From the NCBI GenBank assembly GCA_013115135.1, contig JABANP010000006.1, positions 310,001-374,000 of the forward strand: 64,000 nt of DNA, given 5' to 3'. Positions 1 to 64,000 of this stretch are shown here, piece by piece. This DNA comes from Perkinsus olseni (taxonomy: Eukaryota; Perkinsozoa; Perkinsida; Perkinsidae). Position 1 is the stretch's first letter; every line of letters begins with the position of its first letter. The translations under genes were made by a program, and so were the position numbers. Under the pieces are notes generated by a model. It was not told the DNA's origin and made no database searches. It saw only the letters and a program-made list of their open reading frames with translations.

Positions 1-2151
1 GGCGGCGGTCGTTCCAAGTCCGCCATTGCCAGGTCACCAATGGAGGCCTCCGTGGGAAGCTGCCGAGGAAAATAGACTCGCATTACCCACCAGAACAATT
101 CTTACGTCGGTCTTATCAATCCTCCACACAGCCCAGCTCCCATTCCGAGCAACCCGGACGCCGTTAGCGAGTCTCGGCAGCTGTGGGTCGTTAACTAGAA
201 CTTCTATCCAACCAGTCCGAGGGCTGTAACTGGAGAAAGAAGGGTCCCTATATAAGTCGAGAGTCTGGGAGCCAATATACAGTCCGATCTCCTTGTACGG
301 TTTGTACATACAGTTTGTCGCAAAGGAGTTGCTTTGGTTGAGATCTGAATGGTTCGACTCCTCAAGCTCTCATGAGATAGGATTGCCTCGGCTTGTGATT
401 TGATTCATAATGTAGAAGCTGTTGCACGGCTGTATGACGCATTTTCATGAGCATTTATATGTTTCTTCCTTGACAGCCAATAGAATGATCGCTGACATCG
501 TCCTATGGCCCATGAGTAATGGGGAACCAAATTCGCGAATTTCTGTGAGTTCAGTCGCCCTGATCTGAATCCCTTTCTGCGCAATTTCTCCGACAACTTT
601 TCCGGACCAGACAGGATACACCGAAGCAAGCTAACACCCAGTAGAACCCTTCGTCAGTAATACCTCAGCAGCGAGCAACCTGGCGATTTCCTCTCGTGCA
701 TCCCTGGCTCGAAAACCCTGGGAAAAGGCTATACCCAAAGAGCCGAACCAAGAGACAGACTCACGTTCCACCCCAATCTTCATCGTCATCCTGTGGATCT
801 TCACTTTCGAGTATACCGTCCGCAATGGCGATGGCAACAGGGCCCAGTCCTGCAGAAACAAAGGGGTTAACCCCTGCTCGACCGACTTAGCCCTCCCCAG
901 CTCAAACTGCATGTAAGATTGGATTTCACTTTGTTACAGCGGAGATTGATGGGGTCGAAGGCGAGCGGTTATAACAACAGACGGAGAGTTGTCTGGTTCT
1001 CCGTTCGGTCGAATTGAACGTTCTCGCTCGTCTGAACCGAGAACGACCTACCAGGGATGAAGGTAGCATCAATGCTCTTGATCGTGTCGGGCCAGGAAAG
1101 CACCTGGGAGACAGTCAGGATCGGCTCTGCGGCCGACAATGGAGTGGAGAGAACACCTGAGCAGAAGAAATATCCTGTGGGAAGTGTGCCAGCGTGACAC
1201 ACCCCTCCAGAGCCCGCCGCCCTTCCACATCTTGAAGAGGATGCAGCGGGGCTCGCTACTTGGAAAAGCTCGCTCAATTGCCGACAGAGCGAACCCGAAG
1301 TGATGTGACAAGATGCGAGATCCGCCGCCAACCCTGAGACAATTCATCCAAGCAATTATGAGGGCTACTAATTACCTCGGTCGCCCCCCACTTCTTGCCC
1401 GTGCTGCTCCGCCGTAAGCTGAGCCAGTGAGGTGCAAGACCTTCACTGCAACATCAATTAGATCAAGCGGTGACCTGACCGAACAGTGGAGGTCGTTGAA
1501 CCCGCAACGGAGTTCGATGCTGGCAATTCTTGAGAGAGAAATAGGGAAGACGATATATTTTCTTGGCTGGAGCCGGTGGGAAATTCATGTGCTGGAAGTG
1601 CGATCCCCTCACGTGGATGCCGGGATTTTCCCACCTCGTGTTGATTGCAGTAAGGGCTAGTCTGTACTTGCTGTCCTCGGAAGGTCGTTCTCCTTCGTTC
1701 GATTTAACCGATGCGACATCACTCGCGCAGTATCGCAGCAGAACAAGACACCGATCTCCGATCGCCGTGATGAAGCATATAGAGGCGTTCAAAGACGCAT
1801 TCTCCGTTGCGCGCAACGTCTCGGGACTGAGACCAAAAAGGGACTAGCGTCATAACTTCGCTCCCCAGCGGAGCTTAGGGAGCGGCTTCGGAGTGCTGCT
1901 GGCAATGACCAGTGATTCTTAAAGTAGCGTCAGTGGCAGAATACTCGAACACACACTCACCTTGGCGAGACCTCAGGTACAACTTTGGGCGCGGAGAGAT
2001 GTACGACCATTAATACAAGAACTGCAGCCGAACAAGGTAAATATAGCTCTCGTAACACGACCAAGCAACCACGGAAACGCGCAGAACATATGGCGAAATC
2101 AACTGCGTAGATGAACAGCCTCAAACTCGAACAGATCCACAGGGTGTCCAT
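1..2151 (-). CDS. Probable secreted or membrane protein, unrecognised; 3' end outside window
   Basis: Not recognised. A first exon can start at the ATG at 2151; it is hydrophobic, ending in a stretch with LVLMVVHLSAP that resembles a signal peptide or anchor, and finishes just before a GTGAGTGTG donor near 1959. It joins in phase to an exon near 1470-1830 (with ENASLNASICF and RWENPGIHVRG), then to exons near 970-1230 (LPTGYFFCSG, FDRTENQTTLR), 640-910 (QFELGRAKSVEQG) and 1-300 (YKEIGLYIGSQTLDLYRD). The frame is still open at base 1. Several N-x-S/T sequons fit a secretory route. The exons read as real protein, with consistent minus-strand splice sites, but show no catalytic signature I know. 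It lies immediately downstream of two glycosyltransferase genes on the same strand; no functional link is shown. Confidence 0.45.
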
Positions 2152-2419
2152 GCTGACCGGGTTTCGGCCTCGGTCGGCATGGATCCATGAAAACTCTCGG
2201 GAACTTGTTTGCTGTTTTGAGGAGGTCGTCTGAGTGCAACAGCATGAGGAGCTTCCTGCCAGCAACTCATATTTCACAAGCGCGGCCGAACCATCCCAGT
2301 TAAAATAGCGAGCGGCACTCCATGTTACACGTCTAGAAGTGATACACCAAGCGCGCTTGCCACGGCGGATCCTATGATACCCCCGCCTGCTACGGAGTGC
2401 GAAATCACTCGACGTACGG

Positions 2420-5400
2420 CTACCGACATGACGTTGCCGGCAGATGCTCCCGCCGATAGAAGTAAGCCTCACTTTTGGAATCACTCTTGTCCTGTTGTGT
2501 GACCTGCAGCTGCTTTCCATCAGCTGCTGGACCAGATACGCACAAGGTACCACTGCTGTCCTCATCCACACCAGCGGGGGGAGCACGAAAGGAGCTCAGA
2601 CCACGATTGGGGCTGCAATAAGTACACACACCCGCTCTGGGAGATGAGCTCGCTACTAGCTTCAACAAGTGGAACCACAGTTCAACGTCGACCCCAGCGG
2701 GAGCAGACTAAAAAACGACACGATCAGGTAGCCCACCTGTATATACGGCCATTATCCCAGTACCATCGCTGATTGGCATTGGTGTTACGACGGTCGCACG
2801 CGAAGGCTATCACTTGAGCTCGACCGAACGGTTTATTCCCACGATCGATGCATTTATTGAACCGCTTGTTCACCAACCTAGTCCCTGAGTAGCCCTGCAA
2901 ACGAGGTTGATAGATTTCCGCAGACCAGAAATCTTACTCGCATCCAGAGCATGCCGCTGTCGCGAGGATTGCAGGGCTTCAAACGCAGCTCAGCCTGGGC
3001 GTTCGCGTCCTTCACATGCATGTCCTTGGTGGTACGGACCTATGAAGGAGAGCAGGATTGATAGATCTCTCGGACCATAAGAGTACACGAAGAGCGCAAC
3101 GAGTTCAGAAACCTCCCCCACGAAGAGACAAGGAAGCGAGCGGGGTTCCAGCGAGAGTCTGAGCGGATTGAAGGGGAGCCCAAGATGGCGAATACCAATG
3201 CGAGACAAAGGCGACTCCTTTTGTGCTTGAGGAGGTGCACTCGGTCGAGCAGCAACGCCTGGTTTTCGAATACAGACCAGAAGCGTTCCATGAAGCCCTC
3301 GTCGAAAGACTTGCACTGCAGCCTATGGCGGACCTGATTTGACCCTTTTCAATAGAACCGGCCCGGGCTTACCGGAAAAGAGGCTCCAAGAACCTGGCAA
3401 GCCAGCTAAAGCGGCGAAGCAGTTCCTCACCGCTAGCCTATCACCAACGTGAGGTCCGAGTTGATGTTTTGATATCTCAGCTCTAGCGGAGGCATGGTTA
3501 TCCAGGAACCAGTTCAACTTGTCGTCGAGATACAGGAACGCGGCACGAGCATGATTACGCTGAACCTGATGAAACCACAAGTCGGCTGACCCTGTCACTC
3601 GGCTGAGTCGGGCACCTGTCCGCTCCGAACTTTGTTTTTGGGCGCCGGTCGTTGAAAAATATGACCAATCTTAGCCTCACGATCAACAAGTATCTTCCCG
3701 CCGCACATCCAAACACGCAAAGACTGTTCGATGTTCTCTCCACCCCAATCAAGCATACCTAAACGTAACGACGAAACTAGCACTCTCGACAGCGGCATGT
3801 ACCCTGATCGTATCCACCGGACTCGGTCCACCAACGTTTGGTCATAAGCTGGATTCCACCGACTGCTATCGGCACTTCGTCGTTATGATCTTCAAACCAG
3901 TAAAACTCAAAGTTCCATTCAAACATCATCTTCGCCCCGCCATCAAGAGACATATGCTCCCATGAGGTACCTGAGTCTGCGGGGCTCCTAGCCATTCGAC
4001 ATCAATTCCATAGTTTACCGTTGACATTAGTCACTATGGGAGTAACAATGGTCTTGTATCCATTATTAGCTATCATGTTGATCATGGACTGCATGTAACC
4101 CGGTACAACTCTACAATGGCCGTCCAAGAACAGAATATAGGTACCGCGGGCCGAGTCAGCTCCGATGATTTTAGCTCGTATCAAGCCTTCGCGCTCCGGT
4201 AATCGAAGTATCCGTATTTTTGCCTTCTGTTCCGGCGTTAGACTCTCCAGTACACCGTTTTCCTCGAAGGACTGCACCACTAACGGCTCTAATGGCTCCT
4301 CTGAGTTGTCATCGACCACGAGAATTTCCGCTAAGAGTTGAGGCGGCGTGTACTCGAAGGTATAAAAAATGGTCTTCACAAGGTAGTCAGCTTCGAATCT
4401 GGCTGGAATCACGACAGTGGCCCCTGAGAGATAACGACAGTTTTCCAACGGTGATGCGTTTCCCGACTTTCCAATGAGGATGCACCTATCCTCCGTGGAG
4501 CTTACCGGGCAGCAGATCCTGAATTTCCTGCCGACCCGTTCCCTGGATCAACCAGCACGACGCCAGCTGAACGAGACTGAGGAGAGCCGTATGGCTTCAG
4601 GAAAAAGAACAAGACCAATGGGCCGCTTATTGGTGCCTGATGGGATACAACTGAGACCGGACCCATCAGCGGCTCGCTGTCTATGCCAGTTCAAAAGGAG
4701 ACATCAAAGGGCAGTGACTGAAGTCGGCTCGATGATTCAGTCTGGGAAGGAGGATCGACTATGAATTTGAATCAATGCTCTTCTGGAGAGTCTAACACCC
4801 ATCAATTGCAGTCGGAAGGCAGAAGTTACGTACAGCTGACTTGGGGCCGGCAGTCCAGAAGATCTCAGGTGCAGGTGGCTGCGAGTCTAACTTTGATTTG
4901 TCCAACGGTTGGACTCCAACCTCGTCATCATTCGGTAGCTGAGCTCGTCCCACTGCGCTCCCAGGATTCGAGAGAATGATGTCAACTAGGAACTTGCTCG
5001 GAGTCGCGGCTCCGGATTATCCGTCTATAACTTATGCTCTTTCGACACGGAACAAAATGGAAAAGGGATACCAGATAACTTTCCGTATACCTGCCCGTGT
5101 CACCAATCAGCACGGATGGTTTGTTTCCCAGAAATTGCATCGACTGCGTCACTAACGCTTGATTGATCAACGAAGGTACACCGCAAACGAGTGGTTTCCA
5201 AGAGATTATCCGGCGTCGGAATTCGCACTGCAAATACACCGCTTCGAATACCTTTCCGGTTGGTCCTTACGAGAAGGTGCATCATCCTGCTCCGTCTGAT
5301 ACTGGTGTCTAAATGCTTGGTACCGAGGCTCAGGGAGCCTGTCGCCACGAACAGTATAGACGCCAGCATCATCATCAATACCCGCCCTGAATGTGAACAA

Positions 5401-5603
5401 AGCTGAGATGATCGCTTGCGTACATTCAAGGCCCCCGAACTACCAATCGGGCGGTTAGCTGGCCCCAGCCACCCCGCAATTGTCATGACACATCCAACTT
5501 GAAAATAGAATAACAGCTCCTCACGCGTGCGGTAGAGGAAGGCGACCAACCGTCTCAAGGACTCCCGGGGGGAACCACCAGACAGACTGGACAGGTTGCT
5601 CAT
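2420..5603 (-). CDS. Polypeptide N-acetylgalactosaminyltransferase, copy A
   Basis: Transfers GalNAc from UDP-GalNAc to Ser/Thr of secretory proteins (GT27, Golgi, type II membrane protein). The N-terminal exon from the ATG at 5603 holds a hydrophobic segment (LLFYFQVGCVMTIAGWLG); another (VLMMMLASILFVAT) follows near 5330-5400. The catalytic exon near 4448-4015 has TVVIPARFEADYL, VVDDNSEE, EREGLIRAKIIGAD and the metal-binding FLDGHCR, an Asp-x-His motif. The exon near 3995-3800 has EWNFEFYWFED and GGYDQG, joined to GMLDWGGENIEQSLRVWMCGG (3760-3610), the acceptor-site block of the family. Downstream exons carry VQRNHARAAFLYLDDKLNWF (3570-3440) and KSFDEGFMERFWSVFENQ (3310-3240). A lectin-like C terminus ends at the TAG at 2420 after SGPAADGKQLQV. 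The same exon order recurs in copy B, which supports the model. All key motifs are in frame. Confidence 0.85.
4039..4187. repeat. 149-bp segment identical to 8386-8534
   Basis: The two GalNAc-transferase genes are identical base for base over this stretch, third codon positions included, while sequence on both sides differs at many sites. The segment covers the exon encoding the Asp-x-His motif. The identity ends at the one-base length difference that shifts the frame of copy B. A recent gene conversion is the simplest reading. Confidence 0.8.
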
Positions 5604-6297
5604 GAAAAATGAGACAATCAAAGAACTTTCCCAAATTGACTGCTCGACCATAGGCACTGTATGCTCGGCCCCTGTACATCACGACATACTACGGGTAGTC
5701 TACTCCAGTCGAAGTAAAGCGCGGCTTCGACACGCGTAGAAGCGCTGCTGGACAGTCTGCGGAATGGAAGGACAGGCGAACCAACCCAGAGATCCAGTTA
5801 GGATGTGCGACCGAGAGCTGTTAGTGATTCCTAGACATTGACAACCGGAACACAATTCTATTGCGGTAAGAGAAGAACAGATATTGGGTACTGGACATAA
5901 TGGTAGCTACTACTACATGAATTGCATTTCATTCAGTAACGATGGGGTCATAAAACAAGCAGGAGCGGCAATCTGCGGAAAAGGACCCGGGTTCAATTCC
6001 TGGACGACGTACTTCGAACTATGTCGAAAGAATCGTTGTCAGGACTAGCAATAACTTCATAGCTACGACTGAAATAGTTTGAGCGGCAGGGTAACTTCCG
6101 CCACGCACAGCCCCAACAAAAACGAGAAAAATGGTGTTTAAATCGACTCGAACTCGAACGGGTCTGCTAAGGCGGATTGGCCTGGTTCCGGTCGAGGCTG
6201 ACACGGCTCCATATACACCAGAGGGTACTTGTTCGCTTCCTTCACCAGATCCGCTAAGAATTACGGTCGTGAACAAAGGGCTCTTCAACTACAGATT
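5604..6297. other. Intergenic between the two GalNAc-transferase genes
   Basis: This stretch should hold the promoter of copy A and the 3' end of copy B, both read on the minus strand. I see no convincing exon, RNA gene or repeat. Near 5980-6010 a sequence resembles a tRNA B box, but no matching acceptor stem or A box lies upstream. Confidence 0.5.
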
Positions 6298-9200
6298 TCA
6301 CCTACCTCCTTTAGATGCCTGCTCAGGGGGTACATCTAGCTGCTTTCCATCGGCATGCGGTCCTACGATGCACAGAGACTCCTCGCTATTCTCATCCACC
6401 TTCACGGCCTGTGCTCGGAACGATGTAATAGGCCGACTGGGACTGGGGGAAAAACCGCTCTCTGGAAACGATCTTCGTTACAGCGCTCAACTCACCTATA
6501 TATGCGATCTGCATCCCAGTACCATCGTTGATTGATGTTGCTCTGATGTTGGTCACAGCCGTAGACTACTAGTTGCGCTCGACCGAACGGCTTGTTTCCC
6601 ACGATCAAGACAACGGTTATACCGCTTGTTGTAGACTCGAGTGCCAGAGTGGGTCTGATCGATCGAAATGCGCGCGGACTCGACACGGAGGAGAGCGTTC
6701 ATCCAAGGGCAACTTGTGCCAGCTTGTGGGCGTATATTACCCTGGTCCAGATCATACCCCGTATCCTGAGGATTGCATGGTCTGTATCTAAGCTCGACTT
6801 GGGCATTCTCGTCCTTCACTTTGGACTCCTTAGTCGTTCGCATCTAAGGGAACATACTAAGTGTATTTAAGAAAATGCACACTCGGGGGAAATTTAGCTT
6901 CGTGTTCACGCATGATTCCGGAAGATTCAGAATGATTCCATTTCCATACGCCCGCTTCGCTACTCAATCCGATCAGAAGGCGTTCAACGGATCGATATAC
7001 GCCAACACAGCAGGCCACCCTTACCAGAGCAAGACACAGACCGCTCTCTTTATGACGTATCGTATGCATTTGATCAAGCAGTAGGCCTTGGTTCTCGAAC
7101 ACCGACCAGAAGCGGTCCATGAACCCCTCCTCGAAAGACTTGCATTGGAGATTATGCCGCACCTGACATCGCACGATCTGTGAATATCCCTGCTGACCCG
7201 CTCAGTTTGCCTACAGCTAGTCTATCGCCAATATGAGGCCCCATCTGGTTATGAGTCATCTCATAGGCAGCCGATCCATGGTGATCCATGAACCAGTCGA
7301 GCTTATCGTCCAAATAAAGAAAGGCTGCGCGAGCGTGGTTACGTTGGACCTAACAAAGGACTTCATCTCGGAATCGGCACGCCCGAATTGTTATTCTCTT
7401 TCCTATCGACAGAATGCGATAGTGCCAGCAGCCTAACAAGCCTCAGAATAGTAAGGACCTTCACAATGTACACGAGTACGGGCTGCCCAGTGCGACGCAA
7501 AAGAACCGAAGCGCCCGACGTCCGTCATTCTGTTTAGATACAGTCTGTAACGTAGAAATGCTACTGTGACATTGCTACATGCAAAAGATGAGGGCGCGAT
7601 AATAAGATGCCCCGCGCGGCCACAACGGCAGTCGTGCAAGTGGAGAAGTGATGATGAAGTAGTAAGTGCTGTCTCGAATTCCAGCAGCATCAGTAGCACT
7701 GTTGCCGCGTGGCAGAGTGGCCTCACTCTGGCATGTAGCTTCTCATGTTACAGACGGCGTGGTGTCTTCGATGATAGTTTTCACCGGTGGCAGCAGCTAT
7801 CCATCATGTTCATCGTCGCCCCACTACTGATAAGCATCTTTGCTCAATTTCCCCGTGAGTTCTCGCCGAGGCTATCTTCCTCATAACATTCATCCGGTCA
7901 GATCGAACCAAAATCCCAACTCTACCTGTCCGCTTCGAACTTTATTCTTGGGAGCTGGGCGCTCAAATATATGACCAATCTTAGCCTCACGATCAACAAG
8001 TATCTTCCCGCCGCACATCCAAACACGCAAGGACTGCTCGATGTTCTCTCCACCCCAATCAAGCATGCCTGAGGACGGCAAACACTCGAAATTTCCTTCG
8101 ATGTAGGAGTCCAGCGGCCCCGAGCGAACCGAATGACCGGTGATATTACCCTGATCGTATCCACCGGACTCTGTCCACCAACGTTTGGTCATAAGCTGGA
8201 TTCCGCCGACTGCTATCGGCACTTCGTCGTTATTATCTTCAAACCAGTAGAACTCGAAGTTCCATTCAAACATCATCTTTGAGCCTCCGTCCATCGACCT
8301 GTGCTCCCATGTGGTTCCTACAAAATATTGCATTCATGTTCACCCGCCGCACGATATACTCTCACCATTAACATCGGTGACAATAGGAGTAACAATGGTC
8401 TTGTATCCATTATTAGCTATCATGTTGATCATGGACTGCATGTAACCCGGTACAACTCTACAATGGCCGTCCAAGAACAGAATATAGGTACCGCGGGCCG
8501 AGTCAGCTCCGATGATTTTAGCTCGTATCAAGCCCTTCACGCTCCGGTAATCGAAGTATCCGTATCTTAGCCTTCTGTTCAGGTGTTAGACTCTCCAGTA
8601 CACCGCCTTCCTCGAAGGACTGCACCACCAACGGCTCTAACGGGTCCTCTGAGTTATCATCGACCACGAGAATTTCCGCTAGCAGATCCGGTTCAGTATA
8701 GAGAAAAGTGTAATAAATCGTCTTCACCAAATAGTCAGCTTCAAACCTAGCCGGTATCACGACCGACGTCCCTGAAAACGAGATGTACCGCAGTGACACG
8801 AGGCTCACGGGCGCTGACCAGGAAGTAAGTTCTGGACCTCCTGTCGACCAGTGCCGGGATCCACTAGGACGACTCCGGAGGACGATGACCGGGGCATCCC
8901 GAACGGCTTCAAGACCAGGAAGAGTATGAAAGGTACACACAAAGGTGCCTGACAGAATCCTACATGGTGTCTGATACCGTAATGCGAAGCATATATTCTC
9001 TCGGAGGAGCACATCGCTCCAAGAATGGCTGATTAAATCGATAAATACATACCCTGCAGATCAACGTCTTTCACAGCCAACGCTCATGGCACGAGCTTGA
9101 CGCTTCGATGGGGCATGCCAAGTTCTGTGACGCTTCGCGAGTGTGACAGGAAATCCCATCCAACAACCAACGGGCCATCCCCATATAGCCACCTTGCACA

Positions 9201-9694
9201 ATCCCAACAGTACTACCAGGAAATGCATTCCCTTGCTGCGTCTAATGCTCTTGTCGTGATGCTGAGTCCCCAGGCTCATCGGGCTCGTGGCAACAAAGAC
9301 AAGCGATGATATGAGAACCATCAAAATCCGACCTGATCGAGACGAAAAAACAACTGCCATGGTAACACCTGGAGTTGGAGCGAGGATCTCCTGCGTGGAC
9401 TACCATTCGAAGCGGTGGAGCAGATTCCGCGGCGGAGAATTGCACTGGAGTGACCAATGCAACGGCTCAAACTGAAAGCCTCCCATTCCACTCACCGAGG
9501 GGTCTGTTAGCCGGCCCAAGCCCTGCCGCCATCAACATCACCAATCCTATTTGAAGATACAGCAGTAGTTCACTTCTATTCCGGTATACAAGAGCAACCG
9601 ACTTGCGGAAACACAGTCGAGTGCATCGGGAGAGGCAGTTAGCGGCCGCGGAAGGCCTTGCAACGGCGACTGGGGAATCAAGTGCTGAATCCAT
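6298..9694 (-). CDS. Polypeptide N-acetylgalactosaminyltransferase, copy B, with one-base frameshift
   Basis: Tandem paralogue of copy A with the same exon order. An ATG at 9694 opens an exon with a hydrophobic helix (LLLYLQIGLVMLMAAGLG), followed by VFVATSPMSLGTQH near 9280. The catalytic exon (about 8770-8390) has VVIPARFEADYL, VVDDNSED and FLDGHCR. Later exons have WFEDNNDEVPIAVGG, WGGENIEQSLRVWMCGG, QRNHARAAFLYLDDKLDWF (about 7355-7300) and KSFEEGFMDRFWSVFENQ (about 7145-7080). The lectin-like end SLCIVGPHADGKQL closes at a TGA at 6298. Unlike copy A, the codons after EREG contain an extra base in a CCC run at 8533-8535 (GGG in sense), giving LDTS then a stop. No splice site explains this, so the copy is either a recent pseudogene or carries an assembly indel. 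Every other exon is intact. Confidence 0.8.
8386..8534. repeat. 149-bp segment identical to 4039-4187 (copy B partner)
   Basis: Partner of the segment at 4039-4187, offset by 4347 bases. Immediately after it, copy B has an additional C relative to copy A. Confidence 0.8.
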
Positions 9695-10029
9695 CACGAA
9701 GGAGATGGAAAAAGAAAACAACCCCAAGAAGAGCACAGATGGGAGCCACCTTACGATGTCCCTCCAACGACGACTTGTCAGCGCTCCACAGGAGTATGCA
9801 ACTCCTCCGAGAGAGAGAAGCGGCGGGTCTCGGAATACATCGGAATGGCCTCATTATTACTTCATGTAGCAATTCATCACAGGAGCCGTGAACCGCCGAC
9901 TGATAGAACTACCCGCTCAGTGGGACCATGGATGCACCGTTTTGAGCGACTGGTTCGAGCGTGCAGGCTCGGGCCCATTCCAATTCATTCTAGCCACTAA
10001 CTCTACACCAGGAGCATCGTCAGAAACGT
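9695..10029. other. Intergenic, no gene seen
   Basis: Lies between the 3' end of the ZNHIT3-like gene and the start of GalNAc-transferase copy B. Short plus-strand frames overlap here but have no homology I recognise and run antisense to the copy B first exon. Confidence 0.4.
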
Positions 10030-11285
10030 TCAGTCGGAGTCACTCTCCTCCGAGGATGACGACGATCCATCGCCGCTAGCATCAGAAGCGATCTCCTGTA
10101 TCAACTTCTGAGGCACCTCAACTTCCTCTTTTTCCTCGCTTTTGGTAGCGTCATCAGCAGTGTACTTGAAGCCCACTGCATCCAAACACTCGTCAATAAA
10201 CGCGACAAAATCCGCATCACAGCTCAATTGCTTTTCCAAAGCAGCAACTCTGAGAGAAGACGTCACACGCCGTGAAATCCAGACGCGTTCTTTTACCTGT
10301 CGTCAGCCGAGTCTATCCGTTTTATCACTTTGCGCAGTGCAGGATGTGAGAGTTTGCTCTTGACTGCCTCCGAATTTCGGAGCTCCTGAAACCAACTGGT
10401 GAGCAGCCAACAGAAGCCTGCCCACGAGGGTATGCGAGCAGTCCCTATCGAGAGCATACGAAATTTCATCCCTTCTCACGATTTCAACATCTGATAAAAC
10501 CATTCCGACACCGGACATTTCTTACGTAACGAGCGCTCGAACAACAACAATGACCATTAAAGCGTTCATCACACGGTCAAGTTCAGTGAGCTAATTTGTT
10601 GCTGTCTGCGAAGAAGGGTGCGAAATGTGACATTGAGCAGTCGCGTTGCGGGCTTCGCCACGGGGTATGTGGAAGCAACGTATTCGCTGAGACGAGAAGT
10701 CTGGTGCAATGCGACTTATCGTACAATGCCGCAGTAGCGATTACTATGTCTCATTTCGCAGGACATTAAGGCCATTCATTTATTCCACCTTGCACACACC
10801 TGAAGATCATCCTTCGTGCAGCTGCTATAAAGGGATAGTTCAGCATCTTGGAAATCATACAACTGAACAAGTAGGCCACAAGTACATTTCCCTTCTGCCG
10901 ATGCCAACATCTACTACAGGCTTCCGCTTTTTCTCGTTGCGGAGCATCCTCGCCCCTCCGCAGCCCACCCGTACAGGGCTTGCTGGTATGATCTTTATAA
11001 CACTTAATGCTACAATATCGTCGCTGGCAACAGACAAACCTTCAAGAAAGAGAAATTCTGTTCGTTATGTTCCGCCGGACCTCTCTATTACTTATATTTC
11101 CCTTCGTTCTTCAAACATACCCAGCATGTTTCCGCCGTAGGACCAGACCTGCCCTGTTGGCCCCCTTTCGAGTGTCCCTTTCCTTTCCCCTTCCCCTTGC
11201 CTCCTCCTTTCCTCGGTGGCTGTTGCCGGCTGCTCGATGATGCCTCACCTTGGAGAGACGGAACGTCTCCGGGCAAGGAAGACAT
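10030..11285 (-). CDS. ZNHIT3: HIT-type zinc-finger protein, ZNHIT3-like
   Basis: Likely box C/D snoRNP assembly factor of the ZNHIT3/Hit1 family. The first exon (11285-11092) starts at an ATG and encodes a Gly/Lys-rich basic N terminus, then CWVCLKNEGKYK. A 52-nt intron (11040-11091) joins it in phase to FVCCQRRYCSIKCYKDH, completing a zf-HIT finger of the C-x2-C ... C-x3-C-x3-H type. After less certain exons, an acceptor ending TTTCAG near 10390 opens LRNSEAVKSKLSHPALRKVI, then a GTAAAAG intron, then VAALEKQLSCDADFVAFIDE; this matches the C-terminal helical region of ZNHIT3 that binds NUFIP1. The tail is acidic and Ser-rich and ends at 10030. The exon around 10500-10700 is the weakest part. 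Finger and C-terminal block together make the family call firm. Confidence 0.8.
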
Positions 11286-11565
11286 CGGTGAAGCAGAGAG
11301 GTGCTACAAAAGTGAACTAAGTTCCCATAATTTATGACAAACTTGTTTCATCGCAGTTTAGGCTTGCGGCCAGAAATCCTTAAGTTCCGCTACGCGCCGG
11401 GTATGAAAGTCCCAGGGCCTACCATTACCGCTATAACCAGATCCACGTTGTGGTTCGACGGCAAAGTTTCTGACAAGAAAACGCCCCATTATTACGATAC
11501 ACTCAACCGACTGCTGTACGTGATTTTAAACGCGCAACTCCAGAACGCCGAGGCAGAAGCCGTTT

Positions 11566-11820
11566 TTATGTGGTGACAGTATCCAGCTGTTCCAACGCAT
11601 TGAATGCTTCCTTGCGGGCCGCGAAGATTAGTCCTGTGTTACGGAGCGTTTTAGCCGATAAATCGCTGTGATCAGGCTGGTCCAGTCCCGCCTGTAAAGT
11701 GCTTTGATGAAAAACGGCAGTCATCAACGTGGAGACCCGCGTCGCTTCGCTAAGAGCGCAAGTCACCTTTGGCCAATTTGCCAAATCTTCTTCGCGCTCG
11801 CCTCGTCCACTACTAACGTT
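11566..11820 (-). CDS. Small hypothetical protein (C-terminal part)
   Basis: A minus-strand frame ends in KEAFNALEQLDTVTT and a stop at 11566. It reads as ordinary soluble protein (for example ATRVSTLMTAVFHQSTLQ and SAKTLRNTGLIFAARK) and is probably alpha-helical. The 5' part may include another exon toward 11820, or even a very short intron near 11757-11775. I do not recognise the family. The region 11820-12157 to its right holds no clear feature and should contain the promoters of this gene and of the divergent kinase gene. Confidence 0.4.
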   Translation of the reverse strand, partial: NVSSGRGEREEDLANWPKVTCALSEATRVSTLMTAVFHQSTLQAGLDQPDHSDLSAKTLRNTGLIFAARKEAFNALEQLDTVTT

Positions 11821-12157
11821 ATCCTTTATCCGCCTTGCAGCATGCTGGGGAGGCTGGCCACCACGGTTTAAATCTACGGTACTGCGATGAGCTAGTACCT
11901 TTCTTCGGTCTGTTGTGATCCCCGTTTTTGACGTATTAGTTTCTCCCCGTCCCCTTGCACAGCATGAAACTTTTGTTCGTCACAGAACAGAGCAAGTCGC
12001 ATAGTACATGCGGACCCCTATCATCATGTTATGCGGCGTATACGAATTGTGTTGAGTAACTTAACCTAAGTTAGTCACACCGAAGCTGGGCCGTGTCTGC
12101 GATCGTATCGTACCTGAGACTGCGACTCAGTTGTCGGCCTCTGTTATAATAGTATTA

Positions 12158-15100
12158 ATGCGTCCGAGCCCCCCTGCCCCTACGGATGCTAACTTGAACT
12201 TCATCTCCCTTGAGTATCCTTATGAGGAGCTACGACGGGCTACCAATAACTTTTCACAAGACAACGTTCTTGGTAAGGGCAGCGTAATTCGTTTGCGCCG
12301 CAGTCGGCTGTCAGGCACTGGTACTTACGGATGTGTTTATCGTGGTCAACTCAAAGACGGCACTGAGGTATCTCGGCGAGGATCATCGCGTATACCGTGC
12401 TACACATCTTGTGACCTCAGGTTGCGGTAAAGGTGCTGCAAGCTCCCAAAGAGTCGGGATTCAAAGAGGAGGTTAAGGTAGGCGTTGGTTGTGGTTGATA
12501 GACACTGGGGCGTATTTGCCGATCAGGTTCTGTCTAAGTTCCGACATGCTAACCTCGTCATCCTCATGGGATTTGCCAGAAACGGCCATGAGCGGTGCCT
12601 TGTTTACGAACTCCTTTCGGGCGGTGGGTGCTTCCTCATATCCACCTTCTCTTCCTCACCTCACTTACATTCAGTAGTTCGAGTCTCGTGATCGAATGCA
12701 TTGAATTTGAATCTGGTGCACGACCTCATCGAATCGGGGTACACGTTGTGAAATAAATCAGCTGACGCTGGTCCCAGTAACTAGCTGGCCTCTCGCTATT
12801 CTGATGGATCTCGTCATCAAGGCCGATCCTCATAGGTGATGTGTCGAGCCGACTGCAGCCTTCCTCTGGTCCTCCCTCGTTCAACTGGTATCAACGACTA
12901 AGTGTTGCCTTGGATGCTGCTCTAGGGCTCAGTCATCTACACAACGCCACACCCCGCGTCTTTCATCGAGACATCAAGGTGAGACTACTGATACTGATAG
13001 TCGTGCAGTACGATTAACAGTTTTACAAGAAGTACGACTCGTACTTCTTGTCCATCATATAATTATGATGCGGAAACGCTCAAGTACTCGTCCTCAGACC
13101 CAGAACATCCTGCTGGACCGAAACGGCTCGGCTAAAGTTGCAGACTTCGGCCTCGCGTGTCTTGCTGAGCATCGCTCACTTGGCCACTTCAAAGTTCAGC
13201 AATGCTCAGGTTGGTAGCTCCTCAATACCAATATGGGCGTAAGCGTATTATTAGGGACTATCGGCTATGCGGACCCGGCATACATCAACACGTCGGTAGT
13301 GACGGAGAAGACCGAGGTTTACAGGTAGGGCGGTCTGTGAATCACACTCTGTACTGATGGAAAAACTGTGAGCACAGTCTCGAATAGCCCTCCACCATTC
13401 ATGCCTTTTCGGCCTTCCAAGGTGTGAGGTCTCTGTTTCGGTGCTTTCCTAATAGTTATACGCATACTTTAGGGGGGCTTTCTCGGAGAATACTCCGAGA
13501 GATTCGCCTAGAGCATGAGCCAGCATTTTGTCGAACGTGGTGCATGGGAATTTCGTACCTAGGAGATGGTTAGGGGGTAGCGTATGTAAAGGCGACGATA
13601 CCTAACCGGCAGGTATTTTCTTGTCTTCGTGTCAGCTTCGGCATGGTGTTGATCGAGCTCCTTACAGCTCGTCCTCCAGCAGTTCAGGATCCTTCAACTG
13701 GCCAAATACTTCACAACTTTCAGAATGTGGGTCTCTTGAACACCAGACACGTGAGTTGCCACGCAAAAGCTAACCAGGTCCAAGTAGATGACAGCGCTCG
13801 AATCGCGAACCAGCTGGATCCACGAGCTCAGTGGCCGCATCACCCAGCGATTACTGGAGCTCTCATCATGCTGGCATTGAGGTAGCCATCGTATACTGAG
13901 TTGACTGATCATGCGTTCGACTGCAGGTGCGTGGACCAGCGTGAGCCGATCTCGTCGTCTAGGCCGCGTTTCGTGGATATCGTAGCTGAGCTTCGCCATA
14001 TAGTACGTCAGGCCGAACAGGTGAGAGCAGCCCGGCGCCTCGCTGGGTCGCTATTCATCGGCAGGTGCAAGGAGGAGCCACAATGTCAACGCCACCATCC
14101 GCGGCGCATCGCCCTAGCTCCACCCGATCACCAACACCAGTTGCCGTTGATGCCCAACAGCCTGAGGTGAGTCCCCAAGGTTCCTGTAGGATAGCTCAGA
14201 TGACTTCCTCTCGGACGACCAGTTTTTCAGGGAAGATTGAATTCGTCAGTGGCGCATGATCTCAGGCTCGCCGTAGTAACAGTGTTCACAGGCAGCGGCA
14301 GCCCCAAGATCCGGGCGTGGTGGTCTATCGCCGTGAAGCCCCTGGCGACCGGAGAGCTGGCTACGTCCAGCCACCCAGGGCATTCGCTGGGCAGTCGTTG
14401 TCGCCACAGTCACAGTACAGGAGAATTCTTCACCAAAACAGAGCAGACACGCGAGGGTAACGAGTTGTTGGTTGGAGACCTGAGAGTAACGGCGGTAGCG
14501 ATGGCCATCGATGCGGCAAGTGTGGTCAAGTGGACTTCGAAGAATAAACTACGCGACGGCTTCATAGATCGTGGTTCCTGGTTATTATAGGCAGAATCGG
14601 TCATCTGTAGATGAATCTTCATGATTCAATCTTGGGTTGGTTCTTCTGGTGCATCCTGAAGCGCTCTTCACCTACTTGCACGTGCTTTGTTGGCGTTCAG
14701 TACCTCCGCAGCGGCAGGCGGTGGTACTCCGATTTGCTACTCTCAAGTTCCGGGACATATCGTATCTCGCGGAGGTCCTTCGGAAACGCCGACGAGCAGG
14801 TGAGGACGAGTAACGCGATGGTGATGATCGTGCCGGATATAGCCAATGATGGTTGCTTGACCAGCTTATTGGCTTATCGCCACTCATATAAGCTCGCGAG
14901 GATTTGTCCCATGCTCTCTTGGACGGCTCTCTCCCGTTGCGGGCCTTCGATGGATCGCGCTGAAGCAATACAGTCCGGTCAAAAAATTGTCCGGAGCTGG
15001 TCTAGAATCTAGATGATTTGAAGTATGACCATTCGGAGGCTTTAGAGATCGTTAAGTCCGAAATTTGTAGAGCTCTGCATTGGTGTAAGTTTCGTGGAAC

Positions 15101-16610
15101 AGCTCTCACTTCTCATCGAGAAAAGCGGTTTTTAGATTTTTTCGCCGGCCATGAGTTAATCTATACAGTGACCTGGCGCTATCTCCCACGGATCAGCTCC
15201 GGACAATTTTTTTGACCGGACTGTATGATACTGCGATATTGACTTATTGTCCTTTTTTTAGTGCCTCGAGCACACCGGTACAGCAGCATAACAGAGTCAG
15301 TCCTGCGTCCAGTTCTCAACACGGAGACGGCGGAGAGGCAGGAGTACGCGTGATCCGCAGCGCCCATCCACAGCAAAGTGCCTCTGATAAGTCTGTTAAT
15401 GTGAGTTGCACCTCGAATGAAAGCGCATAAGTCTGGAAACGCCGAAGCATGCGCTGAATGAGTCTGTAACCGTTACAGTGTAATGTAAGATCACGGATGC
15501 AGAATTCGTCCTTAACTCTGCCGCAGAGGGGAGGTTAGCTAAAGGTCACTGCATGGGCTAGCCAATTGAGTTGTCCTTCACTGTGAACTCTTTTGCATTT
15601 GTCTTTCAGGATTCGGTGTCGTACCATCGAATGGAGCACGTAACCATACGCCCCCGGCAGTCGCCAGCAGCTCAGACCAGAGCGCCAGTGGGTATACCAG
15701 AGTAGGTGATGGTCATAGGCTGGAGTCATCGCAGGGTGGATGCGTGTTTCAGCCACTCCCTTGAGAACAGTGCATTCCAGTTCAACCATATGATCACCGG
15801 TTACGATAGGTCCAGTATACAGAACCAGACTATACAGGTAGGCTTTTTAGTCACTCGAGCATCGGTTACAGTCTATAACCATGAGGCATGCGCTCTCCGT
15901 GGATGACTTGTTTGGAACTCAATAGCCCGCTCTTTCCATTGTCGAAAATACAGACAGCTATGTCGCCGCTATTCGCGGCTTCAAAGAAGCAGCTCTTCAA
16001 CGTTGTACTCTCATTCGGATGGAATGCACGGCTCCTGTGCGACGAATTTGGCGACAATCTTGGGGATGCATGCTTTGTTCAATTAGAGTATGTTTTGGTC
16101 GATTCTAGTCATTAGTCGTATATCATTCTTTGGCTACTTATAGGTTTGCCTTTGCCAACTGAGCTCTTTTCAGGAAGAAGGTTATTCGAACTCGTCGGTA
16201 GAGATGGACCCAGATCTAGCAGCAGCGGTTGCGTTGTCCAAACTTGAGTCGCGGAATTCCAATCGTTTCTATGTGAGTATCCCGCATTGTTCGCGTCGTA
16301 TTAAAGCGACGGTGCCATGGGAGTGGACTCAGGACGAAGAACCTATCAGTATCGAGAGTCTCAATCGATTGACTGACCGAGACAATAGAGCGAAAATTGA
16401 GCAAGTAAGGTCCGGTTAGTAATTTCGCTTGAAGTGGGTATGAGGTTATCGCAGGTGTGTCGTGAGTTTGGGTGGCCGCACGACCAAGTGGCTCAGGCTT
16501 TCAGAGTCCGAGGAACCGTAGACGCTGCTGTTGAATACATCCTCGAGAAGGCATCTACGTCCGATAGCGTTATTGATAGGGCCCACCAGACGGCCTGTGA
16601 GCGGAGATGA
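12158..16610 (+). CDS. RLK/Pelle (IRAK)-like protein kinase apparently continuous with UBA-UIM-UBA modules
   Basis: The start is the ATG at 12158. Exon 1 has YPYEELRRATNNFSQDNVLG, the entry sequence of plant receptor-like cytoplasmic kinases, then the glycine loop, the VAVKVL lysine, FRHANLVILMGFARNG, FHRDIKTQNILLDRNGSA, KVADFGLA, GTIGYADPAYINTS, and VYSFGMVLIELLTARPPA up to VAELRHIVRQAEQ near 14020. No extracellular or membrane segment is seen. In subdomain IX the usual DVYS is EVYS. Downstream Ser/Pro/Gln-rich exons follow in phase; one at 15262 joins across an MITE-bearing intron. Then come KKQLFNVVLSFGWNARLLCD (UBA-like), DPDLAAAVALSKLES (ubiquitin-interacting motif), and CREFGWPHDQVAQAF ... 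TVDAAVEYILEK (UBA), ending with TGA at 16610. The kinase is certain. That it is one gene with the ubiquitin-binding part rests on splice phase, and exons at 15500-15840 are uncertain. Confidence 0.75.
12282..12314 (+). other. Possible 33-nt GC-AG intron in the glycine loop
   Basis: Removing these 33 bases restores LGKGSTGTYGCVY, the normal kinase glycine loop. Keeping them inserts 11 residues into the ATP-binding loop without breaking the frame. The donor would be GC rather than GT. Confidence 0.45.
13025..13051. repeat. Perfect 13-bp hairpin inside a kinase intron
   Basis: Arms at 13025-13037 and 13039-13051 are perfect reverse complements around a single C. The hairpin lies in the intron between the HRDIK exon and the NILLD exon. 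Confidence 0.85.
14971..15223. mobile_element. MITE with mariner/Tc1-like ends, flanked by TA
   Basis: Terminal inverted repeats of about 29 bp at 14971-14999 and 15194-15223 differ only by one A/T in a homopolymer. Both ends begin CAGTCCGGTC and a TA lies directly outside each, the target-site pattern of Tc1/mariner elements. The element is 253 bp with no transposase frame, so it is non-autonomous. It sits wholly within an intron (about 14800-15261) of the kinase/ubiquitin-binding gene; joining the flanking exons keeps the frame. I saw no second copy in the window. Confidence 0.8.
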
Positions 16611-16712
16611 AGGGTGCTGTGGCAACCAACGTTTATTACGAAGCAGGGTATTTAACTATTCAATGAAGGCACTGTTATGAACGAGGCCGCATGACGGAGG
16701 AGAGTCCTCAAG

Positions 16713-17040
16713 TTAATTAGCAGTTTGTTCCCGTAATGGGCTCACGTTGGAGTTTGTCAGTAAAATACGAACAACATGTCCAGGCGATGCATTTTTGTAG
16801 AGTTCATCTTTCAATCGAGCGGGGACACCATCGGCGTCTTTTGAGCGAATGAGATCGGAGCTGGGTGGGCTAAAGCTACATAACGAGATGATTGCGGGGA
16901 GTTGGGCTTTTCTAGCGGTACCAACTCGCAGTCCTTGTACGGTCTGCTGTGCTGAATCAAATATGCTCTCTGGGTATATTGTTCTCATTTCGTCGAGCTG
17001 GGCTACGGAGTTGTTGCATCCTTGCTCAGGGGACTGCTGG
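16713..17040 (-). CDS. Hypothetical protein, possibly RWD-like
   Basis: A minus-strand frame of about 100 codons reads NNSVAQLDEMRTIYPESIF at its start, resembling the first helix of RWD domains (E-x2-L-x2-I-Y-P), and ends LLTNSNVSPLREQTAN with a stop at 16713. The rest lacks a clear RWD YPxxxP motif, so the family call is weak. Its 5' end would run into the first exon of the plus-strand gene starting near 17073, so either the start is internal or one of the models is wrong. Confidence 0.35.
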
Positions 17041-17072
17041 TCCCTTTCACTCTAAGCATGGCAAACCTCGGA

Positions 17073-19973
17073 CCTCACAATGTTTGCGCGTCTTCATGTA
17101 AGAGACTTGTGTAAGAGGTTGTGCAGCCTGTCACTCAATACCCCCATGGTAACCAGCATCCGAGATCTGTTCGATGAAGCATGCGAGGGGCCTGCCACCC
17201 TCAAGGTAAGGCTGCTGTTAGCTTTGTGCTATGTTGCGCATCATGTACAATTCTCTTAACGCCGCTCTACATAGTTACGTGCTTTCATGAGGAATAATGT
17301 TCTGTTGTGTTGTTTTCAATTACGTAGCTGTTTTGCCGTGACCCTGCCCTCTGCGATATTTTGCTACTTGTGGTGGGGATTGCTCCGTATTTGACTGGTA
17401 CGGAGGACAGCTGTATTGAGGACGCTCCCGGCAGAGTTGAGGCGTGAAAGAGGGACAGGAATGGTTGCCTCTCTGCGGACACCATGCCGAGCTCCGGAGT
17501 CGAATAATTCTGTATGCCGGAGATTGAAGAACATTCTTGGTGGACAGTATTGATGCTAAGCACTGTTGGTCGACATTGTGCTGTCGGGTATTCGTCGGTT
17601 GGGGAAGATCCGTAGCAGTTCCTTCGTCGTAGGGCGCCTTCGCCACAGGATACCAATAAGAGAAACCATCCGATTTGAATGTCGAGACTCGGCTTCAGTT
17701 CGCTCAAGTCCACTATGATTCTCCGGCTTTTATCCAGCGTTGTCCAAGGGTTGGTTAAAGAAGCTGTGGGAGGGACGATTGGTGATCATCGATGATGCTT
17801 CGATGATTTTCAGATATTACTGTATGTTATAGCGAGCTTGCCGTCAATGTGGTACAGTCTGGTTAAGGCAGACGATGTCGTGGAGCTCACTTGGTCCATG
17901 AACGTACCAGGTCTCGTAGAACTGGCGGCTGACAAGAGCCTCAGTCGGCTACTTGCGAGTGAGTGCTGCAGCAGCACTGCTGCTCAATATCATTTCTGCT
18001 TTTTCACCGCTTCTTGGTTCACATCTCTCTGGCCCCTCAATCGCCCTTTGCGATTGTCTCAAACCGAGCCGGGCTCCGTTGAGGATCACAACGCCTGCGG
18101 GAGAGCCAGGTGTTCAGAAGTTGGGCGAGCATAAGGGCCATCCGGTATCCGCACTAGTAGTTGCTCTACCCCTGGTGGGCTGCACTTAGTCACTTTACTG
18201 GTATCGGAGCGGCGTACTATCGATGGCGTTCTTGGCTAGGTACGGGCTTGTGCCTCGTAGTGGGAGGTAAGTGCTATCGGCAACTTCCGGTGCAGCTGAT
18301 CCCTGGTATGCTACCCGTGATCGGTAGGTGCCGGAGAGCGGCGTAAGTTTTCTCTGCTAGTCTTTGTTAGGTAGCTGGGACCATTCGATGGCATTGATGC
18401 TGATGATGTCGGGTTTGTTGTTGATGCTTAGTGCCGCAGCCGCGTCCAGGGCCGGCTTATGAGCTAAGCTCTCTAAGATGAAGTTTCACTTGCCGGAATG
18501 CCAGTCACGTTTGGTTTCGCTTCCCTGCTTGTTCTTACTAAGGGCAAGCCATGCGGTTATTGACAGGGTCTGGGTGCGCGGGTGGAATCAGCGTGCAGAT
18601 TAGTGGTTTCGCCGATTAACCTGGCAGAATTAGCACGAGAGGGTGCTCCGGATGCTGATGACGGTTATCTGATCGTTCTCAAGGTTCTCTGAGGCTGTAA
18701 ACGCTGGTTGAAGCTGTCACTCCTTGGGGGGGGGCTTTATTGGTTTTCTAGCCGCCCGCTAAGTTCTTTTTGCGGAAGTGTCAACCAAAATCACATCGAT
18801 GCTACAGAGAGAACGTTCTCCCAGTTGGTCGTAGCTATGTCGTTCAGATCTCAATGGCGCGATGTCGCTCATCACTGATATCTTGCATGAGAGTGGTCGC
18901 CATTGATTACGCTCCGCTTTGCATGCTCACAGTTGGTTTGCTCTGCGCCATGGGCTCGGTCGTTCCGCCTTCTGCCGAGGTGTCTACTGCTGCTGTTGTG
19001 GTGACGCCTCCTAGCAGTCGCGACTGTGATGGAGAGGACTGCGAAGCTGGAAAGAGAAACAGTAGCTGCACTTCAAGTACGTGGGCGCTCTAGTGCCGAC
19101 ACTAAGTTCGGGCGAGCGTGCAGAGCTCTTCTACGCTGCGATCATGCATGACAGCGTCCTTGGTAACTTTTCGACGCTGTTGGTTCATGGGGCTATGAGA
19201 GGAGACGACGATTTGATTGTCAGGTACTCGTGGCTCTGCGTCCTCTGTCGGCTCCTTGTCCACCAAAGAGAATACGGCCGTCGGAGCCACGCCTCCTTTG
19301 CCGAGAAGATCATGTCTGGTGGAAATTGAGACGCCACCCCCAGTCTGCATGTATCGGGCTACTGAGAAAGATATGAATGACGTGAGAAGATGCATTCTTG
19401 CATACTATAGGTGGGGCTTATGGGCAAGGGGGCTCGTAGCGTTTTCGAAAGCGGCTCTCACTGAGAGCCTCTCAGCGTCCACTGAGCCTGTGCGACTTGC
19501 ATCCCCTTGAAAATATTCAAGTAGTGCTCAAACGCGCTATGACCTCGCGAGAGTTCATTGCGTCTTTCAATCGACTTGTGATCCGCACGTGGCCCGTGCC
19601 AGGATGAACTCGTGCACGAATTTCAATCTAGACACTCAGGAGTTGCTCCGCTCGACGTCTGTTGTCTTCGATGAGTCGATCATCGGTCAGGCTCCAGCGT
19701 CTACGTGGGCAGCGACCAACTAGAGCAACAATGAACTACATCAACAGCCTGGGACGCTCGTCCGATCTTTCTATGTACACCCCGCCGTCACGCGTAGCGT
19801 CGGGGAGCACCGTAAGAAGCTACTGCAGTATCCCCGGTAGTCCTCCTAATGGTGTCGTTGGTGGCAAGCCCCCTAGATCTCCCCCACGCACTACACCAGG
19901 AGAAGCACGAGTACTGCCGAAAGTAGGCTCTGTGCCCACTAGCATACCGTTATCCCGAGAATTTTCACGTTAA
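17073..19973 (+). CDS. Large unrecognised multi-exon protein with Ser/Pro-rich tail
   Basis: Not recognised. A plausible start is the ATG at 17073 (MFARLHVRDLCKRLCSLSLN). Exons with plus-strand splice sites include CRDPALCDILLLVVGIAPYL (about 17328-17430), VELTWSMNVPGLVELAADKS (about 17870-17960), SPINLAELAREGAPDADDGY (about 18608-18685), ALVPTLSSGERAELFYAAIM (about 19085-19220), TRGSASSVGSLSTKENTAV with CLVEIETPPPVCMYRATEKD (19225-19410), NFNLDTQELLRSTSVVFDES, and a basic Ser/Pro-rich C terminus with SLGRSSDLSMYTPPSRV ending at 19973. The helical, Leu-rich exons suggest a repeat scaffold, but this is a guess. The region could contain two genes. Start, exon count and frame joins at 18200-18560 and 19420-19560 are uncertain. 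Confidence 0.45.
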
Positions 19974-21114
19974 ACCGCTTTTTACATTTGAGGTTGTGGC
20001 AGATAGAGTAAGTAGAGGCCACTACCTCATCGATGTCTTTGAAAGATATTTCCGTGCCTTTCGTTGGTCATTTTTAGCGCCTTTATTCCGGCTGCCAACA
20101 GACGAGGCAATATTTCCTTCTTTTTTCAAGTTCTGTTAGAGTCATGAGTCGAGCTGGGAGTGTACCCCTATTGCTGTTAATGATGCTGGTCAAGTACTAT
20201 TTGTTGTGAACTACTGTGGTCAGCTGTGCCCAAGCGCACCGCATAGACCAGTCGATATCGTTTTTTGAAAATTTTGTTGCGCGTTATTTCTTCCAAACAC
20301 CGTCGTGTTGTCTGTAGTATGTATCAGCTGGTAACGTTTTTCTATTTTTCAACCTAGTTGTCGAGACCGCGCAAACTGTATGCTTTTTTCTGAAGCAGTG
20401 ATGAAACGATGTTTTCGCTTGGAGGTGTACTCGCTGCTCTGTTCAGCGAATAGATCTCTTTTTCGAGCGCTCCTTCACTATTGCTGCGGTAGGGCTCAGC
20501 TGCCGTGGTATGTAAGATTGTATACGGCTCACTGCTTTGCCATTATAATACTGGCTGGATCTCTATCACCGGTTGGTTGTCTTCGGAAGTAGGGCTTTTT
20601 GGATGCGGATGCGAGTTATATTGAATGTGATGGTAGACATTAGCGTATGGCGATAATAGCTGTATCTTCCGATTCGAGAGTTTGAAGTATTATTTAGTTC
20701 CAGTTTCAGCTGTCTCAATGATGGAGTGGGCTCGTCTTCGATGCCCTTTCATATGCCATTGTGATCATGACAGTTTCAAACATTCTAAGCACATTCAAGC
20801 AGCTATTTCGGCGGAAGACCGCCTTCAATTGTCGTGCAACTGTCGGCTGAATCAGGCCAGTTTTAAATGTACACGCTTGTTGGGGAGCGGCGTTGCAGTG
20901 CCTCCTGTCTGGAGAGCATAAGGGCGAGAACGCTTTCATTTCATTATAAATAAATCGGGTTGGAAGTTTGGCAATCGCATTCGGTGCGTGGTTATTAGAC
21001 TCGTGGCACGATCGTGCGCCGAATACTCTTCACACAACGAATGCATTCGTGCGCTCCTGCCGCATACCACATTTCCCCCTCGTGACCAATTCTTGGAATA
21101 GTATCCCCGTAACA
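19974..21114. other. About 1.1 kb without a recognisable gene
   Basis: T-rich on the plus strand in places (20040-20360). Short frames at 20380-20592 and 20682-20921 have no splice support or known motifs. It should contain the promoter of the ATIC gene. Confidence 0.45.
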
Positions 21115-24100
21115 ATGACCGGTGGAGGAAACGGCATTCTGGAAGCTGTGAGCGGCACTGACGATACTATTCCGATAACAGTGAAGACTGCGTTGGTGTC
21201 TGTCTATGACAAAACCGGTTTAGACGCTTTGGGGGAATGTCTGGCGAGCTACGGGGTCAAGGTGAGGGTATGCGTTCTCACAGTCCACTCAGAAATGGAA
21301 GCTTCCTAGATACTTTCCACGGGCGGTACCGCTAAAAAGATGAAGGAGCTCGGCTGCTCGGTTATGGACGTTAAGGACTACACCGGATTCCCCGAGATCC
21401 TTGATGGCAGAGTTAAAACCCTGCACCCTAAAGTGAGGTGATTCGCGTAGCTCAGCCCTAGGCTATCGATGAGTGCACAGCGCGAGCTTGTTGACCGGAG
21501 TCGGAGTGTGCGTGTGAGCACTAGGCCTTCTTCATAGTAGATCCTGTTGCTGGGAGTGTGCTGATAGGTGCATGGAGCACTGTTATCGGTGAGAGGCAAC
21601 GATTCTCACGAGAAACAGCTTGCTGAATATGGGATTGAGAAGATCGATCTCGTAGTTGTTAATCTGTGAGCCGATAAACTTGCCACTCGTTTGGCCCCGA
21701 AAAATGTTGGTCGTCCCGTTTCGGTTGAGGTACCCCTTCGAAAGCGCAGTTGCGTCCATGGGATCAAGCCTATCGGCCTGCATCGAGAACATCGACATCG
21801 GGGGTCCGTGCATGGTGAGAAACTGGGGTCAGAACTGTACATGAATGGCGAGAGAATTCGTGCTAGCACGACCCGAATGTTCAGATCCGCGCTGCCGCGA
21901 AGAACTCTCATGGAGTCTGCGCCCTCACCAGCCCGTCTGATTATAAGGAGTTCGCCAAGGAGCTCGAAACAAACAACGGGTAGCTTCCGTGATTGATGTC
22001 TGCCGGGACACGGGAGTCTGAGATCAGGTGCACTACTCCGGACTTCCGTAGACGCATGGCATGCAAAGCTTTCGGTTTGACGGCAAGGTGAAAAAAATTA
22101 CGCAAGAAATAGCAGCTCCTTGTTTCGATCAAGGGACCTTTGGGTTATGAGCCCAACACGCTATCCACTGCGCCAAGCTGCTGATAGAAAGTATAGCAAG
22201 TGTACCTTGCCATGGTGTCTTATCCAGTGGCCTGCTGCGTCTGACTCTCGAACTGGTCTACCCCCATTGAGGCCCGTTACGGGTGTAGTCGTCCGAGCAT
22301 GTACGGCACGTTAGTTTCCAATGCCCCAGGTACGACAGCAAGATAGCTTCCTACATGTCTTCGCATGAAGATTCGGGGGGAACTTTCCTGGAGTCCGTAA
22401 CACAAGTGAGTTGCACTCGCTTAAATTTGTGTACGTTCATCAAGTGGCACGTGTGAGCTATACGGTTGAGATCGAGTGTTGATCGTTGGGTGTAATCGTC
22501 TAACGGGGCCGCCCGAGGTTCTTACCGCTCGTACTCGTAGGCTTGGGCCCCTTTAGGACGGTACACTCTGTAACCACGGTGCTGGTAATTCGTCGTTCTG
22601 TTCTATTCAGGCCTTCGACATAGTCTCGCCTCTGAAGTACGGATGTAATCCTCACCAGCAGCCGGCGGCTATGTGCAGCGTGGTCGGCAACGGTTTGAAG
22701 ATGCCGTTCAAGGTCCTTGTCTAGTTGAACGGCGACTGTGTACAAATCAGCTGGCGCTTCTTCTCGGTGTCAGGTTTTGAATGGAACTCCGGGGTATATA
22801 AATCTCCTCGATGCGATCAACTCGTGGCTTCTGGTCCAGGAAATGGACGCAGCAACGGGGTATCTCCGCGACGATCATTGTAACTCCATGGTTTCGCCGG
22901 TCTCAGACTCCCCGCGGCGGCCAGTTTCAAACATGTGAGTCCCGCTGGAGCCGCAGTGGCGAGTGCTGAGTTGCGAGGTAAGTCTTTGCGAACTCAGCAC
23001 TGACTCATCGATGAGGTTGTTTATCGGTGCCAAGCAGAGCACACCCATTCCTGGTTAGGTAACGAAGCTTCCATCTATGAGGTTGCTCCATCGGCACGCG
23101 GAAGCTTGACTCCTGTGGCACTGGCGTATATTCGCTCCCGGAATGGGGATCCGATGTGCAGTTTTGGCGACTTCGTCGCTGTCTCAAGTAGGTCTCCGGC
23201 TTGCACAGTGGCTTGGAGTCCGGTACGGTTCGTTCACTTGCTGTTGTGTCCTGGGTCCAGTACCTGATGTTCACAGGGACTGTCGATGTCTCGCTGGCGA
23301 GCTTGCTGAAGGTAGACGTATCAGACGGTATTATCGCACCGGGATTCGAGCCAGATGCGTATGATATTCTCAAGGCTAAGAAGGGAGGTGAGTGCCGTGA
23401 CTCAGAGAGTCTTGCAACTGGTCCGACGATCGCCACGTAGAATCCAGCGCCCGCTATTGCTCACCGCCATGGCTCAGGCAAATTCGTGATTCTTCATGGA
23501 AGCGTCGACTTTGTACCGCCTGATATGGAAGTTCGTTCCTTGGGTGGGCTTGGCCTTGTGCAGAGAAGGAACGATGTCGTTTTCGATCGGTGAGCAAGGA
23601 ATGCGGAGTGTCGGCCGAGCTCTCATTGTGGTCAGGTCCTATCTTGAGAACATAGTTACGAAGACATCTACTGCCTTCACCGAAGAACAGATCATCGATC
23701 TTATTGTGTGCTCAATCGCTGTGAAGTATGTTGATTCACGAGTGGTAGCTGCCTTGCGATTGGCTTTACTAGATATACGCAAAGTAACAGTGTCGGTTTT
23801 TGCAAGGATGGCATGATGATCGGTATTGGAGCCGGCCAGCAGAGCCGCGTAGACTGCGTCAAACTGGCTGCTAGGAAGGTACATATGATGTAGCCCTCGG
23901 ATACACCGCTCGCCTTGACGAAAATCATCTCAGGTCCAGAATTGGTGGCACCGCCAACACCCGAAAGTATTAGGAATGAAGTTTAAAAGCGGCGTCAAGA
24001 AACAGAGTCGTGTTAATGCTCGTGTGAGGTGAGAATACCCACTGACCGCTAGTTGAAATGACCGGCTGCAAATTATAGGTATATCGAGGGAGATATGAGC

Positions 24101-24673
24101 GAACTGGAGTATTCCAAGTGGAAGGCTGACAATTTCGAACCCACCGATGTGAGCTTTTCGTCAAGATGCCAGTTCGTCCCTCCGCTTCCTCGCAGAAGCA
24201 GGGTTGCTAACGGGGATGGCTTGCGGCTCTCAAATTAGTTGAACGCGCACACCACGTTTTCGATAAGGTTTGAACCAGGTACCAGAGCCCCTGACTGATG
24301 TGGAGAAGGCTGACTTCCTGCAGACTTTGACCGGCGTCGCTGTGTCCAGTGATGCATTCTTCCCGTTCCGGTAGCTCCGCGCGTTACGAGCTTTTATTAA
24401 CGATTCGCGATAAATGCTCGTGCTTCTCTACCAAAGCTTCCTCTTCTGTGTCAGTGACTCCATTGATGTTTGCAGCCGCTACGGAGTCACCAGCGTGGTC
24501 CAGCCTGGTGGATCAGTTGCTGATGCCGAGGTCATAGAGGCTTGCGATCAGTAAGGCGGTGATCTCATCCATGCGAGGCGTCTAGGCATTTGCAGGCTGC
24601 TTCTGTCATCCTGATCTCTGTCAGATACTCGATGACGATGGCTTTCTCTAACCTGAGGTTATTCCACCACTAG
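21115..24673 (+). CDS. ATIC: Bifunctional IMP cyclohydrolase / AICAR transformylase
   Basis: Catalyses the last two steps of de novo IMP synthesis. The ATG at 21115 starts [14 protein letters not shown], with no stronger Met upstream in frame. About 20 exons follow. The N-terminal MGS-like IMP cyclohydrolase domain has [90 protein letters not shown] and [14 protein letters not shown]. The transformylase domain has [40 protein letters not shown] (the catalytic Lys-His pair), [83 protein letters not shown] and the terminal [11 protein letters not shown], stop at 24673. The pathway is missing in apicomplexans. One intron (22088-22329) contains an antisense tRNA gene. Confidence 0.95.
22110..22182 (-). 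tRNA. Initiator tRNA-Met (CAU), nested in an ATIC intron
   Basis: The minus strand folds as a full cloverleaf: a seven-pair acceptor beginning with an A:U pair, an anticodon loop CTCATAA closed by three G:C pairs, and a T arm with loop ATCGAAA. A1:U72, the GGG/CCC anticodon stem and A at T-loop positions 54 and 60 are the marks of eukaryotic initiator tRNA rather than elongator tRNA-Met. A TTTTTTT pol III terminator follows on the minus strand (complement of 22091-22097). No intron is needed. The host intron is read on the opposite strand. Confidence 0.93.
22962..23001. repeat. Hairpin holding an ATIC 5' splice site in its loop
   Basis: Arms at 22962-22972 (in the exon) and 22991-23001 (in the intron) are perfect 11-bp reverse complements. 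The GTAAG donor at 22978 lies in the 18-nt loop. Confidence 0.75.
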
Positions 24674-25860
24674 TATTGTGAACGAATCATGTTCTTATAA
24701 TTTATGAGCAGACTTTTTCTAATGAGTTTCGCAGTGGAGGCCACTGTCGAGTTAGCACTATTTCAAGCCCCTCGAAGAGCCCGTGCAGTTGTAGGTATAA
24801 ACGTGGGTCGAATTTGATACTCACGTGACGTAAGTCGCGTCACTAGTGTGTACTGTCTCCATCATTACCGTGACACCAGTTCACTTCGTACCAGTCGTAA
24901 TAGCTTCTCACGTGACCATTCCGCGACTATCGCAAGTCGCAGGCGCTCTCAGAGGATATCGTCATGAGAGAATTGCATTTGGACGGTTCACAGATAAGGC
25001 CATCTTAGAAAGACGAGTCTGGCTGAGGCTCGCTGGCACTATCACGGGAGCATCCTGGCAATTTCGAAAGAGCGCAACTTGCCTCCTTGAAAAATCGCAA
25101 TGCTCTCGTGAGGGTAGCACGTGCGCAAGATGATCGTCTATGGGCATACCTAACAAATCTTGCGGATTACGTCGGCTGCTCTTGAGTGGGCGCTGTCGTT
25201 GAACTGCTTTCGTCGATTTGCCAGCTAGTTATAAACACTGCTTTCGTGGAATTGTTTGCGCTTCGTTAGAACGAGCCATGGGCTTGATCGTCGCGTCTCC
25301 ACCTGAACTGATACCCTTGGGGCTAAGTTCATCGGGGTAGTGTGATTTCTCGGCGTGTTCGAGTGATGTACGGTTACGGTCAAAGCTTAGTTGTTTCTGA
25401 CATGATTGTCTGCGGAGCGGGAGCATCGGAGCCAGCAGCGGGGGAAGGGCGGGAAGATTGGATGGCTGGTGGTTGCAAAACGACAATGGTGCTGCTGACC
25501 ATCACGATCAAAGTTCAGGACGAAGTGAGCTGAACCAAGACATTCAAGACAGGATGGCTGCTGAGTGTGCGGTTTTATGCTCACTGGATAACCAGAGCAT
25601 GCTGTGTGATAGAGATGGACATAAATGTAGTCGGGGTCGAACGGAAGCGCTATGCCCCTGGTTAATGGGCCGCGGCTCGCATCTGGTAGTGTTCCTTATA
25701 GACAAAACAAGCCTGTCGTTGGCTCAGCTGAAGAGGGGTCGCTTTGGAACACGCTGTCTGCTATAGACCGGAAGCGGCCGCGATTCCCTGAATTATGGGT
25801 TTCGTCGTTCTTTTGATTTGCTTGTCACGACCATTTGAGCATTGTTATGCTTCGGGTGAG
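24674..25860. other. About 1.2 kb with no firm gene
   Basis: Follows the ATIC stop. At 24820-24846 a partly palindromic CACGTGACGTAAG-type sequence occurs, but I cannot assign a function. Plus-strand frames at 25340-25770 could be 5' exons of the next zinc-finger gene (one has a Cys-rich stretch, AECAVLCSLDNQSMLCDRD), but no splice chain is convincing. Confidence 0.4.
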
Positions 25861-25888
25861 GGGCTCCGATATAATGGGCTTACTCTCA

Positions 25889-26110
25889 GGTCCGCTGGGG
25901 TACTTCTTCTGCCTCCAGTGCTCTGTATCCTTCAAGAAGCTCAGCCATATCCAGGTCCACTGGGACACGTGCGATTGCCATGAGAACGGGTAGAACTCGA
26001 GAAGCTGTTTAAATGAGATGACGAATACGCCGTTACATACTTATCTATCTCAGGAACGGATCGAGAGACGTCAGGGCGCCGCCACTACAGCCCTTGAAAG
26101 CGTGAGGGTT
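25889..26110 (+). CDS. C2H2 (U1-like) zinc-finger exons, type A, divergent copy A0
   Basis: After an acceptor ending CTCTCAG, an exon encodes GYFFCLQCSVSFKKLSHIQ then VHWDTCDCHENG: a C-x2-C-x12-H finger with a later His. A GTAGAAC donor and a TATCTCAG acceptor join it to ERIERRQGAATTALES, a charged helix. This finger-then-charged-helix order is that of genes A1 and A2 further right, so this looks like the 3' half of a diverged member. The 5' exons are not identified. Confidence 0.5.
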
Positions 26111-27069
26111 TCGGCGTCGCTTACTTACAGTACGACTTCTTCAGAGCGGATCTCGTCGTGAAGAGCGAGGTTGTCGACGGTGAAGTTGATTACACACAGC
26201 CAGACGAAGACCAGTGCAGTTTGGTAGGATCCAATGGAGGGGTATACCAGAGCTCTTTTTGGTTGCCAGGTTGACCTGTGCAGCTCTGACGAAGAGATAG
26301 ATGGCGGGCGGAGCAACGATTATGTGAGCTCTCGTCTTAGGGTGCGCGTCATGACGTGTATGCGCGTCGAACCGAGTAATAAAACTTGATCGCAGTTGAG
26401 CTTGCACGGACTGAAGCAGGCGTCCCGTTCGAGAATCTATAGTATCTGGTGAAGTCTGGTTTAGCGTACGTGTCTCGTCCAGCAACGTGCGTAACAATGG
26501 TTCTTTGGCGGAAACTGAACGATAATTGGTATGTACTTCTGGCGGGATTAGATATATAGGGATATCTGGCCACCTAGTCACTACACTGTAGTAGGGAAAC
26601 TGTTGTAGCATGACTGGCTCGTCTCGATAGATAAATCCAAGCCCCCTGCCCATTCCCGCGAGGAGGAGGAATCAGACTGAGCTTGACAAGGTTAGAAGTG
26701 ATGCATCAGATGATTGTACCAGGCGAGCTAGCCTACAGATTGGCGCTGTAAGGGTACGGACGAAGGCGAGCAGTAGCAGTAGTAGCCCAGAGGGAACATA
26801 CAAGAGCGCCTCATCTGCTGCCATGGGAGTAAGTCCCAGGGTACTATAGCAACCCACTATAGCAGGCCACTGGTGAGGGCAGTCTATGCACTACACTGAG
26901 TGCGTATCATCGTTTTGACTCAAAATGTAAATCCATCGACGCAGTTAGATTAGAACAACTCTGACAGGAAAATTCTGCGTGGGTTGATAGCCGAGCATTC
27001 TCGTCCTTACCTTTTCGTTACGCCCATCAGTTTTCGAGTTCCATAGCAGCATGTGATCGCCGGGCTTGC

Positions 27070-28087
27070 CTAGATGTATGATGAGTCCGTCGCCAATCCT
27101 CAGGATTTTGACCGCGCCAGTACACCTTCAACTTATTGCCCTTCGGATTTTGGATCGCCGAGGGTCCCTCCGCTCCCCGGGTTCCCATCTAGATCGGCAC
27201 CCGATCTCGGAAGTGCTGGGTTCTGGACCGAACATAAACAAGCGCGGCGCAGGGTGAGCTCCATACGGGACTGACTTCGGTTCTTGAGTCGTTTGGAGGC
27301 AGAGTCTTTGAGGAGTATGAAATTGACTGATAAGTATTGCAGAACATCTGCTTCCCGATCTATGCACAACTTCCGCTTCTTCGGCGTGGATAGGGTTAGG
27401 TGGAAGCGGAACCACTCGTTGCTTTGGGTGAATCATCTCTTGTCAGAGGTCGGCTGCTTCGACGACCGCTGTATTGAGACCAGCTAAACCTAGCTCGCCT
27501 CCCGATCCGGCGAGAATCGGCTTGCGATTAGAACCGCGTGGGAGGACTCGCAGGTCATGCGATAACTCCATCGTTCTGAGGCCTGCCCCCGTCCGAGATG
27601 CTACGCAAACGGGAAAGAAGGGTGAGTTTATCGTATAACGGCCGACGGGAGTAGCAGGAAAAACTGAGGAATAAGTGATTGAATACCTGTCCTCATCGCA
27701 GGGTCTGGATTAAGAGTCCTCCGAAGTCCCGTGTCAGAATCAGCTGGTAGTTGCAGCTCAACTAGTAGGTCTGTGTCGTTTTAGTGTCGCTCCGCCGAAC
27801 CAAAATCCCCGCTGCCGAGAGTACCGAAAGATTGGGATGAAAAGGACTCGAGGTTCGCCTGTGAGGATTGTATTAGGAGAAAAAGGTAAGGGTGGAGTTG
27901 AGCTGGATCAGTACTCCTATTATTCCGGTTCGCCTTGAGTAGGAGTGATGGCTGGACCTGCACCTTGTGTGAGATGGACCTGTGGAGTCCTGGGGAAGTC
28001 GCGCTACACGAGACTTCGAAACGCCATCAGAAGGGAGTTGGCTATAAAATATGGGAAAATATTGAGGGCTTCATCAAACGGCGGTAA
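27070..28087 (+). CDS. C2H2 (U1-like) zinc-finger protein, type B, copy B1
   Basis: An exon near 27074-27252 (FDRASTPSTYCPSDFGSPR ... APDLGSAGFWTEHKQARRR) precedes a GTGAGC donor. The conserved 3' part has an exon with SAEPKSPLPRVPKDW, DEKDSRFACEDCIRRK (27788-27890), then WTCTLCEMDLWSPGEVALH with ETSKRHQK, a C-x2-C-x12-H-x5-H finger, and the terminal KIWENIEGFIKRR, stop at 28085-28087. Copy B2 has the same two-exon ending about 2.0 kb away. Such fingers (zf-C2H2_JAZ/U1 type) commonly bind RNA or structured nucleic acid; the function here is unknown. Middle exons (27280-27780) and the start are uncertain. Confidence 0.6.
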
Positions 28088-28256
28088 GGCTCACAGGTCG
28101 ATATAGGGCCGAGTTCCAGTCACTGGTTGGGGGGCGTTCTCTGAAAGCTGGGCAATATGTCTCTTCGTACCCGAGCTTCTCAGCATTATATACTGGTCGT
28201 CTTTATTCACTTGACAGATGACTGTTCTCATGCCCGTTCACCATTGGATCGTTGTG

Positions 28257-29173
28257 ATGAATAAGCGTGATGCAGTCAACAGCTCTCGCTGCGGTATATC
28301 ACCGGTGGAATCCTTGGGTTCGTGGTTTCGAGTCTGATTGTGATCTGAAAGACTCCGAATGCCTAATGAGTTACAAGGTCATCATCCTCCAGTCTTCCTT
28401 TGATGAGATCGATCGACTTGTTGTCGCTCAGGCATTCAAACGACTTGAGGCAGTTGGGAGTAATTGAAACAGCGGCAAAGACTCTACTATGCACTATGTG
28501 TGATGTGCCCTTGCAGAGTTACTATGACGTAAGCTTCGTATGACTTGTCGCTCGAGGTCTCTATGCGGTGGTCGCTAGGCAACGAGCCATGTGAATTCTT
28601 CCAAGCACTTCGAATATTCTCAACACTATGCATGGTGGCTAGATGCGAGAGCTGTATTCACGGGAGAGAATACCTCGGGGTAAGTTGATGTCCCGGGTAA
28701 TCCACCCGTTGAATATCACATGCCGGGTTGTTCTCTCAGTGTGGATCGCCAGTGGCGAGCTGTCGCTACCTACCTTCTCAAGGACATGCCTGACCCTAAG
28801 CGACTCATCGATGAGGAGGGGATAATCCCGGGTAGTACGATCTGCCGCACCTATTATCCGAGGTTCGGATGTTGAAGTTTCTCTATTCGCGTGTGGCTCT
28901 CGATTACTGACCCTTTCATCGACTCTCCCCGTACATACTTTCTTTCAGTTGATAATTCTACAAGCATCGCTAAGTGTTGCTTTCGTTGCGACTTGTGCGG
29001 CAGCACATTAGACTGCCTTTCCCGAGTGCAGGAGCACGTCGCTTCACGGGGACACCTGAAAAAGTGAGTGCTCTATAGTCGGAGTTGCCCCGCGTGACTC
29101 TTTCCCACTCAGGAAAAGATGGAGCGAGTGGGAGGCTGAAGTCAGCTCTAGTAAACGTATGCGCTCAAATTAG
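28257..29173 (+). CDS. C2H2 (U1-like) zinc-finger protein, type A, copy A1
   Basis: Conserved exons: QWRAVATYLLKDMPDPKRLI (about 28750-28832), then CCFRCDLCGSTLDCLSRVQ with EHVASRGHLKK (about 28975-29063, a C-x2-C-x12-H-x5-H finger), then after an intron (29064-29112) KRWSEWEAEV to a TAG at 29171-29173. Copy A2 repeats all three blocks in the same order. The 5' end is uncertain; an ATG at 28257 is one possible start. It sits between B1 and B2 on the same strand. No nuclear localisation signal stands out, apart from the basic end SSSKRMRSN. Confidence 0.6.
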
Positions 29174-29330
29174 GCGCTCCAGCGCATTGCTCATTCCCAG
29201 TGTGTGGCTACTGTGACCAAGGCCGGATGTAAATGTTTTTTGTCACTCCGCTTATTTGACTTGGCGGGTTTTGCTGAAGACCAATCCCATTAGGGCTACC
29301 AGCCCGTGTGGTTTCCTGATGCCGGATGGA

Positions 29331-30099
29331 CATCCCCTCGTATCCTCGTCCTCATCCAGCCGTTTCGTTCATTACCCGTCATCAGCAGTTCATGTTTAGC
29401 TTGATGTCGGCCTTGGGTTGTGGTCATGGGTATTCTCGACTTGTGCGTTATCCGATCTCCGCATCCAGTCCAAATCGCCATCTCCCATCAGGTTTCAGTT
29501 TTTTTTGGTTTCCCGCTAGTAATTAAGGCTGGCAATCAACATGTGGGCACCCTCTTGTCGGACCGACAGCTATGTAGTTAAGGACTGTGATAGCCTGTGT
29601 GGCGACGGCTCTTATCTTTTGGCCGTCACTAAGAGAACAACCAGCGAAGCTTTGGTGCTGTGGAGGGGTGGACATATGCATACGTCGGTGAGTCCTGCCC
29701 GTGGTTCGAACTTCGAACTCAGTTTACCACATTCAATTTTTTTGCTATGTTTGGCAGCAACCGTATGAGAAATCATCAGCCACGCTACCCAAAGTACCGA
29801 TGAACTTCTCGGAAGCGGATGAGCGGTTTGCCTGTAAGGACTGCTTCATGCAACGCGGGTGAGTCGGGACTGGGAATGGCATCACCGAACCTCTGACCAA
29901 GTAATCAGCATGGGCTCTCCGCGTATGCTGCCTGCCACGGCTCACTTTCTTCAGGGACAACAACTTCGTCTGCTTGCTGTGTGATATGGAGTTTTGGGGC
30001 GAGGCTGATCTTCGGTTCCATTCAACCACTCGACGCCATCAGAAGGCGTCACGGAACAAGGTGTGGGAGAATATTGAGACTTTCATACAGATGAGGTAG
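29331..30099 (+). CDS. C2H2 (U1-like) zinc-finger protein, type B, copy B2
   Basis: Conserved 3' exons: LPKVPMNFSEADERFACKDC (to the donor at 29859), then DNNFVCLLCDMEFWGEADLR with FHSTTRRHQK (from 29955; C-x2-C-x12-H-x5-H) and KVWENIETFIQMR, TAG at 30097-30099. The match to B1 covers the Cys-pair exon, the finger and the WENIE tail. An ATG at 29331 (MDIPSYPRPHPAVSF) could be the start, but the exons between 29520 and 29760 are unresolved. Confidence 0.6.
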
Positions 30100-30202
30100 C
30101 GCCTGCTTGGCCATTAAGACGCTGAATCTCTCGTGTGTCATAACGTGGGAGTATGTGCGTGCGTATACTTGTATTCTTCTGATAAACTAGCGTGTTCTGG
30201 TA

Positions 30203-31003
30203 GTGTGCGGATTCCGCAATTCTGGGTTCTTTTTCCGAGCTTACTCCTCGCTGCTGGCAGCACACTTGAACTCCGCTGCCAGCAGCGAGGGAACTCCGGG
30301 AGTTCTACCTAGGATCATGTGCATGTCCGTGCAAAGAAATAATGAGCGGCGAATGATAGTCCCACGCTCGGCTCCCGTGGTGTTGTTCAGGTACGGTGAT
30401 AGCCTTTCTCAGCTCGGTGTTGTGCAAACTGCGGCTGGAACATTGAGATGTGTGCATTGCGAGAAACCACTACCGAGCTACTACGATGTAAGTTTCCAGT
30501 TTGATACGCACAATTCTTGGCTATTCTGTATGTAGGCTGCTCGACACGTGAACACGAGAGCTCATGATGACTACATGAAACACGCTTTCTGGCATTGTGA
30601 AGCGCAGGCGATTCACGACGGGATGGGGTGGAGGTAGGATGCGTCTTGCGCCCTCTCGCCGTTTTCTTCAGTGAAGGGATTCTCAGGCGAAGTGAAGCAG
30701 CGCAACATCTCTTACGTGACATGCCAGACCCGTCTAGACTAATGCGGGAGCAGTACATTGCCCCTAGTAAGCACTGCCACCGTCGATCTGCGATCCAATC
30801 AGTGTCTCATCACTCGTCAGCTCGCGACAGCTGCTTCGTCTGTAAACTTTGTGGGACGCGACTCGACTGTGTGGCCCGCATACAGGAACACATTGCCTCG
30901 AAAAAGCACACCAAGAAGTGAGCAAGATGTCGTGAGACCGCCTCAGGAGTTCTCTGTTTGTCTCAGACGACGATGGATGCGATATGAAATGAAGCGGGAA
31001 TAG
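30203..31003 (+). CDS. C2H2 (U1-like) zinc-finger protein, type A, copy A2
   Basis: Repeats the A1 order: SEAAQHLLRDMPDPSRLM (about 30690-30748), a short intron, SCFVCKLCGTRLDCVARIQ with EHIASKKHTKK (about 30830-30918), an intron, and RRWMRYEMKRE ending with a TAG at 31001-31003. The 5' part has exon candidates near 30320-30490 (GTLRCVHCEKPLPSYYD, another Cys pair). The start is uncertain. A perfect 16-bp hairpin lies in its 5' region and another just after its stop. Confidence 0.6.
30246..30290. repeat. Perfect 16-bp hairpin, 13-nt loop
   Basis: Arms 30246-30261 and 30275-30290 are exact reverse complements. The hairpin is GC-rich and lies in the 5' region of zinc-finger gene A2. Confidence 0.85.
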
Positions 31004-31041
31004 CGGGTCTTTGCGGCCGTAATGTCTTTCTAGAGCCAGTG

Positions 31042-31084
31042 CGACTCTGACACGAGCAATCGGTGGAGGCTCGTGTCAGAGTCG
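31042..31084. repeat. Perfect 16-bp hairpin, 11-nt loop
   Basis: Arms 31042-31057 and 31069-31084 are exact reverse complements. It lies 39 bases after the stop of zinc-finger gene A2. No T run follows on either strand, so it is not a bacterial-type terminator. Confidence 0.85.
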
Positions 31085-31346
31085 GTCCGTCACCGCAACT
31101 CTTTAGGATGTGCTTTTTCATCGCTAGCATATGCTACTACCATCTATTCCGTCATCAAATATATCGCCATTCATCGGTGTTCACGGGAGGTCTGTTATGT
31201 TCAGTACATGAATTCGAAAGGGATCTAGTCGGGTTGATGGGACTGACCGCTTGTGCGTTACGACTCGAGGAAGGTAGTAACCTAGAGCTGAGGATTCGAG
31301 AGAAGTGAGTTTTAAAGGTTCTCGCAGTTATACTATTCAGTTAACA

Positions 31347-32108
31347 ATGGAAAAGTGGCAACTCTTTCTGACCATTTACTTGATGGTGGTACCAGCTCGA
31401 CCGATGTTGCTTCCTCCAGGGAGAGGTCTTGAACTTCGCCAAGCACGTCCATCGAATTTCACAATCCCACCCGGGTGCGGGCCCACCACTAGGGTCGACA
31501 ATTTAACGTACTGTATGACTGGTTCATTGGACTTGGGTAGGGAGTGGATAGTCGACCTAAATATGCATTTTTTCGACGTCTTCGTGAACAACAGCGTGAA
31601 TTTTGGATTGGACTTCGCCGTCGAGGACGTCGGTACCGCTCAGTATCTGAAAGTCAACACCGGTGGCAGCGCCACTGTTGTGAAGTACGACTTTCTCCAC
31701 GATTGGCGTCCCGGAGACTTTGTGGGCGCGGTGACAATCGGAACGAAGGGTGGCAGCACTAGGTTCGATAACAGCACTCAGAAGTTCGTTGCCAACTTCG
31801 AGGTATTCGGTGACGTTGACATTTTCACCCAAGGACGGAAGTTCATGAGCATGCCTTTCTCTACACCTTTCGGGTATGCGGTCTTGGGTCAGAACTTTGA
31901 CGTCGAGTTCAACGCATCCGTCGTTGCTACAGGTGGGGACGAGGAAGCAAACAGTAGACTGAATTTCTCCATGGCGTTGAGCACGTTGAGCGGTTCCGTC
32001 TTAAATTGGCATGTCTACAGTGGGTTGGATTTACACATTTGGTGGCAGAAGTACGGGGGATACAACGTAACTATCCCTTTTGTTGACCGAGATTTTCAAC
32101 TCCGATGA
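31347..32108 (+). CDS. Secreted protein of unknown family, single exon
   Basis: The ATG at 31347 gives 253 residues with an N-terminal signal peptide (MEKWQLFLTIYLMVV, likely cut before ARPMLLPPG). The mature part is rich in beta-strand-like alternation (SVNFGLDFAVEDVG, GSATVVKYDFLHDW, VANFEVFGDVDIF) and has several N-x-S/T sites (NNSVN, NSTQK, NASVV, NFSMA, NVTIP). It has only two cysteines and no C-terminal anchor. There are no introns, unlike the neighbours. I do not recognise a family; a secreted lipid-binding or adhesin-like fold is conceivable but unsupported. It begins a run of three secretory-pathway genes on the plus strand. Confidence 0.75.
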   Translation: MEKWQLFLTIYLMVVPARPMLLPPGRGLELRQARPSNFTIPPGCGPTTRVDNLTYCMTGSLDLGREWIVDLNMHFFDVFVNNSVNFGLDFAVEDVGTAQYLKVNTGGSATVVKYDFLHDWRPGDFVGAVTIGTKGGSTRFDNSTQKFVANFEVFGDVDIFTQGRKFMSMPFSTPFGYAVLGQNFDVEFNASVVATGGDEEANSRLNFSMALSTLSGSVLNWHVYSGLDLHIWWQKYGGYNVTIPFVDRDFQLR

Positions 32109-32859
32109 GGATATGTACATTTTGCCGTTCTTCACCCGAGTTTAACGTTCTCTTCTTTTGGAAGTTATCTCTTATGCCGAAGCCAGGCTATGCCCATGTG
32201 ACGCTCGTAGAAGGTGCATCGGAGAATAGTGTTCACGGGTAGCCGAATCTTCGAACTCGTTATCTTGTCACAAGTATCATTGAGTTATTCTGTCTCCTTT
32301 GGGAGGAGCTGAGCTTTATACGCTATTCAAGGAACATGCGTCGCAGCTCAGAATGTTCAGAAACCTCGACTGGAGCCAATTTAGTGGCGTATACGTGAGG
32401 GAGATATGTCTTGATTTAAATTGTTTGATCTGAAGATCTCTTGGGTTGTAAATGGGCGATCTGTGCTAAAGCGGTTTCTCATGGGATAACCTTAATATGA
32501 TTCGCATCCATGTGCAGAGGTATTAAAGAAAAGTTCTCTGCTACATCAGAAGCTTAATCAACAACATGGCTCCGTGATGTCGCGACAACCGGTCTACGCT
32601 TTGTGTTCAATTTGTGTGATTTTGTATCCTCTAGAAGATACCTCACTGAAGATGCCCGCTTAGTTCATATTGCTGTTCACATGAGATTTGTTAACATCTG
32701 TCTCACTTCAGATGAGTGAGACGTATGTCCAGTATCCGTTGAGTATTCACCAGATGAGAGTCTCAACTTGTGACATCTCTCCGGATGAATGCGCCTCAAC
32801 TTGAGACGTCCTGTAGGTAGCTAGTTCGCTCGCTATATTTGGTAGCTTTTTCTAGTTAC
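32109..32859. other. Intergenic between two secreted-protein genes
   Basis: No exon seen. Around 32700-32815 there are related short words (GTCTCAC/AGTGAGAC inverted pair, then CTCAACTTGTGACATC and CTCAACTTGAGACGTC) that look like degenerate local repeats in the upstream region of the mucin-like gene. Confidence 0.5.
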
Positions 32860-34428
32860 ATGATTATGATTTTTCACCACCTTATTACCTTGGCCGTTTG
32901 GACCTTCACTAGTACATTAGCTACATCAACTGATGATATTTGCCCGCAACTGTGTTCGACGTTGCCAAGTTGTGCTTCGTCGAAGTACGGCTCATACTGT
33001 AAATCGAACTCCGTTTGTTTCGGAATGATTCGCGTCCCGAACGGTTCGCTTTGTTTCGAACCTGCAGATCCTGGGTGCGTGGGTCAGCCCGTGCCATGCT
33101 CAATCAAGACCTCTGCTGCCACTACTACGACTGCCGCTACCACAAGCCCTGCATTCTTTTCGAGCACACAAGCTACTAAGACTACAACGCATGGTGCTAC
33201 TTCTACTGCAGCCACCGAGCCGGGAAAGGTATCTACGACTCCACCCACCACGGGCACCGGTGTGGACACAACCGGCGTATCATCTACCGGTATTTCCACG
33301 TCGGCTCCATTAACCTCAGCAGCGGTCTCAACCACAGCTCCGGTGTCTTCTACGGAAGATCCTATCACCAGTGTTGTGAGCGGGAGTACCTCACGTACGC
33401 CCACTAGTACGCCCATAACCCCAGAGACTTCGACGGCTTCGGGCAGTGTGACGTCGAGTTCATCTCCACTTACTACGGGCACCGGTGTGGACACAACCGG
33501 CGTATCATCTACCGGTATTTCCACGTCGGCTCCGTTAACCTCAGCAGCGGTCTCAACCACAGCTCCGGTGTCTTCTACGGAAGATCCTATCACCAGTGTT
33601 GTGAGCGGGAGTACCACACGTACGCCCACTAGTACGCCCATAACCCCAGAGACTTCGACGGCTTCGGGCAGTGTGACGTCGAGATCATCTCCACTTACTA
33701 CGGGCACCGGTGTGGACACAACCGGCGTATCATCTACCGGTATTTCCACGTCGGCTCCGTTAACCTCAGCAGCGGTCTCAACCACAGCTCCGGTGTCTTC
33801 TACGGAAGATCCTATCACCAGTGTTGTGAGCGGGAGTACCTCACGTACGCCCACTAGTACGCCCATAACCCCAGAGACTTCGACGGCTTCGGGCAGTGTG
33901 ACGTCGAGTTCATCTCCACTTACTACGGGCACCGGTGTGGACACAACCGGCGTATCATCTACCGGTATTTCCACGTCGGCTCCGTTAACCTCAGCAGCGG
34001 TCTCAACCACAGCTCCGGTGTCTTCTACGGAAGATCCTATCACCAGTGTTGTGAGCGGGAGTACCACACGTACGCCCACTAGTACGCCCATAACCCCAGA
34101 GACTTCGACGGCTTCGGGCAGTGTGACGTCGAGTTCATCTCCAATTGCTACGGGCTCTAGTGCAAGTACAACCGGCGTTTCATCTACTGCAAGTTCGACT
34201 TCGTCGACCTCAGCGGCGGTCTCAACCACAGTTTCGGTGTCTCCTACAGATGCGCCGGTGACCAGCGTTGTGACCAGGAGTACCACAAGTATGCCAACTA
34301 GTAGTACGCCCATAAGCCCAGAGACGTCGACGGCTTCAGGAAGTGTGACTTCGGGCCTAAGCGGCATTTCTGCCTCAGTTCCTCGTGAGCTACTGCGATT
34401 GTTGGTTCTTGTGAGTATACTCGCGTAA
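32860..34428 (+). CDS. Mucin-like Thr/Ser-rich surface protein with Cys-rich N-terminal domain
   Basis: The first ATG at 32860 gives 522 residues. A signal peptide (MIMIFHHLITLAVWTFTS) is followed by a compact region with eight cysteines (ICPQLCSTLPSCASSKYGSY to CVGQPVPC), then about 380 residues made almost entirely of Thr, Ser, Ala, Pro, Val and Gly, typical of heavily O-glycosylated stalks. Four near-identical 75-residue repeats and a fifth diverged one form the stalk. The C terminus is hydrophobic (LLRLLVLVSILA) after a small-residue region, consistent with a GPI-anchor signal. Likely role: glycocalyx or attachment protein at the cell surface. GalNAc-transferases 25 kb away could in principle modify it. 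Single exon. Confidence 0.85.
   Translation: MIMIFHHLITLAVWTFTSTLATSTDDICPQLCSTLPSCASSKYGSYCKSNSVCFGMIRVPNGSLCFEPADPGCVGQPVPCSIKTSAATTTTAATTSPAFFSSTQATKTTTHGATSTAATEPGKVSTTPPTTGTGVDTTGVSSTGISTSAPLTSAAVSTTAPVSSTEDPITSVVSGSTSRTPTSTPITPETSTASGSVTSSSSPLTTGTGVDTTGVSSTGISTSAPLTSAAVSTTAPVSSTEDPITSVVSGSTTRTPTSTPITPETSTASGSVTSRSSPLTTGTGVDTTGVSSTGISTSAPLTSAAVSTTAPVSSTEDPITSVVSGSTSRTPTSTPITPETSTASGSVTSSSSPLTTGTGVDTTGVSSTGISTSAPLTSAAVSTTAPVSSTEDPITSVVSGSTTRTPTSTPITPETSTASGSVTSSSSPIATGSSASTTGVSSTASSTSSTSAAVSTTVSVSPTDAPVTSVVTRSTTSMPTSSTPISPETSTASGSVTSGLSGISASVPRELLRLLVLVSILA
33251..34350. repeat. 225-bp coding minisatellite, four near-identical units plus one diverged
   Basis: Units start at 33251, 33476, 33701 and 33926, exactly 225 bp apart, and a degenerate fifth starts at 34151. 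Units 1 and 3 share a TCA codon (Ser) where units 2 and 4 have ACA (Thr), so the array grew by copying a 450-bp pair. The fifth unit shows much more change and is probably older. Confidence 0.92.
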
Positions 34429-35600
34429 GAAGGACTGAGTGAAATGCCCTACGCTTTTGCAAGCAAGTATTGAGGAGCTGTTCTGGTATTCCTTGGTTCG
34501 GTTTGGACCACAGAAGAATCCAGAAGCAAGCTAGCTACGTCAGTGCACCCATCTTGTACCCGGAACCACCAATGACGTCAGCGTCAAGGGCCGACTCAGT
34601 ATCTTCTATTCGAACCTAATTCATCCCAACTAATGCTAAGGAGTGCTGGAGGTTCAAAAACATCTTATTATGTTCAATACCTTAAAGCTCAAAGTAAGAG
34701 CAATTATAATTTCATCATTTCAATTTTTCTCGTTCTTTCTGTGATCTCGTAGTGTACCACGCGTGGAGATTTCTCGGAGAGAGATGGTTGTTGGTTATGT
34801 CATCACAGTGGGTGAAGGGGCGAGCGAGGGAGCAGATAAAGTGTGTCGCCAATGTTTGGAGGTTTCTCTGTGATTCTGTTGCACCGTTCATTCTGCTCAG
34901 TAGTTGTGCTCGAAGGGTATGGCCATCGTGTACGACGCAGTTAGTGCAACGAGATTCGCTCTAAGCCACTTCCTACCCAAGTCATCTTCATGGTTTTCAC
35001 CATGGACTTTATGATCGACCCAGAAGCTTCCTGGCTCTTAGACTTTGAAGTTCCGAAACCTTTCGGCAAATGAAACAATTCAGTCTTCATCTGCATTAGA
35101 TGATGGCAACATACTCCTATTGGTTTGTCATGTTGTTTGGAGCTCAACATGGTTTTCCCTTCTCAGGTCCCCTACGCTCGCGAACATCGGAAACCTTCGT
35201 GTCAGATATCCAATCTCAAGCACAGCCGAATCCACTTCAGGGCGCAACCTTCGCATTCTTCCGCTCGTACAGCTTCGGATGATGCCTAGCTCATCTTGTG
35301 TGTTACTGTCTCCCCAAAGTATAGCACACTCACGCTAGACTTTCGCCAATGCGCCGCTTCGGGGAGCTGCTCCCATTCCCTATTGGAAGAAGGTCTTCGT
35401 TATAATCATGTGGAATAATGTATGGTTCTCTCTAGGAGTGAGGGTGAAAAGTGCCTGGGTTTTCATGGAAGTGGTCACGATCCTTCCGTTGGGAGGTCTG
35501 TCACCTACAATAAGGTTGTGCTCAGGCGATGTGCATCTCGTTGCCTTCAGTTATTCGCTTATTACCTCCGTCTCGGGTAGTAGTCCTCAACCCGCCCTCT
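34429..35600. other. About 1.2 kb without a firm gene; possible coding relic near 34990-35280
   Basis: Plus-strand words such as MDFMIDPEASWLLDFEVPKP (about 34990-35065) and TYSYWFVMLFGAQHGFPFSG (about 35105-35170) read as protein but are separated by frame breaks and lack good splice sites. This may be a decayed gene. Nothing else is recognised. It includes the protease promoter. Confidence 0.35.
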
Positions 35601-36652
35601 ATGTTTCTCAAGGCAGCTATATTCTCCGCCTCGGTGTTCGCATTAGCCTCTGGTAACTGCAACTGCTCTCGTAATGACATGCCAGCTGATGACATGCCTC
35701 CGAGGGTCATTCATCCATTGCCGTATACATATAGGACTGATGAGTCTCTGCCCAAGGCGTTCGATTGGAGGAATGTTGACGGTACCAACTACATCACTCC
35801 TGTCCTGAATCAGCACGCGCCAAGATACTGCGGCTCATGTTGGTTACATGCTGGAGTAGGCGTACTGAATGACAGGCTGAAAATCGCTCGCAAGGCGCAA
35901 TGGCCGGAAGTCATGCTCGCGCGGCAAGTGGTTCTGAACTGTGGTGGAGAGATTGCTGGAAGCTGCGACGGTGGATCCGATTATGGTGTCTTTGTTTATG
36001 CTTCACTTTATGGTATACCGGATGACTCGTGCCAAGGATATATCGCCAAAGAGCAAGAGTGTAACGATATCCACAAGTGCATCAATTGCGATCCTCCGAG
36101 AGTGGGAGCGCCCTGCTACCCTGTTCAGAGGTACGAACCGGAGAGAGTCTTGCTCAGCTATCGTTCTATGTGGTATGGCCGTGTGTAAGTGTCTAATACT
36201 GTAGGTACGGGAAGTATTACGTCGAGGAGTACGGCAAGATGGAGAACCCCACCGTTCACCAGATGAAGGCTGAGATTTTCACTCGTGGTCCTATTTCTTG
36301 TGCGATTACTTCTACACTCATTGAAGGTGACGGTACTCCGAGGACCAATATTGTCAGCGCTAAGAACGAGGAAGAGGAGACCGATCACGACGTTGTGATC
36401 GTGGGTTGGGCAGTCGACCCTGATATTGGCGAGTATTGGATCGTCAAGAACTCCTGGGGCACCTTCTGGGGAGATAATGGCTACTTTTATGTCAAAAGCG
36501 GTGTAAACGCTCTCTCGATCGAAACAGAGTGTGCGTGGGCTACTATTGAAGCTGAGCCAAGGGTTGCAGACTACGGCCCAAAGGACTGGGACAGAGTTTT
36601 CCGCTCAGCTTTGAAACCTAAGACCCCAGAGTGCGACTTGATCACCGTGTAA
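35601..36652 (+). CDS. Cathepsin X/Z-like cysteine protease (papain family C1)
   Basis: Two exons, 35601-36130 and 36205-36652, joined at a 74-nt GT-AG intron, give 325 residues. A signal peptide (MFLKAAIFSASVFALASG) precedes a short Cys-containing propeptide. The active site reads LNQHAPRYCGSCWLHAGVG: the Gln of the oxyanion hole, the three-residue HxP insertion that marks cathepsin X, and the catalytic Cys. GSCDGGSDYGVFVYA, GIPDDSCQGYIAKEQEC, RGPISCAI, the catalytic His in DHDVVIVGWA and NSWGTFWGDNGYFYV with the catalytic Asn follow. Length matches cathepsin X. It probably acts as a carboxypeptidase in lysosome-like or secreted compartments. The C terminus carries an extra acidic/basic tail. 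Confidence 0.93.
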
Positions 36653-36810
36653 AGGTTCGTGTCAGTGTGCATTGTCTGGTCGTTAACTTTTTTTCAAAAT
36701 TTTGATTTCTGGTCGCGAAGTTTTCGGTAATGACGCTTTGGCTTGCCTATGCTTCCTTCCCGCTTTCGTCTATCTCATTTGAGTTGTAGTGGAGTAACCT
36801 TAAGTGCTAA

Positions 36811-39800
36811 GTGTACGATCCAGGAACTTCAAAGTTTCTTGAGCTTGATTCTGAGTCGAGGTTCGGTCAATATGAAGGGTGCTTTAAAGTGCATTCTACG
36901 ATCAGAAGTGATCCAGATATGGAACATCAGACAGGACTGTTTCCGGAAGGTTTGCGTGAGCATCTTCTGGCGAGTGTGGAACGTCATGGTGGCGATTTTG
37001 AGAAGGTCGCGGGCGAGTTCGAGGAGGTGAGTTCCGTTTGTGGATTATCAGTCTCGTGAAAGTTGGACCCTTGAAGCACTTCGACGTCGCTTTTTCTGGG
37101 ACGACTGCCGTCGGTGTCTTGGCTGTAACGGCATCTTGTAGGTGCGTCTACAACTCTGCCATGAGGATCCGGGCCTACCCATTGAAGACGCGAGCCAGCT
37201 ATTCTCAGCTCGAGCGCTGGAACTACAGTGGCAACTGATGAGGAAGTAAGCTTGCGGCTGAAGCAGCTTCACGAGCTCGTCAAACGCTGAGTTCTCAGCG
37301 TTTCTACAAACCCACCCAGAAGAGGGAGTTGAAAGTTATCAAAACGACGGTTAAGAACTTCAAGTCTGAGGAGCCGTCAGATTTCTCGATCTTCAATCGT
37401 AGCCTTGGTGATGACTTTGCTGCAATCTATGCAGATGTCAAGAAGAACCTGCCGAGTACTCTCGAAAACGAGCCGTGTTCTGAAGAGAGCGAAAGTGAGC
37501 TCACAGAGGTCTTCTCCAGAGCAGGAAGTGCTAACATGAATCATTTGACGAGTCAGCCCAAGCGGGCGCCAGGGATCTCTGATAATGCATTGACATCTCC
37601 AGGCTGCTCACGCAGGCGAAATGATGTGGACGGTGAGGGTACCCGAGATCCCTTCGGAGACTGCGGGATCATCGCTGAGGCCTGGCGTCACTGGTGGAAT
37701 ACTCAGATGTGATCCATCTCAAAAGCCGAGCAGAGAGGGAGCGCAACGTAGCGGTGGGTTAGCCCGTGCAAAGAGCTCATCCGAGGCCGAGCAGGACCCC
37801 GAGACTGCCAACGCTCACGCGATGAGACAAATAATAAAAGAGAAAAGCGGTGGTCATCCAGTGCCGCACATTCGGAGGGAGACTCAGAAACTGCCAACGC
37901 CTCCAGGAAGGCAGGCCATGAAAGACGAAGACTTCGTCGGCTGGGAGAGAATGCTGAGCGATGATCAGGGCAGAAATCAGGAGGCAGGCGTTAAACCACG
38001 CAGAGCAAGCCGCGCCAGTGAGGATGACCCATTCGGGCCCGGCAACTGTTTCCGAATGGTTGAAAACATGACTAAGCAGGAGCGCGCCAGGTTTACCGCA
38101 TTCGCCGAATCTAAGCGAGCCCAGGTGAATAGGTGAGCACATGGTGTTTGCACTCTCGCGCCTCTTGCACATCCCCGCACCTCAGGTCGGGAACGGGCAG
38201 AATCACTTCAGAGCCAAGTGACGAGCTGTCGAGGAAACGCTTAGAAGTGGATAGACTGACTGATGCATTGAACGAGAAATACAAGGCGCGACAGAGCTTG
38301 GTCGATGAGAAAAATCGGTAGTGTACGACGCTCGTACGACACTGCAAGAGGAACGATCCTTTTCTCAGTCGATCGTTGACGACTCTGGCAACCTCCAATG
38401 TATCGCAGGCCGAGACCCAGCCTGCTAAGATTCGAGAGCCAAACTCGCCATGCAATTCCGCGAGCTCAAGTCCCACCCACAGTGGACACTCTAGCTGCGC
38501 TAGCGAAAGTCCGCCATCCCCAGTTATGACGTCTATGCTGAGAACCTGCCTGGAATCACAACTGGAGTGCTTCGAAATCGACTGTGGCTCCGACGGTGTT
38601 CTCACCCCTGAAGCCTCAAGGGCAGCTTATCGTGTCCTGGGTCACCCAGATGCACTGATTGCCTCAGAATGGCAAGGTGACAGGATCATCACGGCGATTA
38701 AACGCCAGGATTGGGCCTTCGTGGCACGAGAACTGGGCTCCTATACATGCGTGAGGAAAGTGGACAGCTCAGATGCAGTCGGACATTTGACGGCACTCCC
38801 GCACGCAACGTGCCTTGGTGCTCCTTCTCCGTCGGAGAAGTTTGAACAAAGCGTGACTATCACCATGCCAATCTCATGCGGGGAAGCGTTGAGGTACCTT
38901 ATTGAAGTGGCCAGTACAAGCGGTATAAGAGTCATCGGCCTTCGTACCGCGGCTTTGAGAGGGGATTCTCAAAATGCGCCGCTTCCATTTGTAGGGCGCC
39001 AACTGCTCGACGAGCACCCTAAACTGGTCGTTTGCTTTCGCGGACCCAACTGCGGCGACACTCTGCGCCTCATACTGGGACCAAGTGATCATAGCCTGGC
39101 TAAGAGGACAGACCCCGGACAGTGTCAACGCGAAGTTCACCACCGGCATAGTACTCCCTTCTATTAGCCCGGTACGCCTCAAGTCCAATCTCGATTTCGC
39201 ATTTCCTCCTGGGCCCTGCTCGTGCTCCGTAGCAAAACGGTCACTTCTACACTATCACGAGTTGGCTGATTACTCCGTCGATCTATTTCTGCCACAGCTG
39301 AGGCAACATGACGTTGGCACTCTGCTCGGTATTCTGGTAAGACGACTCGGAGGTGTACAACGGATCGACTGCAGAGAAAAAGGACGGGTATCGATAGAGT
39401 GCACATGCGAACGAAGACCAGAATTATCAGCACAATGGCTGAAAGATGCTTTCGAGACTGCGTCATTTGGGTGTGACCGGCAGCGAGGTTGGCCGAACCC
39501 CAGTGTAGACATTGGCTTATTCAGCGATGCTCAGTTCAGAGTGACCGAGCTCGGGGATTCTACAACTCAGAATAGTACAAGACAGGCACTCGAGAAGGAG
39601 GCAGCGGAGTTGGAGGATTTGGTCATGACGATTTTCAGTGACAACGCAGAAAGTTTGGCTTCGCCGGTCGAAGATTTCTGTATTTTTTTCGACGCGCCCG
39701 CCATCGAAGTTCGAGAGGGCGAGATTCTCACTGTTGCTTCGACGATAGAGCTTGTAGGAGTTGATGTGCGCGTGTGCGACAACCTCAATGAAGTTCAGAA

Positions 39801-40731
39801 AGGAGTTCTCGAACAATCCCTCTCCTATGTTACGGCTCCAGTAACCGCAAACATAATCTTTTCTCGAAAAACTTTGTCTGCAACTGTGCCTTCCGGGGAC
39901 GGGTGGGCTGCCATGCAGTGGTAGAGGAGTTCATTACGACGATTTGGCGCAACGGGGCGCTAGTACGAGGCGATGTATGGTTCACCTCCGACAGAGACTG
40001 CGCGGAGCGTATCATCGCTACGTTCATGAACGGAGGCTCTCTACGGCCCCTAAGCAGCCCTACTATGGGTCTCGTTGGTCTCGAACGATTCAATGGATCA
40101 CTTGGGCATCTGTGGCTCGGTGTCATTCCGCATATGAGCTCCGTGCTGAGGGTAATTCGGGAGCTAGCCAACATAGGTTATCGCACTAAAGATATTGTCC
40201 TACTGTCTGCGGAAGAGACAGCTGAGGCTGTGACATCAATAACTGGACAAGATGCTCAGGATGGGTTTGCTGTAGAAGACCAGGATAGCGACCGGGTGTG
40301 GATCAACGTCGAGCGAGATGCCGAATCAGATGGCCTCCCTCTACTGTTGTACGAGGTCGTCGCCTTACTTGGTCAGTCTGCTCCTCGGGATCAACCCGAG
40401 TGGTTCTTAGGCTGTCTCAACTGTAGGTCCGCCACAGATAGAATTATCGAAGAAGTACTCAGCGCCCTCACTCCGTGTCGCATGTGCAATGGTGAGTGCT
40501 CTACCTGACCCCATCCCGGGTGCCCCGCATTAGCCCCATTCAGGGTAGTCGTACGTCAGTGGCTAATCCTATCCTTTGCCCAGGCAGTGTTGAGGTTGCC
40601 AAAAAGGCGAACAGAATCATATCCGACCATCACCAGATAATATGCAAGGTGGGCTCAATGAGGCGATACCGGCGCAGTTTCGTGATGCCTACAAAGACCC
40701 GCTATATGCAAAAGCCCGCTCGGGCGCATGA
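36811..40731 (+). CDS. Large protein with probably three degenerate NDK domains (NME8-like?)
   Basis: A chain of in-phase exons runs from LELDSESRFGQYEGCF near 36825, through a charged, disordered N-terminal half (for example SRKRLEVDRLTDALNEKYKA, coiled coil), to an NDK-like half from about 38800. NDK signs: VVCFRGPNCGDTLRLILGPS with a following ALAKRT-type block, then LKSNLDFAFP; a second SDRDCAERIIATF; a third LWLGVIPHMSSVLRVIRELA with LLSAEETAEA. The position of the catalytic His is occupied by other residues, so no kinase activity is expected. The last exons read EVAKKANRIISDHHQIICK and FRDAYKDPLYAKARSGA, stop at 40731. Multi-NDK proteins of this kind belong to axonemes. Frame breaks occur near 39115 and 39860. 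The 5' end is uncertain. Confidence 0.5.
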
Positions 40732-41009
40732 TTTCGTCCTCGACTGTGCAGGAACTGGCTGGCACGAGATCAGAACGTGCCGTCATTGGCGAAGACTCGT
40801 CCTTCGGTGAGTGCGGAATCTATTGACCAGTCAGCCATCTTACGACATGAACTCTCTCGAATTAGGTTCATCTGGACGTCATGGCGAGATGACAGCAGTC
40901 ATTGTGGGTTTACCACAATCTACACTAATCGGGGATGCACTAGCTATCATGTGAGTCACGAACTAAAATCTCGGAGAATGTAATGAAGCACTCCGTCATA
41001 AAGTCAGTA

Positions 41010-41081
41010 GCCACCTTAGCTTAGTGGTAGAGCGTCTGCTTCGTAAGCAGAAGGTCGTCGGTTCAATCCCGGCAGGTGGCT
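41010..41081 (+). tRNA. tRNA-Thr (CGU)
   Basis: 72-nt cloverleaf without intron: acceptor GCCACCT pairs with AGGTGGC, A box TAGCTTAGTGG, anticodon loop TTCGTAA with anticodon CGT, B box GGTTCAATCC. A short T run (TTCTTTT) follows at about 41084-41090 as pol III terminator. Confidence 0.95.
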
Positions 41082-41780
41082 TAGTTCTTTTGTTCCAGGG
41101 ATGAGTATTTTTGCGACGACAGGATGTTGTACGCTTTGAGTACGCAATCGTCTGGTACGAGGGTGACCATACATTCGGAGGCTAGAATGCAACGGGAGTA
41201 AGATGTTGATCGCTGCCATGCACTGCGAAGCTCCATCTTTCCCGTTTCAGAATCCTACAGGGGGGATATCGCGGGAGAAGTGGTATTGGCTTACGAAGGG
41301 GAAGGTGCAATCCGCAAAGGCCTAGTAGCAGTCCCTCCCTCACTTTGGCTAATTCGAGCATTGGATCAGGCGCTCGTAGCAAGCAGAGAGCCTCACAGTA
41401 GATCGCACTCTGGTCTCCATGACGAGCCCGAGCTCTCCTATCTTGCTGCATCCAAGTCGAGAGCATCAGCAGCCGAAGATGCCACCATTCTCTGCCACCA
41501 TCTTGCAATGGGCGGGCGGTTCTATATCATGCACTGACGTACTCAGACGTATTTGACACCGCATTGAATAGCGCTCGCGTTGGAGTCATCAGCGAGGGGA
41601 AGCTGGATATTAATATGCACGTATCGACCGCGGCTGATGCATGGAACGCACGTATGGCGAACTGTATCTCTAGTGTACCATATGAGAGCACTGCCGAACG
41701 TATCCTATATGTGTGTACGCAGGAATTATTGCTGCTCTCTTACCCGCAAAACGCAACAAACTCTGCGGAAACTAGCACAT
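41082..41780. other. About 0.7 kb without a recognisable gene
   Basis: Frames exist on both strands around 41180-41540, but none has splice support or family motifs. It includes the 3' flank of the UCHL5 gene. Confidence 0.4.
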
Positions 41781-43588
41781 TCAATCACTCTTCTCGGCTT
41801 GACGTCTATTAGCACGTTGACGCTCGGAGAGTGCTTTACCCTTCTTAAAGGCTTCCATCAGCTGACCTTTTTCGGCCAAAAGTCGAAGGGCTAAAGGAAA
41901 TCCGAAAAGCATGCATCCAACCAGAGCAAGTTCTTTACCTGTGAGTATGAAAGGAGTATAATCATGTCGACGTCGTTCGTTCTCAGTCTGAGGCAGTCAA
42001 CCCTTGCAGTAATCGAATGGGCACTCCGCTCATAAGCCCACCTTCCACTTAGCCCGAGTATTCTCCTCATTCTCCAACTGAGCTTTCAGCTCGACCACGT
42101 CATCACTCGACTCCCCCATGGCCTTAGTGAGTCTAGGACATGCATCATGATTCGGCCCAATCAGCGCGACTGCTTACTCGTCTATCTGCTTGCGCAGAGC
42201 ATTGCGCTTGTCCCCGCACACCACCATCAAGTTGAATCGAATTTCACCAGTTTGGGTCCCTCCGAGGTCTGCGCAAACTTGCCGATCTTCTCCTGGACGT
42301 ACTTCAGCGCTCCTTTCGTCCAGTCACCGTCAGTGGCCTCCAAGAAAATAGGCCCACCTCTGAGGCCGTCCAATTCATAGAGACCACCCTATCAAGAAGA
42401 TTGTGACGTAAGTATCGATTCCGTTCTATACCCCACCTTGAATGGGATATAAGCGACAAAATGAAAGGCATCCTCCTTCGGTCCTTCCTCTCTTTGCTCC
42501 TGAGAGAAAAGCATATGACATCGTATGTAGCGGCTCCCAGTGATCGATACTACCACGTCGAAGCTCGCTTGTGGCCGGAATGAGTTGTGAGCTTTCCGGA
42601 TTTCTTCTGAGTTCCCAATAGCCCACCCGCGAGTATCCGCATCGAATCCAGCGCTGCCAAAAGATGATCACGTTATGTTCTCAACACCTATGGCTGCGGG
42701 AGTTCCTCTTATGCCGGAGTTTCGACCCATGCAAAATTTGGACCGGTGCCATAGAATTTCAGCCCGATTATTACGTGAAGTCTCTGACATTGGTCAGAAC
42801 GTCGCCGATCTCCAAACCTTGAGCATTGAGTAGTACCTGAACACTACCTTTTGTGCGCTAACTTAGCCCAAGCCCTTGAATACCGAGAGAATAGCTTGAG
42901 TTGCGCACGCATTATTGATGACTTGAGAGGCGTAGAACATGCCTTCTGGTGGAGGCACCAACGGAGTGCCTACGCTGAATCATGCAGAAGAAGCCATACA
43001 TCGGAACAGTTACGCTGATCCTCTATTTCCTTGTCCCACTTGAATAGGAAAATACCAGGCCGTATATTGGCACATTCGCGCATCTGAGGGACAGATGACA
43101 GTAACTTCGGGTGACCGTCAATGGTCATATCGCCGAGTCAACTTCGGAGCGGAATTCTATCAGACACGAGCAATCTCCCAGCACGCCCAGCCTCCAATTG
43201 CTGCTGATGGCAACATCTCAACATAAGAACATCACCGTGGTGTCAAACTCAAGACTTTGCTCGAGCCGATTTAAGTTCGCAATTCCGAGCGAATTGCGAC
43301 ACTGAGCAAAAGCCCACTGTCAATCAGATTTCCTATTCGCGATGCACTCTTGTTACATTGCCAAACCCACTGTCCGAAGGCCCACTACTACTCCAACTTC
43401 AGTGTCTCCTCATCTAGTGAGTAAAGCTCCTTGAATTGAACATCCTTCACTCCTAGGTCCTCACAGAGCTCTGTGAAGACTCCAGGGTCCGACTCGATCG
43501 TGCACCATCCGTTATTAGCTAAAACGACGAATCGATGGACGAACGCCCCTTAGCCCAAACTACCGTCTCCTGCCGCTCCAGCGTCCAT
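41781..43588 (-). CDS. UCHL5: Ubiquitin C-terminal hydrolase UCHL5/UCH37
   Basis: Proteasome-associated (and INO80-associated) deubiquitinase of peptidase family C12. Exon 1 (43588-43564, MDAGAAGD) joins across a 45-nt intron to [20 protein letters not shown]. Then [28 protein letters not shown] (catalytic Cys), [42 protein letters not shown] (catalytic His), [15 protein letters not shown] (catalytic Asp) and [20 protein letters not shown]. The C-terminal ULD region that binds Rpn13 is present: [17 protein letters not shown] and [20 protein letters not shown], stop at 41781. Between [17 protein letters not shown] and EIRFNLM (about 42245-42275) the frame changes with no ordinary intron, so an assembly indel, a 14-nt GC-AG intron or a real lesion must be considered. 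Confidence 0.92.
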
Positions 43589-44209
43589 TAATCCACAATG
43601 GAAAATACTTCAGACACGGAAGTTAATTACCACTTCACCACTTAAACTCAACAACGTCTCGGCTTCAGAAACACGATGGACACCACCACATGTACCGCGA
43701 CTACATTTTTGGCAACTTTCGAACTCGCACATATTTCGGCGCTATCTGGTTCCCGGCGATCTCATGTACCGTCCTCTCGAACCAAGTGTACCTGTCCATG
43801 CCTACGGAGCCGGCTCTACCAGCAAGCCTACGGTTTCGCAGCTCTCGTCTCCCTCCTGTACTCCTCGACGAGGGCGTCCATCCCCCTCAATGCCTCAGCT
43901 GTCTTGGCTTTCCTATACTCTCTACGGAACCTTAGAGTGACGACGCATTCACCGTCCACGGAATACAAGTTCATTATTTTGAAGCTAGTTAGCTGCTCGA
44001 TGTGCTCTCGTCACATGCGTCTCATCCACGATGTGAAGTAACAGAATGAAAACAGGCTAGCGTGATCCCTTGACGAACCGTGAACGTATGGTGATGAGCG
44101 ATTCGAGACAAATCGCAGTCTATACCGGCGCAGTGAATCCAACCCCGGAGTGGAAGCACCAGAAGACCTCGAGACCCTCTCAGCGTTCCAGTCGCACAGC
44201 TGCATAGTC
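43589..44209. other. Region upstream of UCHL5, gene content unclear
   Basis: It should hold the UCHL5 promoter and the 3' end of the next minus-strand gene. A minus frame reaching 44011 and a plus frame at 43676-44041 overlap; neither is supported by motifs. Confidence 0.35.
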
Positions 44210-46767
44210 TCATGGATAGTGACATGCATGCGATAAATACCATCGTTTGTTGCCCAGAGGCTCTCGATCCATAAAGTGTTTTTTCCCAGCATCCATAGCA
44301 TCTTGGTCCCAAACCCATGGCAAACTATGTATATAGTACTGCTTGCGGACCTGCCCATCGAGAAAGACTGCGCTTCTGCACTTCCCCAAGCTGTATAATA
44401 CATCAGCCGCATATCTTCCCGATATTCTAGGAGGGTGCCACTCGCCCAACTCGTCCTTGTAGGGGAAAAGATCTTCCGGGATGTTGTACCTGTTCGTCGA
44501 AACCGAGGGCTACGAATATCGGGCGACCAAGTACAGATCAACTCTGGGCCAGGATTCCGTGGTGCACACTCTTTTGCTCAAAACTTTGCACTGCAAAAGA
44601 GCTCTAACGGATATTCATCCATCCAAGTATTTCTCGTACGACTAACACGCTGAGGAACTTAACCCGAAACCATCCTCCAATAGTAGACGCAGAGCCGCGG
44701 CTTGAGTCGGACTGATCACGCTCCCCTCGGCCATTGCTTGCTTCCAAAATCGACCCACACAATGGCGCACGACATGTGTGAATGCGGAGTATCGCTTACA
44801 CGCCTATAACTCATAGGAAGAAGAAAATGCATTTCTGCGAGTACCATGCCCTACATTTTCCTGCCTCCTCTCAACGATGTTTTCCTGGGGTTCCAAGAGT
44901 CATTATCACGAGAATCCCAGTAGTTGTACATCTGCCAAAGAGATGCAGAAGCACCCGGTGTCTTTTCTCACCCCCTACGTTGGTTTGATAATTGTCCATC
45001 TTAACGTAAGGATTGAAAACCTGTCGCACTCGTATGCCGTCCACCAAACCCTCCTGGTACTCCTGCCGAGGGGTACCTTGACAGACCGCGGAACACTAAC
45101 GAGACTCCTCCCTGACCACTTCAACTCTGTAGGAATGACATGCGAACCAGGGTGAGAGCTCACCGGTGTCACCCAGGAACCGTATCGAACGGCACGTTAG
45201 TCTGGACTATGACCACTACATCTCAGTACCTTTGCACTCGTCCATATACTTGGGTTCGACAATACGGCTATCCAGAATCTCCGACCTAGGTTGCCACGGG
45301 ACTTCTCTGATTGCCCGGTCCAGGGGAGAGTTCATGCAGTTAGGGGGGATGGGGCGGAGGCAATCGAAATTGAGAGGATGGCCGGGGTAACTGACGGATA
45401 CCCAGTACTCATAGCGAATCCGCCCGCACCAGTGAGTCAGTTAAATAGCGAGCGTGCGCAAAGGAAAAGTTCAGCGATACAACACGAGCCATGAACATCG
45501 AGTCAACCTAGAGTAGCAGGGCATCTTCCTAGTGTGGTAAATATGAAATGGCGCATGGAACCAGCCGAATGAGTATGGGTTATTTCATCTCGCGACCGGA
45601 TAGTTCAAAATACTAGAGGGCCGTTGCAGACGAGGAGGCCACAGGAAAGCGCACGACCTTTTTAAGAAGCTCAAGCTTTGAGAAGCAACAGTTCGGCTCG
45701 GTGAAAGCACAACATGTAAGACACTACCTCTGCCTTCCATCATAGCCAATGTAAGGCGACTCCGGGAAGTTGATCCTAACGAGCACGTAAGTGTATTCGC
45801 CCACAGTCTCATCCAGCTCACCGACCTCCTCACTACGACATTACTGGTCAGCATTTTCTTTTCCATCCTGCGCTCCTGATGATGAGAAAAATCCGAAGTA
45901 GTTAGCCATGCATTTTTATCATTCAGGTACTTCTTTGTCCCTCATTCTCTCTCCCACCCCAGCCTCGGACAGGGTCCTAACTTGTACCCGAAGATCCTCA
46001 ATTCGGCTATCCCTCTTGATCCTTTCAGCAGGAGTTAGTGGGCTGAAACACCAACGCCATATGATAGCAGGAACACCGATCATGTTGCCGCTTCAACTCG
46101 ATTACCACCCGAAAGTCTTGTATACTGACAACTACGGGCTCGATAGCCTCATACGGCTCGAATGCGACCCCTGACTTGCATGGGTGACTCCGATAGAATG
46201 CAGGATAATAGCCTATAGCCTTGGATTCGACAGAATAAGAGGACAATTCACTCCAGCCGGTGAAGATGCGAGCACTCATCCATCAGCTGATACCTCCGGA
46301 GTGCTGGGCCGGTATTACTTTGCATTCGACAATCGTAATACTCCTTTATGCGTCTTCGGCCGCTCTGGTTGTGGGCCCTCTAGTATTCTTCTCTTGCTGG
46401 CAAAAACCTCTCCGCTGAATCTGTACCGAGGGTCGAGGAACTCTCCACCACATAGAAAACCATAAACACTGCGATGAGGGGGTGAGCAACGCCCTCGGCG
46501 GGAAGCACATAGATAAAATCCAGCATAGCCGATTCTATAACAGAGCTCGAGCCCCTGGCTACCTTCTCTTGGAAGCAAATGGTGAGTCTGAGCTGAGACA
46601 TTATTCAACAACAGTATCAGACCCCAATGCCACAAAGACCTTCGACGAGTTCCAAGAACCGGAGGGAATCTAACTAATACAGGACACCTGTAGTTAGTGC
46701 TACTATCATTTTCTGGAGTAGCATCTCGGCCGCAGGGCGACAACTTCTTAGACGTGAGAGGGGGCAA
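44210..46767 (-). CDS. Unrecognised multi-exon protein
   Basis: Minus-strand exons that read as ordinary protein and carry minus-strand splice signals: GYAGFYLCASRRG and GEVFASKRRILEGPQPERPK (about 46560-46315), YSVESKAIGYYPAFYRSHPC with VAFEPYEAIEPVVVSIQDF (about 46245-46060), ELDETVGEYTYVLVRINFPE with SPYIGYDGRQ (about 45825-45730), QEYQEGLVDGIRVRQVFNPY (about 45070-45000), and DLFPYKDELGEWHPPRISGR with SAVFLDGQVRKQYYIHSLPW (about 44475-44300). No signal peptide or membrane helix is certain. I do not recognise a family. The exons may belong to one gene or two. Boundaries are approximate. Confidence 0.4.
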
Positions 46768-47598
46768 TACTCCAAAAAGACGCTTTGGCGATTAGCATAT
46801 CAAATCCATTGTATGACTGCTCGATCACCAATTGTCGATAGGAGATATCGCCATCACAGCGACTCCAAATTTAATGCGAAGGACGGATTACGTTGAGATT
46901 CACCCGAGGCCAGCGAACCACTGTGAATCTTCAATCTGCATGTTGCCCAGATGATCCTCTGAGAAGCACGTTACTACCCACAACTCAATACTTGTGATCC
47001 ATACGATCAGTCCTGCGAACAACATATTCATGTCGTGGAACGGAGTATGTTTAATTCGTTCATCTCCGGTAGCTACGCTGCTTACTCAGCCGACTACCAC
47101 CTCCCGCCGCAAGACTCATTGAGGTGCGACTCATGTACCTAGGTATCAAGACATAGTCGCATGGGCAAGACACTCTTACAATAGGCTCAATTAGGCTCTT
47201 CAAGGCTCAGTAGTACGAAAATCGATTCGTGAGCCAGTAGCGATGAATGTCAAGCAGCTGTCAATGAAGCGGGCTCCGAGTGCCCGTATCTCATTGAGAT
47301 AATCCCAACGTCCCACACGATCATTACGAGTTGTAGGGATCCAAGCGTCCGTAAGCACTTCCGCCACCTTCTGCCATGTTACGTGTGCTGTCTGCCAGAA
47401 CCCAACTAGGCAAGCAGTAACAGGTGTGACCTACTCGTGCCCGCTCCGGCAACGCTGCCGGAAGGTCCTCCAACTAGGGGATGCAAGGTTTTGGGACTGC
47501 CTTCTAAAGCCACCTTTCCCTCCGTAAGACGTGGATGCCATCATTGATGACTTCGCATGGTTGCCACGCCGATGGCCTGAATATGGCAATTTCCAATC
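46768..47598. other. About 0.8 kb without a recognisable gene
   Basis: Nothing with splice support or motif evidence on either strand. Confidence 0.4.
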
Positions 47599-50247
47599 TC
47601 ACAGATGAGGATTCATAGGACACGAGGACTGATGGAGGAAGTTCTTGTCCGGAATGCCACCGCCCTCACAGGCAGAACGAAAGGAGCGCGCGACGAAATT
47701 AGCGCACTGTGACACACCATTTCCATTCTTCCCGACTCCTTTTCCACCCCTCTTGTTGGAATTCTTGAACACTGCCGAGCCGCTCGTTGCCCCCATGGGA
47801 TTCGACGCGTGACCATAGGAGTAGCTCGACCGCCCCGACCCCAGCGTTGATGAACTGTGAACTGTAGGATGATGATGAGTGCTGTAAGCATGGGAAATGT
47901 GGGCCACGCCAGGCCAACCTAAGAAAGGAGCGGAGTAGGGCACTCCACAACGAGCTACTTCGCTTCCGCTCGGGGTGAGTTACCAAGAAATGATGCACGC
48001 GGCGTATTCTCGGAAAAAGATTGCAGCGAATTACCTGACCCGGTTCCTTGTTTCATTCTGGCTAGCGGCAACGGAGGTAAACTCTCTTGGGTGCCCTCTG
48101 CTATAGCATGCAGTGATTCTCGTGGCTGCAGCATAACCCTCTCTGCAACAAACTGATGTGGATCAAATGGCGCCGGATGGCGAACGAATGGGATCGTTTC
48201 ATTGGATCTGCAAGAAGAGAATATTCATGCACCCGTGAGGAAGCCATACTTGCGTCCCTTGCCATTCCCGGCAGCCCCTTGTGAGCCTCGTTGCCACACA
48301 TCAGTGGTCATCGTGCTCCTGCCAGAATGAACATGGATGGTATCTCGGTAGTCGAAAGGCTCTTTACGGTGCGGGAGACGATTGCTGCTGATTTGCGTAT
48401 TGCTGCTGTTGTTGCTGTTGCTGGCGATGTCGACGGCGGCTACTAACTGGGTGCCTGGTGGGAGAGCATGCGGCGCAGAAAATATAGTGAAATGACCCCT
48501 TCTCGTCCTCTTCATCCGCAAGTCTCCTGTGACTCGGAGTGGTCATCTCCGGATCCGCATGAGAGTCATCCAGGTCTGACATCACCGGGCTTTCAGGCCA
48601 CGAAAGGGCTTTAGGCAGCATTAGCTTGCGCTCAGTATAAACTCACCCAAGGCAGTTGCCGCTGGAGTAGGCATAATAAGAGTAGGAACCTCCGGTATTG
48701 TCTCGGAAGGCATGCCAGTGAGACTTCTCACACCTGCATTGGTTGCTGGTTGACCACTGGTAGCTCTAGTGGGCACGGCTTCCTCATCGACGTAGTTGGG
48801 ATCCTGAAGGATTCACGATTGCCCTGATTGTACCGCATACACCCCACCTCCTCGCGGTTCTTAGTGAAGTATGGTCTACCGAGCGCTTGGTGAGCAGTGA
48901 TACGGTCGTCTGCGAGGATAGCGACTTCCTCTCAGAGCAACCGAAGCCGCCTAACCTGGATTGTAGGCCAGAAGTTCTTTCAAGAGCACAATAAGTTCTG
49001 AGGATGCGTGTGGCAGCATCCTGGCTATTCCTGAATCATGGCACGACAATGGCGAGGCCATGGTCTACTATATACCACATACCAGTGCCCTCTTGGTCCG
49101 GAAAATTGAAGTCCATAAACTCCGGACCGTGCCTTTTGAACCTTTCTAACAGCTCAGCTGGCGGGGTACCTAGGCTCAATCGTGTAGTACTGCAACATGC
49201 CTGCAAGGCGAACTCTCACCTAGGACTGAATGAATTTTTGGATACCTGGTCGGTCTCGTCCGTGCCGGGGAAGAGCGGGAAGAGGGCCATGACTTCGAAG
49301 AATACACACCCGGCACCCCAGATATCCATTTTGTACCTGAGAGAGGAATAGTATCCTCGTTAATGAATATGTCCTTACGTATAGTAGCCGTCGGTCAGAA
49401 GACACTCTGGCGACCGGTACCAACGAGTACTTATGTAACTAGCAGCATAACCAGATTACACAATGCTAGAGCCGATACTCCTACTCAGTGTACGGTTGTC
49501 TCGAGTAGATCCCCCGACAGCTCCCCAGGTCTGCCAACTTCAAAGTATCATCAACCTGCTGGCCATAACAATGCTTCGAGAAGGCAATGGACCTTATCGT
49601 ACCATGAGGAGGTTTTCTGGTTTGATGTCGCGATGGAAGATGCCGTTCTTGTGCATGTGGTCCACCGCGAGCATCTGATGGATACTGCATAATTCATACG
49701 CCACACGCCCAATTTTCAACCCACCAACTGGTACATCCATGCGCCTACTTTAACTTCAGGGACATGATGCCGCCGGTTCTTAATTGCCTCGTATCTGTCG
49801 CATCAAACCGTTGAGTGACAAGTCAACGTTACACTTGCGCACAGGTTCATGTCCATAAGCTCCATGACTAAAGCAAGGCGTCCAGAGGGCTCATCATAAA
49901 GTACCTGGTAAAGGCAGCTGACCTCATCCACTCGACCACGACGATTCACTTCATGCAACTTGATTATATGCCGGTGGCCGCTTAGGCGACGGAGAGCTTG
50001 AATCTCCCGCAAGTTATTCACCTGAAACGACGCCACTCGTGAGTAAAACAAACCGTTGAAGCTCTTACTTGTTCAATCGATTCGAAAGTGTTCTTCATGC
50101 ACTTGATTGCATAGTGCCGACTAGTCTTGAGGGACTGAGCCTTCAGGACCTGACAACACGGAACCTAGCCCCTCAGAGGTAGCCCAAGAGGGTCACCTCG
50201 CTGAAAGTGCCTTCACCTTTTTTCGCTACGAGTTTATACTTGTGCAT
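47599..50247 (-). CDS. MOK: MOK/RCK-family protein kinase (ciliary kinase) with poly-Q tail
   Basis: The ATG at 50247 starts MHKYKLVAKKGEGTFSEV. Later exons give LKAQSLKTSRHYAIKCMKN (ATP-binding Lys), VNNLREIQALRRLSGHRHII, GRLALVMELMDMNL, HMHKNGIFHRDIKPENLL, LKLADLGSCRGIYSRQPYTE, YISTRWYRSPECLLTDGYY (T-x-Y-like activation segment), YKMDIWGAGCVFFEVMALFP, LGTPPAELLERFKRHGPEF and DRITAHQALGRPYFTKNREE. The order and spacing follow MOK (RAGE), a regulator of cilia, more closely than MAK or ICK. The metal-binding DFG is DLG here. After the kinase, a long tail contains a Gln run, a Ser/His-rich segment and GGKGVGKNGNG, ending at 47599. About eight introns of ordinary size. Confidence 0.92.
48399..48425. 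repeat. Short CAG/CAA (poly-Gln) tract in the MOK tail
   Basis: Mixed CAG and CAA codons in the minus-strand reading encode a run of Gln followed by YANQQQ. It is a coding microsatellite that may vary in length. Confidence 0.8.
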
Positions 50248-52317
50248 CGATGAAGAGCATGGTTCAATTACGAGTGGATCCACACAATGCGAGAGCAAAA
50301 TTCTCCAGGTGAAATCTCGAAATTGAAGCCCACGCAGAGCACACCATGAGGGAGGGTTGAACAGACCTTCCCCGAATTTCAGGAGCGCTCCCAAGAGTTC
50401 AACGTGCGAAAGACGATCCTAGGAACGCTCTTGAAACTCAGGAGAGGCAGTCAATGAGGGCGCCCGGCCCGCATTAACCGATCCAGACTTAACTCCGACG
50501 TGCGCGATGAGAATTCCGCGGCGAGCGCGACGAAAGCGCATTCAAAAACTACTAGCTCCTGGGCTCAGACATGAGAGTCGCCTGCGCGGGAGTCAGGTCA
50601 CTCGACTCGGGTGCCATATCAGATTTTTGAGTCGTGATTCGACAGGCGACCCTGTTAGAGGAGACAGAGGAAGGTATTGACTCGGGAATTTTGGACGGTT
50701 TCCCGTCACGCATTCAGACCAAGCTCAGTCGTAGCAGCGTGGCAGAATGATTTGCCCCCACTACCAGACGATCAGGATGAGAAGAACGGGACCAGAACAT
50801 TCATCCGCGCTGCTGGTGCGCTGATCTGCGAATGATCCAGTCACAAATCCTGTCGGGGGATGGGGCGGAGTCTCAGGTTGTCGATTGAGATTGGTTCAAC
50901 CGTAGATTCAGGGAGATGGGAGGCGAGATTCTCACAATGTGCGCAAGATGTGTGCCATAATTCTCAGCGATACTCAGTAGTTTGGCATCGGCGACCTGGC
51001 CGCGACTAGGTACATGCGACTCTAAATCATTGTGTGCTACGATTTTGCCGCCGGACAAGGTTTTACCGTAAAACTTTTACGTCTTGAGAGGTTCAAGGAG
51101 CTCCGTTAACTACGCTCTGTCCGCGAATCGCTTATCCCTCGGTTGACGAGGCCGATCAAGTGCTAGTTGTGTGGCCAAAGTCCTTCGCTACTAAGTTAGT
51201 AGCATTAACGCCGTGTTAGTAACGCGCAAGGGTTGTCGTGAAGGAGTAGCAGCGTGGGTCGATTCACGCATATTATCGTCTCCGATTGCAGATTTTACTT
51301 TTTATTACATCCCCTATAAAGGTGCTGCCCACTCTCCAACAGCAACATGGGGATAAAGGACAGGCTCACGGTGTACCTAGGAAAGCAGGGCCTAGTACCG
51401 GAAGATATACCCAAGGTCATTGGGTGCTTCGTTGCTGGTAAATATATAACCTGGTTCACTATGATCGGCATATGCATGCGGTTTCAACCATTGCGAAGGT
51501 GATAATGGGCGGTCACTCACATTCAAGGTCACAGTATTTTGAGAGTGTTCTGGACAGGACCTGGTGCTACTTCTACCCGGAGTTGCTGGCTCGGTCTGGC
51601 GTATGGCGAGAACGGCAGCGTGGTCGTCTTGTTGAGCATCGAAGGCGGATGTTTTCATGGGCCAACGAGAGGTACTGTACGTACTGTTCTTGTCAACGGG
51701 TGAATTTGCGCGCGAGAAGCAACACTCGTTGAGAATGGTACTATATCAACGTACCAATGGTACATTGTAGTGCACCATCAGCGAATGACAACAGTTGTGA
51801 TGAGTTTTATGAGAAGAGTCGACGTCTATTTATGTATTGCGCGGTGGAACATGTATAGTTTGGCTAACTAGGTGTGTAAAGAATCGTGGTGGGCGGCGTA
51901 TGAAATCCGTGTATAGTAAGATGGTGAGAGTGCTGGTCAATGCACGCCATGCGTGCTTCATGGGCATAAGATGCGCAACGAGAATGGACCTCATTGTCTG
52001 ATCGGGGGCGATGTGCCTTTTGTATATGCGCATGGAGGTACATTAGTTGGATCATTAGGCATAGAGGTATACTGGTGGTACTCGTGTCCAATATCTATAT
52101 CCTTCTCGATATTCTGCCTTCGTTAGCTGCGTTAGGCGTGATAGTTGAATATATTGCTCCTGCTGAATTCGCCGCGTGACTGGAATGCATATTGCAGGAT
52201 ATTGTAGCGGGAGTACGATATTATGGGTATTGTATTGAATAGCACTAGGGTATAGGGTATTGTATAGCGGGTACCATCTTGATATACCGGTGATCGATCG
52301 TACTCTGATCAAATCGT
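50248..52317. other. About 2 kb without a firm gene
   Basis: No chain of exons found on either strand. 52190-52265 is AT-rich with repeated GTATTGTAT/GGGTATAGGGTATTG words. Minus frames near 50873-51058 and 51392-51658 lack support. Non-coding or fast-evolving genes cannot be excluded. Confidence 0.4.
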
Positions 52318-53510
52318 ATGATAGCAGGTACGAGCCCTTGGCCGATCGCATTAAATTGCAGCGTAGTAGCAACCTTGGCCCTCGTAAGTGGGCTAATGGG
52401 CATCACTCGCACAATGGGCGGAACCACCAATCACCGGGAGGCTCCGCTGGAGAGCAACAACAACACCAGGATGGCCGGGGTCATCAGCGAGAGACGCCGT
52501 CTTTTTTCAAACGTTACTCCGTGTCCATGTACGATCACGTCAGGCGGGTATCTTCGGTACCTGCCCGATCCGCTCAGGTATAATTTGATGGAGAAAGCGG
52601 CGGCTAGGGTTGGCGATAACAAGGCGTGGGGCTTCGTCTCGACAAGGATACTGCATGTGAATTCTCGTGCATTCGCCTTCGCAGGTGAGACGTTCTGTGG
52701 CTCTTCGTTATGCAGTTTTTTTATTTCTTTCAGTTGGGGAGTCTCTGGTTCTCTTCAAGCTGACATTCATTTTCCACGCTCCTCTCGTCTTATTCACTGT
52801 GGTCAGAGCCTTTCAGTGGTGGAGGTAAATGAGATGTTTTATCGGAGGGATCATGTCTGCATGAGATGCCTATGCTGTTCAGAGGCGTCACACCACCGCC
52901 ACTGTTCGCCGAGTCTCCACTGAAAACGGTATCTCAATGGGCAACCGACCTGAATGATTTGATGCAGTAAGTCCAGCGAAAATGTTGAATCCGTTGTATC
53001 GTACTACTAGACGGGCTCATCGCCACATTCTTGTTCGTACAATCCGCTGCCTTCCGAGGGACTCCTTGCGTGACGAGATATTTTCTTTCCCGGGATTCCG
53101 CGCGTGATTTTCACGCTCATGCACGGCGAGCATGGGACGTGTGGATTGGCCGAGATCGAAGATTAGCGTTGCCCGATTGGGAGGGCCAGAGTGATCTTCG
53201 CCACGATTTTTCGCTGTCCCAGTTTCGGACGTTCTCTAGTACTAGGGTCTAAACATTTCGTGAAAATCGCTGGCCTTCGGTTGTGTCCTTTTATTCTCAA
53301 TCGCCACTTGCCCTCCCGGGAGCTTAATGAGCAAACTCATGTTGTTGCCTCTCTTGGTCCTCGGAAATGGGGGCGCTGTATCTCAGAGCATCAATCGAGG
53401 AGTTGGACCCCCTTGAGTCCTCCACACCGTCCGATGCCAGTTCACCCCAGTTGAGCGATTCATCCCCAAGTGTTGCTGTCGGGAGCAATGATACTGCCAG
53501 CAAGTATTGA
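52318..53510 (+). CDS. Unrecognised multi-exon protein with one possible membrane helix
   Basis: Plus-strand exons with good donors: SFFKRYSVSMYDHVRRVSSV (before GTATAATT at about 52578), GESLVLFKLTFIFHAPLVLF with TVVRAFQWW (about 52735-52822, hydrophobic), VTPPPLFAESPLKTVSQWA with TDLNDLMQ (about 52887-52968, then GTAAGT), and a Ser/Asp-rich C terminus (ALYLRASIEELDPLESSTPS ... SNDTASKY) ending at 53510. The middle part (53080-53230) is unresolved. No family is recognised. Confidence 0.45.
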
Positions 53511-53644
53511 TTGAGCATTGCTTTACTGTTCCTTCCAATTTACGATTGATGATCCGAGTGTAGATATTTGCCTCCTAAGTATTTTGCTCGTGTTGACGCC
53601 CAGTGACTCAACCCAAAACCAATGTATCAGTGTGGACGCGTACA

Positions 53645-54954
53645 TTATAATATTGCTCCGACCGGAGCCTCATCACCGGTTGAAACCTTCGCCGCCCGGC
53701 TTCGCACTCTTGATCGTCTCTTCAAATGGTTCAGTAGGGTTGCGGCGACCATGGGGCGGATGGCTTCCTCCCACACGGATACTTCCCGCGTTTGGAATGA
53801 TGTATCCGAGAGAAACTGACCGAATTCAGCTCGGAATATGTCCACCCCTCTCAGGCTGCCTTCCTCGGCCTTCCTAGCAAGTTGGGTGTATGGCAGGAAA
53901 TCAAGCCATGGCAGTCCCTTTGTACCGAGCCTATCGGGTCTAATTGCTTCGCAATCAATGCAGGTGCTCTCCATACCAGCTAATCGAACATTCCACAGCA
54001 TCAGCGGTGTCGCTTCTCGCTCCTCTATGATTCGGCTCAACGGGAAGCACAACATATTCACCCGTACAGCCCAATGGACGAGATTTGGTAGTCTACGAGG
54101 AAGTGAAGCCACGGCGCATATCTCATCAACTCTCCCCTTGAGAACCAATCCACGCAGTATGACGTGCGTTAGCGACTCGGGTCGGCTAATAGCTCTCATC
54201 AAGATCTGCCGTGTATCAATACCGATAGTGTGAGACATGCAGCCAACCAGACCGATGCGATTGAGCTGAGGATGGGACAGCTCGTTCGGGAGGATGTCCA
54301 CCACAGTACCTGAAGAGAATGATGCCACTGAAACTCGACCAGGAACGCTATGAGAGAATTGAGCACCCTGCTGTGGTCACGTATATTACATGGTCCCACG
54401 CTATCGTGATAACATAACACATCCAGTTGTCGCAATTTAGTACAGCATCCAATGAAGTGCCTCATCTCGTTCATAACGTCTTGCCGACAGAATACATCCA
54501 CCTCAAACACCGCCAACTTCGAACAGCGTCCAGCGAGCGCTCGTAGGAGGGGCACGGGTGTTTCCCGTAAATCAGCACTATCTGAGTAGTTACCGATTAT
54601 TCTCAAGAGCCGCAGATTAGAGAGCTGACAGGAGTCCATCTTCAGTGCTTCCATCATGAATGTAACATGATGTTGTTTACGGAGATACAACGACCAGGAG
54701 AGGACCCTGTGCCACGCTATACCAGGAAGCCTTATCGTTCCGCTACTGGTAGCTCGTCCGAAACGTCTGTTGACGGAATCGATATGGGGAATGACTAGAA
54801 GTCCTGAGGGTGTGTATATCATCTGCCTGATACAGTGAGACGTGCTGGAGAATCTGATGAGCTCCTCACAGGTGAGGAAGGTCGCGACGAGCGCAAAGAG
54901 ACCACTCTCGTTGAGGACTGAATCTGAAGCGTCGTCTGTTGCCAATGGTTTCAT
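53645..54954 (-). CDS. F-box-like protein, possibly with leucine-rich repeats
   Basis: Two exons, 54954-54390 and 54327-53645, joined by a 62-nt GT-AG intron, give exactly 416 codons including the stop. The N terminus has an F-box-like helix set, LFALVATFLTCEELIRFSST with SHCIRQM, where FL-x-EEL-x-RF-x-x-xS is the usual core. The body contains Leu-rich stretches (LSNLRLLRIIGNYSDSADLR, LRALAGRCSKLAVFEVDVF, CTKLRQLDVLCYHDS, LNRIGLVGCMS, LTHVILRGLVLKGR) spaced like LRRs. The likely role is substrate recognition in an SCF ubiquitin ligase; the F-box match is moderate and Skp1 binding is not shown. It is one of few genes here with a simple structure, and its frame is intact throughout. Confidence 0.7.
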
Positions 54955-55025
54955 TGAATGACTTCAGGACAAACGAGAGCATGAAAGAACTGCAAGGAAA
55001 CTGCTAGTTCAGCTATGTAAGGGGT

Positions 55026-55090
55026 ACCTAACATCTAACACCTAACATCACTATCTAACATCTATCATCTTACATCACACCTAACATCTA
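55026..55090. repeat. Imperfect (CTAACAT)-type minisatellite
   Basis: CTAACATCTAACA-like words recur with small changes over about 65 bp, just upstream of the F-box gene start (minus strand). Confidence 0.8.
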
Positions 55091-55512
55091 CGGCGGCTAT
55101 CATACCGAAGTCGCGGACTTCCAAACACGGCTGTCTCCCTGAAGCGAAGATCCCGGTAGCGCAGTACGTGAAGATGATACAACTACAACGACAAACTCCA
55201 TCAAACGCCTCTCACAACCTGAGGACCCCACTGAACTAGAGGGTTGAAGGCTGCTGTGGAGACGAGCGGTGGCTGTAGAGTGTGCTACCTACTTTCTCTG
55301 TTCAAACGCTCACACGCATTTCCCGCTCCCCACGGACCTTTCGACATGAAAAATCAATGAGCGGCAGGGAGAATTAAGAGCTTGCAATGAAGTAGCAATT
55401 CATGCTCTGCTTGAGGGATGCCATGCATTCCCACAGAGCTCCAGGGTCGAGATCCGCTCCAATACGAGCGCTATTGAGGACGCAACAGTAACGTCATGAT
55501 ATAAATATCGCC

Positions 55513-57240
55513 TCAATCGAGGCATCTGAGGACTTGCCGCAAAAGTTCGACTTTGGCCTCGTGCTTCACAGGTGCGCTCTCTGATCCATACATTGCCAGC
55601 ACGTCTGACACCTCTCCGTGTCTCCCGAGTCTTGCCCACCTGAGAGATATGATGATAGCACGAGGATCCTGCGCGCTCGTCCGGAGGGTACTCACTTAGC
55701 AGCTAGGGCTAGCTGGTCGGCCAGGAATGCCTCCTGTATACCCGGACAGAGACGAAAGCACTTCACAAGGAGCTCAACTGTCTGCGTCTGAGAGAGTATA
55801 TCTAGAACTCACCAAGCCGAAGCAGAGCCCACCTGGCCCCAACGGGCAGCACCGACGATACACGTCCAGTTCATGTTGTGGTCAGTCCTCTCGAGAGCTT
55901 TACGAACTAAGAAACATAGACCACTAGGAGGCCTCGATTCAGAGGAGGAACCGCACCCCCTTCCACCCCCTCCTTCTTAAGCAGCCATCCGAGCATAGTA
56001 CGCACGACCTCAACTTTACCAGCACTCGCTGCTGCCATCATGGGCGTAGTATGGCTGTAGCTCTCGGCGGCACAGTGTGGATCAGCTCCATGAACAAGCA
56101 AAACCTAGGAAGACGAGCACTCAGGAGCACAGTCCTGTGATGTGGAAAAGAGCAGAGCAAGAGACCTTAGTGGCCATCTTCGCCCAGGTTGAGCTCCTGT
56201 GCTGAGGACCCAAGACGTATCAACTAAGCGCATATGACTACGAATCGCAGTCTACGATAGACACCCACACTAAACTCTCTTTGTACAGCACACTCCAGAT
56301 CGTTTCCACTACTGTATTCCCGACTAAAGGGCGACAAGAGAAGCGCCCAAGGGGCTCGTCACAAAACATCGTAGGGAAGTTGTGACGCTCCCGCTGCACA
56401 GCGTCGAAGGTTTCAACGCGGATCTCCGTTTCGAAGGTTTGGAATCCGAGCTCCGTTGTAGCTAGGAGACTCTACTTGTGCCGCTTGATGATGGCCCCAT
56501 CTCGCAGCAAGAAAGAGTGGTGATTGGCCGAACCTGTTGAGTCTATTAACCTGAAAATGGGATGAAACTACATTGCACGTGAATGGCGGTCAACTACATC
56601 TCCTAGATCTTCCGGTGCTTCATCGAGCAGTTTCGAAAGCTTTTCATGATCGCCTAGAGTTGCCAGTGACGACAGTAAAGTGTCACCCTTCCAGTCACAG
56701 TCTGGTACACTCTCTCCGGGGACCTGAGCAGCACCTCCCTCTCAGAGCGCTTTACCCGAGACCGGAGGGAGGGATATGCAAAAAAGGCCTGCAAATCTCA
56801 GGTAGCAAAGAAGACGAAACAAAAAATGGCAGAGAGTGGTCGCCACGACATGAATCCGGTTGTACCGACTTCAAGATCTTTCCCATAAACTAGCAGATAG
56901 AATGGATCATCAGGATGACGAATATGGCGATGGAACTGAAATCGTTAGCAACCGAAAGCGCCTTGTAATGTTGCGTAATCTACTTGATCAGATGATGTCT
57001 CCGCACCGATGGTCATAACAGGACAACACTGTTGTCGTCACAAGCACTTGGAAGCTGAATTGAAAAACTCTACGCACGAGTGCCGGTTGGGAGGAAGTAA
57101 GTCAGAACTCCAAGAACATGCCTGGACATCATATTATAACATCATCCTCACTCCTCTTCTTCCGACTGATGGAGGCCGAAAGCACCGGCTGGTGTCGCCA
57201 TGCCAATCTCAGTGCCAGCTTCAACGCTGCGACTACCTGT
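55513..57240 (-). CDS. Ankyrin-repeat protein
   Basis: Minus-strand exons: SRSVEAGTEIGMATPAGAF (about 57238-57155), VPDCDWKGDTLLSSLATLGD with HEKLSKLLDEAPEDL (about 56730-56575, ankyrin-like), LVHGADPHCAAESYSHTTPM with MAAASAGKVEVVRTMLGWLL (about 56100-55975, a clear ankyrin repeat with the GAD turn and TPMMAAASAG helix), and GRHGEVSDVLAMYGSESAPV to a stop at 55513. Other exons and the start are not resolved. A plus-strand frame at 56895-57006 (MDHQDDEYGDGTEIV) overlaps the region and is either a separate small gene or a shadow. Ankyrin repeats bind proteins; no partner can be inferred. Confidence 0.6.
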
Positions 57241-57674
57241 GGGGACCACGAATCTCACTACGTCACTATTAACGGAGAAGCTTACTAAAGGCTCATCTCC
57301 AGCCAAAGAATTAGATTTTTAGTATGAATACGATCGAAGGGGGCGAGACATGATTCTCTAGCGTGACTAGCCACACTTCTAGAGCGGAACTACCACAGCG
57401 CCGACATGGAGCCGGCCAAATGCCCAGAGTCTGGGCCCCAGACGGCATGTGAAACCGCGATCTTCAGAATCAATGATTCATTAAGCATTTAATTACGTCT
57501 CCGAAGATGCGACGAGCTCTCGTCAATATCGTTGCAGCATCTCCACCCGTTTCTGCACATTTGGACGCTTCACTGCTAGGCGTGGTGGAAGCGTCGCCCA
57601 GTAACTGTATCGGGCACCAGTATTAACGATGCCTTTGTAAACTCGATGAGGTCACGAGTCATGCATCCGTTACC

Positions 57675-60600
57675 TTAGAAGTGTTGAATGACTTTATCTT
57701 CGACATTTGCTTCGCTAGACTCGACCGGAGGCCATTCCCAATGTCTGCACCTGGACAACATGGAGCAAGAACAAGAGTCTGAAAGCCTCAGACCTTCCAC
57801 AGGTGCGAAGTCTTCCCGCGTCGCGTAATACTGGCGACTGAGCTGAAGATTCGGGAGGCATTCCCCATTCACGAGATCCGGTAGCATCTGGGCTAAGACC
57901 TGAAGGTTTGCGAGGTTAAATGGCCAACGCAGGGACTGAGCTCGGTCTGCACTGCAGACTCAGGCGCAGCGTCAGGAGCCGTGATAGCGACTCAAACTGA
58001 ACATGGGGAACCCCGGAACCTGCGGGTGAGGGATTCCATGGGAATGTTTGCTACCTGGTAGAGCGGTAGAACAAGAACATCAATAAAACCAACTTGACAC
58101 TTAGACAGTTTCACGTTGTCCCTGAAAGGAAAAGCCCATCATACTGTGAGAAGGTGGCAGTAGTCTTATACGAGCCAGTACTATCTCACGGAACATACCG
58201 GTCATGCATTGGAGATAGCGGCATTCCCTTGTCCCTTTCCAAGTCGCCCTGCCTAGAAAACTCCTCCATTACCCGGGGCGCCCAGAGAAGGTAACACCTG
58301 CTTTCACATTTCTCCAATCTACAGGAGTATGGTTCACAGGGAGGATGTGAATCAACCAATGAATCAATCTTGTCGGAACAAAAATTTTACCATGCTCTTG
58401 CTGAAAACGGAAGTAACTACAACCCAATCCCTAGTCTCCCTGAGAGTTCCTTACACACCATTCGAGACCCCTTCGAACGTAGTCATTCAACCTACTCAAT
58501 ATCACGTGAGGGGTACGAGATATCTGCAGCATGCAGTAGTATATTCAGCAAGAGCTGGCGGTTCGAGTGCTCGCACTTATTATCTGAGCATATGCCGACG
58601 GTCTCACCGGCTGAGCTAATAAAGGCACTCGCCTGGGAATGTTGCAGGCGAGTTCTTCAATTTGGACCGCAGTTCCGACAATGCGGTGAAATGATTCTGG
58701 TTGTCTGTCATCAGGACCATCTCGATTATCATCTTACGGGATAACGCCCAATCGTCCTACGACACAAAGGAAAACTCGGAACTGCAGGGCTGGAGGCAGG
58801 CGAGCGCGTTCGAAAGCTAACGTGAACTTCCACTTAGAGAATCCACCGGGAAGACGAAACGAGAGGTACTTCAGAGTAAGCTTCCATTGGATTCACTGTC
58901 ATATTGCTAAGCAAAGTGAACGCTGCGGCCAAGTGGTGATTCTCCAATACCTGAGGGACCCCAAGCGTCAGAGGTAGGTGATGCCACTAGAGATGACATG
59001 AAGATCCACAAAGACTCGATGGAGGTTCCACTCACAGCGTCGTCGCTATATCGGATCGCCATGGGATGGTGCGTGTTGACGAGAAAAGGACTGTCGACCC
59101 CCGGGTGCTCATAGTCGTGAATCTGAATCAAAGGCCCACAGAGCAGTTGATGGTGCCGACAGGCCCTACCGCAGCGGCAAAGAGCCCAGCCTGCAGCTCC
59201 TGAGCCGAAAAGAACTGTGGGCACGTCGGTCCCTGTTGGAGTGAGCTGCAAGATATACCGATACATAGCATGTTCGGAATGTTCGGAAAATCGGAGGAGC
59301 TGCTTACACTAAGAGTCCAAGCATCGCCTGCATCACCTCGACAGTGTGCATTGAATTGTGATATGGGTTGCTAGATCGGCAACCCTCCTCAACCCCACTG
59401 AGGAACTCGGCTGTTGCCGCCAAGTCGAGTTTCACTGATAGGAAGCCAATCAGACTCTCCACAGTGTCGAGGAGGCTGAGATCATCTTTTCGAAAGATTG
59501 GAAGATTGTTCCGCTTGGCGGAATCCGCACCGCGGAAAAGTCGGGATTCGGCATTCTGGAAAGGTCCGAGGCGTAGCGTTCCGATCTATTCGAAGCACTT
59601 GGCTCGTGAAGGGCTTAGGGAACAAGCCAGATTTTCGAGAAGGCAGAGCACGCACGGTCACGCTCAGGTGGAATCAGCTGATCTTTTGGCTTCTCGAACT
59701 TCCCTGAGGGGCTCAGCGGCCCGATTTGGCCATATTCACCACCGAATGCCGACACCACACAGAAGAAGTACATTCCCGAGCATAGTAGTAGCGGAAGCTC
59801 GGGTAAGTCACTAACAAAGAGAACACTGATGCTGTAAGTTACAGCCTGTAACCCTACATAAACAATATTCAAATTATCCTCACCTATCACTAAACACGCC
59901 TAGCGCAGCATGAGTGTTGAAGGTTCTATACAGTGTGCCTGTCGCGACATCCTTGCCGAGGGAGCTCAACTTCACCGCCAATGCAGAGTGGCTGACGACG
60001 CCACCGCTAATCGAGCCACGCGTCCTGACGAAGCAGATCTCTAAAAAGAACTGAGGCAGGCAGATCACGATAATCTCGGCGCAACAAGACTGAAGACCGT
60101 TCCTCTCCTTTGCGTTGTCTTCGGCACAGCGAGCACCTCCGCCGGTCTCTTCGAGCTCGGATCTAACTCCGGTGCGTAGCTGGCGTCGAAGGCCTCCGGG
60201 TCTGGGAGGCTTTCTGGGTGACCGAGGAGGTACTGAAACCAGCCAAGAGCCGATGGTGCGCGTAGCAAATATCGACCACAAAGATGAGGGGGGATGCCAA
60301 AAATTGAAGAGGAGGCCGACACTCGTTGAAATTGTGGGCGCGGGATTTGGACGATAGCTGGGGATTCGACAGCTAGGGGAGCCGACTAGCTATCAATGTG
60401 CCCCAAGTCCCGTGACACGGGAACATAAAGACACGGTTCCCGTGTCTTTATAAGCGGCTGCGGCCTGCGAATTCTGTACCATATTCGTACAGTTCTTGGA
60501 CGCCAAGTACCGGAGACACGGATGAAAATGCTATCGGGAACCCCTCTTTCTACGCGCAAGGTGAAGACGTTGAAGGTCCACGATGTCGCTGAACGCGATA

Positions 60601-63600
60601 GGTAGCCGATAACCCGCGCAGTAGCGGGGTCCAGGTCCAGGCGTTGTACGCTCACGTCAGATGGCTCGATCACAGGCCGCTCGCCGGCGAGGATGTTCTC
60701 CAGAAGGACCCCTGTTCGACTCCGGAGAGGAACCTTGACACGAACATCATGCACACGGAGGTATACGGAGGCCATAGTGTTGTCGACACATGCACGTCGA
60801 TGAGATACATCACGAGATGTGTTACACAGTAGTCAACCACCTGCACTAAGCAGGAGAGATAGTTTAATCGGTGAAAGCCTGCACCAGCTGTTTCTCGGTT
60901 CGTTAGAGAGGGGGCGAATTCGGTCTGGCTCACAGGCGGCATCGCTACCGTTATACCGATGCTCATATGGAGCCTAGTAAGATGCGTATCCGCCTGTACT
61001 TTCACGGAAAAATAGCCATGCACTATCTATTGTAGTATACCCCGTTATGCGTCAGCTTTAGTACGCTATCACATAATCAGTTACCTTTGTCGTGCTGTCA
61101 TCCGCTGCCGCACCTGCTGCAGCTTTTTTCTTGGCGAGGAATTTCTCTAACTCATTGTCTCGCCATGTTTTGGTACTTGTCTTAGCACTCGCGCTGAGGA
61201 TGGAGATTCAACTCAAGGGCAGGACTTGTCGCCGAGGTGGCTGAGTAATGTCAGACAAACTGAGGCACAGAATCACCTGCCGAGAGCCAGCCACTCATTG
61301 ATCTCTTGCCGAATGGCCGCGAGCTCGTCATCGCCGTCCCCCCCTGACGTGCCGCGCTTTCCTGCTGTGACCGATATAGTGTATAGGTTGTTGGTATTGA
61401 TAATCTCAGAAGCCCAATTGACTCTCTCGCGCATGGGTCCGGATAGACCCTTAGTCTCCTCGCACCTCGCGGAGGATGTCCATAACTCTATCAACTCGAG
61501 AGCTGAACTGTAATGCGGTGTCGGCACCTGCAGGCTCCACTGAAGAGGTGAAGACCAAGAAATCCTACCGTGATGGCCGCGTCGCTTTTTCCTGCTTCTA
61601 CCCGCTTTGCGCAAGGCAAGCACAAGCCGAAGTAAACGAAAAAGCCTCAGGATGGTAAAGGACTTAGCATTCCCGGGGGCCGCAATCTGCAATCTGGAAT
61701 TTGCCCGTCACTGATCGTTTCTCCGCTAGCAATGAAAGAAGGGACCACCGCGCCCCAATACCTTCGCCACGAAGGAACCCACAACAATGACGAAGTCGAA
61801 CAGGTTCCACCGATCATTGAGGTACCAGTATCCTTCCGCGCTGAAGAGAGCAGTGACGCGTTCAACGACCAGCGAGGTTATACATGAGTCTCATTATTAT
61901 TTCCAGCAGGAACAACCCGAGGAAGACTGTGTCCACTGTCTCGAAGACGTCGCTGACAGCCTCACTCACGTACTCTTCGATGCCTGAGGGTCTAAATGCT
62001 AGCAGAAGACACATAGCTCAGCCCCACCTAGGGCTGCAAGAATAAAGAGAGCATAGACACCAACTAGACCATACACGAAGAATTCGAAACCCCTGGAGTC
62101 AACCACAAGTATGGTCAGCCCACGGAGGAGCTGCCAAGGACCTGATTGAAACGATCTAGTGGAATGATCGGCAGTTACAGCGACCCACTCGGCTCATGCG
62201 CCTCTTCTTGGTGACCATCACTACCGGTAGTTAGTGAGGAGCCAGGAGAGTTCTGGTTTGGCTCAACTCGCACACGACCAAGTTTCCGCATAAGCACGAA
62301 CCTGCAAGAAGTATAGATAGGCCGACCCCGCTCCACCCACCAGATCAGGGCTTGGAAGGCGAGGTTGCGTAGCTGGTCCAACACAAAGACCGCGAACCAG
62401 AAAACGAGAAAAGATAGAGGTCGTCCATACCTGAGCGCGCAATCCCTCGGGATGATAAATCTCGGTTAGAGCGTTACTTTATCGTGTGGAAGACGTCGCT
62501 GGAAACGACCAGAACTAGAGCTACGAAGACGCTTAGGAGGAGCCATTGTAAGGTGCACTTGCGAGAGGCTGCAACCACAGCAGTATCAGCTAAGTCATGC
62601 TCGCCAAGCTGCGACTTGTAACCACTATCGCTGATGGCAATCAGTCTGAGCACGACATATGGACGCCGGGAAGTGACACCTGGGACGAGCTTCTGAATTA
62701 CAAAAGAAGAACATCGAGGACGAACTGGGTCGGGGCGCTGTAAAGTATCGCCAGGAAGACTCGTCCCCACGATATGCAGATGGCCCCATGGTCTTTCTGT
62801 TGCCCGGTGTAGCATACCTGCACTCAACCTCCGCGCGTATTGCCCCTACGATCGGCCTACCTCGTTTCGGAAAGAGTCAGTCTCACAGACGTCTTCCGGC
62901 TCAACACACAGCAAATCATGTTCCTCGATATCTGTGCCAAGCTGCGAGCAATAGGGTCTACTGTCACCACTAGCCGCGTATAACGTCATGGTGAGTGCCT
63001 TTCCGGCAGGGAGAGCATCAAGGCTCAATTCGTCCTATTGTAGAGAAATAAAAATACATGTAACAGCGCGCCTTGGCCACGTCAATAGCATCCTGTTCAG
63101 AGAGCCTTTTTATCACCTCAAGACTAATGGATTGAGCAGCATCATACCCTTCCGCCTTGCACGCTGGGAAACATATTCCAGTCCTAGACAAGCGGGCACG
63201 CTCCCGAAACGAGCCGCTCGATATGCATGGACCTCACCTGGAAAGCCGACCATCCCAAAGTTTAGCGGCCTCAATTTCTGACAGTGTGTCATAAGCCGGG
63301 ATGCTCGGAGCGCAGAAGTCTGCGAAGATACTAGATGTTGCACCGAACTCATCTAGCGGCTTCTTATAGAGATATAATGCTGAGTATTCGTTTCCGCCAA
63401 ATGTGATAACCTATCATCTCAAGGCAAACAATGAGTTCGTTATGCGCGTTCACCGTACCAAGTCCAGATGCGTCTCGCAGGATGAAAGAGGAAAAGAGTC
63501 CACGGCGCAGCCAAGCTTGCAAGCAGATCTCATTCGACAGTCGATCCCATAGTCGCGACTTCTCGTCGACATCAAGATACCAGACACCGAACCGTAACTG

Positions 63601-63760
63601 ATTCCGTTAGTCGCACAGAAGCTCGCACTTATGATGGGGGCATTCTCACATGAGAAGATACAGTAGAAAGCGCGAGAGTCGTGCCATCCCAGGCGATTTG
63701 AAGTTTGGCGGGAGACTGAGAAGAAGTCCCGAGCATCTCTATGGAGCGCTTTTAATCAAT
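57675..63760 (-). CDS. Class I cyclic nucleotide phosphodiesterase with voltage-sensor-like membrane domain
   Basis: Hydrolyses cAMP and/or cGMP. C-terminal exons contain the complete PDE core: WTFNVFTL, ATAEFLSGVEEGCR, NPYHNSMHTVEVMQAM, ELQAGLFAAA joined to IHDYEHPGVDSPFLVNTHHP, VLENHHLAAAFTLL, RKMIIEMVLMTDN, LLLNILLHAADISYP, MEEFSRQGDLERDKGMPLS and KCQVGFIDVLVLPLYQ; the metal His/Asp residues and the purine-clamp Gln are all there. Stop at 57675. Upstream are six hydrophobic segments: LQWLLLSVFVALVLVVSS, LSFLVFWFAVFVLD, FEFFVYGLVGVYALFILAAL (S1), VFLGLFLLEIIMRL (S2), RWNLFDFVIVVGSFVA (S3) and the Arg-rich ILRLFRLLRLVLALRK (S4). S4 leads straight to VDRVMDILREV and MRERVNWASEIINTNNLY, the PDE linker, without S5-S6. 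A 1-kb stretch at 59450-60480 is unresolved. The 5' end lies beyond about 63760. Confidence 0.85.
60404..60455. repeat. Overlapping palindromes inside the phosphodiesterase gene
   Basis: ATAAAGACACGG and CCGTGTCTTTAT (12 bp) form a hairpin with a 3-nt loop at about 60424-60450, just after a second palindrome, CCCGTGACACGGG. They lie in a probable large intron between PDE exons. Confidence 0.7.
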
Positions 63761-64000
63761 AACGCGGCAGACGGCAGTTCTACTCCTTGTCATTCTGCCA
63801 GCACTTGAGGACGACATTATTGGCTCGCAGGTGCGAGCTCAGCCTCCTGGCTATAGGTGGATCGGATGTGAGGAAGTCATACGCCCACATCAAAGAGGAT
63901 GATCACAAACATGCACAAACTGCGAACGATGACCACAGCGCCCCCGCTCTAATGATAAACTGATTGAGAGGTTTCAAACTCTGAGAATCGCGCTCGAATG
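63761..64000. other. Window end, probably still within or upstream of the phosphodiesterase gene
   Basis: No clear exon in the last 240 bases. Exons at 63590-63460 (RFGVWYLDVDEKSRLWDRLS) and 63730-63640 (EMLGTSSQSPAKLQIAW) are tentatively assigned to the same minus-strand gene. Confidence 0.35.

What the first reader, a model, noticed from the sequence alone, without database searches (positions are those of the whole stretch)
57675..62700. Phosphodiesterase fused to a voltage-sensor-like domain with no pore
The minus strand encodes a complete class I PDE catalytic core (HN-x2-H, HD, HAADIS, QxGF all seen) preceded by S1-S4 segments with a regular Arg series in S4 (R-x2-R-x2-R) and no S5-S6 before the PDE linker. 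This is the layout of voltage-sensing phosphatases, but with a cyclic nucleotide phosphodiesterase as the effector. Plasmodium PDEs are known to have N-terminal membrane helices of unknown purpose; here six helices precede the enzyme and the last four look like a voltage sensor. A voltage-controlled cAMP/cGMP hydrolase would directly link membrane potential to flagellar or developmental signalling.
Basis: partly seen in the sequence, partly recalled or inferred. Interest (0 to 1): 0.9.

Follow-up and report, generated by a model that had tools for sequence, protein, structure and literature searches.

The report
Voltage sensor fused to cyclic-nucleotide phosphodiesterase
A single gene in a single-celled shellfish parasite, with relatives in other microbes, joins a pore-less voltage sensor to an enzyme that destroys cAMP/cGMP, so the cell could switch an internal messenger off directly with its membrane voltage.

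Summary
The minus strand carries one multi-exon gene (63,890 to about 57,66x, longer than reported) of Perkinsus olseni (98% identical over 1079 residues to a public P. olseni protein). It encodes four predicted membrane helices with a Cys-rich loop, then S1-S4, then a class I PDE. Pfam Ion_trans matches only in its S1-S4 half (3-113 of 241, E=2.1e-17); PDEase_I is complete (E=2.1e-66). Six database proteins carry both domains; four lie on 3.3-3.6 kb contigs nearly filled by the reading frame. No S5-S6 helix pair follows S4 in 7 of 7 sequences. Charge-transfer residues (S2 D-x6-F-x2-E, S3 WN-x2-D, S4 R-x2-R-x2-R-x5-RK) and PDE metal ligands are identical in 7 of 7. The genome holds a second, divergent copy. 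[quoted passage not shown] neither paper's main text uses the word voltage. Most likely this is a voltage-gated PDE working like a voltage-sensing phosphatase. Voltage control is untested, no structure could be predicted (tool off), and the direction of coupling is inferred.

The parts
57659..63890 (-). VSD-PDE gene, coding part; spliced model with 31 exons, 1183 aa, ending at 57674 (one of the 30 introns, 28 nt in the linker, is an artefact of a length difference); natural stop at about 57659 if the next intron of the public model is not used
   Evidence: spliced alignment to a P0023/P0003 template, GT or GC donors and AG acceptors being required by the script; start codon and C-terminal reading
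63570..63678 (-). TM1 (after the MWAYDF N-terminus, predicted cytosolic)
   Evidence: hydropathy, coordinates
62769..63570 (-). Cys-rich loop between TM1 and TM2, predicted extracellular/lumenal
   Evidence: 8 Cys between model residues 137 and 256 identical in the 6 sequences counted, partial P0001 left out of the count; topology inferred
62298..62769 (-). TM2-TM4 (62769-62639, 62551-62480, 62420-62298)
61569..62141 (-). Voltage-sensor domain S1-S4 (S1 62088-61967, S2 61948-61834, S3 61812-61684, S4 61662-61600; helices cross introns)
   Evidence: Ion_trans 3-113/241, E=2.1e-17; own-genome search hit at 61600-61890; key residues
61570..61611 (-). Polybasic segment from the last RK of S4 onward (net +7 over 20 residues; +5 to +7 in 7 of 7 sequences)
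61085..61527 (-). Conserved cytosolic linker (FSS...RV, WA-x-II-x2-N-x-L, EL-x3-L); contains the one-base length difference
   Evidence: alignment A1
59656..60733 (-). PDE N-terminal region with an insertion seen in the Perkinsus sequences, absent from P0022-P0024 and shorter in P0025; no second copy found in the genome
   Evidence: match to P0003/P0001; one match to 59560-60560 in the genome, a search that skips very common words
57794..59434 (-). Class I PDE catalytic core with HNxxH, HD, HAADIS, QVGF
   Evidence: PDEase_I 1-231/238, E=2.1e-66; metal ligands identical 7/7

Best explanation
A membrane-bound class I cyclic-nucleotide phosphodiesterase gated by its own voltage sensor. Shown by sequence: one protein with a 4-TM/Cys-rich module, a pore-less S1-S4 with complete charge-transfer residues, a polybasic segment and conserved linker, and a PDE core with its catalytic residues intact. 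Inferred: the PDE faces the cytosol; depolarisation drives S4 outward, repositions the polybasic linker and the helices behind it at the membrane, and raises PDE activity (as in voltage-sensing phosphatases), so cAMP and/or cGMP falls; hyperpolarisation relaxes it. The Cys-rich loop may add a second, ligand or redox, input. The opposite sign (depolarisation inhibits) is possible. My split: fusion real about 0.97; S1-S4 senses voltage about 0.8; voltage controls the PDE about 0.62; activation by depolarisation, given control, about 0.65.
For: Ion_trans S1-S4 half plus complete PDEase_I in the final model and in relatives. Fusion in two Perkinsus proteins and four further proteins on 3.3-3.6 kb contigs; of 67 proteins returned by a PDE-core query the 6 top-ranked are exactly the ones with both Pfam domains. 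S2 D-x6-F-x2-E, S3 WN-x2-D, S4 R/R/R/-/R/K identical in 7 of 7 sequences (two of them P. olseni) although groups are only 37-39% identical. VSD profile matches CaV/NaV chains best in the PDB. No helix pair before the catalytic core. Metal ligands and the Gln identical in 7 of 7. Polybasic post-S4 segment in 7 of 7. A divergent paralogue keeps the same order of modules and the S2/S3/S4 pattern.
Against: No expression, electrophysiology or enzyme data. No structure prediction was possible. Position 4 of S4 is hydrophobic (L or M in 7 of 7), so there are fewer charges than in a strong Kv sensor. The window copy has a one-base length difference in the linker. The public P. olseni 'variant 2' (P0002) lacks the PDE part. 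The VSD resembles channel domains; no VSP or Hv1 was among the 60 of 157 chains shown. The paralogue's catalytic site looks degenerate, so some members may have another role. The seven sequences were collected by similarity and form only three groups, so conservation counts few independent lineages.
Confidence: 0.62

Rival explanations
1. The S1-S4 domain is a relic of an ancestral channel that now only anchors and positions the PDE at a membrane; voltage has no effect on the enzyme.
For: Many apicomplexan PDEs have membrane helices without a defined regulatory role (passages); S4 position 4 is uncharged; no functional data.
Against: Gating residues in S2, S3 and S4 are identical in 7 of 7 sequences at 37-39% identity between groups, and are kept (as R/K) in the divergent paralogue whose catalytic residues changed; a mere anchor would not need them.
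Confidence: 0.2
2. The VSD is itself an ion or proton pathway (Hv1-like), or the protein is one subunit of a channel, with PDE activity set by the permeating ion or by a pore partner.
For: Pore-less VSDs can conduct (Hv1; omega currents, passages); Toxoplasma authors read the domain as ion transport.
Against: No S5-P-S6; only a single gap in the S4 charge series, whereas a double gap was reported to suffice for an omega current; no acidic residue in the middle of S1 in any of the six aligned VSDs (that Hv1 needs one there is recalled).
Confidence: 0.12
3. Two neighbouring genes (S1-S4 gene and PDE gene) merged by the reader and by gene predictors.
For: The public P. olseni model does merge neighbours (BT1 transporter upstream, ankyrin gene downstream); P0002 lacks the PDE.
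Against: In P0022-P0025 the coding length leaves only 249-376 bases of the contig for anything else (lengths), with the same order and linker; P0001 has VSD, linker and PDE and no ankyrin repeats (its N-terminus is incomplete, so it says nothing about BT1).
Confidence: 0.02
4. A non-functional allele or pseudoenzyme in this strain.
For: One-base length difference in the linker of the window copy; degenerate-looking paralogue on C65.
Against: All catalytic residues intact; the rest of the frame is open; intact P. olseni copy P0003 in the database.
Confidence: 0.05

Closest known systems
Voltage-sensing phosphatases (Ci-VSP, TPTE/TPTE2)
   Same: S1-S4 without pore, cytosolic hydrolase as effector; basic segment after S4 (that VSPs have one is recalled)
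   Different: effector is a class I cyclic-nucleotide PDE, not a PTEN-like lipid phosphatase; four extra TM helices and a Cys-rich loop in front; VSD matches CaV/NaV domains best
[quoted passage not shown]
   Same: alveolate class I PDE with a partial Ion_trans match; likely the same architecture
   Different: not described as a pore-less voltage sensor in the passages seen; TgPDE4 is reported with many catalytic substitutions; sequences not retrieved here, so orthology untested
Alveolate K+ channel-adenylyl cyclase fusions (Paramecium, Tetrahymena, Plasmodium ACalpha)
   Same: voltage-sensor module fused to cyclic-nucleotide metabolism in alveolates (passages)
   Different: those have a K+ pore and make cAMP; this has no pore and hydrolyses cyclic nucleotide (by homology)
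Animal PDE4/PDE1 catalytic domains
   Same: complete PDEase_I core, 33-39% identity to the animal PDE4-type proteins listed; PDE4D best, PDE1B also, among solved structures
   Different: no UCR (PF18100) or calmodulin region found; membrane sensor module instead

Membership tests
Class I cyclic-nucleotide PDE (PF00233) | PDEase_I domain with HNxxH, HD, HAAD metal ligands and invariant Gln | tested here: met
   E=2.1e-66, 1-231/238; residues identical 7/7
Class I cyclic-nucleotide PDE (PF00233) | hydrolysis of cAMP or cGMP | not testable with these tools
   needs an enzyme assay
Voltage-sensor domain | S1-S4 with S2 acid-F-acid, S3 Asp, S4 Arg every third residue | tested here: met
   (charge missing at S4 position 4)
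Voltage-sensor domain | four-helix fold with S4 arginines facing S2/S3; gating current | not testable with these tools
   structure prediction switched off; gating current needs a bench test
Voltage-gated ion channel | S5-P-S6 pore | tested here: not met
   Ion_trans ends at 111-114 of 241 in 8 of 8 sequences; no helix pair before the PDE core
Voltage-sensing phosphatase | PTEN-like phosphatase region after S4 | tested here: not met
   PDEase_I instead; it may work like a VSP but is not one
K+ channel-adenylyl cyclase fusion | K+ pore and cyclase domain | tested here: not met
   neither found by Pfam
TgPDE4/TgPDE16-like alveolate PDE clade | partial Ion_trans domain together with PDEase_I | tested here: met
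   against the description
TgPDE4/TgPDE16-like alveolate PDE clade | catalytic-domain phylogeny with TgPDE4/16 | tested here: inconclusive

The most novel reading that the evidence does not exclude
This is the first voltage-gated cyclic-nucleotide phosphodiesterase: a conserved pore-less sensor-enzyme family (Perkinsus and other microbes, possibly including coccidian TgPDE4/16), a third kind of voltage-sensor enzyme beside VSP and the channel-cyclases, with a Cys-rich loop as a possible second input. Together with channel-cyclases that make cAMP on hyperpolarisation, it would let membrane voltage set cAMP/cGMP from both the synthesis and the hydrolysis side.
Probability: 0.55. Interest if true: 0.92.

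Novelty: new variant of a known kind. Interest (0 to 1): 0.82.

Why it matters
A direct, pore-free route from membrane potential to cAMP/cGMP breakdown would be a new signalling logic. [quoted passage not shown]). It would make it testable how alveolate cells, including parasites that rely on cyclic-nucleotide signalling, read voltage; it recasts the unexplained 'ion transport domain' of TgPDE4/16; and it offers a ready-made part for voltage-controlled cyclic-nucleotide tools.

Tried and rejected
Rejected: transposon or pseudogene in the roughly 1 kb stretch 60.56-59.56 kb (no second copy found; parts of it are coding in P0001/P0003). Rejected: my first exon choices in which 'IWWVERGRPIYTSCR' and 'NNLPIFRKDDLSLLDTVESLIGFLS' were coding; P0003 shows both are intronic, so the draft scanned and searched contained some intron residues and lacked the Perkinsus insertion; the final model was rescanned. 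Rejected: C290 and C323 PDE loci as VSD-PDE paralogues (a weak TMc match for C290 only; no VSD, N-terminal-module or linker match at E<=1). Rejected: BT1 transporter and ankyrin repeats as parts of the protein; exons matching the N-terminal parts of P0002/P0003 lie upstream at 64.4-69.7 kb (window-equivalent), and P0022-P0025 lack both. Weak: the first protein search scored 8000 candidates and gave only P0001. An earlier count said 10 invariant Cys; the count for the loop is 8.
Full report
WHAT WAS CHECKED. The window is C556:310001-374000 of a 61.5 Mb assembly in 968 contigs. A first look at stop-to-stop frames showed short exons on the minus strand. The six-frame genome search finds both domains independently of any splicing: Ion_trans at 61600-61890 (E=7.8e-7, positions 40-113) and three PDEase_I pieces at 58.2-59.1 kb (E=1.0e-4 to 4.0e-4). 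A hand-spliced draft gave Ion_trans E=3e-18 and PDEase_I E=3.2e-70; the final model gives Ion_trans E=2.1e-17, residues 422-531, profile 3-113 of 241, and PDEase_I E=2.1e-66, residues 890-1131, profile 1-231 of 238, and nothing else at E<=0.1.

GENE MODEL. A spliced alignment to a template (N-terminus of P0023 plus part of P0003) gives 31 exons from 63,890 to 57,674, 1183 residues without a stop; 1098 of 1196 alignment positions are identical to the template. GT or GC donors and AG acceptors were required by the script, so they are not independent evidence; one donor is GC. The start MWAYDFL matches the start of the three relatives that begin there (P0023, P0024, P0025). Over 1079 shared residues the model is 98% identical to P0003, named Perkinsus olseni by NCBI, so the organism is P. 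olseni or extremely close (Alveolata, Perkinsozoa). Intron lengths have a median of 56 nt. One 28-nt 'intron' in the linker is not believable: it marks a one-base length difference between this assembly and P0003 near 61.46 kb. That can be an assembly error or a real allele; intact copies exist. The public P0003 model also contains a BT1 transporter and ankyrin repeats; exons matching its first 389 residues lie upstream at the window-equivalent of 64.4-66.9 kb, and neither part occurs in P0022-P0025, so I read them as neighbouring genes merged by annotation.

ANATOMY. Hydropathy (19-residue windows, mean 1.5 or more) shows in the model TM1, TM2, TM3, TM4, S1, S2 and S3; S4, being charged, is placed by alignment. 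A Cys-rich loop lies between TM1 and TM2 (8 Cys between model residues 137 and 256 identical in the 6 sequences counted, partial P0001 left out). After S4 come a polybasic stretch (net +5 to +7 over 20 residues, counted from the last RK of S4, in 7 of 7), a conserved linker and the PDE. So eight helices precede the enzyme, not six. Not every helix passes the threshold in every relative (TM1 is missing from the shorter P0022 and the partial P0001; TM4 is not detected in P0001 and P0025). With a cytosolic N-terminus this topology puts the PDE in the cytosol (inference). Hydrophobic windows after S4 are one stretch in the PDE N-terminal region of the three Perkinsus sequences and stretches inside the PDE core; there is no S5-P-S6.

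RELATIVES. (8000 candidates scored, a cap): one hit, P0001 (Perkinsus c..., name cut in the listing; P. chesapeaki is my reading). (VSD plus linker of P0001; 7998 scored, a cap): 21 hits, of which P0001-P0003 belong to the family and 18 have Ion_trans but no PDE. (PDE core of P0003; 1565 candidates, lengths about 948-3017 aa only): 67 hits at E<=1e-12; the six best (P0003, P0001, P0022-P0025) carry both PF00233 and PF00520, the other 61 carry PF00233 without PF00520 (animal PDE4 from E=6.9e-46). P0022-P0025 (983, 1036, 1033, 1079 aa) lie on contigs of 3316, 3422, 3351 and 3616 bases, which leaves 249-376 bases beyond the coding length; their DNA was not read here, but there is no room for two genes. 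Pfam scans of 8 sequences (window model, P0001, P0002, P0003, P0022-P0025) all end the Ion_trans match at 111-114 of 241; 7 of 8 have PDEase_I, the exception being P0002 ('variant 2' of P. olseni), which lacks the PDE part.

KEY RESIDUES. In 7 of 7 sequences (window, P0001, P0003, P0022-P0025; window and P0003 are the same species) S2 has D-x6-F-x2-E, S3 WN-x2-D, and S4 R-x2-R-x2-R-x2-(L/M)-x2-RK; the PDE has both His of HNxxH, the HD pair, the Asp of HAAD and the Gln of QVGF. The three groups (Perkinsus; P0022-P0024; P0025) are 37-39% identical to each other overall, so this is selective conservation, though over few lineages. That these S2/S3 residues form the charge-transfer centre is general knowledge, consistent with the review passages seen; the PDE4 residue numbers printed are recalled. 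The VSD profile matches CaV and NaV chains best in the PDB (best whole-chain E=2.6e-43, summed over several repeats; best single repeat in the alignments shown 3e-12; 157 sequences at E<=0.01, 60 shown). By sequence P0001 is closest to PDE4D among solved structures (60 of 265 shown).

SECOND COPY. One search gives 27 PDEase_I matches (a lower bound) at what I count as 12 loci. Ten regions covering the other 11 were read. Family profiles found, in order on one strand before the PDE, the N-terminal module (E=4.8e-7), S1, S2-S3 and S4 (E=3.3e-4, 3.6e-6, 6.2e-4) and weak linker pieces (E=0.48 and 0.055) only at C65 (L017); the nine other regions gave no VSD or N-terminal match at E<=1 and one chance-level linker match (E=0.92, strand opposite to that PDE) (E-values are for this small set of frames, and short exons can be missed). 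That copy keeps S2 D/F/E, S3 D and S4 R/K/R/-/R/K but reads HM for HD and RVAD for HAAD (unspliced reading), so it may be a pseudoenzyme. TgPDE4 is likewise described with many catalytic substitutions (passages).

LITERATURE. [quoted passage not shown] 'voltage' occurs 0 times in the main text of either. PMC10865986 passages: clade B with human PDE1, free-living alveolates and TgPDE4/16, which are expressed only in cat stages; 0 occurrences of 'voltage' or 'ion channel'. PMC5746546 passages on alveolate channel-cyclases. PMC10651576, one section read plus passages: VSD proteins named are channels, sNHE, channel-cyclase, Ci-VSP and Hv1; 0 occurrences of 'phosphodiesterase'. PMC13095418 passages: 0 occurrences of 'phosphodiesterase'. 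Eight searches for a printed VSD-PDE listed none that I recognised as such; several listings were cut (15 of 42, 20 of 29, 15 of 236, 15 of 1,157, 17 of 17, 12 of 17, 8 of 15, and 0 found), and only openly licensed PMC papers were searched, so subscription papers and preprints were not seen.

MECHANISM. Shown: one protein, sensor residues, intact PDE residues, no pore. Inferred: depolarisation moves S4 outward, shifts the basic linker at the membrane and raises PDE activity as in VSPs (the VSP linker mechanism is recalled). Alveolate channel-cyclases are thought to make cAMP on hyperpolarisation, so a depolarisation-activated PDE would complement them. Substrate (cAMP, cGMP or both) is not determined. 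A flagellar or developmental role is speculation.

VERDICT. It is a new variant of voltage-sensor enzymes, with a partial, differently interpreted precedent in Toxoplasma. The voltage control itself remains to be measured.

Noticed in passing
L017 (C65:31500-39500), about 1.6-6.2 kb, + strand: Second, divergent VSD-PDE gene in the same genome; sensor residues kept but catalytic HD and HAAD motifs altered in the unspliced reading, possibly a voltage-sensing pseudoenzyme.
   Followed up: partly
62769-63570, minus strand: Cys-rich predicted extracellular loop with 8 conserved cysteines between TM1 and TM2; no Pfam match at E<=0.1; possible ligand or redox input.
   Followed up: partly
about 61,460, minus strand: One-base length difference in the linker relative to the public P. 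olseni protein; assembly error or real allele; intact copies exist.
   Followed up: partly
55516-57239, minus strand, and window-equivalent 64408-69707: Ankyrin-repeat gene downstream and BT1-type transporter gene upstream, merged with the PDE in the public annotation (P0002/P0003).
   Followed up: yes
L018/L019 (C71): Two similar PDE genes about 9 kb apart on one contig, without a voltage-sensor match.
   Followed up: no
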